A DNA stretch of 64,000 bases from Verrucomicrobiota bacterium. Its GTDB lineage: Bacteria; Verrucomicrobiota; Verrucomicrobiia; Palsa-1439. Under the pieces are notes generated by a model that saw only the letters and a program-made list of their open reading frames with translations, was not told where the DNA came from and did not search any database. The position numbers and the translations under genes are program-made. Positions 1-64,000 of the stretch are shown here, one piece after another; position 1 is the first letter of the stretch; each line of letters starts with the position of its first letter. Location: positions 1 to 64,000 of the forward strand of contig VHCW01000011.1 of assembly GCA_016871575.1 (NCBI GenBank), given 5' to 3'.

Positions 1-81
1 ATGAGGATGATGTGTTTTGCATCCCTATGTTGAACCATAACGGCCGCCAAACCGGAAGCAAAATAAGTGCTTGCGCCCGGC

Positions 82-798
82 CTACTTACAAAGCTTTTCC
101 CACTCTCCCGCAAATGCAATCACCGTGATCTTGACGTCGTGTGTGGTGGCAGAAACAAGCGCAAGCGGCGGCACTTCCTCAGTAACGACCGCTCGCAGAG
201 GCCGGTCTTGGTCATCCTTGCCATCCACTTCGTACACGTGAAGTGTGCGTCCCTTCACGACCAGAGGTTTTTTGGGCGGCGCTGCGACGGCGCTGGTTGT
301 GCTGGAGGATGCCTTGCCTGATGGGAGCGCAATCTTCTGGAGTTTGGGGGATTCATCCTTGTTCTCGTTGAGATACCCCCTGGGAACACGGAACGGCTCA
401 TACCCCTGGACTTGGACGATGGCATCGAGCAGCTTGCCGACTCCATCCGCGGTTTCCTCGGCCAGAAACCGCGTTACCACGGCTGGCTCGCCGCTCTGGG
501 TCACTTCCACTTCGATCCACATGGCCGGTGTCGTGCCTTTTTTCACGCGTTGGTCGAGGGCGAAGTACATCCGGGATTTCTTGTTCTCGGCAAGCTGGTG
601 AATGTCGTAGATGGCCCAAGTGCCGGGGACAAACTGGAAGTTGCCCTCGACGCAGGGAATCGGGCGCGCCTTGGGGGCCGGCGAATTGGCAGTTGTCGCC
701 GGTGGTGATTGTTGATTGCCCGGGTTCTGCGTTGCGCAACCCGCACAGCAGACGGCAAGAAGGAAGAGGAACCAGAAATTGTTCATACGATTGCCCAT
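82..798 (-). CDS. Putative lipoprotein, unknown function
   Basis: A 238-residue exported protein that I do not recognise. The N-terminus has a hydrophobic stretch (FWFLFLLAVCC) ending in a lipobox-like AGC at residue 21, followed by a Pro/Ala/Gln-rich linker, so lipid-anchored export is likely. The rest is a soluble domain without visible catalytic motifs. It diverges from the heparinase-like gene. The start at 798 is preferred because a promoter-like pair TTGCAA-N17-CAGTAT (minus strand, 835-807) ends 8 bp upstream; an ATG at 786 directly before the signal sequence is the alternative. Confidence 0.7.
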   Translation of the reverse strand: MGNRMNNFWFLFLLAVCCAGCATQNPGNQQSPPATTANSPAPKARPIPCVEGNFQFVPGTWAIYDIHQLAENKKSRMYFALDQRVKKGTTPAMWIEVEVTQSGEPAVVTRFLAEETADGVGKLLDAIVQVQGYEPFRVPRGYLNENKDESPKLQKIALPSGKASSSTTSAVAAPPKKPLVVKGRTLHVYEVDGKDDQDRPLRAVVTEEVPPLALVSATTHDVKITVIAFAGEWEKLCK

Positions 799-881
799 GC
801 TCTTGGATACTGTCTCATTTGGTTTCCTTTTGCAACTGCGCCCCGTTGACCTCGCTCGTCCGCAAAGACGGAAAGAGGCGA

Positions 882-911
882 TTGACGACGACGGAAGTGG
901 GTCGCTATGAT
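882..911 (+). promoter_or_regulatory. Predicted sigma70-type promoter of the heparinase-like gene
   Basis: TTGACG at 882-887, an 18-bp spacer, then TATGAT at 906-911. The ATG codons at 918 and 921 begin 6 and 9 bp after the -10 box, so transcription would start at or almost at the first codon. Prediction from sequence only. Confidence 0.5.
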
Positions 912-917
912 GACGGC

Positions 918-3900
918 ATGATGTGCCCCAGCTTTTCTCTCGTTCGTGTTGCGTCCGGCTTCATTCTTGCAGCGGCTTCCACGGTCTGTGCCGATCGCGC
1001 GGCGGATGACGCCGCGTGGGACAAACTCCGCATCCGGCAGGAACGACCACTGCTCATCGAGACGGCGCTGGTGCGCAACGGCGCGGGCGCGGCGGCCATC
1101 GTGCCGGCGGACGGCGAGCCGTGGAGGGGCGCAGCCGCGAAATTGCAGGCGGCCATCGCCGCGAAAACCGGCGTCACGCTGCCGATTGTCCCGCCGTCGA
1201 AGATCACCGACGCGGATTGGGCGGGGCGACATCTCGTCGTCATCGGCAACCTGTTGACGAATCCGGTTTATGCGCGGCTCTACCACAACTACTTCGTCTG
1301 CGCCGACGCTGCTTACACGGGAACAGGTGGCTACGAGTTGCGTTCCGTCCACGATCCGTGGGGCTTGGGTCGCAACGTCATCGTGCTCGGCGCGCAGGAC
1401 GCCGCCGGACTGGAGGCGGGCGTGGCGCGGTTCGTCGCGCTCGGCGAATTGAAGTTCGGGCGAGTGATGGAATTGAAGTTCTCGAAGAAAGGCCGGCGCG
1501 CGCCGTTGGAGGAGACGCTTTCCAAGAAGGGGATCGCCGACCGCAAGCAAGGCATTGCCGACATCTACGCACGGCCCGGCACCGAGCGCGGCGCGGCGCA
1601 CAACACGATCAAGTTCGGAATGCTCTATCATCGCACCGGCGACGCAGGCTGGCTGGAGTTGTATCGCGACGCGATGCGCCAGCACATGAACTACTACGCA
1701 ACGAACGAATATATCCTCGAAACCGGCCCGCGCCGGTACGACCGCGATTTCCGCGATAGTTGGGCGTACGGCATGGTCATCGCGTGGGACCTCGTCGAGG
1801 AAGCACCGGGCTGGACTGACGAGGAGCGGCTCAAGTTCACCAACCACGTCCTGCGCATGGTTTGGGAATCAAACCTCTACCAAGGCTGGGACCGTCCCGC
1901 ATCCCTCGCGAGCTGGCGCAAATTCGACAGCATCACCCACAATCACCACACTTGGCCGGGACTCGCCGATCTGTTTGGCGGCTGGTACTTCTCGCGTCAC
2001 TACAAGCTGCCGGTGGCGAAGGATTGGCTCGACATTGCGTTCGGCATGTTCCGCTCTTGTTCGCGGAGTTGGAAACCGTGGGAGGACAGCGCCGGCTACC
2101 AATGGATTCCGCAACGCCACGTCCTGACCTACGCGCTCGCATCCGGCGACCACACCTACATCGAGCAAGGCCACGCCGCAAAGACCGGCAAAGCGTTGCT
2201 GCAGGCGATTGACAGCCTTGGCCGCCAACCGGCGTGGGGCGATTGCGGCGGGTTCACCTCGGTGTCGGGAATGACGGAACTGCTCTGCGGGCTTGAATAC
2301 GCCACCGGCGACGGGCGGTACCGCTGGGCCATCGAATGGCTTGGCGTGGACGCGCGCGACGAAATGGAAGCGCCGTTCTGGACCAACGCCGAGCCGAAAC
2401 TCCCCAGCGATCTCATCGGCGTTTCGGTGACCCGTTTGCCGAAGATGCACTACGATTTGTTTGGGCGGGTCAAGCGCAGCGAAATCTGGCAGGAACCAAA
2501 CCTGCCCTTCGAGGACACATTCGACAAGCTTACATTGCGTGCCGGTTGGGGTGCGGAAGACGATTATCTGATGCTCGACGGCACTTCCGCCGGCTCGCAT
2601 GGCCATCTCGACGGCAACGCCATCATCGCGTTCACCGCCGCCGGCGCGCAGTGGTTGGTGGACGCCGAATACATCCGCCGCATTCCGAAATATCACTGCG
2701 GCGTCACGATCCTGCGCGACGGCGTCAGTGCGGTCACGCCGCCGAGCGCGCGGCTCGACCAAGCCGTCTGGTCCAACAACGTCGGGCGCACCCGCACCAC
2801 GATGCCGCACTACAATGGCATGAGCTGGTCGCGCAGCATTGTCTTCGAGCCGAAACGTCAGGTCACCGTGATTGACGAACTGACCGCCGAGCAGCCCGGC
2901 GACTACAGCCTGCGTTGCTGCTGGCGCGTCGCCGGCGAGGCGAAGCTGGAGGGCGACACGTTGCGGGCACAGCAACGAGAAAAAGGTTTTGCCCTTCGCA
3001 ACCTCAGCGGCCAGCGACAGGAGCTTGTTTACATCAAGGATTTCGCCGGGCTGCCGATTCACCAGCTTTATCAGCGGCAGAGCAAATCGCTTCGCGCCGG
3101 TGAAACAGTTCGCTTCGTGAACGTGTTCGCCGCGTCGAAGAACGGCCTGCCGAAACTCGACGCGTCCGGAACATCGTCGAAACACGCACCGGCCTTGGCC
3201 GCACCCAAGTCGTTGCCGACGCTCTGGCGGTTTGCCGATTTCCCGACAACGCCGAAACCACTCAAGGTCGTCTCGATCCGTTCCGACGTCGCCCCTCGCG
3301 AGACGTACAGTCCGCTGGAGCGATTGATTGACGGCGCTTCCAACGGTTCCGCCACGTCGTGCATGTTCCCCGCCGGCAAGGTGGTCAACATCACGCTTGA
3401 TCTCGGCGAACCGCGCCTCGTCCGCCAGGTCCGCGTGCTCGCGTGGGAAAAACACGACGGCTGGAAGGCGGATCCGGGCGGCGACTTGTTGGAAACCGGC
3501 ACCCAGACGTCCGGCAACAACGTCGCCACCATCCGCGCCGCGTCGCCCGACCAGGTCACGCGCCACATCCGCATCACCGGTGAACCGGCAACGAGCAAGT
3601 CGGCGGTGTATCTCACCGAGATCGAGGTCCTCGGCGAAACGCCGGGCGAACGCCCGAAATTGACCGCGCTCGCCGGCGGAGTCGTCGGCACCGAGGCGGG
3701 CGACATCGTGGCGTTGAGCGCAACCGGCAAGAAACTCTGGCAGACAAAAGTGGACGGCGCGGTGACGGCGCTCGCCGCCGGAAAAGGCCTGGTCGTTTAC
3801 GGCACCGACACGGCCACGCTCGGCGTGCTTGGCGCGGATGGCAAGAAGGTGGCCGAAGTGAGACCGCCGATGTATCGCGGCGTGCCAAGTCGCGTTCGCA

Positions 3901-4595
3901 CGATCACGCTGGCCGACTTGGATGGCGACGGCACCGAGGAGATTGTCATCGGCTGCGACAGTTGGCAATACATGGCCTATTCGCCGGCGCTGAAATTGAT
4001 TTGGAAGACCGTCTATTACGCCCACGGCGCGACGGTCGGCCACGTGGCCGACCTCGACGGCGACGGCCAACCGGAAATCATCGCCGGCAACGCCTATTAC
4101 GCGCTGCAAATCCTCAACAATCGAGGGAAGGTGGTCGCGCGCGGTTCAGGCTCGTTTGGGCCGGAACAGACGGCCGTGACTTCGTGCAAGGGCATGGCCA
4201 TTGTCGGCACCGACGGCGGCGCGGTGCTCGCGTTCGACGCGAAAGGCAGCCGGCTCTGGGAAACAAACGTCGGCGACCGGGTGACGACGTTGCGTTCCGA
4301 TGTCGTCGCCGGCAAACCGCGCATCATCGCGGCGTCCGAGAGCGGTTACGTCTGGGCGCTCGACGCGTTGGGCAAGACGATTTGGAAACGCGACCTCGGC
4401 GAGCCGGTCAGGCGTCTCGTGCGCGTCGGCGATGCTTATTTCGCCGCCGCGTCGGCCAACGGTGTCGTGCGGCTCTCGTTGGATGGAAAGGCCGAGGTGG
4501 TTGCGGCCACGACGGCAATGAATGTGGCGGTCAGCGGTGATCAAATCGTCGCGCTCACCGCAGATGGTTCTGCGGTTGGAGTAACAACACGCTGA
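918..4595 (+). CDS. Secreted heparinase II/III-like lyase with discoidin and beta-propeller domains
   Basis: A 1225-residue exported protein, probably a polysaccharide lyase or related glycan-active enzyme. A signal peptide (cleavage near VCA, residue 25) precedes an alpha/alpha-toroid region (about 180-480) and a heparinase II/III-like beta-sandwich with the motif GSHGHLDGNA at about residue 557. A discoidin-like (F5/8 type C) domain follows (about 785-905, containing ITLDLGEPRLVRQVRVLAWE), then a C-terminal propeller with two calcium-binding-type FG-GAP motifs (ADLDGDGTEE, ADLDGDGQPE) and PQQ/WD-like blades. An upstream in-frame extension to 528 exists, but the signal peptide and the promoter at 882-911 fix the start at 918 or 921. 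The substrate cannot be read from sequence. Confidence 0.85.
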   Translation: MMCPSFSLVRVASGFILAAASTVCADRAADDAAWDKLRIRQERPLLIETALVRNGAGAAAIVPADGEPWRGAAAKLQAAIAAKTGVTLPIVPPSKITDADWAGRHLVVIGNLLTNPVYARLYHNYFVCADAAYTGTGGYELRSVHDPWGLGRNVIVLGAQDAAGLEAGVARFVALGELKFGRVMELKFSKKGRRAPLEETLSKKGIADRKQGIADIYARPGTERGAAHNTIKFGMLYHRTGDAGWLELYRDAMRQHMNYYATNEYILETGPRRYDRDFRDSWAYGMVIAWDLVEEAPGWTDEERLKFTNHVLRMVWESNLYQGWDRPASLASWRKFDSITHNHHTWPGLADLFGGWYFSRHYKLPVAKDWLDIAFGMFRSCSRSWKPWEDSAGYQWIPQRHVLTYALASGDHTYIEQGHAAKTGKALLQAIDSLGRQPAWGDCGGFTSVSGMTELLCGLEYATGDGRYRWAIEWLGVDARDEMEAPFWTNAEPKLPSDLIGVSVTRLPKMHYDLFGRVKRSEIWQEPNLPFEDTFDKLTLRAGWGAEDDYLMLDGTSAGSHGHLDGNAIIAFTAAGAQWLVDAEYIRRIPKYHCGVTILRDGVSAVTPPSARLDQAVWSNNVGRTRTTMPHYNGMSWSRSIVFEPKRQVTVIDELTAEQPGDYSLRCCWRVAGEAKLEGDTLRAQQREKGFALRNLSGQRQELVYIKDFAGLPIHQLYQRQSKSLRAGETVRFVNVFAASKNGLPKLDASGTSSKHAPALAAPKSLPTLWRFADFPTTPKPLKVVSIRSDVAPRETYSPLERLIDGASNGSATSCMFPAGKVVNITLDLGEPRLVRQVRVLAWEKHDGWKADPGGDLLETGTQTSGNNVATIRAASPDQVTRHIRITGEPATSKSAVYLTEIEVLGETPGERPKLTALAGGVVGTEAGDIVALSATGKKLWQTKVDGAVTALAAGKGLVVYGTDTATLGVLGADGKKVAEVRPPMYRGVPSRVRTITLADLDGDGTEEIVIGCDSWQYMAYSPALKLIWKTVYYAHGATVGHVADLDGDGQPEIIAGNAYYALQILNNRGKVVARGSGSFGPEQTAVTSCKGMAIVGTDGGAVLAFDAKGSRLWETNVGDRVTTLRSDVVAGKPRIIAASESGYVWALDALGKTIWKRDLGEPVRRLVRVGDAYFAAASANGVVRLSLDGKAEVVAATTAMNVAVSGDQIVALTADGSAVGVTTR

Positions 4596-4605
4596 CGGAG
4601 CAACG

Positions 4606-5319
4606 TTACGGACGCATTGCGGATGGGATTCTCAGCATCGGCAATCCAAACAGAATGCTTTCCATCAGGCCCGGCCGTTGTTGCTCGATTCGCGCTGCTG
4701 CCGCCTTTTTCTCGGCCTCCAGCACGCGTTGCAGCATCACCTCAAGAGCGGGTTGTTCCTTTTCTTGTTCCAATGATGCTGACTGCATCGTGTCCGAGCT
4801 GTGTTCGGCCCACTGCCGCGGGTCGCGCGGTCGTTCCATCCGCGCCGCCAGGAGTTTTTTCACCTCTTTCATGGCGGTCTCCATGTCCACCGCGCTGGGA
4901 ATGCTCATCCCGATTTCCTTTTGGTCGCCGACCCGTCGGGACTGGTACAAATCGAGCAAATCCGTCACGTTCCGCGCCATGCGAGCCAGCCGCAACTCGC
5001 GTTCCTTGTGAATGAGCATGCGATACGCGCTCGGCAATTGGCTTTCGATCTTCATCGGTGAATAGACCACCAATCCCGTATTGTCGTTCCCCTCGCCAGC
5101 GCCGATCCTCAACCGCCGTTCGTAATCGCGCTCGATCTGGTCCTGTTGCACCTCGAAATACGCCGCCATCAGCAACCCAAACATCCGGTCTTGAAGGCGC
5201 AGTTCCGCTGCGGCCTGAGCCTGTTGCGCGTTAAGTTCGTCGGAAGGAGGAGTTTCCTTTGCGGACGCGACCGTCGCCATCATCATGCCGATCACCACCA
5301 CTTGAATCAAAAGTCTCAT
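4606..5319 (-). CDS. Secreted protein of unknown function
   Basis: A 237-residue protein with a clear signal peptide (MRLLIQVVVIGMMMATVASA, residues 1-20) and a charged, largely helical mature part rich in Glu, Arg and Gln. The start at 5319 was chosen because GGAGG lies 5 bp upstream; longer in-frame starts up to 5454 have no signal sequence and would overlap mutS. It ends 10 bp from the convergent heparinase-like gene and diverges from mutS. No family recognised. Confidence 0.7.
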   Translation of the reverse strand: MRLLIQVVVIGMMMATVASAKETPPSDELNAQQAQAAAELRLQDRMFGLLMAAYFEVQQDQIERDYERRLRIGAGEGNDNTGLVVYSPMKIESQLPSAYRMLIHKERELRLARMARNVTDLLDLYQSRRVGDQKEIGMSIPSAVDMETAMKEVKKLLAARMERPRDPRQWAEHSSDTMQSASLEQEKEQPALEVMLQRVLEAEKKAAAARIEQQRPGLMESILFGLPMLRIPSAMRP

Positions 5320-5356
5320 AAAGACCTCCACGCGCACCTTACTCCGCAAAACAGCT

Positions 5357-5384
5357 TTGTCAACCAGCCGCGCCACGCTATAAT
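5357..5384 (+). promoter_or_regulatory. Predicted mutS promoter
   Basis: TTGTCA (5357-5362), 16-bp spacer, perfect TATAAT (5379-5384). Only 8 bp separate the -10 box from the mutS ATG at 5393 and there is no Shine-Dalgarno sequence, implying a leaderless transcript. Confidence 0.6.
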
Positions 5385-5392
5385 CCCGCCGC

Positions 5393-7936
<2,544 letters not shown>

Positions 7937-7943
7937 TGCGAAG

Positions 7944-9377
7944 ATGAACATGAAAAGACCACGAACAATACATACACAGCGTCTCCTCTGGAGTTGCTTG
8001 TCTGCTTGGTTGCTGACGGCGACAGTTGCGCTTGGGGACAACGAAGGCATTGAGTATCCAGCCATCGGGAAGATCAAGCCGCACCACGCGAAGGAAATCG
8101 CCGGGTCCAACTGGTCGGTGGGCGCGGAAACCATGGACCGCGATTTCACCGTGTACCGTCACTGGAAAGACTATTTAGGCCCGCTCGGCATCAAGAAGGC
8201 GCGGATTCAGGCTGGATGGGCGAAGACCGAACAGGTGAAGGGCGTTTATGATTTTGCCTGGCTCGACGAAGCGGTCTTCGACATGCCGCGGCACGGCGTT
8301 ACCCCTTGGATGTGCTTGTCCTACGGAAACCCCATCTATGAGGGTGGCGGGCAGGCGAGCCTGATGGGCGGCGTGCCGACCTCGGACGTGGCGCTCGCGG
8401 CGTGGGCGCGGTGGGTCCGGGCCAACGTCGTCCGGTATCGCGACGTGATCACCGAATGGGAAGTCTGGAACGAACCAAACTACAAGGTTGCCGCGCAGGA
8501 CTACGCGCGTCTGTTTGTCCTGACCGCCGAGACCGTGCGGTCGGCGCAATCCAACGCCACCATCATCGCCTTCGGGCTGGGCAGCGGCGTGAATTACAAG
8601 TACGCAGGCAAGGTGCTGGAGATTCTCAAAGAGCAGGACAAACTGCATCTCATTGATCAAATCTCGCATCACCGGCATCAAGGAAACCCGGATGTGCGCG
8701 GCCCCGAAATCGAGTTGGAGAAGCTGGTTACCCAATACTCCGACCGGATCGTGATCCGCCAGGGCGAGGCCGGGTGCCCGTCGGAAATTGGAAAAAAACG
8801 GGCGATGGCGAATTATCCCTGGACCGAATTGATTCAGGCCAAGCACGTGTTGCGGCGGCTCTTGGGCGACTTGGGGCGCGACAAGGAATCATCGGTTTTT
8901 GCCATCATGGACATGAAGTATCCGGATGAAATGAATCGGAAGGGACTGTTGCGGTCGCGCGATGATGGCACGGTGGAATACCCGAAGCCGGCTTACTATG
9001 CCGTCCAGAATCTCGCCGCGGTGTTCGACAACCGCTTGGCACGAATCAAGGATTTCCTGCACGAAGCCAAGACGGACTTGCCGTTGACCGCTTATGCCTA
9101 TCGGCACCAGCCGAGCGGCCGGGCGATTGTCACGGTTTGGATTCATGACGAAGTGCCCGGCAACGACAATCGCAAGACCGCCGCGGACTTCCGATTTCAC
9201 CAATTGAACTTCACGCAGCCGGTTTACGTGGACTTGAGGACCGGTCGCGTCCATGAAATTCCGCGCGGCCGCTGGTCGCGTGAAGGTGAGACCGCTCTAT
9301 TCAAGCAAGTGCCGGTTTACGATTCGCCGGTGCTGATTGCGGACAAGGCGACATTGCCGCTCACATCAGGTCGTTAA
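7944..9377 (+). CDS. Secreted clan GH-A glycoside hydrolase (GH39/GH5-like)
   Basis: A 477-residue exported (beta/alpha)8-barrel glycosidase. An N-terminal signal (WSCLSAWLLTATVALG) is followed by an A-clan fold: the acid/base motif EWEVWNEPN lies at about residue 172 and a plausible nucleophile strand IVIRQGEAG at about 270. A beta-sandwich-like C-terminal part follows, as in GH39. Start at 7944 (or 7950) chosen because it leaves a normal signal peptide and avoids overlapping mutS. The exact family and substrate are uncertain. It is probably co-expressed with neighbouring sugar-metabolism genes. Confidence 0.8.
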   Translation: MNMKRPRTIHTQRLLWSCLSAWLLTATVALGDNEGIEYPAIGKIKPHHAKEIAGSNWSVGAETMDRDFTVYRHWKDYLGPLGIKKARIQAGWAKTEQVKGVYDFAWLDEAVFDMPRHGVTPWMCLSYGNPIYEGGGQASLMGGVPTSDVALAAWARWVRANVVRYRDVITEWEVWNEPNYKVAAQDYARLFVLTAETVRSAQSNATIIAFGLGSGVNYKYAGKVLEILKEQDKLHLIDQISHHRHQGNPDVRGPEIELEKLVTQYSDRIVIRQGEAGCPSEIGKKRAMANYPWTELIQAKHVLRRLLGDLGRDKESSVFAIMDMKYPDEMNRKGLLRSRDDGTVEYPKPAYYAVQNLAAVFDNRLARIKDFLHEAKTDLPLTAYAYRHQPSGRAIVTVWIHDEVPGNDNRKTAADFRFHQLNFTQPVYVDLRTGRVHEIPRGRWSREGETALFKQVPVYDSPVLIADKATLPLTSGR

Positions 9378-9382
9378 TTGTC

Positions 9383-9411
9383 TTGTGCCGCTCATGAATG
9401 GACAGTAAGAT
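9383..9411 (+). promoter_or_regulatory. Predicted promoter of the Gfo/Idh gene
   Basis: TTGTGC (9383-9388), 17-bp spacer, TAAGAT (9406-9411), 36 bp before the ATG at 9448. No Shine-Dalgarno sequence is visible in the leader. Prediction only. Confidence 0.4.
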
Positions 9412-9447
9412 TTTGCGTCGAAGCACACAACCAACCCCCACAACCAT

Positions 9448-10803
9448 ATGAAGAACACCTCTCCCACCCCCCATCGTTCCCGCCGCGAATTCATCAAGGA
9501 CATCGGCCGCTTCACGGCGGCTTCCGCCTTGGCGGGAGTCTCCATCCCGCATGTGCATGCGGCGGCAAGCAACACCATCCGTCTGGCGCTCATCGGCTGC
9601 GGCGGACGCGGCAGCGGCGCGGCGGTCAACGCTTTCGATTCGCCCAATGGCCCCGTCAAAATGGTGGTCATGGCCGACATCTTTGAGGACCGGTTGCTCC
9701 GGTCCCACAAGATCCTCAGCGAGAAATACCCACAAAATATGGACGTGCCGCCCGAGCGGCGGTTCACGGGGTTCGATGCTTGGCGCAAGGCGATTGACAG
9801 CCTGAAGCCGGGCGACGTGGCGATGTTGACCGGCTACGCGGGCTTTCGTCCGGGCCAGCTCGAATACGCCGTCCAGAAGGGCGTGAACGTGTTCATGGAA
9901 AAATCTTTTGCCGCCGACCCAGTGGGCGTGCGCCGCGTCATCAAGGCCGGGGAAGTCGCGGAGAAGAAGAACCTCAAGATCGCCGCCGGCCTCCAATGCC
10001 GGCATTCGGTGAACCGGCACGAACTCATGAGGCGCATCAACGCCGGCGAACTGGGCGACATTCAACTGATCCGCGCCTATCGGATGCAGCCATGCGGACG
10101 GTTGCCCAAACGACCGGAGACCGAGAAGGACCTGCACTGGCAGGTTCGGAAGTTCACGCACTTCTTCTGGGTGTCGGGCGGGTTGTACGCGGAGATGAAC
10201 ATCCACCAGATTGACGAGATCTGCTGGCTCAAGGGCGCCTATCCGGTGACCGCCCACGGCGTCGGTGGGCGCGCGTTCGGGAGCACTGATTGTGGTCAGG
10301 GACTCGATTCATACAGCATTGAGTTTACATTCCCCGACGGCACCAAGGCATATGACGTCGTCCGCTGGCTGCCGAACTGCTACAACGAGTTTGCCACGTT
10401 CGTGCATGGCACCAAATGCGCCGCGCAGTTCTCCGGTCCCAGCCACATCGGCACGGTTCACACCTACAAAGACCATCGCTGCGAGCGCGACAACATCGCA
10501 TGGAAAGCCGATGCCGAGCCGTTCACGCCGTGGGAAGCCCAGTGGAACAATCTGCTGGACGCCATCCGCAAGGACAAGCCATTCAACGAAGCCAAACGCG
10601 CCGCGCTCTCCAACCTCGCCGACATCATGGGCCGGGCAGCGGTTCACATGGGCAAAGTGGTTACGTGGGACGAGGCAATGGCATCGGACTTCCAGTTCTG
10701 CCCGAACATTGACAACCTGACCAACGACAGTCCGCCGCCGGTCCAGGCGGATGCGAACGGTTTTTATCCGGTTCCCGTCCCCGGCAAATGGAAAGAACTG
10801 TAA
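9448..10803 (+). CDS. Tat-exported Gfo/Idh/MocA family oxidoreductase
   Basis: NAD(P)-dependent sugar or inositol dehydrogenase-type protein, 451 residues. The N-terminus has a twin-arginine signal (SRREFIKDIGRFTAASALAG), so it should fold with cofactor before export. The Rossmann motif ALIGCGGRGSG lies at about residue 48, and the usual EKP-type motif appears as EKSFAADP at about 150. Such exported Gfo/Idh proteins are abundant in Planctomycetes and Verrucomicrobia and are thought to oxidise uncommon sugars. The gene converges on the BNR-propeller gene. Confidence 0.92.
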   Translation: MKNTSPTPHRSRREFIKDIGRFTAASALAGVSIPHVHAAASNTIRLALIGCGGRGSGAAVNAFDSPNGPVKMVVMADIFEDRLLRSHKILSEKYPQNMDVPPERRFTGFDAWRKAIDSLKPGDVAMLTGYAGFRPGQLEYAVQKGVNVFMEKSFAADPVGVRRVIKAGEVAEKKNLKIAAGLQCRHSVNRHELMRRINAGELGDIQLIRAYRMQPCGRLPKRPETEKDLHWQVRKFTHFFWVSGGLYAEMNIHQIDEICWLKGAYPVTAHGVGGRAFGSTDCGQGLDSYSIEFTFPDGTKAYDVVRWLPNCYNEFATFVHGTKCAAQFSGPSHIGTVHTYKDHRCERDNIAWKADAEPFTPWEAQWNNLLDAIRKDKPFNEAKRAALSNLADIMGRAAVHMGKVVTWDEAMASDFQFCPNIDNLTNDSPPPVQADANGFYPVPVPGKWKEL

Positions 10804-10820
10804 ACGCCCCCGCGGGTTGC

Positions 10821-12296
10821 TCACCGTAACGCCGTCGAATGCGAATCACGGTTGAGCGGCAGCGGTCGCGCGAACGGGGCCTCCATCGTTGACGGAAGGA
10901 CGCGCACGTCGCCGGCCTTGTTGCAGAAGTACAGGCGGCAGGGGGCGAGCTTGTCGTGGCCGTGGCCGTCCGCCCACAGCGCGTAGAAATCGGGATGCGC
11001 GTTGGCCGGTTGCCGCACGTAACAGTGATTGTGCCGGCTGCCGGTGGTGAGTTGCTTGAGTTTCTTCCACGTCTTGCCTTCATCGTTGCTGGTCCACATG
11101 ACGACCTCGCCGCCGCTGCGCCAGGGTTGCGGGCCGGGTTCGGTCGGACCGATGATCCGCCATGTTCCATCGTCTTCGATGTAGAGCGAGCCGCAATCGA
11201 AGTTATGCGAGGACGTGGTCACCGGGTACAATGCCCAGCGGTCGCCCACCCAATGCGCAACCGTCCACGTTCGCGGCTTGCCGGGACCTTCGTTGGTCTG
11301 ACCTGCGGGCGAGGTCAGCAATAAAATCGCAGGCCGGCCTTGCCGGTCGAATGTCAAGTGCTGGATATAGACCTGCAACTGTTCACTCCAAAAGTCGCGC
11401 ACCAACGCTGGGCATTTGACCTCTCGAACCGGCGGGATGAAATCCTTGCCGTCGGCGGTTTGCCAGGTCTTGCCCATGTCGTCGCTCTGCAAATAGAACA
11501 GATTCGAGCGGTCCCGCGTGCGCCCGATCCAGTTGTTGATGGCTGTGGCAACACGAGCGCCGCGCGCCGCGGTGAACTGGTAAAGGCCGTGTCCGGGCTT
11601 CTCCCCCTCGCGGCCCACTGTCCACGCGCTCAATTGGCCGGGCGTTTTCCAGGTTTCGCCGTCAGCGAGACCGTTGCCGTCCGGGCTGGCAATCCAGAAC
11701 GATTCGCGGCTGTGATCGTACCTGGTGAGAAACACGAAAAACCCCTTGCCCGGAATCCACCACGGGTTGGGATACGTCATCGGCGTGGCGTGGATCCGCT
11801 CGAAGCCCTCAACGCTGTGGGGTTTCTTGGCCCGGTACATGTAAGCGGCATCGCCGTGGCCGCTCACGAAAACCCAGACATAACCGTCGCCGTCAACGCA
11901 GATGGTCGGATTCCGGTGCGCATCGGCTGCCCGCGACGCTGTGAGGTTCCATTCGCCCCAGTCGTGGACGATGGTGGGCCGCGGCACCACGTCGCGTTTG
12001 TGGTCGTAATACGATGCCATGGCCTGCAACTGCAATTTGCCCGCGACAGTGCCGCCATAGACGAAGAACGTTTTGTTGACCTTGGGGCAGTGAATCGCAA
12101 ACGGCGAATGTTGGGACGGGAAGAACGCGTATCCGCCCCCGTACTCCTTAAGCCCGTACCAGATTCCCCGGTAACCGTCGGCAGTGGCTGTGGACGAATC
12201 CGCTTTGTGAACCGCTGACAACAGGACGACCAACGCGATCACCGGGAACGTTTTCACGCCTTCGTCCGTGTTCCCGTGTGTTGGGTTCCGCCCCAT
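10821..12296 (-). CDS. Secreted BNR repeat-containing protein
   Basis: A 491-residue exported beta-propeller protein. The mature N-terminus GYRGIWYGLKEYGGGY and the following segment resemble the BNR_4 family of predicted sugar-active propellers; Asp-box-like turns (SPDGNG, SNDEGKTW, SDDMGKTW) recur. Start placed at the ATG 12296, with GGAGG immediately upstream; a GTG at 12257 is also possible, and both keep the signal segment FPVIALVVLLSAVHKA. A sialidase-like or lyase role is possible but no catalytic residues can be assigned. Confidence 0.8.
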   Translation of the reverse strand: MGRNPTHGNTDEGVKTFPVIALVVLLSAVHKADSSTATADGYRGIWYGLKEYGGGYAFFPSQHSPFAIHCPKVNKTFFVYGGTVAGKLQLQAMASYYDHKRDVVPRPTIVHDWGEWNLTASRAADAHRNPTICVDGDGYVWVFVSGHGDAAYMYRAKKPHSVEGFERIHATPMTYPNPWWIPGKGFFVFLTRYDHSRESFWIASPDGNGLADGETWKTPGQLSAWTVGREGEKPGHGLYQFTAARGARVATAINNWIGRTRDRSNLFYLQSDDMGKTWQTADGKDFIPPVREVKCPALVRDFWSEQLQVYIQHLTFDRQGRPAILLLTSPAGQTNEGPGKPRTWTVAHWVGDRWALYPVTTSSHNFDCGSLYIEDDGTWRIIGPTEPGPQPWRSGGEVVMWTSNDEGKTWKKLKQLTTGSRHNHCYVRQPANAHPDFYALWADGHGHDKLAPCRLYFCNKAGDVRVLPSTMEAPFARPLPLNRDSHSTALR

Positions 12297-12466
12297 TCCT
12301 CCGGAAGTGGCCGGTGGCAATTCGGGGCATGCGCATCTGCGAGCAACAGGTTCACCGCGCGCAGTGAACGCTGATTTCGCAGCTTTCACAAGCGAAATGT
12401 TTCTCAAACGCGGAGCGGATGTCCGGATCAACCGCCACGTTCCGAGAGGCTGCCGTCAAACCGCGA

Positions 12467-12877
12467 TTATTGTCCGTTGTTGGACTGGTAATCGAAGCTG
12501 AGCTTGTAATGGAGGACATTGTGGCAAGGGACTGTGTTGATCGTGGTTTTGCTCAGCCAACCTTGGCAGATCAATTCGCCACTTGCGCTGGCCCGATGTT
12601 TGGCAATCGCCCCGGCAATTTCCCCGGTCAGCTCGAAATCGCCGCCAATACATTCGTGGTTGGGACAATCAACGAGGAAGACAGCTTTGGCGGTGTTGAG
12701 GTTGGGCACGTACTTGATTTGGGCATGCTTGGTGGCGCGCGTGGCGTCGTAGTAGGCAAGATCCAGTGTCAGCGACTTCAACTGCCGGAACTTCTCCGCC
12801 AGAAGGGGCGAATCCTTGACCCGCTGCTTTTCTTTCGCTCGATATTCAAAACGGGGGCCTGCTTTCAAACGAAACAT
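12467..12877 (-). CDS. Conserved small protein with four-Cys motif, paralogue A
   Basis: A 136-residue cytoplasmic protein with no recognised function. It shares a clear ancestor with the gene 277 bp upstream (13154-13558): both have LKSLT, KY-x-x-NL-x-x-x-K, CPN-x-x-CI-x-GDF-x-LT, GE-x-x-C-x-G and C-x-NVL-x-Y-x-L. The four shared Cys residues (about 71, 76, 103 and 118) suggest a metal site or disulfides. No signal peptide or membrane segment. Confidence 0.65.
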   Translation of the reverse strand: MFRLKAGPRFEYRAKEKQRVKDSPLLAEKFRQLKSLTLDLAYYDATRATKHAQIKYVPNLNTAKAVFLVDCPNHECIGGDFELTGEIAGAIAKHRASASGELICQGWLSKTTINTVPCHNVLHYKLSFDYQSNNGQ

Positions 12878-13153
12878 GGTTGAATCTTTCTATTGACCGG
12901 GTTGCGTCGAACTGTTGGAAAGGAACGGGTTTCCTGCGAATAGCCTGGTGGCCATTTGGTTTGTTCTTTCTGCTGCTGTTAGGAGGTCTCAGTGACTGTT
13001 CTCAAAAGATTCGAGTTTAGGATCATCACCGAGCATAAAAATCGCCTGATAATCTACCAATCTCACTGCAACTGCTTCTATCTGCGAGCGGCTGCACCAT
13101 AGCCTGTTTCCATTGAATAGCAACAGGAACTTCCCGACACAGGAACTTCCCGC

Positions 13154-13558
13154 TCAGGTCTTCATCCGGTGATAACCAAGCTGGAGCGTGTAGTACAGCA
13201 CGTTACAGCAGCGTTCCCGGTTGGTCGTCCTCCCCTTGCAATCCATTTCCCCCGTCACATTGGTGAGATGCCTGGCAACGGCTTCCGCCACTTTCTTGGT
13301 CAAATCGAAGTCCCCGGCAATACAACCGCTGTTGGGACACTTGAATCGAAACACCGACTTCACATTATCGAGGTTGACCATGTACTTGAGCCGGTTGCGT
13401 TTTTCACGATTTTCAGAATCGTGATATTCGAGTTTAACGGTGAGAGATTTCAGTTGCGGGAACTGATCCGCAAGGCTGGGAGCCTCCTGGACCCGCAGTC
13501 GTTGTTGTTCTTGGTATTCGGCCCGCGCTCCGGATGGTTTGTGATGGATGATTGCCAT
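13154..13558 (-). CDS. Conserved small protein with four-Cys motif, paralogue B
   Basis: A 134-residue homologue of the downstream gene at 12467-12877, in the same orientation. The core CPNSGCIAGDFDLT corresponds to CPNHECIGGDFELT in paralogue A, and both have a Cys near the end before a Tyr-rich beta strand. The start at 13558 is chosen to match the length of paralogue A; an in-frame start at 13582 would add eight residues. A 12-bp direct repeat (AGGAACTTCCCG, twice) lies just past the stop at about 13125-13152. Function unknown. Confidence 0.65.
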   Translation of the reverse strand: MAIIHHKPSGARAEYQEQQRLRVQEAPSLADQFPQLKSLTVKLEYHDSENREKRNRLKYMVNLDNVKSVFRFKCPNSGCIAGDFDLTKKVAEAVARHLTNVTGEMDCKGRTTNRERCCNVLYYTLQLGYHRMKT

Positions 13559-13840
13559 GAGTTGATGTGGCCAATCTACCATAAGCGCGCATCAATGTAT
13601 GCCTTAATTACAATGGCCCCGTCCGTGGTCCATCCACGAGGAAGGTTTCACCGTTTGCGGTGTCGCTGACTCAGCGGACGGCACCAGCGAAATAGATCGC
13701 GAAACAATTCGCTATTTCAGGGATTGCGCGTAGGGTGTGCATCCCGCGCATGGTTGAGGCCAGCGCTTTTATCCGGGTTCAAAGCCTGTCCTTTGACGCC
13801 TGAAGCAACACCGACAGGAATGCAACAAAAGGATTGTCGG

Positions 13841-14056
13841 ATGGATCAAGTCATCAATGTCGAAGGGACCATCACCAAGGTGCTGCCCGGCACGATGTTT
13901 CACGTGGCGATGAACGCAAACAACCACCAGGTTCTGGCCCACATCTCCGGCAAGATGCGCAAACGCTTCATCCGCCTCAGTGTCGGCGACCGCGTCAAAA
14001 TGGAAATGACACCCTACGACTTGGAGAAAGCCCGCATTGTTTATCGCCTCAGTTGA
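13841..14056 (+). CDS. infA: Translation initiation factor IF-1
   Basis: IF-1 binds the 30S A site during initiation. The 71-residue product is the normal family length and is a single S1/OB-fold domain (VEGTITKVLPGTMFHVAM, HISGKMRKRFIRL, GDRVKMEMTPYDLEKARIVYR). Start at 13841 chosen because AAGGA lies 7 bp upstream and the family normally begins just before this point. It stands alone, not beside ribosomal-protein genes, and converges on the sigma factor gene. Confidence 0.97.
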   Translation: MDQVINVEGTITKVLPGTMFHVAMNANNHQVLAHISGKMRKRFIRLSVGDRVKMEMTPYDLEKARIVYRLS

Positions 14057-14084
14057 AGAGGAAGCCAATTCCGTTGCCCCTGCG

Positions 14085-14690
14085 CTAGGAATGCGAGTGA
14101 GGTTGAAGACGGCTGGATTCGTCGCCGAAAGCGCGGGTGAGTTTCTCCCGCAATTCGAGCCGGGCGCGGAGCAGCCGGACCTTCACGTTCGCTTCGCTCA
14201 ACGCCAGGGCGTCCGCCGTTTCCTTCACCGAAAGCCCTTCCACGTCGCGCAAGAGGAACACCAGGCGGTGTTTCTCGTCCAACTCGGCCAGGGCGGCGTC
14301 AATCAGATGGGCCGTCTCGCGTCGCTCGGCAAGATGGACCGGCGATTCCTTCCACGTGGCGATGAACTCGGGATGCGGAAGCGCGATTTCGTCGAGCGAT
14401 TCCATCGGCAGCCCCTTGCGTTTGCGAATCACTTTCAGCGCGGCGTGCGTCGCGATCCGTGAGAGCCACGTGGCGAAGCTCGCTTCGCCACGGAAACTGT
14501 CGAGGTTTTCCAACGCGCTCAGGAACGCCTGCTGCGTCACGTCCTCGGCGTCCTGTTCCTGCGCCACGATGCGGCGGGCGAGCGTATAGACGCGACGCTC
14601 GTGGCGGCTGACGAGTTCGTCAAACGCCGGCAGGTCGCCGGCTTGCGCGTGGCGGACCAGTTCGGCGTCAGTGGTCGGTGTCGTGCTCAT
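14085..14690 (-). CDS. ECF-type RNA polymerase sigma factor
   Basis: A 201-residue sigma70-family factor with region 2 (DELVSRHERRVYTLARRI, DAEDVTQQAFLSALENLDSF) and region 4 (LPLIDAALAELDEKHRLVF-like segment and GLSVKETADALALSEANVKVRLLRARLELREKL, containing the helix-turn-helix). No anti-sigma gene follows, because the next gene is the convergent infA. The divergent gene encodes a membrane-anchored BON protein and could be a target. Regulon unknown. Confidence 0.92.
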   Translation of the reverse strand: MSTTPTTDAELVRHAQAGDLPAFDELVSRHERRVYTLARRIVAQEQDAEDVTQQAFLSALENLDSFRGEASFATWLSRIATHAALKVIRKRKGLPMESLDEIALPHPEFIATWKESPVHLAERRETAHLIDAALAELDEKHRLVFLLRDVEGLSVKETADALALSEANVKVRLLRARLELREKLTRAFGDESSRLQPHSHS

Positions 14691-14776
14691 CGAACGGGAG
14701 GCATCCTGTCAGAAACCTTCCGCTGCAACAAGAATCTTTACCTGCGCCGCCTTCCGCCATAAGCTGTGTCCTGATC

Positions 14777-15253
14777 ATGAAAGAATTCTTCATCGGATTG
14801 CTGTTGGGAATCGTCCTGACCCTCGCCACCGTCTGGTATTTTGCCGTCGGACGCAGCCAACCCGGAATTCGCCAGGCGCAGAACAAAGCGGCAGCCAAGG
14901 TGCAGCAGACCGTCGAAACGGTTGATGCCAAGTTGACGGCGTGGCACCTGACAACGCCGGAGATCAAAACCGAGTTGGCGCGCACCGGCAAGGTCATGCG
15001 GCGCTCTGCCTTGGACTGGGGCGAACGCGCCGCGCACGTGGCCAGCGACGCCGCCGTCACGGCCCGCATCAAGGCGAAACTGGCCGCTGACGGCAGTCTT
15101 TCGGCCTTGAGCATTTCGGTCAACACCACCGACGGGCGCGTCACGCTGGCGGGGGCCGTGACGGACCACGCACACATTTCGAAAGCGATGTCCCTTGCGT
15201 TGGAGACGGAGGGCGTCCGCGACGTGACGTCCACGCTCCAAGTGCGAAAGTAG
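14777..15253 (+). CDS. Membrane-anchored BON domain protein
   Basis: A 158-residue protein with one N-terminal membrane anchor (FFIGLLLGIVLTLATVWYFAV), a helical linker, and a C-terminal BON domain (AAVTARIKAKLAADGSLSAL ... VTLAGAVTDHAHISKAMSLA ... GVRDVTSTLQV). BON domains are associated with envelope integrity and phospholipid binding (OsmY family). The gene diverges from the sigma factor gene and ends 4 bp before polX. Confidence 0.85.
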   Translation: MKEFFIGLLLGIVLTLATVWYFAVGRSQPGIRQAQNKAAAKVQQTVETVDAKLTAWHLTTPEIKTELARTGKVMRRSALDWGERAAHVASDAAVTARIKAKLAADGSLSALSISVNTTDGRVTLAGAVTDHAHISKAMSLALETEGVRDVTSTLQVRK

Positions 15254-15257
15254 GCCA

Positions 15258-17042
15258 ATGGACAAGAAAGAAATCGCCGAAATCTTCAATGAGATCGGGC
15301 AGTTGCTGGAGTTGAAGGGCGAGAATCCGTTTCGCATTCGCGCCTACTACAACGCCGCCCGGATCGTCGAGAGCTTGCAGGAAGACCTTCAGTACCTCGT
15401 GGACGAACAACGCCTGACCGATATCAAAGGCATTGGCAACGACCTCGCCGCGAAGATCACCGAGATGGTGACGACCAACCGGCTGGAGTTTTACGAGCAG
15501 TTGAAAGCATCGCTGCCGAAGGGGCTGCTCGACATGCTGCGCATCCCCGGTTTCGGCCCGAAACGCGCAAAGATCGTGTTCGACAAACTGAAGGTGGATT
15601 CCATCGGGAAACTCGAAGCGGCCTGCCGCGCCGGCAAGGTCGCGGCGCTCGACGGGTTCGGCGAGAAATCGCAGCAGAAAATCATCGAGGGCATCGAGCT
15701 TGTCCGCAAATTCGCCGCGCGCCATCACATCCACAAGGTGCGCGCCGCCGCCGAGGGCGTGCTGGAAGCGTTGCGCGCGCTCGAGGGCGTCAGCCGCGCC
15801 AGCGTCGCCGGCAGCCTGCGTCGCTGCCGCGAGACCATTGGCGACGCGGATTTTCTCGTGAGCGCCAAGCCGAAGGATGCGCCCGGCATCATTGCAGCGT
15901 TCGTGGCCACGCCCGGCGTGATCAGCGTGTCGGCGCAAGGCGAGACGAAAGCGAGTGTCGTCCTCAAGGGCGGCATTCAGGCCGACCTGCGTGTGGTGAA
16001 CGACGACCAGTTTGCGTTTGCGCTGAACTATTTCACCGGCAGCAAGGAGCACAACATCGCGATGCGGGCGCGGGCGTTGCGCCTGAAAAACCTGTCGCTG
16101 AACGAGTATGGCTTCTCGCCGGCAGCCGAAAAGGAGAAGCCGAGTCTGCGAGACGCCGAGGGGCGAGGGCGGCAAAGTGCGAAGGAGCTTGGAAGCAGCA
16201 TCAAGTGCAAGACCGAACAGGACTTGTACGCCGCGCTCGATCTCGACTACATCGAGCCGGAACTGCGCGAGGACATGGGTGAGATCGAGGCGGCCGAGAA
16301 AGGTCTCCTGCCGAAGCTGATCGAAAAGGAAAATCTCCGGGGGGCGTTCCATGTTCACTCGACGTGGAGCGACGGCATCGAGACCATCGAGGCGATGGCA
16401 CAGGCCGCGCTCGATCTCGGCTTGGAGTACATCGGCATCGCCGACCACAGCAAAGGCCAGCGCCAAGCCAATGGCCTCGACGAAAAACGCCTCCGCCAGC
16501 AGGCTGAGGAAATAAGAAGGCTCAACTCCAAGCAAGATTTTCGTATTTTCTTCGGCTCCGAGGTGGACATCCTTCCCGACGGCTCGCTCGATTTCGACGA
16601 CGACACGCTGGCAGTCTGTGACTTCATCATTGCCGCTGTTCACACCAGTTTCAACCTTCCGGCAGAGCAACAAACCGCGCGCATCTGCAAGGCGCTGGCG
16701 CATCCGCAGGTCACGATGCTGGCGCACCCGACGGGCCGGTTGTTGCTGGAGCGGGAAGGTTACGCCGTCAACATGAGCGACGTGATCGAGGCGGCGGCGC
16801 GGTACGGCAAAATCATCGAACTGAACGCGCATCCGTACCGGCTCGACATGGACTGGCGGCTCTGGAAACGTGCGAAGGAACTCGGCGTCAAGTGCGCCAT
16901 CAATCCCGACGCCCACAACATTGACGACTACCAATCGCTCGCGCTGGGCGTCGGCATCGCCCGCAAAGGCTGGCTGACGAAAGCCGATGTCGTAAACTGC
17001 CTGCCCTTGAAGCAGGTTGAGAAGATGTTGCTGCGTTCATGA
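15258..17042 (+). CDS. polX: DNA polymerase X with PHP domain (PolX)
   Basis: A 594-residue family X DNA polymerase/3'-5' exonuclease for gap filling in base excision repair. The N-terminal lyase and HhH region (FRIRAYYNAARIVESL, IPGFGPKRAKIV, LDGFGEKSQQKI) is followed by the palm with GSLRRCRETIGDADFLV at about residue 190, where the two Asp are the metal ligands. The C-terminal PHP domain starts at about 365 (AFHVHSTWSDG) and includes GIADHSKGQ and GSEVDILPDG. Length and domain order match bacterial PolX. Confidence 0.97.
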   Translation: MDKKEIAEIFNEIGQLLELKGENPFRIRAYYNAARIVESLQEDLQYLVDEQRLTDIKGIGNDLAAKITEMVTTNRLEFYEQLKASLPKGLLDMLRIPGFGPKRAKIVFDKLKVDSIGKLEAACRAGKVAALDGFGEKSQQKIIEGIELVRKFAARHHIHKVRAAAEGVLEALRALEGVSRASVAGSLRRCRETIGDADFLVSAKPKDAPGIIAAFVATPGVISVSAQGETKASVVLKGGIQADLRVVNDDQFAFALNYFTGSKEHNIAMRARALRLKNLSLNEYGFSPAAEKEKPSLRDAEGRGRQSAKELGSSIKCKTEQDLYAALDLDYIEPELREDMGEIEAAEKGLLPKLIEKENLRGAFHVHSTWSDGIETIEAMAQAALDLGLEYIGIADHSKGQRQANGLDEKRLRQQAEEIRRLNSKQDFRIFFGSEVDILPDGSLDFDDDTLAVCDFIIAAVHTSFNLPAEQQTARICKALAHPQVTMLAHPTGRLLLEREGYAVNMSDVIEAAARYGKIIELNAHPYRLDMDWRLWKRAKELGVKCAINPDAHNIDDYQSLALGVGIARKGWLTKADVVNCLPLKQVEKMLLRS

Positions 17043-17120
17043 ACGTTGCCGTTCAGGATTGCCGAGCTTGCGAGGCATATCCTGCGATGGCGTGTTGGGA
17101 GTCCTCTTCTTTCCGGTTTC

Positions 17121-17339
17121 TCATGGCATGGCCGATTTGTACCGCTCAATGATCAACAGTATGGCAGCCAGACCCGCTTGATAACTCATGAAGGCGTAAC
17201 TGGGCCAGCCGAAGCGAGGGAACGCAAGCAAGCCAATGATCCAGAGCGCAATGAAGATCAATGGCGTCTTCGGTCCATCCACAACCCAGAGGCGAATAGC
17301 CACCGTCCAAAAAGCTATCAGTGCTATCCATCCGAACAC
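17121..17339 (-). CDS. Small integral membrane protein
   Basis: A 72-residue protein with three hydrophobic segments (WIALIAFWTVAIRLWVV; LIFIALWIIGLLAF; YQAGLAAILLIIERY). Starts at a GTG at 17339 preceded by a strong GGGAGG at 8 bp, which supports a real gene despite the short length. No family recognised. Confidence 0.65.
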   Translation of the reverse strand: MFGWIALIAFWTVAIRLWVVDGPKTPLIFIALWIIGLLAFPRFGWPSYAFMSYQAGLAAILLIIERYKSAMP

Positions 17340-17659
17340 GTCTATTTCCTCCCAACAGTTACCTTACCGCATTCCGCTTAGCGTTCTTGTATTGCTATTA
17401 CGCTTAACCGCGAAAAGAGCATGAAATCCGCTGATATAACTCAAGACTGAAAAGGTCTTACCGCGCCTGTGTTGAGGCGACCGCGAACCCCATTCAAAGG
17501 GTAGTTCGTAGTGAGCCACGTAGCGAAGCGAAGTGGCGTTGCGGGAGATCGTTCCGGCCAAACAATCCGCACTCCGTCCCGAAACGGCATGGGACTGCGT
17601 GCGTTACTACAAACGTACCCATCCCAAGAGGTATCCACGGCGAGTTTTCAAATACGTTC
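17340..17659. other. Gene-poor interval with a dispersed palindromic repeat
   Basis: 320 bp without a convincing gene. The only clear structure is the repeat at 17503-17540 (listed separately) and a degenerate right-hand part to about 17625. Short open frames across it have no start signals or recognisable products. Confidence 0.5.
17503..17540. repeat. Dispersed palindromic repeat, copy 1
   Basis: Shares AGTTCGTAGTGAGCCACG followed by (C/T)AGCGAAGCG(A/G)AGTGGCG with the copy at 53381-53449, where it forms one arm of a large hairpin. Here the right arm is decayed (CCGCACTCCG at about 17570). Confidence 0.6.
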
Positions 17660-18736
17660 TCAGCGTTGGACGCGGGCGCTGCCGCCGGCCATGAGTTTTT
17701 CAACTTCCTTGAGCGTGGCCATCGAGGTGTCGCCGGGCGTGGTCATGGCCAGCGCGCCGTGCGCGGCCCCGTAGTCCACCGCTTTCTGCGGGTCGCCGGT
17801 CTTCAGGAAACCGTAGATCAATCCGCTGGCGAAACTGTCGCCGCCGCCCACGCGGTCGAGGATTTCGAGACCGGGATACTTGCGGCTCTCGTAGAACTTG
17901 CCGTCGTGCCAGCAAATCGCGCTCCAATCGTTTCTGGTGGCGCTGATGACACCGCGTAACGTGGTGGCGACGACTTTGAAATTCTGATACTCAGCCACCG
18001 CCGTCGCGATCATCTTTTTGAACACGTCGGTCTTGATCTTCGTAAAATCCGCCTCAAAACCGAGGCACGCGCTGAAGTCCTCCTCATTGCCAATCATCAC
18101 GTCCACGTGCCTGGCAATTTCGCGGTTGACCTCGCGCGCCTTCGCCTGGCCGCCGATGCTTTTCCAGAGGCTGGGCCGGTAGTTCAGGTCGTAGCTGACG
18201 ATGGCGCAGTGTTTGGCGGCGGCCTTGACGGCCTCGATGGCGAGCGCAGCGGTCGTTTCACTCAATGCCGCGAAGATGCCGCCGGTATGGAACCAGCGCA
18301 CGCCGAGCTTGCCGAAGATGTTGTTCCAGTTGAAATCGCCGGGCTTGAGCTGGCTCGCGGCCGAGTTGCCCCGGTCGGAGACGCCCACCGCGCCGCGCAC
18401 GCCGAATCCGCGTTCGGTGAAGTTCAACCCGTTGCGGATGGTCCGTCCGATGCCGTCGTCAGGCCGCCAAAGGATGAAATCGGTGGCGACGCCGCCCTGC
18501 AGGATAAAGTCCTCGATCAGATGGCCGACTTCGTTGTCCACGAATGCCGTGCAGACGGCTGTTTTCAATCCGAAACATTTCCGCAGGCCGCGCGCGACGT
18601 TGTACTCGCCGCCGCCTTCCCAGGCTGAGAAATGGCGCGTGGTGCGGATGCGCCCCTCGCCGGGATCGAGCCGCAACATGATTTCACCGAGCGAAAGCTG
18701 GTCAAAAACACAATGATCGCGAATGGATAATGGCAT
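17660..18736 (-). CDS. PfkB family sugar kinase, probably 2-keto-3-deoxygluconate kinase
   Basis: A 358-residue ribokinase-fold kinase. The N-terminal glycine pair motif (EGGGEYNVARGLRKCFG) and the C-terminal catalytic signature (DRVGGGDSFASGLIYGF, with the catalytic Asp) are intact. The sequence resembles KdgK-type enzymes that phosphorylate 2-keto-3-deoxygluconate from uronic-acid breakdown, which would fit the lyases in this window; the exact substrate is inferred. It diverges from tpiA. Confidence 0.85.
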   Translation of the reverse strand: MPLSIRDHCVFDQLSLGEIMLRLDPGEGRIRTTRHFSAWEGGGEYNVARGLRKCFGLKTAVCTAFVDNEVGHLIEDFILQGGVATDFILWRPDDGIGRTIRNGLNFTERGFGVRGAVGVSDRGNSAASQLKPGDFNWNNIFGKLGVRWFHTGGIFAALSETTAALAIEAVKAAAKHCAIVSYDLNYRPSLWKSIGGQAKAREVNREIARHVDVMIGNEEDFSACLGFEADFTKIKTDVFKKMIATAVAEYQNFKVVATTLRGVISATRNDWSAICWHDGKFYESRKYPGLEILDRVGGGDSFASGLIYGFLKTGDPQKAVDYGAAHGALAMTTPGDTSMATLKEVEKLMAGGSARVQR

Positions 18737-18750
18737 GGTGGATTTCTAAT

Positions 18751-18777
18751 CACGAACGACACGAAAGGCACGAAAAT
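18751..18777. repeat. Nonanucleotide tandem repeat between the kinase gene and tpiA
   Basis: Three period-9 units: CACGAACGA, CACGAAAGG, CACGAAAAT, in the divergent intergenic region. Confidence 0.6.
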
Positions 18778-18830
18778 AATCCTCCCCCAACGGGCGCTTG
18801 CCGGCATCGCGGAGAAATCGCACAGAAGTA

Positions 18831-18858
18831 TTGACTGTTGGCCGTAAATCTGGACACT
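18831..18858 (+). promoter_or_regulatory. Possible tpiA promoter
   Basis: TTGACT (18831-18836), 16-bp spacer, GACACT (18853-18858), 10 bp before the tpiA ATG. The -10 match is weak; placed because of its fit with the other short-leader promoters in the window. Confidence 0.35.
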
Positions 18859-18868
18859 ACCCGCCTGC

Positions 18869-19639
18869 ATGAATCCGAACCGAAAACCCATCATTGCCGG
18901 CAACTGGAAGATGTACAAGACGGCGGCGGAAGCCGTCGCGCTCGTCAACGCCCTCAAGGCCGAAGTCGCCGGCGTCGAATCTGTTGAAATCGTCGTTTGC
19001 CCGCCGTTCACCGCGCTGGCAGCCGTCCAGCCGGTGTTGGACGGCTCGAATGTCCAACTGGCGGCGCAGAACGTCCACTGGGAAAAGGAAGGCGCTTTTA
19101 CGGGCGAAATCTCAGCGCCGATGCTCAAGGAACTCGGCGTCCGTTACGTTGTCATCGGCCACAGCGAGCGACGACAGTTTTTCGGCGAGACCGACGCGGG
19201 CGTGAACAAGCGCGCGAAAGCGGCGCTGGCCAACGGGCTGCGCCCGATTGTGTGCGTGGGTGAGACGTTGAAGGAGCGCGAGGCGAACCGGACCGAGCAG
19301 GTTGTTCGCGCGCACATTACCGGCGGCCTCGCCGGGTTGAGCAAGAACGAGATGCTCGAAACGGTGATTGCCTACGAACCGGTCTGGGCCATCGGCACCG
19401 GCAAAACGGCCACGCCGCAACAGGCGCAGGATGTTCACGCGTTCATCCGCAAGCTGATCGGCTCGTTGTTCGATGCCGACACGGCGGCGCGCGTGCGCAT
19501 CCAGTACGGCGGCAGCGTGAAGCCGGACAATGCAAAGGAATTGCTCGGTCAGCCCGACATTGACGGCGCGCTGGTCGGCGGAGCGAGCTTGAAAGCGGAC
19601 GGGTTTGCCGTCATTGTGAAGGCAGGAGTACAATCATGA
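18869..19639 (+). CDS. tpiA: Triose-phosphate isomerase
   Basis: Interconverts dihydroxyacetone phosphate and glyceraldehyde 3-phosphate. 256 residues, normal length. Substrate-binding GNWKMYK is at the N-terminus, catalytic His in VVIGHSERR at about residue 94, catalytic Glu in [11 protein letters not shown] at about 168, and the phosphate-binding YGGSVK at about 212. It overlaps secG by 4 bp (ATGA), an arrangement common in many bacteria. Confidence 0.98.
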
Positions 19640-20001
19640 ACATATTGATTTGGATATTGACGACGATTCACGTGATCATCGCGGCCGTGTTGGTGGTGCT
19701 GGTCCTGATGCAAAAGTCTTCCGACCAAGGCGTCGGGGCGGCATTTGGCGGGCAGATGACCGAGACGGTGTTCGGCGGCTCGATCACGCCGCTGGTCCGG
19801 ATGACGATCTACTGCGCGTGCATTTTGTTGGCGACAACGTTGACACTGGCTGTCCTACATTCGCGTCGCAGCGGCCAAACACAGGCGCCGTCGCTGCTCA
19901 ACAAGTTGCAGCAGACCGCGCCGGCGGTGCCGGGCGGCGCTGCCCCGGCGATTCCCGGGACGACAACGGAACAGGCTCCGGCGCCTGCGCCGGTGAATTG
20001 A
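19636..20001 (+). CDS. secG: Preprotein translocase subunit SecG
   Basis: Accessory SecYEG subunit, 121 residues. Two membrane segments ([20 protein letters not shown] and [19 protein letters not shown]) flank the family core [21 protein letters not shown]. The C-terminal tail is a Pro/Ala-rich extension, as is common in Gram-negative SecG. Translationally coupled to tpiA. Confidence 0.95.
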
Positions 20002-20020
20002 CCAACATTCGGAGGCATGG

Positions 20021-21766
20021 ATGCTCTCCGTCGGCCTGTTGACCCGGATTGCGGCGGCGGGAAGCTTGTTGTTTTTCGCGCTGGCGGGTTGCGCCCCGAA
20101 ACAGGAAAGCCAAGACCGGACGCTCCACTTGATCGGCGGCGATTTTCGCGGCTTCGATCCCGTTGACAGCGGTGACGTTTCGACCGCCGAGGAAATCTGC
20201 CGGGTGTATGAAGGATTGCTGGAATACTCCTACTTAGAGCGCCCGTACAAGGTCATCCCGCGCCTCGCGGAAGCGTTGCCGGAGGTGTCCGACGATGGAT
20301 TGACCTACACGTTCCGGTTGCGCAAAGGCGTTCGGTTTCCTGATGACAAGTGTTTCCCCGGCGGCAAGGGACGTGACGTGACGGCGCACGATTTCATCTA
20401 TTCGTTCAAACGGCTGATTGACCCGCAGATTTCATCGGACGGCGATTGGATTTTCATTCATCACGTCCTTGGCGCGAAGGAATGGGCTGACAAAGGCAAT
20501 TTCCAAGCGCCCGTCCCCGGCTTCATCGCCGTGGATGATCACACGCTCCAAATCAAGCTCGCCCATCCCTATCCGCAACTGCTCTGGACGTTGACCATGT
20601 CCTTTACGTTCGTCGTGCCGCGCGAGGCTGTCGAATTTTACAAACAAGATTTTCGGTCCCATCCCGTCGGCACCGGGCCGTTCCGCCTGAAATCATGGCG
20701 CCGCCGCTACCGCATCGAGTACGACCGCAACCCGTTCTTCAGCGGACAGCAATACCCCGACGTGGGCGCGCCCGGCGACCGCGAGGCGGGACTGCTTGAG
20801 GACGCCGGGAAACCGTTGCCCATCGTGGACCGGATCATCGAGTACGACGTGAGCGAGTACTACACTTTCTGGCAGATGTTCTTGTCCGGGCAGATTGCCG
20901 CCGCGGGGTTGAACAAGGATTACTTCCAAAAAGCCATCGCGCCCGACCTCGGCTTGAGCGACGAATTGAAACAACGCGGCATCCGCCTCTACAAGACGCC
21001 CGAACCAACCATCTTGTACATCGCCTTCAACATGAAAGACCCCGCGGTCGGCGGCCAGAACCCGCAACTGCGGCAGGCGTTTGCCTGCGCGATTGACGTG
21101 CCGAAACTGTGCGAGGTCATCTACAACAACCGCTACACGCCGGCCCACTCGCCGATTCCGCCCGGCATCGGCGGCCACACCGACAAACCGTACCCGTATC
21201 GCTACAACCTCGACCGCGCCAAACAACTCATCGCCGAGGCCGGCTACGCCGGCGGGCGCGACAAAAACAACCGGCCGCTGCGGCTGACCCTGATGATGGC
21301 CGGTGCGGGCAGCACCGACGCGCGGCAGATGGGGGAATTTTTTACGGACCACCTGCGTGCCATTGGCGTGGACCTGGTCGTCCAGCAGTTGAGTTTTGCC
21401 GAGTACCTGCGCCGCAAACAGGAAGGCCACTACCAAATCGCGTACGCCGGCTGGGTCGGCGATTATCCGGACGCGGAAAATTTCCTGAAACTGTTCTACG
21501 GCCCGAACAAATGCCCCGGCGTCAACGCCACCAACTACGAGAATCCCGAATTTGACGCGCTGTACAAACGCATTTCCGTGATGCCCGATTCGCCGGAGCG
21601 CACGGCGCTGTACGAGCAGATGGTGGACATCGTGCTGGCGGATTGCCCGTGGGCGTTGATGACGTACCCGCTGACCTACGGGCTTTATCAGCCGTGGTTC
21701 CAGAACTACAAGCGCCACCCGTTCTCGTACGCCGGCGCGAAATACTACAAGGTGCTGCCCCACTGA
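20021..21766 (+). CDS. Peptide ABC transporter substrate-binding lipoprotein (OppA-like)
   Basis: A 581-residue SBP_bac_5 (cluster C) binding protein for oligopeptides or similar ligands. N-terminal lipoprotein signal with lipobox FALAGC (Cys at residue 24), then family motifs GGDFRGFDPVD, RVYEGLLEYS, GLTYTFRLRKGVRFPDD and FSYAGAKYYKVL near the end. GGAGG sits 5 bp upstream of the chosen start at 20021. It leads two permease genes with 4-bp or overlapping junctions. Confidence 0.93.
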   Translation: MLSVGLLTRIAAAGSLLFFALAGCAPKQESQDRTLHLIGGDFRGFDPVDSGDVSTAEEICRVYEGLLEYSYLERPYKVIPRLAEALPEVSDDGLTYTFRLRKGVRFPDDKCFPGGKGRDVTAHDFIYSFKRLIDPQISSDGDWIFIHHVLGAKEWADKGNFQAPVPGFIAVDDHTLQIKLAHPYPQLLWTLTMSFTFVVPREAVEFYKQDFRSHPVGTGPFRLKSWRRRYRIEYDRNPFFSGQQYPDVGAPGDREAGLLEDAGKPLPIVDRIIEYDVSEYYTFWQMFLSGQIAAAGLNKDYFQKAIAPDLGLSDELKQRGIRLYKTPEPTILYIAFNMKDPAVGGQNPQLRQAFACAIDVPKLCEVIYNNRYTPAHSPIPPGIGGHTDKPYPYRYNLDRAKQLIAEAGYAGGRDKNNRPLRLTLMMAGAGSTDARQMGEFFTDHLRAIGVDLVVQQLSFAEYLRRKQEGHYQIAYAGWVGDYPDAENFLKLFYGPNKCPGVNATNYENPEFDALYKRISVMPDSPERTALYEQMVDIVLADCPWALMTYPLTYGLYQPWFQNYKRHPFSYAGAKYYKVLPH

Positions 21767-21770
21767 CGCC

Positions 21771-22727
21771 ATGACTGCCTACCTCATACGCCGGTTGCTT
21801 TCTGTGGTTCCGATCATGCTCGGCGTGTTGATGCTGACGTTCCTGTTGTTCCGGGTCATCGGCGGCAACCCGGCCTATCGCATCGCCGGGAAAAACGCCA
21901 CGCCGGAAAAAATCGCCCAGATCACCAGGGACCGCGGCTACGACAAACCGTACTTCGTCAATCTCCAGGATTTTCCGAGCCAACTTCTCGACGCGCAGTT
22001 TCCCCGGCTGCTCGGACGGCTGTTGCGCGGCGATTTCGGCGAGTCCATCACGACGAAGGAAAAAGTCAGCGACATCCTGCGGAAAGGCATCTGGCCGTCG
22101 TTGTGCGTGACGCTGCCGTTGTTTTCGCTGAACCTGCTGCTGGCGGTGGCGCTGGCGTTGCTGGCGGCGTATTACCGGAATACTTGGGTGGATCGCTCGC
22201 TCGTGGTGCTCGCCGTCATGGGCATGAGCGTCAGTTCGCTCGTCTATATCATGGTCGCCCAATACTGGCTGGCCGGTGAATGGGGGTTGTTCCCGGTGTG
22301 GGGTTTTGAAAACCCGTACTATCTCGTTTTGCCGGTGCTGATCGGCGTCATCGCCGGAGTCGGCGGCAGCGTGCGGTTCTATCGCACCATCGTGCTCGAT
22401 GAAATGTATCAGGACTACGTCCGCACGGCGCGCGCCAAGGGCGTGTCGCCGCAACGGATTCTCTTCAGCCACGTATTGCGCAACGCGCTGATCCCGATCC
22501 TCACCAACGTCATCATCGCGCTGCCGTTCCTGTACACCGGCTCGTTGTTGCTGGAAAGTTTCTTCGGCATTCCCGGCCTGGGACGGATGCTGGTGATGGC
22601 GATTCCCAATGGCGACGAGGACGTGATCTACGCGGAAACTTTTCTTGGCTCCATCCTGTTCGTGCTGGCCAACACACTCACCGATATCGCCTACGCCGTG
22701 GCGGACCCGAGGATCCGGTTGAAATGA
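21771..22727 (+). CDS. Peptide ABC transporter permease (OppB/DppB-like)
   Basis: A 318-residue inner-membrane permease with about six membrane segments. N-terminal signature YLIRRLLSVVPIMLGVLMLTF and the EAA-type loop YVRTARAKGVSPQRILFSHV at about 220-240 contact the ATPase. Overlaps the second permease gene by 4 bp (ATGA). Confidence 0.94.
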   Translation: MTAYLIRRLLSVVPIMLGVLMLTFLLFRVIGGNPAYRIAGKNATPEKIAQITRDRGYDKPYFVNLQDFPSQLLDAQFPRLLGRLLRGDFGESITTKEKVSDILRKGIWPSLCVTLPLFSLNLLLAVALALLAAYYRNTWVDRSLVVLAVMGMSVSSLVYIMVAQYWLAGEWGLFPVWGFENPYYLVLPVLIGVIAGVGGSVRFYRTIVLDEMYQDYVRTARAKGVSPQRILFSHVLRNALIPILTNVIIALPFLYTGSLLLESFFGIPGLGRMLVMAIPNGDEDVIYAETFLGSILFVLANTLTDIAYAVADPRIRLK

Positions 22728-23677
22728 ACAAGACCGACATCAAACCGGAAACCTTGTGGGCCATCGCCTGGCGGCAGTTGCGGCGGAACCGGCTCGCGAT
22801 GGTTTGTCTGGGCATCCTCGCGGTCTATGTGTTGGTCTGGTTCTACGCCGAGGGCGTGTTCTGGAGCGCGCGCATTGCCGACACGACACCGGCCTACAAA
22901 ATCGCCCGCTACGAAATCCGCAACGAACCGCCAAGCTGGGGTCACTGGCTCGGCACCAATTACGCCGGAAAAGACAACCTGTTGCTCGTCGCCCAAGGCA
23001 CGCGCATCGCTTTCGAGATCGGCCTCCTGACCTCGATCATCGTCATTCCCATTGGTTTCATCCTCGGCGCGTTCGCCGGATATTTCGGGAGAAAAACCGA
23101 CTCCGTCATCACATACGTTTTCAGCGTGGTCGGCAGCATCCCGGACATCCTGCTCATCATCGGCATTGCCTACGTCGTCCACGGCGTGGTGGAACGCAGC
23201 GTCGCCATGCAAACGTTGACCCGTTACATTGACAGCGGCCTGCTCTCGGTCTGCGTGGCGATGGGATTCACCGGCTGGGTCGGCCTCTGCCGTCTGATCC
23301 GCGGCGAGTACCTCAAACACCGCGACCGCCAATACGTGCTTGCGGCGCGCGCCCTCGGCGTCAGCCCTCTCGGCATCATGTTCCGGCACATCGCGCCGAA
23401 CGTCTTCCACATTGTCATCATCAATTTCTCGCTCCGTTTCCCCGGCCTCATCCTCACCGAGGTGGTCCTCAGTTTCCTCGGCGTCGGCATCGCCAACGAA
23501 CCGAGCTGGGGCGCGATCATCAACGACGCCAAACAACGCCTCTGGCTCGGCAACTGGTGGGAACTGGCCGGCACGACCGCCGCGATGTTTTTCCTCGTGC
23601 TCGCCTTGAACTTGTTTGGCGATGCATTGCGCGACGCACTCGATCCGAAATTGCGCACATCGCAACCCGCCGCGTAA
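22724..23677 (+). CDS. Peptide ABC transporter permease (OppC/DppC-like)
   Basis: A 317-residue permease pairing with the preceding gene. The OppC_N segment (WRQLRRNRLAMVCLGILAVY) is followed by GTNYAGKDNLLLVAQGTRIA and the EAA loop YVLAARALGVSPLGIMFRHI. No oppD or oppF ATPase gene follows; the operon ends here, so the ATPases must be encoded elsewhere or shared. Confidence 0.94.
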   Translation: MNKTDIKPETLWAIAWRQLRRNRLAMVCLGILAVYVLVWFYAEGVFWSARIADTTPAYKIARYEIRNEPPSWGHWLGTNYAGKDNLLLVAQGTRIAFEIGLLTSIIVIPIGFILGAFAGYFGRKTDSVITYVFSVVGSIPDILLIIGIAYVVHGVVERSVAMQTLTRYIDSGLLSVCVAMGFTGWVGLCRLIRGEYLKHRDRQYVLAARALGVSPLGIMFRHIAPNVFHIVIINFSLRFPGLILTEVVLSFLGVGIANEPSWGAIINDAKQRLWLGNWWELAGTTAAMFFLVLALNLFGDALRDALDPKLRTSQPAA

Positions 23678-23780
23678 TGTTTGTTCGGGGCCATTGTGAC
23701 CTTCGTTGTAGTCCCCTTATTCCTGTGCTTATCCTTTGCAGTGTTGGTTTGCACTTACCGTTTGCGCGTTCTGTTTTGCG

Positions 23781-23809
23781 TTGCGATCCCGTCGGGTGTT
23801 GTGTAATAG
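23781..23809 (+). promoter_or_regulatory. Predicted promoter of the paaX-like gene, overlapped by a palindrome
   Basis: TTGCGA (23781-23786), 17-bp spacer, TAATAG (23804-23809). The -10 box lies in the centre of the palindrome at 23791-23828, so a protein bound there would block transcription. Confidence 0.5.
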
Positions 23810-23828
23810 CTGTTACACAACACCCGAC
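23791..23828. promoter_or_regulatory. 38-bp palindrome upstream of the paaX-like gene (copy 1)
   Basis: Perfect 16-bp arms GTCGGGTGTTGTGTAA (23791-23806) and its complement (23813-23828) around TAGCTG. It is 15 bp before the gene start. Probable operator and/or end of a small repeat-bounded unit; nearly identical to the copy at 24659-24696. Confidence 0.75.
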
Positions 23829-23843
23829 GTACGGAGGAAACCA

Positions 23844-24617
23844 ATGAGCGCAAAATCTGTCATGGAAGACTGGCTGCTTGCCGCGTTGTGGGGCGCGGAG
23901 CAATGGGGCAGAGGCCCGTGGGTAATGCGCAATGACACATTCGAGGCTTGGGAACGACGGCACGGGTTGCACCGGCGGCTTGCCGATATGCAGCGGCGCG
24001 AACTCGTCCGCCGCGAAAAACGCGCCGGTCGGATGGTGTGCGCGTTGACCGAACAGGGCATGTTGGCCGCGCTCGGCGGCAAGGACGTGACGGCGCGCTG
24101 GAACCGACGGTGGGACGGCCAGTGGCGTCAGTTGCTCTTCGACCTGCCGCAACACCAACGACGGGCACGGATACGCTTGTGGCGTTGGCTGCGACAAAAA
24201 GGATTCGGGTACCTGCAACAAAGCGTCTGGGTCTGTCCCGATCCTGTGGACGAGTTGTCGGAGGCGTTGCGCGATTTTCGAGATGACGTCGAGTCGCTGA
24301 TCATCATGGAAGCGCGTTGCGGCGCGGGGTATTCGGACGACGCGATTGTGCGCGGCGCCTGGGATTTCGAGGAAATCAATCGCCGCCAAGAGGCGTATCT
24401 GTCCACCGCCACCCTGTCGGATGCCGAGAGAAAACATTTTGCGGCATCGCCTGCTGAACTGGGCGCGTGGCTGCGCCGCGAACGAATCGCATGGCAACAC
24501 GCCCTCTCGCTCGATCCCTTGTTGCCGCGCGCCCTGTGGCCCAAACGATACCGGGGAGAAACCGCTTGGCAGACGCGCAGCGAACTGTATCGGGAAATCG
24601 CCGTGTGTTTCCGATGA
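23844..24617 (+). CDS. PaaX-like transcriptional regulator
   Basis: A 257-residue protein with PaaX-family architecture. The N-terminal winged helix (about 1-75, KSVMEDWLLAALWGAEQWG ... ELVRREKRAGRMVCALTEQG) is followed by a Cas2-like ferredoxin fold (about 88-165, QWRQLLFDLPQHQRRARIRL and GFGYLQQSVWVCPDPVDEL) and a helical C-terminal domain (PRALWPKRYRGE). Classical PaaX represses phenylacetate genes and responds to phenylacetyl-CoA; none of those genes is present, so the effector here is unknown. ACGGAGG lies 7 bp before the start. Two near-identical 38-bp palindromes bracket the gene. Confidence 0.8.
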   Translation: MSAKSVMEDWLLAALWGAEQWGRGPWVMRNDTFEAWERRHGLHRRLADMQRRELVRREKRAGRMVCALTEQGMLAALGGKDVTARWNRRWDGQWRQLLFDLPQHQRRARIRLWRWLRQKGFGYLQQSVWVCPDPVDELSEALRDFRDDVESLIIMEARCGAGYSDDAIVRGAWDFEEINRRQEAYLSTATLSDAERKHFAASPAELGAWLRRERIAWQHALSLDPLLPRALWPKRYRGETAWQTRSELYREIAVCFR

Positions 24618-24658
24618 ATGCGCGCTGCCCGCGGCATTTCGACGGGTACAGTTGTGCC

Positions 24659-24696
24659 GTCGGGTGTTGTGTAACAGCTATTACACAACACCGGAC
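24659..24696. promoter_or_regulatory. 38-bp palindrome downstream of the paaX-like gene (copy 2)
   Basis: Same sequence as the copy at 23791-23828 except for the centre (CAGCTA) and one base in the right arm (ACCGGAC instead of ACCCGAC). It lies 42 bp downstream of the paaX-like stop and 42 bp upstream of the predicted -35 box of the tonB-like operon. Confidence 0.75.
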
Positions 24697-24738
24697 GGGC
24701 GACGCAGCGAAATAATGGTGTGACTCGCGCGACGGTCG

Positions 24739-24766
24739 TTGATGCGGCAACGGATTTTGGTATGAT
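24739..24766 (+). promoter_or_regulatory. Predicted promoter of the tonB-exbB-exbD operon
   Basis: TTGATG (24739-24744), 16-bp spacer, TATGAT (24761-24766), 10 bp before the preferred ATG at 24777. Confidence 0.45.
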
Positions 24767-24776
24767 GTGCTTGTTG

Positions 24777-26066
24777 ATGTCACGAGAGAACGTCCAATTT
24801 GAAACGGCTGTACTGGTGTCGCTGGCCCTGCACGTCGCTTTGCTCAGCGGTTGGGAGCAGCGCGCCATGCTCGTGCGCGTCCCGGTGGTGGGCAGCATCG
24901 TGAAGGCGCTCACGCCCGCGCCGAAACCGGTCGTGGTCGCACAGGCAAAGACAACCGAGCCAATCGAGCCGGTCATCACGTTCGTCGAGGAAAAAGAAAC
25001 GCCACCGCTTTCCGTCCCGGCGCCCGCGCCGCCGGCCCGCCCGAAACAGTTCATCGAAACCGACAGCAACCAGGTCACCGGCGAGAAGCCGAAGGAAACC
25101 GATTTTTATTCCGACCGTTCCACCGTTGCCGCCAACCTGCAAAACCCGACCGCCAAAACCGGTGAAATGCCTTACCTCGACGGCAAGGACACGCGGATGT
25201 TGAGCACGGAAGACGTGACACCAAGACGAACGCCGCCGGGCGTGCCATTGCCGCCGAGCCGGCCAACGCCGCCGTCGCCGCCATCACCGGCGCCGGCCCA
25301 TGCGATGCTCGCGCCGTCCAAACCGGCTGCGTCGGCGCCGTTGTTGAAGCCGTTGGATTTGCCGCGTCGTCCTCCGCAAGAAGCAAAACCTGAAGTGAAA
25401 TCGCTAGGGGAAAACAAAGGCCTCAAGGAAGGCACGGAACGAAAAGGCGCGCTGGAAAAACCGAAACCGGTTCCGGAGGAAGGATTGAAGACGCAGCCGG
25501 AAACGAAACTGGCGATGTTAACGCCGCCGCCAACGCCGAAAACGGTGCCGATGCCGCCACCGGAACCGCCACAGCCGGAAACGCCGCCGGCGAAGCCTGA
25601 GCTTTCGTTGCCACAACCGCCGCCCGTTCCACCGAGTCCGCCGTCGTCACCGGCCGGCGGCACGGGAAGCGCGGGCAGCGGATCGGAACGCGAGATTGCT
25701 GCGCGCAAATCGCGCCTGACGTCGGTCGGCGTCACACGTCTTGGCATTCCGGCGTTCAATGTGGCGGAAAGTCCGTTTGGCGCGTACGACAAGGCGATTG
25801 TGCGGGCCGTGCAAAGCCGTTGGTACGCGCTCATCGAGAAGAACGCTTTGTACGAGCGCGCGGGCGAGGTGACGATTCATTTCCAGTTGCTCCCCGACGG
25901 CAGCGTGACCAATGCGGAGGTGAAGGCGACGACAGCCGGGGAGATTTTGGCGTTGTTTTGCCAGAAGGCTATTGTAGAGTCCGCTCCGTTCGCGCCGTGG
26001 CCGGAGCAATTGCGGGCGTACCTCGGCAATGAACCGCGCGACGTGGATTTCACTTTTTACTACTAG
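24777..26066 (+). CDS. TonB/TolA-like energy transducer
   Basis: A 429-residue protein with a single N-terminal membrane anchor (TAVLVSLALHVALLSG), a long periplasm-spanning region rich in Pro, Lys and Glu (about 60-310), and a compact C-terminal domain (about 330-429: DKAIVRAVQSRWYALIEK, GEVTIHFQLLPDGSVTNAEV) like TonB/TolA domains. Followed by exbB- and exbD-like genes at 9 and 6 bp spacing, so it should transduce proton-motive force to the outer membrane. Start at 24777 keeps a short cytoplasmic tail; in-frame ATGs at 24762 and 24765 are alternatives. Confidence 0.85.
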   Translation: MSRENVQFETAVLVSLALHVALLSGWEQRAMLVRVPVVGSIVKALTPAPKPVVVAQAKTTEPIEPVITFVEEKETPPLSVPAPAPPARPKQFIETDSNQVTGEKPKETDFYSDRSTVAANLQNPTAKTGEMPYLDGKDTRMLSTEDVTPRRTPPGVPLPPSRPTPPSPPSPAPAHAMLAPSKPAASAPLLKPLDLPRRPPQEAKPEVKSLGENKGLKEGTERKGALEKPKPVPEEGLKTQPETKLAMLTPPPTPKTVPMPPPEPPQPETPPAKPELSLPQPPPVPPSPPSSPAGGTGSAGSGSEREIAARKSRLTSVGVTRLGIPAFNVAESPFGAYDKAIVRAVQSRWYALIEKNALYERAGEVTIHFQLLPDGSVTNAEVKATTAGEILALFCQKAIVESAPFAPWPEQLRAYLGNEPRDVDFTFYY

Positions 26067-26075
26067 GAGAACAAC

Positions 26076-26681
26076 ATGGTACCTGAATGGTTTCATCAAG
26101 GCGGCGTGGCAATGTACCCGCTGTTTCTGTGCTCGGTGGTCGGTTTGGCGATCATCCTCGAACGAATCTGGATGTTGCGCCGCTCCCGCATCATCGCGCC
26201 GTCGCTGGAGCAGGTCATTGACAAGATGCCGGCCACGGGCGCAGATCACGAACAACTCAAGGCGCTCAGCGCGAAAGACGCCACGGTGCTCGGCGAGTTG
26301 ATCCGCGCCATCTTCGCGCACTCTGCGATGGCCAAGCACGAAAACGTCGAGGCGGTCCAATCCATCGCCCGCCAGATCGTCGGGCGGATGGAGCGCGGGC
26401 TGACGACGCTTTCCATCGTGGCCGAGATCAGCCCGTTGCTCGGCCTGCTCGGCACCTGCAGCGGCATGGTGAAACTCTTCGTGGACGTGGCCCAGCACGG
26501 ACTCGGCGAGCCGGCGCAGATTTCGCGCGGCATTTTCGAGGCGCTCATCGCGACGGTCGCCGGGCTGGTCGTGGCGATTCCCGCGCTGGTTGCTTACATG
26601 TACCTGCGCCGGCGCATTGAGTTGCTGGTGCTGGAAATGGAGCGTTACACCAACGAACTGCTCGGCCGGCTTTACCGCTAG
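26076..26681 (+). CDS. MotA/TolQ/ExbB proton channel family protein
   Basis: A 201-residue inner-membrane channel subunit with three membrane segments (MYPLFLCSVVGLAIILERIW; LLGLLGTCSGMVKLF; IATVAGLVVAIPALVAYMYL). The GLLGT and TVAGL signatures of the ExbB/TolQ core are intact. Middle gene of the tonB-exbB-exbD operon, with AGGAGA before its start. Confidence 0.93.
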   Translation: MVPEWFHQGGVAMYPLFLCSVVGLAIILERIWMLRRSRIIAPSLEQVIDKMPATGADHEQLKALSAKDATVLGELIRAIFAHSAMAKHENVEAVQSIARQIVGRMERGLTTLSIVAEISPLLGLLGTCSGMVKLFVDVAQHGLGEPAQISRGIFEALIATVAGLVVAIPALVAYMYLRRRIELLVLEMERYTNELLGRLYR

Positions 26682-26687
26682 GACGCC

Positions 26688-27143
26688 ATGCGACTGATTG
26701 AAATGTCCCAACGCCACCGGACGCCTTCCATCCGGATGATCAATCTGGTGGACATTTTGCTGAATCTGCTGATTTTCTTCATCGCCTCGACAACGTTCCG
26801 CATCGCCCAGAAGGAACCGACCGCGGTGAAGCTCACGTTGCCGGAAGCGCGCACCGCCGAGCAGGTCGGCAAGACCGAGATTCCGAAGTTGCGCATCACA
26901 GTTGCTCCCGATAACCAGGTGTTTCTCGACCAAAACCTCGTCTCGCTGGAAACACTGGAGAAAACACTGAAGGCCGCGAAGACCAAAGACCCGCGCACGC
27001 TGCTGGAGTTGTCCGCCGACAAGGGTGCCAGCTACGGCACGATTGTCGGGATCGTGGACGCCGCGCGCCTCGCCGGCATCCGCGACATCACGGCGTTTAC
27101 GAAGAAGACAGTGACCACGACTTCGCCCGACCCGGCACGATAA
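26688..27143 (+). CDS. ExbD/TolR family biopolymer transport protein
   Basis: A 151-residue protein with one membrane helix (MINLVDILLNLLIFFIASTT) carrying the conserved proton-path Asp (VDILL), and a periplasmic domain (VFLDQNLVSLETLEKTL, LELSADKGASYGTIVGIVD). Last gene of the operon; its stop lies just before the terminator at 27148-27180. Confidence 0.93.
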   Translation: MRLIEMSQRHRTPSIRMINLVDILLNLLIFFIASTTFRIAQKEPTAVKLTLPEARTAEQVGKTEIPKLRITVAPDNQVFLDQNLVSLETLEKTLKAAKTKDPRTLLELSADKGASYGTIVGIVDAARLAGIRDITAFTKKTVTTTSPDPAR

Positions 27144-27180
27144 AAAAAAGAACGGCCCCGCATCAAACGGGGCCGTTCTT
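27142..27180. terminator. Bidirectional intrinsic terminator between exbD and the HU gene
   Basis: Perfect 13-bp stem (27148-27160 AAGAACGGCCCCG / 27168-27180) with a 7-nt loop. The A-run at 27142-27149 forms the U-tract on the minus strand, so it is strongest for the HU transcript and can also stop the exbD transcript. Confidence 0.85.
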
Positions 27181-27210
27181 CAGATTCGCGGACGTGCCGC
27201 GAAAACAGCG

Positions 27211-27501
27211 TTACTTCTTGAGGATGGCGTCCTTCGCCGCTTTGGCGACGCGGAACTTCAACACCTTCTTCGCCGGAACCGTAATGGTCTGGCCGGCCAT
27301 GGGGCCGAAGCGCATCACCATTTGGCGCGTCGGGCGGCTGGACAACACGAGTTTGCCCAAGCCGGGAACGGTGAACGTGTTCTTCGCTTCCTTGTAGGCG
27401 AGCGCGACGAGCGCATCCACCACCGCGCCTGCCTGTTTCTTGCTTACGCCTGTCTTCGCCGCGATCGTACTGAGGATCGCCGACTTCGTCATTTTAGCCA
27501 T
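27211..27501 (-). CDS. HU/IHF family DNA-binding protein
   Basis: A 96-residue nucleoid protein of normal length. The N-terminal dimerisation helices (KMTKSAILSTIAAKTGVSKK) precede the beta-arm region with VPGLGKLVLSSRPTRQMVMRFG, in place of the common GFGTF ... R-x-x-RNPQT. CAAGGAGGAGATC before the ATG is one of the strongest ribosome-binding sites in the window. Confidence 0.92.
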   Translation of the reverse strand: MAKMTKSAILSTIAAKTGVSKKQAGAVVDALVALAYKEAKNTFTVPGLGKLVLSSRPTRQMVMRFGPMAGQTITVPAKKVLKFRVAKAAKDAILKK

Positions 27502-27582
27502 GATCTCCTCCTTGTTTTGGGTTGGTTTGTTGGCTTGGTGTAACTTCTACCAAAAGCCCGATTGCTTTGCAACCCCTGATTT

Positions 27583-28230
27583 TCAAGGCCAAAATCGCTC
27601 TCGCCCCACCAGGAACGGGTTCCGACGGCGCTCCTCGCCGAGTGTCGTCTCGGATCCATGACCCGCCAACACCCGCACCTCATCACCCAACGGCAACAAT
27701 TTCTCACGGATCGAACGCAACAACGTCTCCATGTCGCCGCCCGGCAAATCCGCCCGCCCCACCGACCCGGCAAAGAGGACGTCACCGGTGAACAGGAGCT
27801 TTTCACTCGGCTCAAACAACGCGACGCTGCCCGGACAATGTCCCGGACAGTGCAGAATCTCCAATGTCAAATCGCCAACCAACATCGGCTTGCCTTCCTC
27901 CAGAAAGAAATCCGCCTTGCAGCCCGGCATTTCCTCGTCCAGCCCGAACATCCGCAACTGCGGCAACTCCAGCATGGAAAGACCCTCGCGGTGCAGGCCG
28001 AGCGTGGCGCCCGATAATCGCAGCAATTCCGCGTTGTCGAGGAAATGGTCCCAATGCGGGTGCGTGATCAACAGATGCGCGATCCGCGTTTCCCAGCGGC
28101 GCGCCTGTTCGACGATTGCCGACGCCGTGGCCAGCGGCGCGTCAATGACCACCGCCGTGCCGCCGCGCCGGTCCGCGAGCAAATAACCGATGGTGTCGAC
28201 CGGACCGCCTTCAAATGATTCCAGAAGCAT
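27583..28230 (-). CDS. MBL-fold metallo-hydrolase
   Basis: A 215-residue glyoxalase II-like metallo-beta-lactamase fold protein. The zinc motif is ITHPHWDHFLD at about residue 60, with further ligands in LHCPGHCPGS and FTGDVLF and a C-terminal GHG. The small single-domain form (YcbL type) usually hydrolyses thioesters, but the substrate cannot be assigned. Start at 28230 (MLLESFEGG) fits the family; a GTG at 28263 would add 11 residues. Confidence 0.88.
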   Translation of the reverse strand: MLLESFEGGPVDTIGYLLADRRGGTAVVIDAPLATASAIVEQARRWETRIAHLLITHPHWDHFLDNAELLRLSGATLGLHREGLSMLELPQLRMFGLDEEMPGCKADFFLEEGKPMLVGDLTLEILHCPGHCPGSVALFEPSEKLLFTGDVLFAGSVGRADLPGGDMETLLRSIREKLLPLGDEVRVLAGHGSETTLGEERRRNPFLVGRERFWP

Positions 28231-28280
28231 GGCCGACAGGATATGGAAAAACCTTTCCTGCACAAGGCTGATTTGCTCTA

Positions 28281-28928
28281 ATGCGCGCCATGTCGAAACT
28301 GCGCGCCATCGCCCAATTGCTGCGGCTGCCGAATCTTTTCACCGCCGTGGCCGACCCGTTGGCGGGCTGGTTCATCGCGGGGCAAAGCGTCCCGCTCTGG
28401 CCGGCGCTCGGCGCCTCCGCCTGTCTCTACGCGTCCGGCATCGTGTTCAACGATTGCTTCGATTACGCCGCCGATTGCCGGGACCGTCCCGAACGCCCCT
28501 TGCCGCACGGCGATCTCTCTCGCGCGTTCGCGTGGGCGCTGGCGGCGGTGTTGATGCTCGGCGGACTCGCGCTCGCCCCGAACGTCAAGGCGCTCGCGCT
28601 CGCCGGGCTGATCCTGTTGTACAACGGCGTCCGCAAATGGCCGTGGACCCTCGGCCTCTGCCGGGCATTCAACATGACGCTCGGCATGAACGTCGTCGTC
28701 CAATGGCCGCCGATGATTCTCGGCGCGTACGTCATCATCCTCTCGTTCATCGCCCGACGCGAGGAAGCGCAACCGAAAGTGCGCCCGCTCGTCAAATGGC
28801 TGCTGATCGGCATCATCGTCCTCGACGCCGCGCTCGTCGCCGCCACCGGCAACTGGGCCGGCGCCGCCATCGTGCTGTCGCTCTTGGTGCCGGCGGCGTT
28901 GTTGGGTAGAATCCTCGCCATGACATGA
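28281..28928 (+). CDS. UbiA-family prenyltransferase, EboC-like
   Basis: A 215-residue integral membrane protein. The Asp-rich motif NDCFDYAADCRDRPERPLP (residues 57-75) is the prenyl-diphosphate/Mg site of UbiA enzymes. It is shorter than quinone-pathway UbiA (about 290), with only one clear Asp-rich motif, as in EboC of the ebo/EDB cluster. The overlap (ATGA) with a type I phosphodiesterase gene fits that context. A start at 28290 is possible. Confidence 0.8.
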   Translation: MRAMSKLRAIAQLLRLPNLFTAVADPLAGWFIAGQSVPLWPALGASACLYASGIVFNDCFDYAADCRDRPERPLPHGDLSRAFAWALAAVLMLGGLALAPNVKALALAGLILLYNGVRKWPWTLGLCRAFNMTLGMNVVVQWPPMILGAYVIILSFIARREEAQPKVRPLVKWLLIGIIVLDAALVAATGNWAGAAIVLSLLVPAALLGRILAMT

Positions 28929-30223
28929 GCCAGCGCGTCGTCATCCTCAACGTTGTCGGACTCGCCCCGCATCACCAGCGGTGGATGCCGAGCCTTGCCG
29001 GGTTTGCGTGGCGGCCGATGCGCCCCAGTTTTCCCGCTGTCACCTGTTCCGTTCAAGCCACCTTGCTCACCGGCAAACCGCCCGCCGAGCACGGCATCGT
29101 CGGCAACGGCTGGTTCGAGCGCGACACCTGCGAAGTGAAATTCTGGGAACAACCCGGCTCGCTCGTCCAGCGCCCCCGGATTTGGGACATGCTTCCCGGC
29201 AAGAAAACGGCCGTCCTGTTCTGGCAACATTCGATGCACATCAATACCGAGATTGTCATCACGCCGCGCCCGATCCATGCCCACCACAAACTCATCCAGT
29301 GGTGCTACTCCAAACCGCCCGGCTATTATGAAGATCTGAAATCTGACATTTCAAATTTCAAATTGCAGTCCTACTGGGGACCGCTCGCCGGCATCGCGTC
29401 GAGCCGTTGGATCGCCCGCGCCGCGCAGGCGACGTGGCGACGACACAAACCGGACCTGATGCTCGTCTATCTGCCGCATCTTGACTACGCCTCGCAAAAA
29501 CTCGGTCCCGACCCGGCGCAGGCGTTGCGCGAGATTGACGCCGTCGTCGCCGGACTGCTGGCCGAGTTCGGCAAGGAAGCGGCGGTGATTGTCTGCTCTG
29601 AGTATTCGCTTTCGCCCGTCACCGGCGCGCTCTACCCGAATCGCGCGCTCCGCCACGCCGGGCTTCTTCGCGTGCGCGAGATTGACGGGCGCGAGTATCT
29701 GGATTTCGAGTTGAGCGACGCCTTTGCCGTCGTGGACCACCAGATCGCCCACATCTACTGCAAACCCGGCGCCGTCGAATCCGCTCGCGCCGCGCTGGGT
29801 GACGTCGAATTTACCACCATCGCCCACCCGCGCGCCGGCGAGCTGGTGGCCGTCGCGCCGCGCGACAAATGGTTTGCGTACTACTGGTGGGCCGACTGGA
29901 ACAAAGCGCCCGACTTCGCGCACAGCGTGGACATCCACCGCAAACCCGGCTACGACCCGTGCGAGTTGTGGTTTGACTGGCCGCGCACGCTCTGTTCGCT
30001 CCACCCGGCCACGGCCACAAAGCCGGAACTGGTGAAAGGCTCGCATGGCCGCGTTGGCAACGACGGCGAAGGATGGGCGGTCTTGGCCGCAAACGAAAAC
30101 GCCGCCGCCGCTTTGCCTGATGCCGACGCAAACGCGACGGGCTTGGTTCCCATGTTGTTCCGCTTGTTCGAGGGCGAACTCAGTAGCCCAGCACTTTCCG
30201 CACGAACTCGCGGCTCATCTTGA
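28925..30223 (+). CDS. Type I phosphodiesterase/nucleotide pyrophosphatase-like protein, EboF-like
   Basis: A 432-residue alkaline-phosphatase-superfamily protein. The nucleophile region is PSFPAVTCSVQATLLTGKPP (residues 38-57), followed by EHGIVGNGW and the metal motif VYLPHLDYASQ at about 180. Overlaps the EboC-like gene by 4 bp. Five period-7 repeat units at 29334-29368 are translated in frame (LKSDISNFKLQ, about residues 138-148). The last 44 bp overlap the tail of the convergent epimerase gene. Confidence 0.85.
   Translation: MSQRVVILNVVGLAPHHQRWMPSLAGFAWRPMRPSFPAVTCSVQATLLTGKPPAEHGIVGNGWFERDTCEVKFWEQPGSLVQRPRIWDMLPGKKTAVLFWQHSMHINTEIVITPRPIHAHHKLIQWCYSKPPGYYEDLKSDISNFKLQSYWGPLAGIASSRWIARAAQATWRRHKPDLMLVYLPHLDYASQKLGPDPAQALREIDAVVAGLLAEFGKEAAVIVCSEYSLSPVTGALYPNRALRHAGLLRVREIDGREYLDFELSDAFAVVDHQIAHIYCKPGAVESARAALGDVEFTTIAHPRAGELVAVAPRDKWFAYYWWADWNKAPDFAHSVDIHRKPGYDPCELWFDWPRTLCSLHPATATKPELVKGSHGRVGNDGEGWAVLAANENAAAALPDADANATGLVPMLFRLFEGELSSPALSARTRGSS
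29334..29368 (+). repeat. Heptanucleotide tandem repeat inside the EboF-like gene
   Basis: Five period-7 units: ATCTGAA, ATCTGAC, ATTTCAA, ATTTCAA, ATTGCAG. The tract is AT-rich in a GC-rich gene and preserves the reading frame. Confidence 0.75.
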
Positions 30224-31088
30224 GGCTCTCGCGCAACGGGCGCGCCAGTTGGAAACCGCGCTCATGGGCCAGTTCAATGACGGCGTGGCCGGCGAAGTTG
30301 ATCTCGCGCAACGCCGTCGCGATGGCGGCGTAATCCATGTCACCCTCGCCCAGCGACTCGGACCACTTGCCGTCCTTCTTCTGGTCGCGCAGGTGCAGAA
30401 AAACAATCTGCCTGCCGTATTGGCGAATAAACGCGACGGGATCCACGCCGCCGCGAACGAGCCAGTTCAGGTCGGGGCCAAGTTTCGCATCGGGAATCCG
30501 CGCGAGCGTGCCTTTGAGGTCGTGCAGGTCGTTCTCGACCTCGTAGGTGTGGTTGTGGAGATTCAACACGACCTTGTTCTTCTCGCAGACCGCGATGATG
30601 TTGCGGAGCAACTCCGCCTGCGCGTCGAGTTGTTCCGGCGTTTTGAGGATTTTCTGGCCCCATTTCACCGCGCCAACGGACGCGCCGAGCGTGCGACCGC
30701 CAAGTTTCGCCAGCCGCGGAATTGCCTTCGCAGCTTCATCGAGAATCTCCTGATGCTTGGCGCGGTCCCACATCGCGCCGCCAAACGACGCGCCGAGGAC
30801 CGGAAGCTTGTGTTTCCGTGACAACTCGCCGATCCGCTCGACGGCGTCATCGGGCAGCAGCGCGCTCGACATCAACTCGATGCCGTCCATGCCGGCGTAG
30901 CTCATGTCGGCGAAGATTTGCGGCAGCACGGGTGTGATGTCGTATTTCGGCTGGGTGGCCGCATAAACCCACGGGTGCGCGCCGACGATGACGTTGGATT
31001 GTGCCGCCTGCGCTGACCGCGGCACAAGCCCGACGGCGGCAACACCAGCAGCGGCCTTCAGAAAATCACGGCGAGAAAGCTGTGTCAT
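30180..31088 (-). CDS. Tat-exported sugar phosphate isomerase/epimerase family protein
   Basis: A 302-residue TIM-barrel protein of the AP_endonuc_2/xylose-isomerase-like family. The N-terminus is a twin-arginine signal (SRRDFLKAAAGVAAVGL). Barrel motifs include GMDGIELMSS, LNLHNHTYEVENDL with metal-binding His and Glu, and GHAVIELAHERGF. It converges on and overlaps the EboF-like gene by 44 bp. EboE is also a TIM-barrel protein, but the Tat signal and opposite strand argue against calling this eboE. Confidence 0.85.
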   Translation of the reverse strand: MTQLSRRDFLKAAAGVAAVGLVPRSAQAAQSNVIVGAHPWVYAATQPKYDITPVLPQIFADMSYAGMDGIELMSSALLPDDAVERIGELSRKHKLPVLGASFGGAMWDRAKHQEILDEAAKAIPRLAKLGGRTLGASVGAVKWGQKILKTPEQLDAQAELLRNIIAVCEKNKVVLNLHNHTYEVENDLHDLKGTLARIPDAKLGPDLNWLVRGGVDPVAFIRQYGRQIVFLHLRDQKKDGKWSESLGEGDMDYAAIATALREINFAGHAVIELAHERGFQLARPLRESLKMSREFVRKVLGY

Positions 31089-31245
31089 GCCCGTGAGAAT
31101 ACGCCGCCCAGCGACCCGAGAAAAGCCAAATGTCCAAAGTCAGCACAGCCGTCCTGATCTCGGTGGTCTTACTTCCGGAGTGTACAGAGTGAAGCCTCCT
31201 TTGCACACTGCTACGCGATCAGCGCGAAAGTAATTCCCAATACCA

Positions 31246-32313
31246 TCAAACCGTATAAAACCAACTCGATAATGCTGAGCTGTCGATAATGCTGAGCGCA
31301 AGAAAGCGTTCGCGCCGGCACAGAGACACAATCGCCAATACCAACGATACCGGGATGGCAAGGATCAGGGGCGTCATCGCCAACGCCAAAGCTGCCCAGC
31401 CATTGAAACCGCTTGTGTCCATGAATTTCTCTGCAAGAAACCCGAGGAGGAAGCAAACAGGAACCGCCAACACCGGCAGCGCCAACGCCAACAGATTCAA
31501 CAACGGTCGCCGGCGCGGCGGAGGGACAGGAGGCGACGCCGGCGCCACCGGGATTGCGCGTGTCACTGGCAACATGGGCGCCAGAGTGACAGGCGGCTGT
31601 GGTGGCTGGGGAACCACAGTTTGCCGGGACTGCCTGCGTTTCCAATACCGCGCGCACAGCCAGCCGGCAACAACGACCCCTGCCAACACCAACAGCAACC
31701 AGGGGAACTCGAACAAGAGCAGCCCGCCGAATCCCGCGAACGGCAACAACCCGATGGCCAGCGGGACCCAGAACCGTTTCTGCCGCGACCGCTGCAGCGC
31801 CACAAATGAAACGACCGCCGTGGCGAATGCCATCGGACCGCCAACAAAGAACGCCACCATCGTTCCGTATCCTTCAAAATCGTGTTGCAGGAAGTCCGTT
31901 TTCGCGGCGACGATCGTCATCACGGTCGCCATCCCCGCCGGCAACAGCACCGCCAGCACTTTCAACACCGGCATGAATGTTGCCCCGGCCGCTGGCTGGT
32001 GGCGAGTTTTGTAGTGCCAGATGGCCAGCGCGATCCCGCCAACCATACAGACGGGCGGCGAGAATATGATGCCCACAAAGGGCAACAAGCCGATGCCGAG
32101 TGGAATCCAAAGCCACTTTTCTTTGGATTGACGGAGCGCGAGAAACGAAACGACGGCCGTCGCGATGGCGAGAACCATCAACCCAATCCTCCAGCCGAAG
32201 AGCGCCATTTCCGCGGAACCATGCGGACGTGAATAGACGTGCACGCCGGCCGCAACGGCCAACGCCATGAACAAACCGGCCAGACTGTACGCCGCAAGTT
32301 TCAGCGATTTCAC
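31246..32313 (-). CDS. Multi-span membrane protein with frameshifted C-terminus
   Basis: A 355-residue protein of about eight hydrophobic segments in two similar halves (VVSFLALRQSKEKWLWIPLG... and VVSFVALQRSRQKRFWVPLA...), a Pro-rich linker (about 230-265) and a final membrane domain. The GTG at 32313 gives a clean start; another GTG at 32352 is possible. The last residues (DSSALSSWFYTV) follow a 15-bp direct repeat; removing one repeat restores a continuing membrane helix ELVLYGLMVLGITFALIA ending at 31211. Function unknown. Confidence 0.65.
   Translation of the reverse strand: MKSLKLAAYSLAGLFMALAVAAGVHVYSRPHGSAEMALFGWRIGLMVLAIATAVVSFLALRQSKEKWLWIPLGIGLLPFVGIIFSPPVCMVGGIALAIWHYKTRHQPAAGATFMPVLKVLAVLLPAGMATVMTIVAAKTDFLQHDFEGYGTMVAFFVGGPMAFATAVVSFVALQRSRQKRFWVPLAIGLLPFAGFGGLLLFEFPWLLLVLAGVVVAGWLCARYWKRRQSRQTVVPQPPQPPVTLAPMLPVTRAIPVAPASPPVPPPRRRPLLNLLALALPVLAVPVCFLLGFLAEKFMDTSGFNGWAALALAMTPLILAIPVSLVLAIVSLCRRERFLALSIIDSSALSSWFYTV
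31266..31297. repeat. Short tandem duplication causing a frameshift
   Basis: TCGATAATGCTGAGC at 31266-31280 and again at 31283-31297, separated by TG (17-bp period). The length is not a multiple of three, and it shifts the end of the membrane-protein gene. Confidence 0.8.
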
Positions 32314-32417
32314 AATACGTTGATACCCTGCGGGAGCGCGATGGGCAACCACGGAAACCGTGGAAATGACGGGAGTTGTGTGGATTCGAGAGCCGGAAGG
32401 CTGTACACTGCGCGAGA

Positions 32418-34445
32418 ATGAGTTTTCAGCTTGTTTCCAAGTACAAGCCGCGCGGCGACCAGCCGCAGGCGATTGCCGCCCTGACCGGGTCGCTGCGCGC
32501 CGGCCATCGCTTCCAGACGCTGCTCGGCGTCACCGGCAGCGGCAAGACGTTCACAATGGCCAACGTCATCGCCGCGCTCGACCGGCCGACGCTCGTCATC
32601 TCGCACAACAAAACACTCGCCGCCCAGCTTTTCAGCGAGTTCAAGCAGTTCTTTCCCCACAACGCCGTCGAGTACTATGTCAGCTACTACGACTACTACC
32701 AGCCCGAAGCGTACATCCCGCAGACCGACACCTACATCGAGAAGGACGCCTCCATCAACGAGCAGATCGAGAAACTCCGCCTCTCCACCACCAGTTCGCT
32801 GCTCTCGCGCCGCGACACCGTCGTCGTCGCCAGCGTCTCCTGCATCTACGGCCTCGGTTCGCCGGAGGATTATTTCGAGATGATGGCGCTCGTCAACGTC
32901 GGCACGGAAATGGGGCGCGACGACCTGCTCCGCAAACTCGTGGACATGCAGTACGACCGCAACGACTACGAGTTCACCCGCGGCAACTTCCGCGTCCGCG
33001 GCGGCACGGTCGAAGTCTGCCCCAGCTACACTGACGATGCGCTCCGCGTCGAGTTCGACGGCGACCGTGTCGCGGCCATTACTCGTTTCGATCCGCTGAC
33101 CGGCAAGAAGAAGGAAACGACCAGCGCCGTTTCCATCTATCCCGCCAAGCACTGGGTCATGCCGTACCACAAAATCGCCAACGCCGTGGACGCCATCACG
33201 GCCGAGGCCGCGGAGCGCGTCGCGTGGTTCGAGCAGCGCGGCAAACTCGTCGAAGCCCAGCGCATTCACAGCCGCACGATGTACGACTTGGAAATGCTCC
33301 AGGAAATGGGCTTCTGCGCCGGCATCGAGAACTACTCGCGCCACCTCAGCGGACGCGCTGCCGGTGAACGCCCGTTCTGTCTGCTCGATTTCTTCCCGAA
33401 AGATTTCCTCCTCATCGTGGACGAATCCCACGTCACCGTCTCCCAGATTGGCGGCATGTACGCCGGCGACCGTTCGCGCAAGACCACACTGATCGAGCAC
33501 GGTTTTCGCCTGCCATCCGCGCTCGACAACCGTCCGCTGAACTTCACCGAGTTCGAGAGCCTCGTGAACCAGTGCATCTTCATGTCGGCCACGCCCGGCG
33601 CGTTTGAGTTGGAGAAGAGCGCCGTCGTGGCCGAGCAGATTATTCGTCCGACCGGCCTCGTGGATCCGACGGTCACCCTCAAACCGCTTGCCGGCCAGAT
33701 TGACGACCTCATCGAGCAATGCCGGCAACGCACCGAGAAGGGCGAGCGCGTGCTCGTGACGACGCTGACCAAGCGCACCGCTGAAGACCTCGCTGATTAC
33801 CTGCGCGACGTCGGCATTCGTGTGAAATATCTCCACAGCGAGATTGACGCGATCGAGCGGGTCGAGATCCTGCGCGGTTTGCGCGCTGCCGACTTTGACG
33901 TGCTCGTCGGCATCAACCTGCTCCGTGAAGGACTCGACCTGCCGGAAGTGTCGCTCGTCGCCATCCTTGACGCCGACAAGGAAGGGTTCCTGCGCAGCGC
34001 CACGTCGTTGATTCAGACGGCGGGCCGGGCCGCGCGCCACATCAACGCCGAGGTTGTCCTGTACGCCGACGTGATGACCGACTCGATCAAGAAGTTCCTC
34101 GCCACGACCGAGTATCGCCGGGAAAAACAGCTTGCCTACAACAAGGAGCACGGCATCACGCCGAAGTCAGTCAAACGCGAGTTGCAACTCAGCCTTGCCG
34201 GGCTGACGAAAGCGCGCGAAGTCGAGGCGTCGGTCGTGCGCGAAGGCTACGAGACCGCCGAACTGGTCCGCGAGTTGGAGGCCGAGATGATCGAGGCCGC
34301 CGAGAACCTCCAGTTCGAGAAGGCCGCCATCTTGCGCGACCAAATCAACGCGCTCCAGGAAGGCAAACCGGCGGCACGGCGCGAAGTGAAATACGACCGC
34401 AAGCTGAAAGTGAACGTGGTGAAGAAACGAAACCGCAAACGGTGA
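32418..34445 (+). CDS. uvrB: Excinuclease ABC subunit B (UvrB)
   Basis: Damage-verifying helicase-like subunit of nucleotide excision repair, 675 residues (normal). Walker [11 protein letters not shown] at about residue 39, the beta-hairpin [16 protein letters not shown] at about 92-107, helicase motif DESHVT, motif [10 protein letters not shown], and a C-terminal UvrC-binding UVR motif ([18 protein letters not shown]). Start at 32418 chosen by family alignment and because TACACT at 32404-32409 lies 8 bp upstream with no ribosome-binding site. Confidence 0.98.
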
Positions 34446-34463
34446 TTCCGCGTTCCTTCGTCG

Positions 34464-35198
34464 TCAGTACCAGGCCTGCCACAGGAACAGGCCGCGCGCC
34501 GGCGCGGTTTCCACCAACGCCGTCCGTTTCCGGCCGCGCACCAGCGCGCCGAGCTGTTCCGCGGTCAGCCGCCCTTCCCCGACCTTCACCAGCGCGCCGA
34601 CAATCGAGCGCACCATCTTGTACAGGAACCCGTCCGCCGCCACGGCGATCGTCAGCAGGTTCCCGCGCTGGGTGATGGTGAGTTTCGAGATTGTCCGCAC
34701 CGGCGAAAGGTCCGATGTTGCCGCCAACGCCGTGAAATCACGTCGTCCCTTCAACATCCGCGCCGCCCGCCGCATCGCGGTCACGTCCAGCGGCCGCGGA
34801 TGATGCCACGCGTACTGTCGCAAGAACGGGTCCGCCACCGCGCCGCCGTCAATCTGGTAGCGATACTCTTTGCGCTTGGCCGAGAACCGCGCGTGAAAGC
34901 GCGCGTCCACCTTCTGCACGCGCAGGATGCGAATATCGCCCGGCAGGTTCGCGTTCAGCGCGCGGCGAATAGTAAGTGGTGAGTGGTGGGTGGTGAGTGC
35001 GACACTCGCCACCTGCGCCCGCGCGTGCACGCCCGCGTCCGTTCTTCCCGAACCGTGAACCCTGCACTTGGAACCGAGAACCTTCTCCATCGCCTTCTCA
35101 ATAAGTTCCTGCACCGTGACCGCGTTCGGCTGCACCTGCCAGCCGCCATAGCCGGTGCCGTCATAGGCGATGATCAACTTAAAATGACGAGTGCGCAT
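34464..35198 (-). CDS. truA: tRNA pseudouridine(38-40) synthase TruA
   Basis: Forms pseudouridine at tRNA positions 38-40. 244 residues, with the catalytic Asp in GSGRTDAGVHA at about residue 50. Other family motifs are YDGTGYGGWQ and RRDFTALA. Two period-7 repeat tracts sit in the gene: one encodes residues just before the catalytic loop (KVLGSKCRVHGS), the other inserts ALTTHHSPLTI between VASV and RRALN. It overlaps ruvX by 20 bp and converges on uvrB. An upstream TTG at 35201 is also possible. Confidence 0.95.
   Translation of the reverse strand: MRTRHFKLIIAYDGTGYGGWQVQPNAVTVQELIEKAMEKVLGSKCRVHGSGRTDAGVHARAQVASVALTTHHSPLTIRRALNANLPGDIRILRVQKVDARFHARFSAKRKEYRYQIDGGAVADPFLRQYAWHHPRPLDVTAMRRAARMLKGRRDFTALAATSDLSPVRTISKLTITQRGNLLTIAVAADGFLYKMVRSIVGALVKVGEGRLTAEQLGALVRGRKRTALVETAPARGLFLWQAWY
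34972..34999. repeat. Heptanucleotide tandem repeat in truA, tract 1
   Basis: Four period-7 units on the plus strand: GTAAGTG, GTGAGTG, GTGGGTG, GTGAGTG. Translated in truA as TTHHSPLT, where other TruA proteins have a short loop. Confidence 0.8.
35051..35085. repeat. Heptanucleotide tandem repeat in truA, tract 2
   Basis: Five degenerate period-7 units on the plus strand: AACCGTG, AACCCTG, CACTTGG, AACCGAG, AACCTTC. Lies immediately before the codons for the catalytic GSGRTDAG loop. Confidence 0.65.
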
Positions 35199-35577
35199 CA
35201 AGATAACTCTGCAACAATAATTGCGCGGCCATCTGGTCGCGTTTTTCCTTCCGCTCCGAGCGGCGCACGTTTCCCTCCAACAACACCCGCTCCGCCTGCG
35301 CGGTCGTCAACCGCTCGTCCCACCCTTCCACCGGCAGACTCGTCGCCGCGCGCAACGCCGCGAGGAACGCCAGCGCGCGCCCGGTCTGTTCGCTGGCCGT
35401 GTTGTCGAGCCGGCGCGGCACGCCCACGATGATCTTGCCGGCGCCGCGCTCCGACGCCACGCGCAACACCTCCGCCACGCTGGCGACGTGCCCGATGCCC
35501 TGCGCGACCGCGCCGGTTTCGTCGCTGATGGCGAGGCCGACGCGCTTCGTGCCGTGATCAACGCCGAGGACGCGCAT
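35179..35577 (-). CDS. ruvX: Putative pre-16S rRNA nuclease / Holliday junction resolvase RuvX (YqgF)
   Basis: A 132-residue RNase H-fold protein of the YqgF family. Motif LGVDHGTKRVGLA at residues 4-16 holds the first catalytic Asp, IIVGVPRRLDN lies at about 50, and the end has SERKEKRDQMAAQLLLQSYLD with the last acidic residues. YqgF matures the 16S rRNA 5' end in E. coli. It overlaps trpA by 20 bp and truA by 20 bp, indicating co-transcription. Confidence 0.95.
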   Translation of the reverse strand: MRVLGVDHGTKRVGLAISDETGAVAQGIGHVASVAEVLRVASERGAGKIIVGVPRRLDNTASEQTGRALAFLAALRAATSLPVEGWDERLTTAQAERVLLEGNVRRSERKEKRDQMAAQLLLQSYLDAHSSF

Positions 35578-36361
35578 CGTTCACCGCCTTGACCATCGGC
35601 GCCACAAACCGGGACACAGCCCGCGCACTGCGGCCCTTGGCGATCTGGTTGACAATCGCGCTGCCCACCACAACCGCGTCGCCGTGCTGCGCAATGTTCC
35701 GGGCTTGTTCCGGGTCGGAAACGCCAAAGCCGACCGCGACCGGGATGCTGGTGTGCCGGCGAATGACGGCCATCCTCGGCGCGATGGAACCGGAAACCGT
35801 CTTCTGCATCCCCGTGACGCCCTCGCGCGAGACGTAGTAAATGAACCCGCTGGCGTGCCGGCAGATTTCGGCGATGCGTTTCTCCGGCGTCGTCGGCGCA
35901 ATGAGGTAGATCGGGCACAACCCCGCGCGTTTCATTGCGCGCTCGTAGGCCGCCGCTTCCTCCGGCGGCAGGTCGAGCGCCAGCGCGCCGTCCACGCCGG
36001 CCGCGGCGGCCTCCCTCGCAAAACGCCCGACGCCGTGGCGATGAATGAGATTGTAATAAATATAGAAGACAATGGGAATCCGGCAGCCGGCGCGGCGCAG
36101 TCTGGCAACGGCATCGAGGACGCCCGCCAGCGTCGTGCCGCTGCGCAATGCCCGCTCGGCGGCGAGTTGGTTGACGACACCATCCGCGAGCGGATCGCTG
36201 AAGGGAATGCCGAGTTCGAGCACGTCCACGCCGACACGCTCGAACTCGCGCGCGAGCGAGATGGTCATCTTGAGGTTCGGATCACCGGCGCAAATGTAGG
36301 CGATGAACCCTTTTCGTTCAGCCGCGCGGAGCGCAGCGAATTTGGCGTCAATGCGATTCAT
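35558..36361 (-). CDS. trpA: Tryptophan synthase alpha chain
   Basis: Cleaves indole-3-glycerol phosphate to indole and glyceraldehyde 3-phosphate, with TrpB. 267 residues, normal. Catalytic Glu in DVLELGIPFSDPLADG at about residue 48, with catalytic Asp at about 59 (PFSDPLADG). The usual ADGP is ADGVV here. Phosphate-binding GFGVSDPEQA is near the C-terminus. trpB is not adjacent; the gene sits in a chain with coaX and ruvX. Confidence 0.96.
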   Translation of the reverse strand: MNRIDAKFAALRAAERKGFIAYICAGDPNLKMTISLAREFERVGVDVLELGIPFSDPLADGVVNQLAAERALRSGTTLAGVLDAVARLRRAGCRIPIVFYIYYNLIHRHGVGRFAREAAAAGVDGALALDLPPEEAAAYERAMKRAGLCPIYLIAPTTPEKRIAEICRHASGFIYYVSREGVTGMQKTVSGSIAPRMAVIRRHTSIPVAVGFGVSDPEQARNIAQHGDAVVVGSAIVNQIAKGRSARAVSRFVAPMVKAVNDARPRR

Positions 36362-37076
36362 TGTGCAGGTAGATAAACCGCAGACCTTCGAGGGTCAACA
36401 TCGGATTGACATGCTTGATTTCCGGGACATGACGGGCGATGAGCGCGGCGTAGCCGCCGGTGGCGACAACAGCGGCGCGCGCCATGCCGGGTTGGCGGCG
36501 GAGCGCCGCGAGGATTTCCCTCACAAGGCCGCGGTAGCCGATGACCGCACCGGTTTGCATGGCGCCGACGGTGCTCTTGCCGATGATGGCGCGCGGTTCG
36601 CGCGGCACGATGCGCGGCAACAGCGCGGTGTGTTCGTGGAGATAATGCGTCATGGCGGCCAGGCCGGGCGCGATGACGCCACCGGCAAATTCACCGGCGA
36701 CGTTGACGACGTCGAAGGTGAGGGCGGTGCCGAAATCCACGCCGATGACCGGCGCGCCGTAGAGGCGGACGAGCGCAACGGCGTTGGCGAGCCGGTCGGC
36801 GCCGATCTGGCGCTTGTTCGGGTAACGAATGCCGATGCCGAGATCGGCGTCCGCATTGACAAGGATTGGTTTCAACGGAAGACAAGCGAGGAGTCGCCGG
36901 GTGGCCGCTGGGACAACGGAGGCGAGGACGCAGGCGTTGTAGGAACCGAGCGCCGACGGGATGCGGGAAGGTTTTGCGGTCGGCACGGTGACAATGCGAC
37001 GGATGCGGTCGGGCGTGGCGATGGCAAAATCGGTGTGGGTATTGCCGGCGTCAATGAGCAGGATGCGCGGGTTCAT
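36348..37076 (-). CDS. coaX: Type III pantothenate kinase (CoaX)
   Basis: First step of coenzyme A synthesis, phosphorylating pantothenate. 242 residues with ASKHA-fold signatures: phosphate-1 LLIDAGNTHTDFA at the N-terminus (usually G-N-T/S), GADRLANAVAL with the catalytic Asp at about 100, and VDFGTALTFDVV at about 120. It overlaps trpA by 14 bp. Start at 37076 (MNPRILL) was preferred over 37109, which would run into the hairpin at 37101-37144. Confidence 0.93.
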   Translation of the reverse strand: MNPRILLIDAGNTHTDFAIATPDRIRRIVTVPTAKPSRIPSALGSYNACVLASVVPAATRRLLACLPLKPILVNADADLGIGIRYPNKRQIGADRLANAVALVRLYGAPVIGVDFGTALTFDVVNVAGEFAGGVIAPGLAAMTHYLHEHTALLPRIVPREPRAIIGKSTVGAMQTGAVIGYRGLVREILAALRRQPGMARAAVVATGGYAALIARHVPEIKHVNPMLTLEGLRFIYLHNESH

Positions 37077-37100
37077 AATGCTTTGCGGCGCGGGGGATGG

Positions 37101-37144
37101 CATTGCCAAAAGCGTGAAATAGGTATTTCACTCTTTTGGCAATG
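37101..37144. repeat. 44-bp near-perfect palindrome between birA and coaX
   Basis: Arms of 21 bp (CATTGCCAAAAG-C-GTGAAATA and its complement with one mismatch) around GG. It is not followed by a T-run on either strand, so it is not a standard intrinsic terminator. Confidence 0.75.
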
Positions 37145-37161
37145 GGGTGGGATGGATGATT

Positions 37162-38097
37162 TCATTGTTCGATCTCCACGTCGGCGCCGAGGATGCGCTC
37201 GATCTGGCCGTTGTCCTTGCGCAGCAGCAACGCGCCGTCGGCGTCGAGCGCCTGCGCGCAGCCTTCGATGCGCCGCCGCCCCATCTTGACGGTGAGTTGG
37301 CGTCCGAGCGTGGTGGAGCAACCGGCCCACTCGGCAACGATGGCGTCGAAATCAACAAGGGCGCGCCGGTAACAATCGTCGAGCGATCCCAGCACGGCGG
37401 CGGCGAGAGCGGCGCGGTCTTGCGAGCGACCGGTCTCGATGGCAAGCGAGGTGGCGAGCGGGGCGATGCCGTCGGGAAAATCACGGCGATCGCAGTTGAC
37501 GTTGATGCCGATGCCGAGGATGGCGGCGCCGTTCTGGATTTCCGTGAGGATGCCGGCGAGTTTGCGGTGGCTGAGCGTGATGTCGTTGGGCCATTTGATG
37601 CGCGGTTCGAGCGCCGCGCTCTGTCGAATGGCGCGCACAACAGCGACGCTGGCGGCAACGGTGATGCGATGGAAAGCAATCGGCGGCAGCGCGGGGCGAA
37701 GGAGGACGGAGAACCAGAGTCCCTTGCCGCGGGGCGAAGCCCAGTCGCGTTTGTGCCGGCCCCGTCCCTTGGTCTGGGACTCGGCGAAGACCACGAGACC
37801 TTCGCGGGCGCCGGCGGCGGCGAGATGGGCGGCGACGTCGTTGGTGGAGGCGGTTTGCTCGAAGACGAGAATCTCGGTGCCGAGGATTTGGGGGTTGAGT
37901 CGGGCTTTGATGTCGTCGGCGGTGAGGCGGTCGGGCGAATGAAGAAGCCGGTAGCCGAGGTGAGGATGGGACTCGATGCTGTAACCGAGTGTTTCCAGAT
38001 CGGCGATGGCAACAGACACACCGCGGCCGAAGGCGGCGCGAGAAACGAAGTTGCCGCTGGCGCGATACAGTTGTTCGAGGACATCGCCGGTGGTCAT
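37162..38097 (-). CDS. birA: Biotin--[acetyl-CoA carboxylase] ligase BirA
   Basis: Attaches biotin to the carboxyl carrier protein. 311 residues with an N-terminal winged-helix domain (about 1-65) and a catalytic domain. The ATP/biotin loop is KGRGRHKRDWASP at about 125, and IKWPNDI with the catalytic Lys is at about 180. The HTH domain suggests that it also acts as a biotin-responsive repressor. Start at 38097 chosen by family length; TACAGT on the minus strand (38112-38107) lies 9 bp upstream. Confidence 0.95.
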   Translation of the reverse strand: MTTGDVLEQLYRASGNFVSRAAFGRGVSVAIADLETLGYSIESHPHLGYRLLHSPDRLTADDIKARLNPQILGTEILVFEQTASTNDVAAHLAAAGAREGLVVFAESQTKGRGRHKRDWASPRGKGLWFSVLLRPALPPIAFHRITVAASVAVVRAIRQSAALEPRIKWPNDITLSHRKLAGILTEIQNGAAILGIGINVNCDRRDFPDGIAPLATSLAIETGRSQDRAALAAAVLGSLDDCYRRALVDFDAIVAEWAGCSTTLGRQLTVKMGRRRIEGCAQALDADGALLLRKDNGQIERILGADVEIEQ

Positions 38098-38149
38098 GAC
38101 GGCAGCACTGTAGCAAAGAAACGGGTGAGAAAGGAGGTCTTTTCCGTTA

Positions 38150-38178
38150 TTGCCATCACGGGGCAAATACCGTAGTTT
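38150..38178 (+). promoter_or_regulatory. Predicted promoter of the FHA-domain gene
   Basis: TTGCCA (38150-38155), 17-bp spacer, TAGTTT (38173-38178), 8 bp before the ATG at 38187, without a ribosome-binding site. Confidence 0.45.
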
Positions 38179-38186
38179 ATGCCGCC

Positions 38187-41100
38187 ATGCCTGTCCTGAC
38201 GATATATCCTGCCACGCCGCGGGAACGAGTGTTCCGCTGGAACGAACCGCGCTGTGATATTGGGCGCGCCCCGACAAACCATCTGTTGCTCGATGAAGAT
38301 TCGATCAGCAGTTACCACGCGCGCATCGAAAAGCGCGGCGAAGAATTCTGGTTGGTGGACCTGAAGAGCACGAATGGCACGCTCGTCAATGGCGCGCCTG
38401 CCAAGGAAGTGCGCTTGCAGGAAGGAGATTTGCTGCAATTCGGCATGGAGGCGCAGGCGCGCTTCACTTGTCCCGCCGAGGAGCCGTCCAGACCGGCGCC
38501 ACCGGAAATCACCGTGGAAGTCATTCCCGAACAGCCGCCCATCGCGCCGTCGGCAACCGTGGAGCCTCCCGTGGCAGGACCGGGATCCGCGCTCGCGCCG
38601 CGCGGCGTGCAATGCCCGTCGTGTCAGGCGTTGATTCCGTTCTCAGTGAATTTCTGCCCGCGCTGCGGGTTCAGCCTCGCGTCCACGGCGCCGCTGGCGT
38701 TTCCGGCGCAACCGCAGCCGGTGGGTTTTGTGCGGCCGATGGAACACCCGGGCGCGCCGAGCGTGGGGATGTTGCCGTTGCTGGCGTTGTTGTGTGGCGT
38801 GTTTGGTTTTCTCGCCGTCCCGTCCGTGCTGGCGATCATTCTCGGCCTGCTCGCCATCGGCCAGATTCGCCGGCACGGCGGATTGGAGTCAGACCGCAAA
38901 CAGGCGACGTGGGGCGTGTTTCTTGGATTCTTCTGGGTTGTCGTGTGTGTGGCCGGGATATCATGGTACAGTTGGAGCCAGGTCCAGAAGTCCCGCCGCG
39001 AGCAGATGGTCGTGCAGCGCGACGTGACGGAAAAACAACTTGCTGAAAATGAGGCCGCTGTCATCACTGATCTCAAAGGCATCGCGTGCGCGCAGAAATA
39101 CGCGAAGGCGGCCCGCCTCAAAGATCCCAACCAGACCGGCAAAGGCCAGTATCTTCCCCTGAACGAACTGGCGGCGGCGCGCCCGCCGTTTTTCAAGCAG
39201 ACGCTTGCCGAGGGACGGGCCAACGGCTACCGGTTCACTATTCGCGACGCGACTGAGGCCAACTATCTGGCCATTGCCGAGCCGGAAAATCATGGCATTG
39301 ACGGCAAGCGCACCTTTTCCGTGGACGCCTCCGGCATCGTCCGCGGCCAGGATCTCAAAGGACGAAGCTACGCGCAGGTCGCCAGCCAGTTGCCGGCCGT
39401 GACGGAAACGAAATCGGCGTTCGACAACATGGACAATGCGATTGCCAACGAAGTCATTGCCCACGCCAGGCGACTCGCTGACCAGGGCCAATACGAACAG
39501 TGCCGGCAGATTCTTGACGATGTCCCTGTGCTGTTCGCCATGACCACGGCGGCGCAGGAACTCAACTCCTTGAAGAAGAGCGTGGATCCGTTCATCGTCG
39601 AGGCGCAAGCGTCGCTCAAACACCAAAAAGCGACCGAGGCGGCTGCGGCCAAAGACCTCAAACTGGCCATCAGCTTGTTGAAGGAAATCGGCGAGTTGTA
39701 CCCGACGTACACGAAGATCAGCGCCGTTACCGACGCGCTCAACAAGCACCAGACCGCCCTCGTCCAGAAACTTGAGCAGGAAGCCAAGGGGCTCTTCGAC
39801 AAAGCCGAGGCCTTCGAGCGCGACGGCAAACCGGAAGACGCCCTGAAATTGTACGTGGAGATCGAGAAGAACTACCCGGCCACCGATTGGGCCAACCGGA
39901 TCAAGGAACAAAAACCCGCCCTCCAGAAATCCATCCGCGAAAAAGCTGCCGAACAACTCTTTGCGCAGGCGCGCGAACTGGGCATCAATACGGCCGCCCG
40001 CGATATCGTCAACCTTCTCCAGCAACTCCAGCGCAACTACAGCGACACCGACTTCGTCCAGCGCAACCGCGAACCCATCACTGCGTTCTACCAGAAAGCG
40101 CAGGCCGAGCAATACCGCCTCCTCGCCCTCGAACAAATGAAGGCCGGCCGCGAGGCCGACGCACTGGCCCGCCTCGAAGACGCCTGCGCGAACAATCCCG
40201 ACGTGCGCACGTCCTTCCGCGACATCTTCCTCCAGCTTTACCCGCGGGTCGCGCGCAAGCGCATGGACGAAGGCGATGCCCGCGACGCGCTGCGCCTGTA
40301 CACCAGTTACCTGATGCTCGAACCCGCCACCAACGAAGTCAATCTCGCCGTGCTCAGCCGGCTCCAGTTCGATGTGGCCAAGGTCGAGTTTGCCCAAGGC
40401 CGTTACCTCGAAGCCCTGCAATTGCTCATCGGCGCCAAACCCGAATTCGCCAAGGATCCCGAATTCAACGACCTCTACGGTTCCGTCGAAGTCGCCCGCG
40501 GCAACTACCTCGATTCCCTCGAATACTTCAACAACGCCATCGCCGCCAAACCCACGGTCGGCAACTACTACGCCCGGCGCGGTTACGCGCAAATTCTCCT
40601 CGCGCTGCAAATCGAGCAGGAAAGCATGGTGGCCTACGCCGGTTTGCTGCGCCAGCCGACCAACACGGCCGCTGCCGCAACGGTCGCCGGTTCCAACGCG
40701 CCGTCGCCCAACATCACCATCAACCTTCCCACCGCCGACGGCTCCAACATGACCGCCACCAACGCCGATGCCGCCACCGATGATTTCGCTCCCGTCTTCA
40801 ACACCGTTTTGCCGCCGACTGCCACCGGGCTTCAACCGGAAATGCAAGTTCGCTACGACGCTGCCGCCGCGCAAAACCTCCTCGACCAGATTCTCGACAT
40901 GCTCGACAACATGGCCGCCACCAACGTCGCCCTCCGGGTGCGCGCCACCGCGCGTTCCGCGCGCGCCGCGGCGCCCAGCTCCTCTTCCGGGCGCGGCGGC
41001 AACACGCAAGGCAACAACACAACCGTCACCGACCCCGCTCCGAATCCCGACAACGTCAGCTCCTCCACATCACGAGACAGACTCCGCCGCATTAAGACCA

Positions 41101-41657
41101 CGATGGACTTCGGCAAGGCGCTCAGCGGCCTGCGCCAGCGCATCCTCGATTGCAACAAACGCCGCGAACACTCGGTCATCGCCATGCAACGCATGGCCCA
41201 CCTGTTCACCTACGGCAACCAAGACCTTTCCCAAGCCATCAAACTCAAAGCGGATCGCGCCCCGCAACTGATCGAAATCCTCAAGGCCACCACTCAGCAC
41301 CAGCAACTCATTACCAAGTCAATTCCCAAGATCACCGCCTATCTGGCGGTCGAGACGGACATTCTGGAGAAGGTCACCCAGATGACCGAGTCCGTTTATC
41401 GCAACATGCGCACCAGCACCACCTCGGCCATGGATCCGACCACGACGCTCGACATTTATTTCGCGCGCTGGTTTGACCGGACCGAGTTCGACCAAGGCGT
41501 CCAATTCCTTCGCGAAGCCGGCGCCATCAAGGTGCCGTTGGAAAACTACTCGATCCTGCCGCCCTCAACCGCGCCGCCGCCTGCTGCGGGAGCGCCCGTG
41601 GCAGCGACAAAACCCGCCGCCACGACTGCGCCGCCTGCGGAGCCCGAGAACCAATAA
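38187..41657 (+). CDS. Large FHA-domain membrane protein with zinc ribbon and TPR-like repeats
   Basis: An 1156-residue protein. N-terminal FHA domain (about 1-95: CDIGRAPTNHLLLDEDSIS, YHARI, STNGTLVNG) should bind phosphothreonine. A zinc ribbon (CPSCQ ... CPRCG, about 147-165) precedes a DUF4190-like hairpin of two membrane helices (about 190-265). The rest is a long helical region with TPR-like segments (about 400-830), an Ala/Ser/Thr/Asn-rich stretch (about 830-960), more helices, and a Pro/Ala-rich tail. No catalytic domain. The FHA part would face the cytoplasm and the repeats the periplasm. No partner kinase gene is adjacent. Confidence 0.8.
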   Translation: MPVLTIYPATPRERVFRWNEPRCDIGRAPTNHLLLDEDSISSYHARIEKRGEEFWLVDLKSTNGTLVNGAPAKEVRLQEGDLLQFGMEAQARFTCPAEEPSRPAPPEITVEVIPEQPPIAPSATVEPPVAGPGSALAPRGVQCPSCQALIPFSVNFCPRCGFSLASTAPLAFPAQPQPVGFVRPMEHPGAPSVGMLPLLALLCGVFGFLAVPSVLAIILGLLAIGQIRRHGGLESDRKQATWGVFLGFFWVVVCVAGISWYSWSQVQKSRREQMVVQRDVTEKQLAENEAAVITDLKGIACAQKYAKAARLKDPNQTGKGQYLPLNELAAARPPFFKQTLAEGRANGYRFTIRDATEANYLAIAEPENHGIDGKRTFSVDASGIVRGQDLKGRSYAQVASQLPAVTETKSAFDNMDNAIANEVIAHARRLADQGQYEQCRQILDDVPVLFAMTTAAQELNSLKKSVDPFIVEAQASLKHQKATEAAAAKDLKLAISLLKEIGELYPTYTKISAVTDALNKHQTALVQKLEQEAKGLFDKAEAFERDGKPEDALKLYVEIEKNYPATDWANRIKEQKPALQKSIREKAAEQLFAQARELGINTAARDIVNLLQQLQRNYSDTDFVQRNREPITAFYQKAQAEQYRLLALEQMKAGREADALARLEDACANNPDVRTSFRDIFLQLYPRVARKRMDEGDARDALRLYTSYLMLEPATNEVNLAVLSRLQFDVAKVEFAQGRYLEALQLLIGAKPEFAKDPEFNDLYGSVEVARGNYLDSLEYFNNAIAAKPTVGNYYARRGYAQILLALQIEQESMVAYAGLLRQPTNTAAAATVAGSNAPSPNITINLPTADGSNMTATNADAATDDFAPVFNTVLPPTATGLQPEMQVRYDAAAAQNLLDQILDMLDNMAATNVALRVRATARSARAAAPSSSSGRGGNTQGNNTTVTDPAPNPDNVSSSTSRDRLRRIKTTMDFGKALSGLRQRILDCNKRREHSVIAMQRMAHLFTYGNQDLSQAIKLKADRAPQLIEILKATTQHQQLITKSIPKITAYLAVETDILEKVTQMTESVYRNMRTSTTSAMDPTTTLDIYFARWFDRTEFDQGVQFLREAGAIKVPLENYSILPPSTAPPPAAGAPVAATKPAATTAPPAEPENQ

Positions 41658-41659
41658 GG

Positions 41660-42517
41660 TCACGCCGGTTCGTCGAGCAGGTCGAGCGAGAAATCCACGG
41701 CCCGCGCCGAATGTGTCAGCGCGCCCACCGAAATATAGTCAACGCCTGTCGCCGCGATCTCTGCCACGTTGGACAGCCGCACGCCGCCGCTTGCTTCCGT
41801 TTTCGCCCGACCGGCGACCAATTTCACGGCATCGCGCAATTCCGCCGGCGTCATGTTGTCCAGCAGGATCTGGTCAGCGCCCGCCCGCAACGCCGCCTCG
41901 ACGTCCTCCAGCGAATCGGCCTCGATGATCACGGGCAGTCCCGGTTTTGCCGCTCGCGCGGCCGCGACGGCGCTGCCAAGCGCCGATGCGCCGAGCCGGG
42001 CGAGGAGTTGCCGGTGATTGTCCTTGATCATCACGGCATCGAAAAGGCCCATGCGATGATTGGCGCCGCCACCGGCGGCCACCGCATATTTCTCCAAGAG
42101 CCGCAACGTCGGCGTCGTCTTGCGCGTGTCCAGAATCTGCGCCGCCGTCCCCGCCACGGCGTCCACAAACTGACGGGTCAACGTGGCGATGCCCGACAGC
42201 CGTTGCAGAAAATTCAGCGCCGTTCGTTCGCCCGTCAGGATGGCCCGCGCCGGGCCGTTCAACCGGCAAACCGGCTTCCCGGCGGATGTCACGGCGCCTT
42301 CCGCCGCCAGCGCGACCGTCTCGACCGCGCCGAGTTCCGCAAAGACCGCCTCGACCAGCGGCAATCCCGCGACGACGCACGGTTCCTTGGCCAGAATGAC
42401 CGCCTTTGCGCGCGATTCCACCGGCACAACGGACTCGGTGGTGATGTCACCCGCGCCGACGTCCTCGGCGAGCGCGGCGCGGGCGAGGCTTCGAATGGTG
42501 TCCGGTGAGAGTTTCAT
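41660..42517 (-). CDS. nadC: Nicotinate-nucleotide pyrophosphorylase (quinolinate phosphoribosyltransferase)
   Basis: Converts quinolinate and PRPP to nicotinate mononucleotide in NAD synthesis. 285 residues with the substrate-binding segments GERTALNFLQRLSGIAT, DTRKTTPTLRLLEKYAV, GGGANHRMGLFDAVMIKDNH, EADSLEDVEAAL and ISVGALTHSA. Start at 42517 (MKLSPDTI) by family length. Last gene of a long minus-strand run beginning at tlpA; 7 bp follow the upstream stop. Confidence 0.97.
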   Translation of the reverse strand: MKLSPDTIRSLARAALAEDVGAGDITTESVVPVESRAKAVILAKEPCVVAGLPLVEAVFAELGAVETVALAAEGAVTSAGKPVCRLNGPARAILTGERTALNFLQRLSGIATLTRQFVDAVAGTAAQILDTRKTTPTLRLLEKYAVAAGGGANHRMGLFDAVMIKDNHRQLLARLGASALGSAVAAARAAKPGLPVIIEADSLEDVEAALRAGADQILLDNMTPAELRDAVKLVAGRAKTEASGGVRLSNVAEIAATGVDYISVGALTHSARAVDFSLDLLDEPA

Positions 42518-42524
42518 TGCGGTT

Positions 42525-43106
42525 TCATTTCGCTTTCGCGTCGGCCGGGCGGCGTTGGGCGTCCGTCTTGAGGTTGTGAAGGACAGGCAAGACGTTGATC
42601 TGCTCGATGAACCAGCCCTGGTCAATCGTGCGGAACAACGGGCTGCCCACATAATGAACCTCGGCCTTAGTCCGGGTGACCTTGACGAAGCTGACGGCCA
42701 CATCGGCGGTTTCAATCCGGTCCGGGGCGTGCCGTCGCGCCCACGACCAGGACGCGGTGGTGCGCCACTCGACCATGATGTCCTTGTCCGTTTTCATCGC
42801 CACGTGGGCCGGCGGCACGCTGGAAAGATCGAGCGTGATGCCCGTTGCCTTGCCGAGCAGTTCAAACGCGGCGCGCGATGGCATCCCGGGACGAACCGTG
42901 GCGGGATTCGGGAATCGCTCGACCATCAGATATTTCCCGTAACGGAGATCGCTTTCGTTGCGCGTGATGAAAAACACGTTGTCGTTTGGCTCGACAGCGA
43001 GTTGCACTGGCCGGCGCCCGGAAATCGGGTTGTTGCTGGCGCAGCCGAGCAACGACAACACGGCCAACAAGCCCAGGTATTTCACAATGTGGCGACTTTT
43101 TCCCAT
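42525..43106 (-). CDS. Lipoprotein of unknown function
   Basis: A 193-residue lipoprotein. Signal YLGLLAVLSLLGC ends in a lipobox with Cys at about residue 22, followed by ASNNPISG. The mature domain has the sequence VTRTKAEVHYVGSPLFRTID near the end but no recognised family. It overlaps the KTSC gene by 25 bp and lies 7 bp before nadC, so it is part of the same operon. Confidence 0.7.
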   Translation of the reverse strand: MGKSRHIVKYLGLLAVLSLLGCASNNPISGRRPVQLAVEPNDNVFFITRNESDLRYGKYLMVERFPNPATVRPGMPSRAAFELLGKATGITLDLSSVPPAHVAMKTDKDIMVEWRTTASWSWARRHAPDRIETADVAVSFVKVTRTKAEVHYVGSPLFRTIDQGWFIEQINVLPVLHNLKTDAQRRPADAKAK

Positions 43107-43309
43107 GCGTAGCGTCCTTTGATTTGTTGCAGAAAATATTTGCCCGGCGACGGCGTGGCGAGGAGTCCCTCGTACGTCTCTTTCGGCACGGAGAAGTACC
43201 GATAGACGCTGGTGGCGTGGAACTCGATCTCCAGCGTGCCGCTGGCGTCGTCGTAACCGACGCTGGCAATGTCGCTGGAGGTGACTTTCTGGCGTTCGAT
43301 TGGGTTCAT
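43082..43309 (-). CDS. KTSC domain protein
   Basis: A 75-residue protein made of one KTSC domain: IASVGYDDASGTLEIEF, YRYFSVPKETYEGLL, SPGKYFLQQIKGRY. The family occurs alone or fused to RNA-related proteins; its role is not established. Overlaps the adaptor gene upstream by 4 bp (ATGA) and the lipoprotein gene downstream. Confidence 0.85.
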   Translation of the reverse strand: MNPIERQKVTSSDIASVGYDDASGTLEIEFHATSVYRYFSVPKETYEGLLATPSPGKYFLQQIKGRYAWEKVATL

Positions 43310-44253
43310 GGTTTGTCAGCAAGGAATTCGACCTTGGCGGTCAGTTCGGGCGTGAGAAACTCGTCGGGCTTCTCGATCTGCACCTTGACTTGCAGGGTGC
43401 CCTTGGAGCGGTTTGCTTCCGGCGCAATCTCGACGACGTACCCGCTGTATTGCTTGTCCGGGTACGCTTCCGGCCTGATCCGGCAACGCTGTTTCAAGCG
43501 GATCTTCGCGAGGTCGGCTTCGTTGATGTCAATCTCGACTTGAAGGTCGTTGAGATCGGCCATCGAGACGAATGCCGTGCTCGGCCCGCGCCCGCCGCCG
43601 AAACTCTGGGGCGTGACAAGCTCATTCGGGTCCACCAGTTTTTCCAGAATCGTCCCGGTGATCGGGGCGCGGATCGTGCACCAGTCCAGATAGGTCTGCG
43701 CGAGCGCGAGTTGTCCCTTGGCGACGGTGATTTCCGCGGCGGCCACGTCGCGGGCGCGGCGCGCCTCGTCGAGCGTGCGCGGGCTTTCCACCCTGGCCTT
43801 GTCCAGCGCCAGTTGGCGCTGGAGATTCACTGCGGCGTTGGTGAGGTTGGCCTCGACAAGCGCCAGCCGTCCCTCGATTTCGAGCACGCGGGCGCGGTAC
43901 TCGGCGTCTTCGAGACGGACAATGACATCGTCCTTCTTGACGAGATCGCCCTTCTTGACGCCGATCCATTTGACCGTCGCCATGAAACGCGGGCTTAGCT
44001 CGATGCGTTCGCGCGGAATGATGTAGCCGCTGACCGTCAACAGCACGTCGCCGGGTTTCGGCGCAGGCGCGGCGGACGGCGCTGCGGCGGGAACCGGTTT
44101 GCGGTCGTTCTGCTGGGTGTTGAAGAACACCACGAGCGCGCCTGACGCCAACAACAAAATGACGACAAACAAAATCCACGGCCCGGCGCGATGACGGTTT
44201 TTCTTCCCGGCCGGGATGACCAGGCGCGAGAGGGATTGTTCGGTGGCGTTCAT
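43306..44253 (-). CDS. HlyD/MacA-like periplasmic adaptor
   Basis: A 315-residue membrane-fusion protein. One N-terminal membrane segment (WILFVVILLLASGALVVFF) precedes the lipoyl/barrel-sandwich halves (SGYIIPRERIEL ... VKKGDLVKKDDVIVRLED and CTIRAPITGTILEKLVDPNE) around a helical hairpin of about 85 residues, then a beta-barrel (RIRPEAYPDKQYSGYVVEI). It links the two ABC permeases to an outer-membrane exit. Start at 44253; a GTG at 44265 is possible. Confidence 0.92.
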   Translation of the reverse strand: MNATEQSLSRLVIPAGKKNRHRAGPWILFVVILLLASGALVVFFNTQQNDRKPVPAAAPSAAPAPKPGDVLLTVSGYIIPRERIELSPRFMATVKWIGVKKGDLVKKDDVIVRLEDAEYRARVLEIEGRLALVEANLTNAAVNLQRQLALDKARVESPRTLDEARRARDVAAAEITVAKGQLALAQTYLDWCTIRAPITGTILEKLVDPNELVTPQSFGGGRGPSTAFVSMADLNDLQVEIDINEADLAKIRLKQRCRIRPEAYPDKQYSGYVVEIAPEANRSKGTLQVKVQIEKPDEFLTPELTAKVEFLADKP

Positions 44254-44282
44254 GGATGTGTCCACTGATTCTTAGCAGCACC

Positions 44283-45449
44283 TCATGCGGAGCGCAAGGC
44301 GTCAAGCACTGGTTTGCGCGCCGCCAGCCGGGCGGGCAACAAGCCGCCGAGCACGCCCATCACCAGCGCGAACGCCATCCCTTTCATCAACAGTTCCGGT
44401 GTGATGCGAAACTCAAACGCCACCTCGGAAAACGTTGTCCAACTCATCGTGCCCGTCGCCATGCCATTGAGCGGCAATGAGAACAGGCACCCGACCGCGC
44501 CGCCCAGCAACGCCAGGATGACCGATTCCAGGAGGAACGACACGTAGATGTGCCGGCGTCGGAAGCCGAGGACGCGCAGCGTGCCGATCTCGCGGGTGCG
44601 GGCGCTGACGGCGGCGTACATCGTGTTCATCGCGGAGAACGCGGCGCCAATGCTCATCACGACGGCAAGCACGCCGCCCAGCCACTGGATCGGCGCGGCG
44701 GTCTTGGTCTGTTCCAAGTAGTACTCGGTCTCAGGCAGCACGCGAATGGACAACTGTTTGTCGGCCTCCATTCGCTTGATCATCGTGGCAACCGCAGCGG
44801 TATCCTCGACGGGACGAATGAGGATGGAGCCGTAGAAATTGCGCTTGAAAACATCGCGGGCTTCATCGGCGTCCACCCAGATTTCCGATTCGTAAGCGGT
44901 CTTGGCCGCCTCAAAAATCCCGACGACGCGCCACAGGGTGCGCCCCGAACGAAATTGTTCGCCCACCCGGCAGTTGGCAAACCGGTTGGCAATTTTCCGG
45001 CTGACCACGCACTCGTGCAGCCCGGGCCGGAACATCCGTCCTTCGACAAGGCGGATGTTGGTGCGGAGACGCAACCCGACAGGGCCGATGCCGCGCACGA
45101 GGACATTGGCCGTGCCGGTGCGGTCAAGGCGGTCCAGATTGATCAGGACAAGGATTTCCGCGGAAGCCAGCGGCTCGCCGTCGGTGTCGCGCGCAATGCC
45201 GTCGAGGTACTTGATGAGACGGACTTCGTTGCGTGTGATCTGGCTGCTCGATTCGGCGGTGGACCCTTTCCGCAGCACGAGCAAATTGCGCGGATCGCCG
45301 GTGCTGACGTACGTGGCCTTCAACCCCCGCGCCAGCGCCATGATCATGACGAAGACGGCGACGACGAGCGCGATGCCCAGCATCGTGGCGAGTGTCAGCC
45401 GCCAGCGGACACGCAGGTTGCGGAAATTGTATTTGAGAGGAACGGCCAT
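44283..45449 (-). CDS. ABC transporter permease (MacB/FtsX type) 1
   Basis: A 388-residue FtsX-type permease. One N-terminal helix (RLTLATMLGIALVVAVFVMI), a large periplasmic domain (MacB_PCD-like, about 60-265), then three C-terminal helices (VLAVVMSIGAAFSAMNTMYA ... FLLESVILALLGGAVGCLF ... ). The cytoplasmic TREIGTLRVLGFRRRHIYVSF motif contacts the ATPase. Its ATG overlaps the stop of the preceding permease gene by one base (TGATG on the minus strand). Confidence 0.93.
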   Translation of the reverse strand: MAVPLKYNFRNLRVRWRLTLATMLGIALVVAVFVMIMALARGLKATYVSTGDPRNLLVLRKGSTAESSSQITRNEVRLIKYLDGIARDTDGEPLASAEILVLINLDRLDRTGTANVLVRGIGPVGLRLRTNIRLVEGRMFRPGLHECVVSRKIANRFANCRVGEQFRSGRTLWRVVGIFEAAKTAYESEIWVDADEARDVFKRNFYGSILIRPVEDTAAVATMIKRMEADKQLSIRVLPETEYYLEQTKTAAPIQWLGGVLAVVMSIGAAFSAMNTMYAAVSARTREIGTLRVLGFRRRHIYVSFLLESVILALLGGAVGCLFSLPLNGMATGTMSWTTFSEVAFEFRITPELLMKGMAFALVMGVLGGLLPARLAARKPVLDALRSA

Positions 45450-46603
45450 CAGTCCAACTCCTTCAGGCCGGTGACAACACTCATCCGAATGCTGCTGTAC
45501 GCGGGCGCGAGACAACTCACCAATCCCAGCACGACGGCGATGAGCATGCCGCTGACGACGATGTGCGGCGTGACCTCGAATTTGATGAACATGCCGTTGG
45601 AGACAGCGGCAATGTTCACGTGCTGAAACATCAGCCACGTGCCGAACCACGCGCCGAAACAGCCGAGCACTCCGCCGGTCAGGGCAAGGCCAAACGATTC
45701 GGCGAGAATCAGGCTGAAAATCTGCCAGCCATCGTAGCCGATGGCCTTGAGGATGGCGATTTCGCGGGAGCGTTCACGGATGGCCATGCTCATCGTGCTG
45801 GCGGTGACGAGAATCATCGTGAACACAATCACCGAACAGATCGAGCCGATGAGCACCTTGACGTTGCCAATCATCGAGACGAACTCCAACACGAACGCGC
45901 GTTCGGTCTCCGTTTTCGTCTCGGCGTCGGTGTTGGCGAAAGTCTCGTCAATCCGCTGGATCAAGCCGGGGATGGCTTCGGCGTTTTCAGCGCGAATCCA
46001 GAACGTGCCGCACAAGCTGGGTTTGCCGCACAGTTCGTCCATGTACTCGTGGTGAAAAAACAGGTTCGTCTCGTCAATGCCGCCGCGATAAACGGCGCGG
46101 ATCGTCAGTTGGGGATCGCACGGCCAGATGGTGCCCTGAAGCGTGATCTTGTCGCCGATTTTCCAGCCGAACCGATCCATCGTCTTGATTCCGACAACGC
46201 ATGCAGCCCGGTCCTTCAAGAAGGCGGCCATCTCCTGCGGATCAAATTGTGCCTCCGAAAAGATGTCGGTAATCTTGTCGGCGTCCACGGCGAACTGCGG
46301 GAAGAAATCTTTCGGGTCTTTGTAAATGCCACCGAACCAGGTCAGCTTCATGCAGGTATGGACGCCGGGGATGCGCTCGATGCGGGACTGGTGTTTGACC
46401 GGCAAGACGTTGCCGAGCGAGACCTTGTGTCGGGCCACGACGCGCAGCGCGGACTCGTCGGTCTGCGCCGGTTGGGTCAATTCCCGCAATGCCGTCTGCA
46501 GCATCGTGAACAGGAACAACGACAGCGTCACGCTCAACAACGTCAGCATGAGCCGCCGCTTGTTGCGGAAAGCGTTACGGAGAATGAAGCCGGGGATAGT
46601 CAT
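45449..46603 (-). CDS. ABC transporter permease (MacB/FtsX type) 2
   Basis: A 384-residue FtsX-type permease homologous to the next gene. N-terminal helix (KRRLMLTLLSVTLSLFLFTM), periplasmic domain, then three helices (VLIGSICSVIVFTMILVTAS and following) with REIAILKAIGYDGWQIFSLI as coupling motif. Its start codon abuts the repeat tract at 46603-46637 that follows the four-helix-bundle gene. Confidence 0.93.
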   Translation of the reverse strand: MTIPGFILRNAFRNKRRLMLTLLSVTLSLFLFTMLQTALRELTQPAQTDESALRVVARHKVSLGNVLPVKHQSRIERIPGVHTCMKLTWFGGIYKDPKDFFPQFAVDADKITDIFSEAQFDPQEMAAFLKDRAACVVGIKTMDRFGWKIGDKITLQGTIWPCDPQLTIRAVYRGGIDETNLFFHHEYMDELCGKPSLCGTFWIRAENAEAIPGLIQRIDETFANTDAETKTETERAFVLEFVSMIGNVKVLIGSICSVIVFTMILVTASTMSMAIRERSREIAILKAIGYDGWQIFSLILAESFGLALTGGVLGCFGAWFGTWLMFQHVNIAAVSNGMFIKFEVTPHIVVSGMLIAVVLGLVSCLAPAYSSIRMSVVTGLKELD

Positions 46604-46637
46604 CAGTCGTCAGTTGTCAGTTTTCAGTTTTCAGACG
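46603..46637. repeat. Heptanucleotide tandem repeat, downstream side of the four-helix-bundle gene
   Basis: Five period-7 units on the plus strand: TCAGTCG, TCAGTTG, TCAGTTT, TCAGTTT, TCAGACG. It covers the end of the four-helix-bundle gene and reaches the permease start. It is the inverse complement in kind of the tract at 46991-47025 (TCAGTTG against CAACTGA). Confidence 0.85.
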
Positions 46638-46976
46638 CTTGAGGAGACCGGTGAGCATTCGCTTGATTTCGGTTGCGTGGGCAAGCCAGTCGGCGGCTTC
46701 GCCCTGAGTCAGATAGCCCAAGTCGCGGGCGATTTCTGTCTGGCACTCAAGCTCGCTGGCAGATCCAAGAGCGATGCGAAGGAAGCGGGCCAACTCAGCG
46801 GCGCTATCACGGCCGCAACCCTCTGCGATGTTCATCTCAATGGAGGCGGCAGCCCGCCGCATCTGACCGGTGATGCCGAAAACCTCCGACTTTGGGAAGG
46901 CGGTGGTCACGCGATAGACTCGCAATGTAAGTTGATGGCTCTTCTGCCAAACCTGAAGCTTGTGGTAATCCTGCAT
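46617..46976 (-). CDS. Four-helix-bundle protein (S23/IVP family)
   Basis: A 119-residue protein of the family first found in intervening sequences of 23S rRNA genes and related to bAvd of diversity-generating retroelements. Motifs: LQVWQKSHQLTLRVYRVT, FPKSEVFGITGQMRRAAASI, NIAEGCGRDSAAELARFLRI, GSASELECQTEIARDLGYL. AGGAGG lies before the ATG. It sits between the ATPase and permease genes of an ABC exporter and is flanked by inverted period-7 repeat tracts. Molecular function is unknown. Confidence 0.92.
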   Translation of the reverse strand: MQDYHKLQVWQKSHQLTLRVYRVTTAFPKSEVFGITGQMRRAAASIEMNIAEGCGRDSAAELARFLRIALGSASELECQTEIARDLGYLTQGEAADWLAHATEIKRMLTGLLKRLKTEN

Positions 46977-46990
46977 CGTGCCTCCTGTCG

Positions 46991-47700
<710 letters not shown>

Positions 47701-47704
<4 letters not shown>

Positions 47705-48768
47705 TCGGCCAGGAGTTTTTCGATCAATGCGGTGAGTTGTTCGCCGCGCGCCTCGGTGGAACGGATCATGCCTTTTTTGTCCACCAGCCACATGGCGGGG
47801 ATGGATTGGATGCCGTAGCGGGAACTGATTTCATTTTGCCAGCCTTTGCCGTCGCAATGTTGCGGCCATGTCATCCCGCGTTCCTTGGCGTAGGTCTGCA
47901 TCGCCTCCTTGTCCTCGTCCAGCGAGATGCCCGCAATTTCAAATCCTTTCTCGTGATATTTCTTGTAGGCCGCGACGATGTTGGGGATTTCCACCCGGCA
48001 CGGACCGCACCACGTGGCCCAAAAATCCACGAGCACGACTTTCCCGCGCATTTTCGTCAAGTCCACTTCCTTGCCGTCCACGGCGGTGAATTTCAATTCG
48101 ATGGGTTTCTGAGTCAGTTCCCTCTGTTCCAGTTTTGCCTTGGCCCGGCGGGCGACGCGCTGGTCCGGGTGCGTAACAAGTTCCTTCCAGATCGCTTCCG
48201 CCTTGGCCGGGTCAATCCGCTCTAGCACGTCCGCCCGCATCAACTTCACGTAAGCGCTGCGCGGATCGTCGGGAAACGACTTGATGAACGCGAGCATCTC
48301 CTTGTCCAGCGCGCCAACGTCCTCCTTGTCCGGATCCGGGCCCAGCGCGCTTCCGCCCATCTGAATCAACATGAAAGCCGCGTTGGCGCGCGCGCCGTCG
48401 GGGGCATCCTTGGCCGTGGCGACTGCCTTGAGCTTGTCCAGCGCCGGCGTGTTCTTCGACGGATTCTTGTTCTCCAACAGATCGCCGGTCAACGCGGTCT
48501 GCACCTGCAACACTTTCGCGTCCCAACACCGCGCATCGGCGGGATACGAAGCGATGAACTTCGCCAGCACGGCGTCGAATTGCTTCACAAAATCTGCCGC
48601 AACGCGGCGCGCCTCCTCCTCGGACTGCGGTTGTTGTTGCGGTCCCTTCTGGAGTTCCCGGATATGCGCCCAGAGGTCGTCCGCCGTCTTGAACTGGGAA
48701 AGGTCGGCGGCAATGCCCGATCCGGCAAATGCAAGGGCGGCCAGCAGGCCGCAAAGGAATTTTCTCAT
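47701..48768 (-). CDS. Exported thioredoxin-like protein (TlpA/ResA type) with helical N-terminal domain
   Basis: A 355-residue exported redox protein. Signal peptide ([18 protein letters not shown]), a helical/TPR-like domain (about 25-225), then a TlpA-like thioredoxin domain with [17 protein letters not shown] at about 250. The CGPC pair would reduce or oxidise periplasmic disulfides. First gene of the ABC exporter operon, with a strong promoter 9 bp upstream of its ATG. Confidence 0.92.
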
Positions 48769-48777
48769 ATTGGCCGC

Positions 48778-48805
48778 ACTATACGCCTCGGCACTGCCAT
48801 TGCAA
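48778..48805 (-). promoter_or_regulatory. Predicted promoter of the tlpA-ABC operon
   Basis: On the minus strand TTGCAA (48805-48800), 16-bp spacer, TATAGT (48783-48778), 9 bp before the ATG at 48768. No ribosome-binding site between; likely leaderless. Confidence 0.55.
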
Positions 48806-48825
48806 CGCGCAAATCCCGTCAAAAA

Positions 48826-51800
48826 TCACTTGGCTTGCGCCACGGCGCTGGCGGGCAGGTCGGACTCGATGATGACACGGAAACCGACGTTGAAGGGGCG
48901 CTGCCAGTTCGGATAGCCCCAACGCCAAGAGGCGCGGGCGTCCTTCGGACGCTCGGCCCACGAGCCGCCGCGGATGACTTTGCGGCCGGGACGCGTGACG
49001 TAGTCGGAAGCGGTCCACTCGGCGACGTTGCCGATCATGTCGTGCAGGCCGAACGAGTTCGGCTGGTAGTGCGCGACCTGGGCGAGGTGGAGCGTGCCAT
49101 CGTTGAAACGGGCGTCTTTCAACTCGAAGTCCCAATACTTGTCGGGGTTCGGAATCGGCTGCGGGTTGACGCCTTTGACGGCCAGCTTCGTGATCTCCTT
49201 GTCGGCGAGGTTGGCGAACGGACTGAAATCGGTGTCGAGTCCACCGTAGAAGAACGGCGTCGCCGCGCCGGCGCGGGCGGCCCACTCCCATTGGTGCTCG
49301 GTCGGGAGCGTGACGCGCTTACCGGTCTTCGCGGAGAGCCAGCGGCAGAACGCCATCGCGTCGTCCCAACTGACGCGAATGACGGGGAACTTCGGGTTGT
49401 CCATCGCGTAGCCGGGGTTGACTTGGTCCTTGTAGTGGCGGTCGTAATAACCGTTGCGGTGATTCGGGTTGAACTGGCGGAACTGTTCCAGCGTGACCTC
49501 GGTCGTCGCCATCCAGAACGGTTTCTCGATGTCAACCTTCTGCTGCGGGAATTCGTCGCGCTCGCCGTTGACGTCGCCCATCACGTACGAGCCGGCGGGG
49601 ACCTTGCGCAACGTCATCGTGATGCCGGCGCCGAGGTCGAGCCTGGCTTCCTCGCCGAGCTGCGCGGCGAACGGCCACTTGGCGATGTTCACCGGTTGCG
49701 GACGCGGCGCTTCGGGCGCGGGCATGATGAACGTGGGGCGTGTGGCGGGTTGCGGTGGGATCGCTTCGAGATCTTCGTCAATGTTCGCGTAGATCTTCGC
49801 GCACTCACGGCGGCGCTGGGCGAAGTTGCTGGGAATCGGTTTCACTTCGGTCCACGTGCCGTGCGCGGGAACGTTCTGGTCAATCCACGTGATGATCCGG
49901 TCCCAGGCCTCGGCGTCGAGTTTTACGTTGTGGTGGCCCTTGATGAGCATCCGCACGAGCGGGCTGGTGTCGGCGTGGAACTCCAGCGGAACAAGCCCGG
50001 AGTAATCGCCTTCGGGGCCGCCGCGGCGGACGTACGGGTGCAACTCGGTGTACGAGATCGGGAAGTCGGCCATGCCGCCGCTGGTCTTGGTGACGGTTGC
50101 GTCGGCGAGGTTCGGGCGCCCCGACGTCTTGCCATCGTGGCAACCGGCGCAATACTTGTCGAGCACGGGCTGGACTTCGCGCACGAAACTGAATCCGCGA
50201 ATCGGGCCGCGCCACGGGGTCGGCTTGACGGGGGGCTGACGCACGGCCATGGCGGCGCGCGGCGGCGAGGCTTCATTCTGTTTCTCGTGGCAACCGACGC
50301 AGGAGACGCGTTCGCCCGGCATGCCGACGAACCAGCTTCGCATGAGTTGGAGCGCTTTGCCCTCGGCGTCGAGCGGCTGGAGCGCGACGGGCGTGTTGGC
50401 GGGAATCTCGAACCACGACGAGCCGTCCTCGTGGACGGGAACGGTGCCGATGACGCGGCGGACATCCCACGGGCCTTCAATGCCGACCTGATAGTGGCCG
50501 CCCATATTGCGGTAGGAATAATCGTAATAGTAGAGGCGCAAGCTCTTGACGACGCCGCGCGGGACGCCGTTGATGCCGCGGCCGGTGTGAACATCGGTGA
50601 GGAGAACGGTGGCGGTCTTTTCGCCGGGCTTGATGCGGTCGGGGATGACCTGCGGACGGAAACTCTTGTGGAGCGGGATCGGTTCGAACAGCGCCATCTT
50701 CGGTTCCTCGGCGATCAGGAGCATGTTGTCGAAGATGTCCACGATGTAGATGCCCCACTTCGAGTTGTTGGTCGGCTTCGCGGAAACGATGAACGTGGTC
50801 TGGCTGAGCGGTTTCGGGTGGAGGAACTTCGGCCAGGAACCTTGGACGAGTGCGTCAATGATCTTGCCTTCGACTTTCTTGCCGTAGCCGGGAATGCGCT
50901 GCACGGCGCCGGCGTCTTCCTGGCGACCGAGCGCGGTGTCGAAGATGACCATCTCGCCCATGCGCGGCACGCCGTGATGGCCGGTGACGATGCCGACGAA
51001 CTTCGTGTTGCTGCCGGGCAACGGGCGCGCGTAGAAAGTGCTGTTCGGCCAATACGATTCGCTGCCGTAGAACTCCGACTGGCCGGTGCCGTCGGGGTTC
51101 ATCCGCATCAGGACGCGCGAGAAATAATGCGCGGAGTCGGTGTATTCCCAGCGCAGATACATCACACGGCCGTCGGAGGTCAGCGTCGGGCACCAGTTGT
51201 TGTCCTGGTCGAACGTCAGCCGGCGGACGGCGGTGCCGTCGGGGTTCATCACGTGGAGGTTGCCGACGTAATCCCTGCCGCTGACGCAGGGCACGCCTTG
51301 GAAACCGGTGGAGGAAGTGAAGATGATCCGCTCGTCGGGAAGATAGACGCCTTCATAGCTGTCAATGTCCGCGTCCTTGCCCGTCGTGACCTGACGAAGC
51401 TTCGAGCCGTCCACGTTCATCTCGAAGACCTGCCACGAGCCATTGGCGATGGTCGAGGAGAAGAGCAGTTTCTGGGCATCGAAATGCAGGTGGATGTCGC
51501 CGACGAAGGCGGGCGACTGCGGCTTGTAAATGGTCTGGATCGTTGGGTTGGGCTGGCGGATGTTGAGCGCGGCGATTTCGTTGTCCACGTTCTTCTTGAG
51601 GCTGGAGTTGCCCTGCCAATTCTGCGGCAACGCGAGGTAACTTTCGCTCCGGCGTATCAATAGGATGTGGTTGAAATCAATCTCCGGGTTCGCCAGCATC
51701 GCTTCGCGCTTGAGCGCATTGAACTGTTCGGGAACGAAACTCTTCTCCAGCACCGCGAGCCGGCTCAGGTACTCGGCAGCCTTCGGGTAGCGTTGGCCGT

Positions 51801-52008
51801 GGGTCTTGCCGAGATACTCGATGGCGCGACGAAGCGCCGCCGCCTGCTCCGCCGGCGTCTGGACCTGTGCCGGCTGCGTCGGCTCTCCGATGGTCCTCTT
51901 CGGGTTGTCCTTTTTCTCCCGCCTATTCTGTTGTTTCGCCGCTTGTGCCGAGGTGATCAGCAATAGCGCCGTGAACATCGCAGTCAATCGTATGTGTATT
52001 GTTCTCAT
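48826..52008 (-). CDS. HzsA-related dihaem protein fused to a SUMF1 (FGE-like) domain
   Basis: A 1060-residue exported protein. Signal peptide (LTAMFTALLLITSAQA) is followed by a TolB/propeller-like region (about 150-420), an HzsA-type middle region with haem c motifs CVGCH (about 569) and CAGCH (about 619), and a C-terminal SUMF1 domain (about 783-1055: VPAGSYVMGDVNGERDEFPQ, GNVAEWTASDY, RGGSWAERPKDA). The Cys pair needed for formylglycine generation is absent from the SUMF1 active-site segment, so it is unlikely to activate sulfatases. It overlaps the agarase-like gene by 4 bp. Confidence 0.88.
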   Translation of the reverse strand: MRTIHIRLTAMFTALLLITSAQAAKQQNRREKKDNPKRTIGEPTQPAQVQTPAEQAAALRRAIEYLGKTHGQRYPKAAEYLSRLAVLEKSFVPEQFNALKREAMLANPEIDFNHILLIRRSESYLALPQNWQGNSSLKKNVDNEIAALNIRQPNPTIQTIYKPQSPAFVGDIHLHFDAQKLLFSSTIANGSWQVFEMNVDGSKLRQVTTGKDADIDSYEGVYLPDERIIFTSSTGFQGVPCVSGRDYVGNLHVMNPDGTAVRRLTFDQDNNWCPTLTSDGRVMYLRWEYTDSAHYFSRVLMRMNPDGTGQSEFYGSESYWPNSTFYARPLPGSNTKFVGIVTGHHGVPRMGEMVIFDTALGRQEDAGAVQRIPGYGKKVEGKIIDALVQGSWPKFLHPKPLSQTTFIVSAKPTNNSKWGIYIVDIFDNMLLIAEEPKMALFEPIPLHKSFRPQVIPDRIKPGEKTATVLLTDVHTGRGINGVPRGVVKSLRLYYYDYSYRNMGGHYQVGIEGPWDVRRVIGTVPVHEDGSSWFEIPANTPVALQPLDAEGKALQLMRSWFVGMPGERVSCVGCHEKQNEASPPRAAMAVRQPPVKPTPWRGPIRGFSFVREVQPVLDKYCAGCHDGKTSGRPNLADATVTKTSGGMADFPISYTELHPYVRRGGPEGDYSGLVPLEFHADTSPLVRMLIKGHHNVKLDAEAWDRIITWIDQNVPAHGTWTEVKPIPSNFAQRRRECAKIYANIDEDLEAIPPQPATRPTFIMPAPEAPRPQPVNIAKWPFAAQLGEEARLDLGAGITMTLRKVPAGSYVMGDVNGERDEFPQQKVDIEKPFWMATTEVTLEQFRQFNPNHRNGYYDRHYKDQVNPGYAMDNPKFPVIRVSWDDAMAFCRWLSAKTGKRVTLPTEHQWEWAARAGAATPFFYGGLDTDFSPFANLADKEITKLAVKGVNPQPIPNPDKYWDFELKDARFNDGTLHLAQVAHYQPNSFGLHDMIGNVAEWTASDYVTRPGRKVIRGGSWAERPKDARASWRWGYPNWQRPFNVGFRVIIESDLPASAVAQAK

Positions 52009-53465
52009 TTCTGGTTCTGTCTTCCGAGGTGGTCAGCCAAGCCGTACACGTTCTGGTTGACCTCTTTCATTCGTGACAACAGTTCGTTGTATGGCTCATA
52101 GACGTTGGTGACAATCCCTTTGTTCGAGTCAACATTGGACGGGTCGGCGCGCTTGTCGGTCGGGTCGTTGTCCAGGTACTTGAACCAATGCCAGCCAACG
52201 CAGCCGGGATGTTTCAGCAAACCCAGCGTGAAGTTCTGGTAGAATGCGCCGCGGTCCTTTTGCGTCTTTACAAGCCAGCCCGCGCCGCTCGTGTTCGCGA
52301 AACCGCTGTCGGCGCCTTTCGCGTACCATTCGGTCACGATGAACGGTTTACCGGACCATTTCACCCAGTTCGACATCACCTCGGCATCCGGCGTCCACGC
52401 GCCGTAGTAGTTCATCGCCACCACGTCGAGATACCGGCCGGCCGCACGCCAGACTTCCGGACGACTTTTGTCGCCGCCGTGAAGACGGGAACCGAAATAC
52501 ATGTGGTTCGGGTCAGCCTTGCGAATCGCCGCGTTGACGGCACGGAAATAAGCGTCGGCGAGATGTTCGAGGAAAGCTGAGTTGTCTTTCTTGCCGCCGT
52601 GGTCGGCCACCCAACGTTCCGCCGCCTTGCGCCCGGCGTCGTCCGCCGGCAGCGCGAGGAATTTCTCCAGCGCATTCGTCGGGAACGGCATCTCGTTGTC
52701 GGAGAAAATGCCGAGCAGCCACGGGTCATTCTTCACGGCGGCGAGTTGTTCCTGTGCGTGCTTCTCACAGAACGCGGGAAACTCCGGGTCGAGAGCGAAG
52801 ATGCAATCGTTCGGGTAGCCGGTGTGGCCGGGTTTCTGGTACGTGCCGCCGCGTTTCTTGCCGTAGCCCGACATGAAATTGAGGATGAGCGTGTACGGAA
52901 TGCGCGGCGTGGCAGCAGTCAAACGTTTCGCATCGGACCAGCAGGCCAGCGTGTTGAAGCCGTTGCCGGCGAGCAACTGGAGCGTTTGAGCGGCCCATGC
53001 TTTCTCGTCGCCGAACTTCTTCTGGAGCGCAGCCCGTCCGTTCTCGGTCCGGTTGAGGCTGACGCTACAGCAACCGACGCTGAGCATCAGGCAACCTTCC
53101 GGGTCAACCAGCCACCAACGACCATTCTGTTGCTCCACGCGGAAGAAGCCGGTCGCCTTCGACTTGCGGTCAGTTCGCCCACCGTACTGCGAATGTGGCG
53201 GTTCCGATGGCCTGAAGCCGCTCACGTCACTCAATAGTCGCGTTGGCTCCGACTTCCATTTCTTGTCGGACGGCTTGCGCTTCACATCCACGCGTGACTC
53301 GGCCAACGCGAAGGTGGCACCGAGCAGCGCGATTGCCAGCATGGCGAAAGGAATTACTTGAGTTGGTTTGTAGTTCCGCACGCAGCGAAGCGGAGTGCGG
53401 TCACCCACGCCACTCCGCTTCGCTGCGTGGCTCACTACGAACTGTTTCATTTGATCAATCTTCAT
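52005..53465 (-). CDS. Secreted agarase-like glycoside hydrolase
   Basis: A 486-residue exported (beta/alpha)8 glycosidase similar to beta-agarase-type (GH50-like) proteins. GFFRVEQQNGRWWLVDPEGC marks the family start, NEMPFP and ITEWYAKGAD-like VTEWYAKG are candidate catalytic Glu segments, and GWHWFKYLDND is the barrel end. The operon-coupled start at 53465 overlaps the fucosidase stop (ATGA). Between this start and the hydrophobic signal (PFAMLAIALLGATFALA) lies an in-frame palindromic repeat encoding SHAAKRSGVGDRTPLRC; an internal ATG at 53342 could be the functional start. Confidence 0.8.
   Translation of the reverse strand: MKIDQMKQFVVSHAAKRSGVGDRTPLRCVRNYKPTQVIPFAMLAIALLGATFALAESRVDVKRKPSDKKWKSEPTRLLSDVSGFRPSEPPHSQYGGRTDRKSKATGFFRVEQQNGRWWLVDPEGCLMLSVGCCSVSLNRTENGRAALQKKFGDEKAWAAQTLQLLAGNGFNTLACWSDAKRLTAATPRIPYTLILNFMSGYGKKRGGTYQKPGHTGYPNDCIFALDPEFPAFCEKHAQEQLAAVKNDPWLLGIFSDNEMPFPTNALEKFLALPADDAGRKAAERWVADHGGKKDNSAFLEHLADAYFRAVNAAIRKADPNHMYFGSRLHGGDKSRPEVWRAAGRYLDVVAMNYYGAWTPDAEVMSNWVKWSGKPFIVTEWYAKGADSGFANTSGAGWLVKTQKDRGAFYQNFTLGLLKHPGCVGWHWFKYLDNDPTDKRADPSNVDSNKGIVTNVYEPYNELLSRMKEVNQNVYGLADHLGRQNQK
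53381..53449. repeat. Dispersed palindromic repeat, copy 2, inside the agarase-like gene
   Basis: Hairpin-forming sequence with arms CGCAGCGAAGCGGAGTG and CACTCCGCTTCGCTGCG flanked by GTAGTT and AACTAC-type ends. Shares its long arm with 17503-17540. Confidence 0.75.
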
Positions 53466-54832
53466 TTCTGTAAGTCGGTGATCTTCTCGGCACCGGCTTT
53501 GCCGGCGGTGATGGGTTTTTCGAACTCCAGTTTCACGACGAGCACGGTGTTGGACAACTCGTTGACGGGCAACTTGCGCAGGCGGAGGTAACAGCCTTGC
53601 TCGACGTGCTCGCTCGGCACCATCTCGACGGAACATTCCACCGGCGCACCGGTGTTCAGGAGCGTCGCTTTGCGCGGGAGGGTGGTGATTGGTTTCAGCT
53701 TCACCGCCTCGGAGGTCGGGTCTTTGTAGAGGTGGACGTAGAGTGTGTTGCCGCGGCGCGTGAGCAGGACGTTGCGGTTCGAGGTGAGTTGCGACGCCGG
53801 GACGACGCCTTCGAGCGATTCCTTGACGCTGCCGTACCATTTGCCGACGCGCTGAAGGATGGCGGTCTCGTTCGGGCCGATGGCGCCGTCGGGTTGCGGG
53901 CCGACGTTGAGAAGATAGTTGCCGTCGCGGGCGAGATATTTGTCAATGCTACGGAACAGGTGCCGGTCGGTGTAGTAGTCTTCGTCCTTGCGGTAGCCCC
54001 AGCTCTCGGTGCCGACAGCTTGGCAGGCTTCGGTCGGACGCGGGAAACTCGTCGCGTCGTCCTTCTCGTAATCGCGTTCGGGCGTGCCGAAATCGCCGTC
54101 GTCGAAGCCGCGGTTGTTGATGACGGCGCTCGGCTGGAGTTTGCGGATCATGTCGTTGATGGAGCGGTCAACGTGTTTCGGCACGTTCATGTCCCACCAG
54201 AACCCGTGGATCTCGCCGTAGTTGGTGCAAAGCTCGCGGACTTGGCCTTTGAGGAACTCCAAATACTTCATCCAGTCGGGCGAATCACCGGGCTGCGGCG
54301 GCAGTTCGTGGTGACGCCCTTCGTTCGGGTAGTTCGGCTGATTCCAGTCGGCGATGGAATAGTAGAGGCAAAGCGGCACGTTGCGCCGGTGACAGGCGTC
54401 GGAGAGTTGTTTGATGATATCCTTGCCGTAAGGCGTATTCATCGTGTTGAACTTCGTCAGCTTCGAGTCGAAGAGGCAGAAACCGTCGTGATGTTTTGTC
54501 GTCAGGCAGATGTATTTCATCCCCGCTTGTTCCATCAGGTCGAGCCAGGCGTCGGGGTTGAACTTCACCGGGTTCCACTGTTGCGCCAGCTTCACGTATT
54601 CGGCGCGCGGAACACGTGCGCGCCATTGTTCCTGCTCGTGGAATCCGTTGATCGCGTACAACCCCCAATGCACGAACATCCCGAACCGTTTCTGAAAAAA
54701 CCAATCACGTCCGTCGCCGAAGCGCGACAGTGGTTTGTCCTCCTTCTTGCCGGCAGCAGCCAGCAAAGTGGGGGCAAGCCCGGCGGCCACGACCGTGCCA
54801 CCGAGAACGTGGAAAAATTCTCTTCGTTTCAT
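53462..54832 (-). CDS. Alpha-L-fucosidase, GH29 family
   Basis: A 456-residue exported fucosidase. Tat-like signal (KRREFFHVLGGTVVAAGL) followed by GH29 motifs: FGMFVHWGLYAING, YICLTTKHHDGFCLFDS, IHGFWWDMNVP with the nucleophile Asp (normally WFDG/WWDG), and NYLLNVGPQPDGAI. First gene of a three-gene operon with the agarase-like and HzsA/SUMF1 genes. Start 54832 chosen by the signal peptide; 8 bp upstream is TATTGT, a possible -10. The region just upstream is the end of the insertion at 54858-55689. Confidence 0.94.
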   Translation of the reverse strand: MKRREFFHVLGGTVVAAGLAPTLLAAAGKKEDKPLSRFGDGRDWFFQKRFGMFVHWGLYAINGFHEQEQWRARVPRAEYVKLAQQWNPVKFNPDAWLDLMEQAGMKYICLTTKHHDGFCLFDSKLTKFNTMNTPYGKDIIKQLSDACHRRNVPLCLYYSIADWNQPNYPNEGRHHELPPQPGDSPDWMKYLEFLKGQVRELCTNYGEIHGFWWDMNVPKHVDRSINDMIRKLQPSAVINNRGFDDGDFGTPERDYEKDDATSFPRPTEACQAVGTESWGYRKDEDYYTDRHLFRSIDKYLARDGNYLLNVGPQPDGAIGPNETAILQRVGKWYGSVKESLEGVVPASQLTSNRNVLLTRRGNTLYVHLYKDPTSEAVKLKPITTLPRKATLLNTGAPVECSVEMVPSEHVEQGCYLRLRKLPVNELSNTVLVVKLEFEKPITAGKAGAEKITDLQK

Positions 54833-54835
54833 GAT

Positions 54836-54854
54836 CCGGAACAATACCGGAACA
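54836..54854. promoter_or_regulatory. Direct repeat CCGGAACA (11-bp spacing) at the fucosidase start
   Basis: CCGGAACA at 54836-54843 and 54847-54854, one helical turn apart and overlapping the possible -10 TATTGT (minus strand, 54846-54841). A related pair, CCGGAAC and CCGGACC, is at 62365-62382 downstream of the PPC gene. May be an operator or simply part of a duplicated block. Confidence 0.45.
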
Positions 54855-55060
54855 TTTGGTAGTGGTACAGTTTGAACGTCTGACAACCCGCCTACGGCGG
54901 ACAAGTCGCCAACTACGTTCAATGAAGCGGCGCAGGATATGACAAGCGATTATAGTCAATCACTGAGATTCCGGCTCCTATGCTGTCGCTCCGCAGTGAG
55001 AGCAGGACTGGAGGGCGGGTTCGACGGGATGGCCGACGGGATGGCCGACGGGCCAGGGTT

Positions 55061-55291
55061 TCAAGCAGCGCGGTGAAGTTTGGCTTTGGCGATGCTGACG
55101 AGGGAGCGCAACGCGGCGTTGACGGACCGCTCGTCGGGAAAATACTCCGCCACATCCGGAGACAGCAGAACCAAATTCGTGCCGGCTTTGAATCGCTCGG
55201 CATACTTGCCTCGGACTCCCCCCTTCAACAGGGCCAGATCGTACTCCGGCCGCAACTCATCTTGTGTCTGTTTGTCAACGTGCTTCTTCAT
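55061..55291 (-). CDS. Putative antitoxin partner of the BrnT-like toxin
   Basis: A 76-residue protein (KTQDELRPEYDL-like start, LKGGVRGKYAERFKAGTNLV, LSPDVAEYFPDERSVNAALR). This type is often seen beside BrnT-like toxins and differs from the ribbon-helix-helix BrnA. It overlaps the toxin gene by 17 bp and lies downstream of it, the same toxin-first order as brnTA. Located inside the insertion unit at 54858-55689. Confidence 0.75.
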   Translation of the reverse strand: MKKHVDKQTQDELRPEYDLALLKGGVRGKYAERFKAGTNLVLLSPDVAEYFPDERSVNAALRSLVSIAKAKLHRAA

Positions 55292-55550
55292 AATGTTTTC
55301 TTTCGCGCCGTGTGGTTTGACGGGCGTTGATGATGCGGATGTTCTCACCCCGGTCGGTGTGCGCGACAATCAACACTCGGCCACTCCGCGCCATGCCGAC
55401 GGTGATGAACCGTTGTTCCGTCATAGAGTGGTCAGGATCAGGATACGTTAGCGCCAGTGGATCGCCCAACACCGTGGCCGCTTCCTGAAACGACACACCA
55501 TGTTTGCGCTGGTTCCGTTCGGCTTTCGCTGCATCCCACTCAAACTTCAT
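55275..55550 (-). CDS. BrnT family toxin (ribonuclease)
   Basis: A 91-residue RelE-superfamily toxin of the BrnT (DUF497) family. MKFEWDAAKAERNQRKHGVS and FQEAATVLGDPLAL at the N-terminus, then RFITVGMARSGRVLIVAHTD and IRIINARQTTRRERKHYE at the end carry the usual active-site Arg/His/Glu pattern. Start 55550 by family length; ATG 55559 adds three residues. BrnT toxins cleave mRNA and are neutralised by the paired antitoxin. Confidence 0.88.
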   Translation of the reverse strand: MKFEWDAAKAERNQRKHGVSFQEAATVLGDPLALTYPDPDHSMTEQRFITVGMARSGRVLIVAHTDRGENIRIINARQTTRRERKHYEEAR

Positions 55551-55697
55551 CGCCTGCATTCTACCCGGCAATGTCACCGCCTGCAACCGCGTTTCCAGCC
55601 GACTTCAGTTTGCCGCATACGACAGCGGCATCTCGCCAGGCCTGTTCCGCCTTTACTTCGCCTGAGGAAGTTCAAGCTGTACCACTGCCGAACATTT

Positions 55698-64000: not shown

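Follow-up and report, generated by a model that had tools for sequence, protein, structure and literature searches.

The window analysed here, a stretch of 64,000 nucleotides from a Verrucomicrobiota bacterium, contains an insertion unit of 832 bp (window 54858-55689) located between an alpha-L-fucosidase gene (PF01120) and an esterase-like gene; it lies upstream of the former, whose likely start is 25 bp away. Both neighbouring genes and the two cargo genes of the unit lie on the minus strand. The features of the locus are as follows:

54850..54857, no strand: left copy of the 8-bp target-site duplication, GAACATTT (from the sequence and the 8-mer pair listing)
54858..54877, plus strand: left terminal inverted repeat, GGTAGTGGTACAGTTTGAAC, matching an end of the transposase-bearing element L060 at 20/20 positions
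55022..55052, no strand: perfect tandem repeat of a 12-bp unit (2.6 copies), lying between the stop codon of the antitoxin-like gene and the left end
55061..55291, minus strand: antitoxin-like gene, 76 aa, without a Pfam family; it adjoins BrnT in some related genomes too
55275..55550, minus strand: brnT toxin gene, probably starting with the ATG at 55550, the longest ORF beginning at 55586 (PF04365, 2.8e-28; PDB 7vd7, 6.7e-16)
55609..55635, no strand: 27-bp repeat with an inverted core, upstream of brnT, with 2 mismatches to copies in same-family genomes
55670..55689, minus strand: right terminal inverted repeat, reverse complement GGCAGTGGTACAGCTTGAAC, 18/20 to L060
55690..55697, no strand: right copy of the 8-bp target-site duplication, GAACATTT (from the sequence and the 8-mer pair listing)

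An earlier note, made from the sequence alone, had described a unit of this size with inverted ends and a direct repeat, and this architecture was confirmed at the same positions: the 20-bp ends are inverted with 18 of 20 positions matched, and a perfect 8-bp direct repeat (GAACATTT) abuts both of them on the outside. To place this arrangement against the remainder of the window, all identical 8-mer pairs 48-6008 bases apart were listed and the inverted matches just inside each pair were counted. The cassette pair was the only one of the 17,565 pairs to exceed 14/20 inverted matches, with 18/20 as against 14/20 for the next best, and the merged end pattern was found at no further place in the window at up to three mismatches. 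The G+C content of the unit is 58%, as compared to 59% and 63% in the 2-kb flanks, and base composition therefore does not set the unit apart from its surroundings. Rfam gave no match in the region at the gathering score.

The ORF at 55275-55586 (minus strand) belongs to the BrnT toxin family, matching Pfam PF04365 with 98.5 bits (cut-off 34.5) across the full profile (1-77 of 77). A search of solved structures with the default limit matched it to toxin 7vd7 only, in an alignment that begins at the ATG at 55550. The antitoxin-like gene starts within the end of brnT, with which it overlaps by 17 nt. The 76-aa product has no Pfam match and no solved-structure relative at E 1, and its longer ORF is likewise without a match in Pfam or NCBIfam; the gene thus falls outside the recognised BrnA families of the BrnT-BrnA type II system. 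Homologues of it are, however, located next to BrnT at 6 of 26 other BrnT places (some of these stretches end at contig ends), which makes it a credible partner of the toxin. No transposase was identified in the unit when it was searched by tblastn with 13 transposases (best E = 0.04). The earlier description of a BrnT-like toxin and an overlapping antitoxin gene as the sole content holds. PADLOC, which was given 20 proteins with the window BrnT among them, returned no match for the latter. Toxin and antitoxin are presumably both active and co-expressed in the cassette, and the pair may act to stabilise the unit.

Several further features of the region were observed. Copies of the 27-bp repeat (window 55609-55635) that differ from it by 2 mismatches are present at seven places, spread over five further genomes of the family (L135-L138, L140, L144 and L145), where most copies then run into GACTCGGC; it bears a likeness to a dispersed REP-like element. 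The esterase-like gene upstream of the cassette (window 55758-57782, minus strand) contains an internal duplication with 67% identity over 188 residues, and window 48826-52008 (minus strand) encodes a 1060-aa protein combining a hydrazine-synthase-alpha-like middle domain with a sulfatase-modifying-factor-like domain.

Transposase-bearing elements with the same ends

When one genome per species was scanned for the end, 38 stretches were obtained, of which three (L028, L039 and L060) displayed paired ends with a duplication of at least 7/8 and three more (L024, L049 and L059) displayed paired ends without a good duplication; for 12 of the 38, the search was extended to the genome concerned. Many of the single ends among these stretches may be due to chance or decay. 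The element L060, present in a Xanthobacteraceae MAG, spans 2993 bp, encodes a transposase of 291 aa and has an exact 8-bp duplication, and its two ends are identical to the left end of the window unit at 20/20 and 19/20 positions; the window right end matches L060 at 18/20. Relatives of the L060 transposase are present in 13 of 113 genomes related to that of the window. Twenty regions, drawn from relatives of this transposase and from end-bearing genomes, provided ten further paired elements, one of which (L104) encodes an internally deleted transposase of 145 aa. Three further elements were obtained from genomes of Acidobacteria and Alphaproteobacteria, and three more from plasmids of Acidiphilium, Mesorhizobium and Hoeflea; for the plasmids, nine records carried a relative and six regions were examined, three of which gave a pair. 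The enzyme is annotated as 'IS1 family transposase' in 3 of the 9 records, namely those with delimitable elements. A set of 20 regions chosen for their ends additionally gave pairs in L251, L253 and L256, and a weak fourth in L252. The loci in which paired ends with duplications were found thus belong to Acidobacteria, to Alphaproteobacteria, to a planctomycete genome and to the class of the window itself.

Sixteen elements combine such ends and 8-bp duplications with a full-length IS1-superfamily transposase. Their inverted ends match at 17-20 of 20 positions, and the direct repeats are exact in 15 of the 16 and 7/8 in L091, the pair search having required a duplication with at most one mismatch. 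With few exceptions the ends share GGTAGTG....A.TTTG, positions 8-11 and 13 being the most variable. The elements are 2.26-6.69 kb in length, which leaves room for passengers in each of them beside a transposase gene of about 0.85 kb. Residues D72, D144 and E208 are invariant in all 16 aligned transposases and may constitute the catalytic triad. The IS1 profile scan covered the enzyme of L060 out of the 16, and this enzyme scored below the curated cut-offs of both the NCBIfam IS1 model NF033558 (E 7.3e-14, 52.2 bits, cut-off 100) and the Pfam IS1 domain PF03400 (20.6, cut-off 24.1). For this reason, these elements are referred to as an IS1-superfamily group and not as members of the IS1 family. 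A PDB search with the transposase alignment returned nothing at E 0.1. Judged from the shared ends, this IS1-superfamily group of cargo-carrying transposons is the likely owner of the ends found in the window; the search for an IS with the same ends proposed in the earlier note was thus positive, with 16 elements carrying an IS1-type transposase and a piece in the same genus (see below).

The specificity of the paired arrangement was evaluated using control sequences of the same length as the end. Across 293 loci totalling 1.32 Mb, from which copies of the window had been excluded, the pair-finder detected 24 distinct pairs with exact 8-bp duplications for the real end and none for each of four control sequences, which shows that duplication-flanked end pairs do not arise by chance; the loci had partly been picked for holding the end, and the comparison thus speaks to chance and not to frequency. 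Single ends, in contrast, were rejected as evidence since the reversed control came near or above the real count: with one mismatch at most, the pattern matched 48 places (in 27 genomes out of 384) and the reversed control 35, and with two mismatches 20 places were found as against 29. The evidence used here is accordingly that of paired ends with duplications.

Recognisable toxin or defence-type profiles were present in the cargo of 8 of the 16 elements. These comprise PD-Lambda-2_B in L085 and L211, RmrA in L087 and L212 (the latter also with RmrT), GmrSD_N in L090, PIN in L091, Fic and SoFic in L199, and an NYN nuclease domain in L195, the last being the weakest claim of the eight. An AbiEii match in L060 fell below the cut-off and is outside this count. 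In the ORFs scanned, which represent part of those of each element other than L096, no toxin or defence-type match was obtained for L086, L088, L092, L095, L196 and L210; L086, L088 and L210 carry serine-protease family cargo, and L196 gave only a helix-turn-helix and a weak PADLOC candidate match. As a plain count within these elements, the figures are only suggestive of an enrichment of toxin and defence genes in the cargo.

Copies, insertion sites and units without a working transposase

The draft genome from which the window derives contains no second copy of the 832-bp unit, no match to the group transposase at E 0.01, and no clear further end (two more places at 3 mismatches, as against 7 for the reversed control). 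Further copies of the cassette, which the earlier note had suggested looking for, were not recovered from the class either: in the 384 genomes searched, with at most two candidates scored per genome, none of the other 383 yielded a full copy, and what matched the cassette in them were genes for BrnT and antitoxin, the short repeat or brief stretches of sequence. One further genome of the genus, G001, was among those listed. In it, an end with two mismatches to the pattern is located at C126:4401-4420 and is adjoined at 4422-4694 by a transposase C-terminus that shares 78% identity with its L085 counterpart over 87 residues; the contig ends at 4822. These pieces, although partial, suggest that a transposase reading such ends has probably been present in the genus.

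BrnT relatives were identified in 19 of 113 genomes, a count that includes the genome of the window. The window's locus apart, the end scan detected no such ends at the BrnT loci of relatives, and a looser test of 13 BrnT loci (11 places) detected no duplication-flanked ends. The flanks examined of four fucosidase orthologues (L147-L150, 72-79% identity) are without a match to the gene upstream in the window, and no empty site of the cassette was found.

Five units without a working transposase were delimited elsewhere (L028, L253, L256, L049 and L104). No trace of a transposase was detected in L028 and L253 at E 1e-4, and remnants are present in the other three, as a C-terminal scrap in L256 and L049 and as an internally deleted gene in L104. 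Together with L024, these units are:

L028: Acidobacteria, 539 bp, GAACTTCT duplicated; one LIC_13387-family gene
L024: 540 bp, with a gene like that of L028, without a clear duplication
L253: 477 bp, CAGAGTTT duplication; one 116-aa gene; right end only 13/18
L256: 938 bp, GAAGCGTT duplication; a 227-aa gene and the transposase C-terminal scrap; left end only 12/18
L049: 1005 bp, poor duplication; an acetyltransferase gene and the transposase C-terminal scrap
L104: internally shortened transposase; cargo, ends and 8-bp duplication kept

Both flanks of L256 align in the sibling genome G120 with 56 bp between them, as compared to 1018 bp in G244; G120 therefore lacks the insert in the orthologous interval. 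Across the joined flanks 289 of 398 positions of G120 aligned, with gaps, and the target octamer is not kept. The evidence for an empty site is less clear in G279, G162 and G293 than in G120: both flanks lie on one contig in these genomes, with 807, 619 and 1161 bp, respectively, of other DNA in the interval, and in G279 only 16 left-flank bases align over the junction, around a single GGAAGCG. At the L253 locus, the flanking matches in other genomes are heavily broken. Additionally, the part of L256 with the transposase scrap has many short, scattered matches in six genomes of family f32 (G279, G167, G298, G120, G219 and G293), a sign of numerous decayed copies of the transposon group.

Origin of the unit and relation to known systems

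The unit possesses IS-related ends, a target-site duplication and passenger genes and has no transposase gene, as is characteristic of a mobile insertion cassette. We consider it to be such a cassette, a transposase-less member of the IS1-superfamily group of cargo-carrying transposons, with a probability of roughly 0.87; the earlier proposal of a transposase-less insertion whose sole cargo is a toxin-antitoxin pair is thereby supported. The ends, the duplication, the gene content and the group of transposases owning such ends elsewhere were observed directly, and the odds for this reading rest on the ends and are unchanged by the weaker empty-site evidence at L256. In the proposed course of events, an IS1-type transposase recognising ends of the form GGTAGTGGTACAGTTTGAA would have bound both ends of the unit, cut or copied it and integrated it at a target with an 8-bp stagger, such that insertion 25 bp upstream of the fucosidase gene start would have duplicated these 8 bp. 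The sole cargo, BrnT (an RNase by family) and its overlapping antitoxin, would then favour retention of the unit; alternatively, the pair might serve in a host stress or anti-phage response.

How the unit came to be without a transposase is a separate matter, for which movement with the enzyme supplied in trans has a little better than an even chance as opposed to loss of the transposase after insertion. Clean single-cargo units recur in other genomes, L028 and L253 being as devoid of a transposase trace as the window unit itself (best tblastn E 0.04), and these speak for mobilisation in trans. Loss in place, on the other hand, is favoured by elements whose transposase is partly deleted, and a complete element with BrnT and antitoxin as passengers could have arrived and lost its transposase by internal deletion to become a stranded relic. 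This course of events, to which we attach clearly less than even odds, would fit with L104, where the transposase is shortened inside but cargo, ends and duplication are kept, with L256 and L049, which retain only the C-terminal scrap, and with the window's genome being without the group transposase.

Two explanations that dispense with the IS1-superfamily group altogether appear improbable. The ends could stem from a different family of transposons that also generates 8-bp duplications, their likeness to the IS1-type elements being due to chance, and the sub-threshold IS1 profile matches of the L060 transposase could be taken in this sense; however, the 20/20 and 18/20 identity of the two ends to L060, a transposase-bearing element of what appears to be another phylum, and the 24 real pairs against no control pairs make this highly unlikely. 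Even less credible is a coincidence of repeats around an ordinary chromosomal toxin-antitoxin locus. BrnT without such ends is indeed common in relatives (19 of 113 genomes hold BrnT, and 0 of 13 loci have duplication-flanked ends), yet the combination of 18/20 ends and an exact 8-bp repeat is unique among the 17,565 8-mer pairs of the window, and the cassette ends match those of transposase-bearing elements. Returning to the mobile cassette, a broader proposal can be put forward tentatively, at somewhat less than even odds: the IS1-type group may act as a widespread shuttle of single toxin-antitoxin or anti-phage modules between phyla, its ends being strongly conserved, and may shed transposase-less cassettes that spread in trans and in which the toxin-antitoxin pair replaces the transposase as the means of persistence.

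IS1 elements are under 1 kb in size and generate duplications of 8-9 bp, a range into which the 8-bp duplications of the transposase-bearing relatives fit. The latter also resemble the IS1 family in the transposase profile match, the three invariant acidic residues and the GG at the ends, but differ from it in their length (2.26-6.69 kb) and in the L060 profile score, which is below the cut-off. Transporter IS (tIS) and the IS1595 family, the latter reportedly described by Siguier and others in 2009, share with the present group the presence of passenger genes unrelated to transposition in IS-type elements. The L060 transposase matches the IS1595 profile weakly (5.6e-5); unlike in tIS, it scores best with the IS1 model, and the window unit has no transposase. 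MIC231 of Bacillus cereus is an example of a mobile insertion cassette, from which the window unit differs in its IS1-superfamily ends, 8-bp duplication and toxin-antitoxin cargo.

Tn7-like transposons differ from the cassette group in machinery and size. Passages of one study describe their cargo as rich in defence and toxin genes, with a BrnT count of 5 (PMC8649781), so that BrnT cargo is shared with the window cassette although the transposon family is another. Mobile insertion cassettes, in the sense in which ISsaga uses the term (PMC3129680), have in common with the window unit IS-type ends, a passenger gene and the lack of a transposase, and qnrS2 cassettes of Aeromonas and IncQ-3 plasmids are further published cassettes of this kind, with 5-bp repeats in IncQ-3 (excerpts of PMC4444841 and PMC7557826). 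Tn3-family transposons and TIMEs are comparable in that toxin-antitoxin pairs reside inside transposons (PMC7157771, in part) and transposase-less, cargo-carrying derivatives exist (PMC4133298, in part). Their ends are 38 bp or longer and TIME duplications are 5-6 bp according to the same excerpts, as opposed to 20 bp and 8 bp in the window unit; an identity as a Tn3-derived TIME was therefore rejected. The text of PMC7157771 on Tn3-family toxin-antitoxin passengers does not include BrnT, and a portion of PMC5736529 concerns a cassette inserted into a toxin gene and not one carrying a pair.

IS with passengers (tIS) and transposase-less cassettes (MICs) are thus already in print (passages of PMC3129680 and PMC9330008), as are toxin-antitoxin pairs in the Tn3 family and BrnT in Tn7-like cargo. 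A published account of an IS1-type group with toxin or defence genes as passengers, or of such ends around a BrnT cassette, was not seen among the matches listed in a literature search of titles, abstract starts and passages, subscription papers being mostly outside its scope. The vehicle of mobile toxin-antitoxin and defence genes is often unknown, and the present one is minimal and readable base by base, comprising two 20-bp ends and a gene pair; the type of enzyme that probably acts on it was recognised in other genomes. As the cassette holds no other gene, it renders testable the debated question of whether a toxin-antitoxin pair aids the persistence of a transposon, and its end sequence can be used by annotators to search for such cassettes.

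Small proteins and short derivatives associated with such ends

A small basic protein with a GGLKGGKAR...ARWK-like motif is encoded in 8 of the 16 transposons (L060:5682-5981, L085:6173-6466, L087:6337-6606, L088:2257-2484, L196:4645-4881, L211:2078-2287, L212:1836-2072 and the N-terminal part of L195:3058-4146), and is annotated as histone H1 in L211. The three of these proteins that were tested (L060, L085 and L088) match no Pfam family; they might represent an accessory transposition or DNA-binding factor. In a second branch of the group, a conserved protein of 99-112 aa directly follows the transposase gene (L090:3461-3781, L091:6447-6767, L092:4494-4802, L095:3357-3656 and L096:3347-3685), the two tested being without a Pfam family above the cut-off.

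Furthermore, palindromes of 35-37 bp composed of two such ends back to back were observed at L021/L188 (G018:C13:64678-64712), L039:4169-4204 and L180 (G390:C10:5517-5553), flanked by 8-bp duplications that are exact in two cases and 7/8 in L039. They resemble scars left by near-precise excision, or else derivatives reduced to the minimum size possible. MITE-like units of 79 bp and 123 bp with the same ends are present in L171 (G388:C103), L059, L220 and L251, and L059 contains two 79-bp copies whose starts are 422 bp apart.
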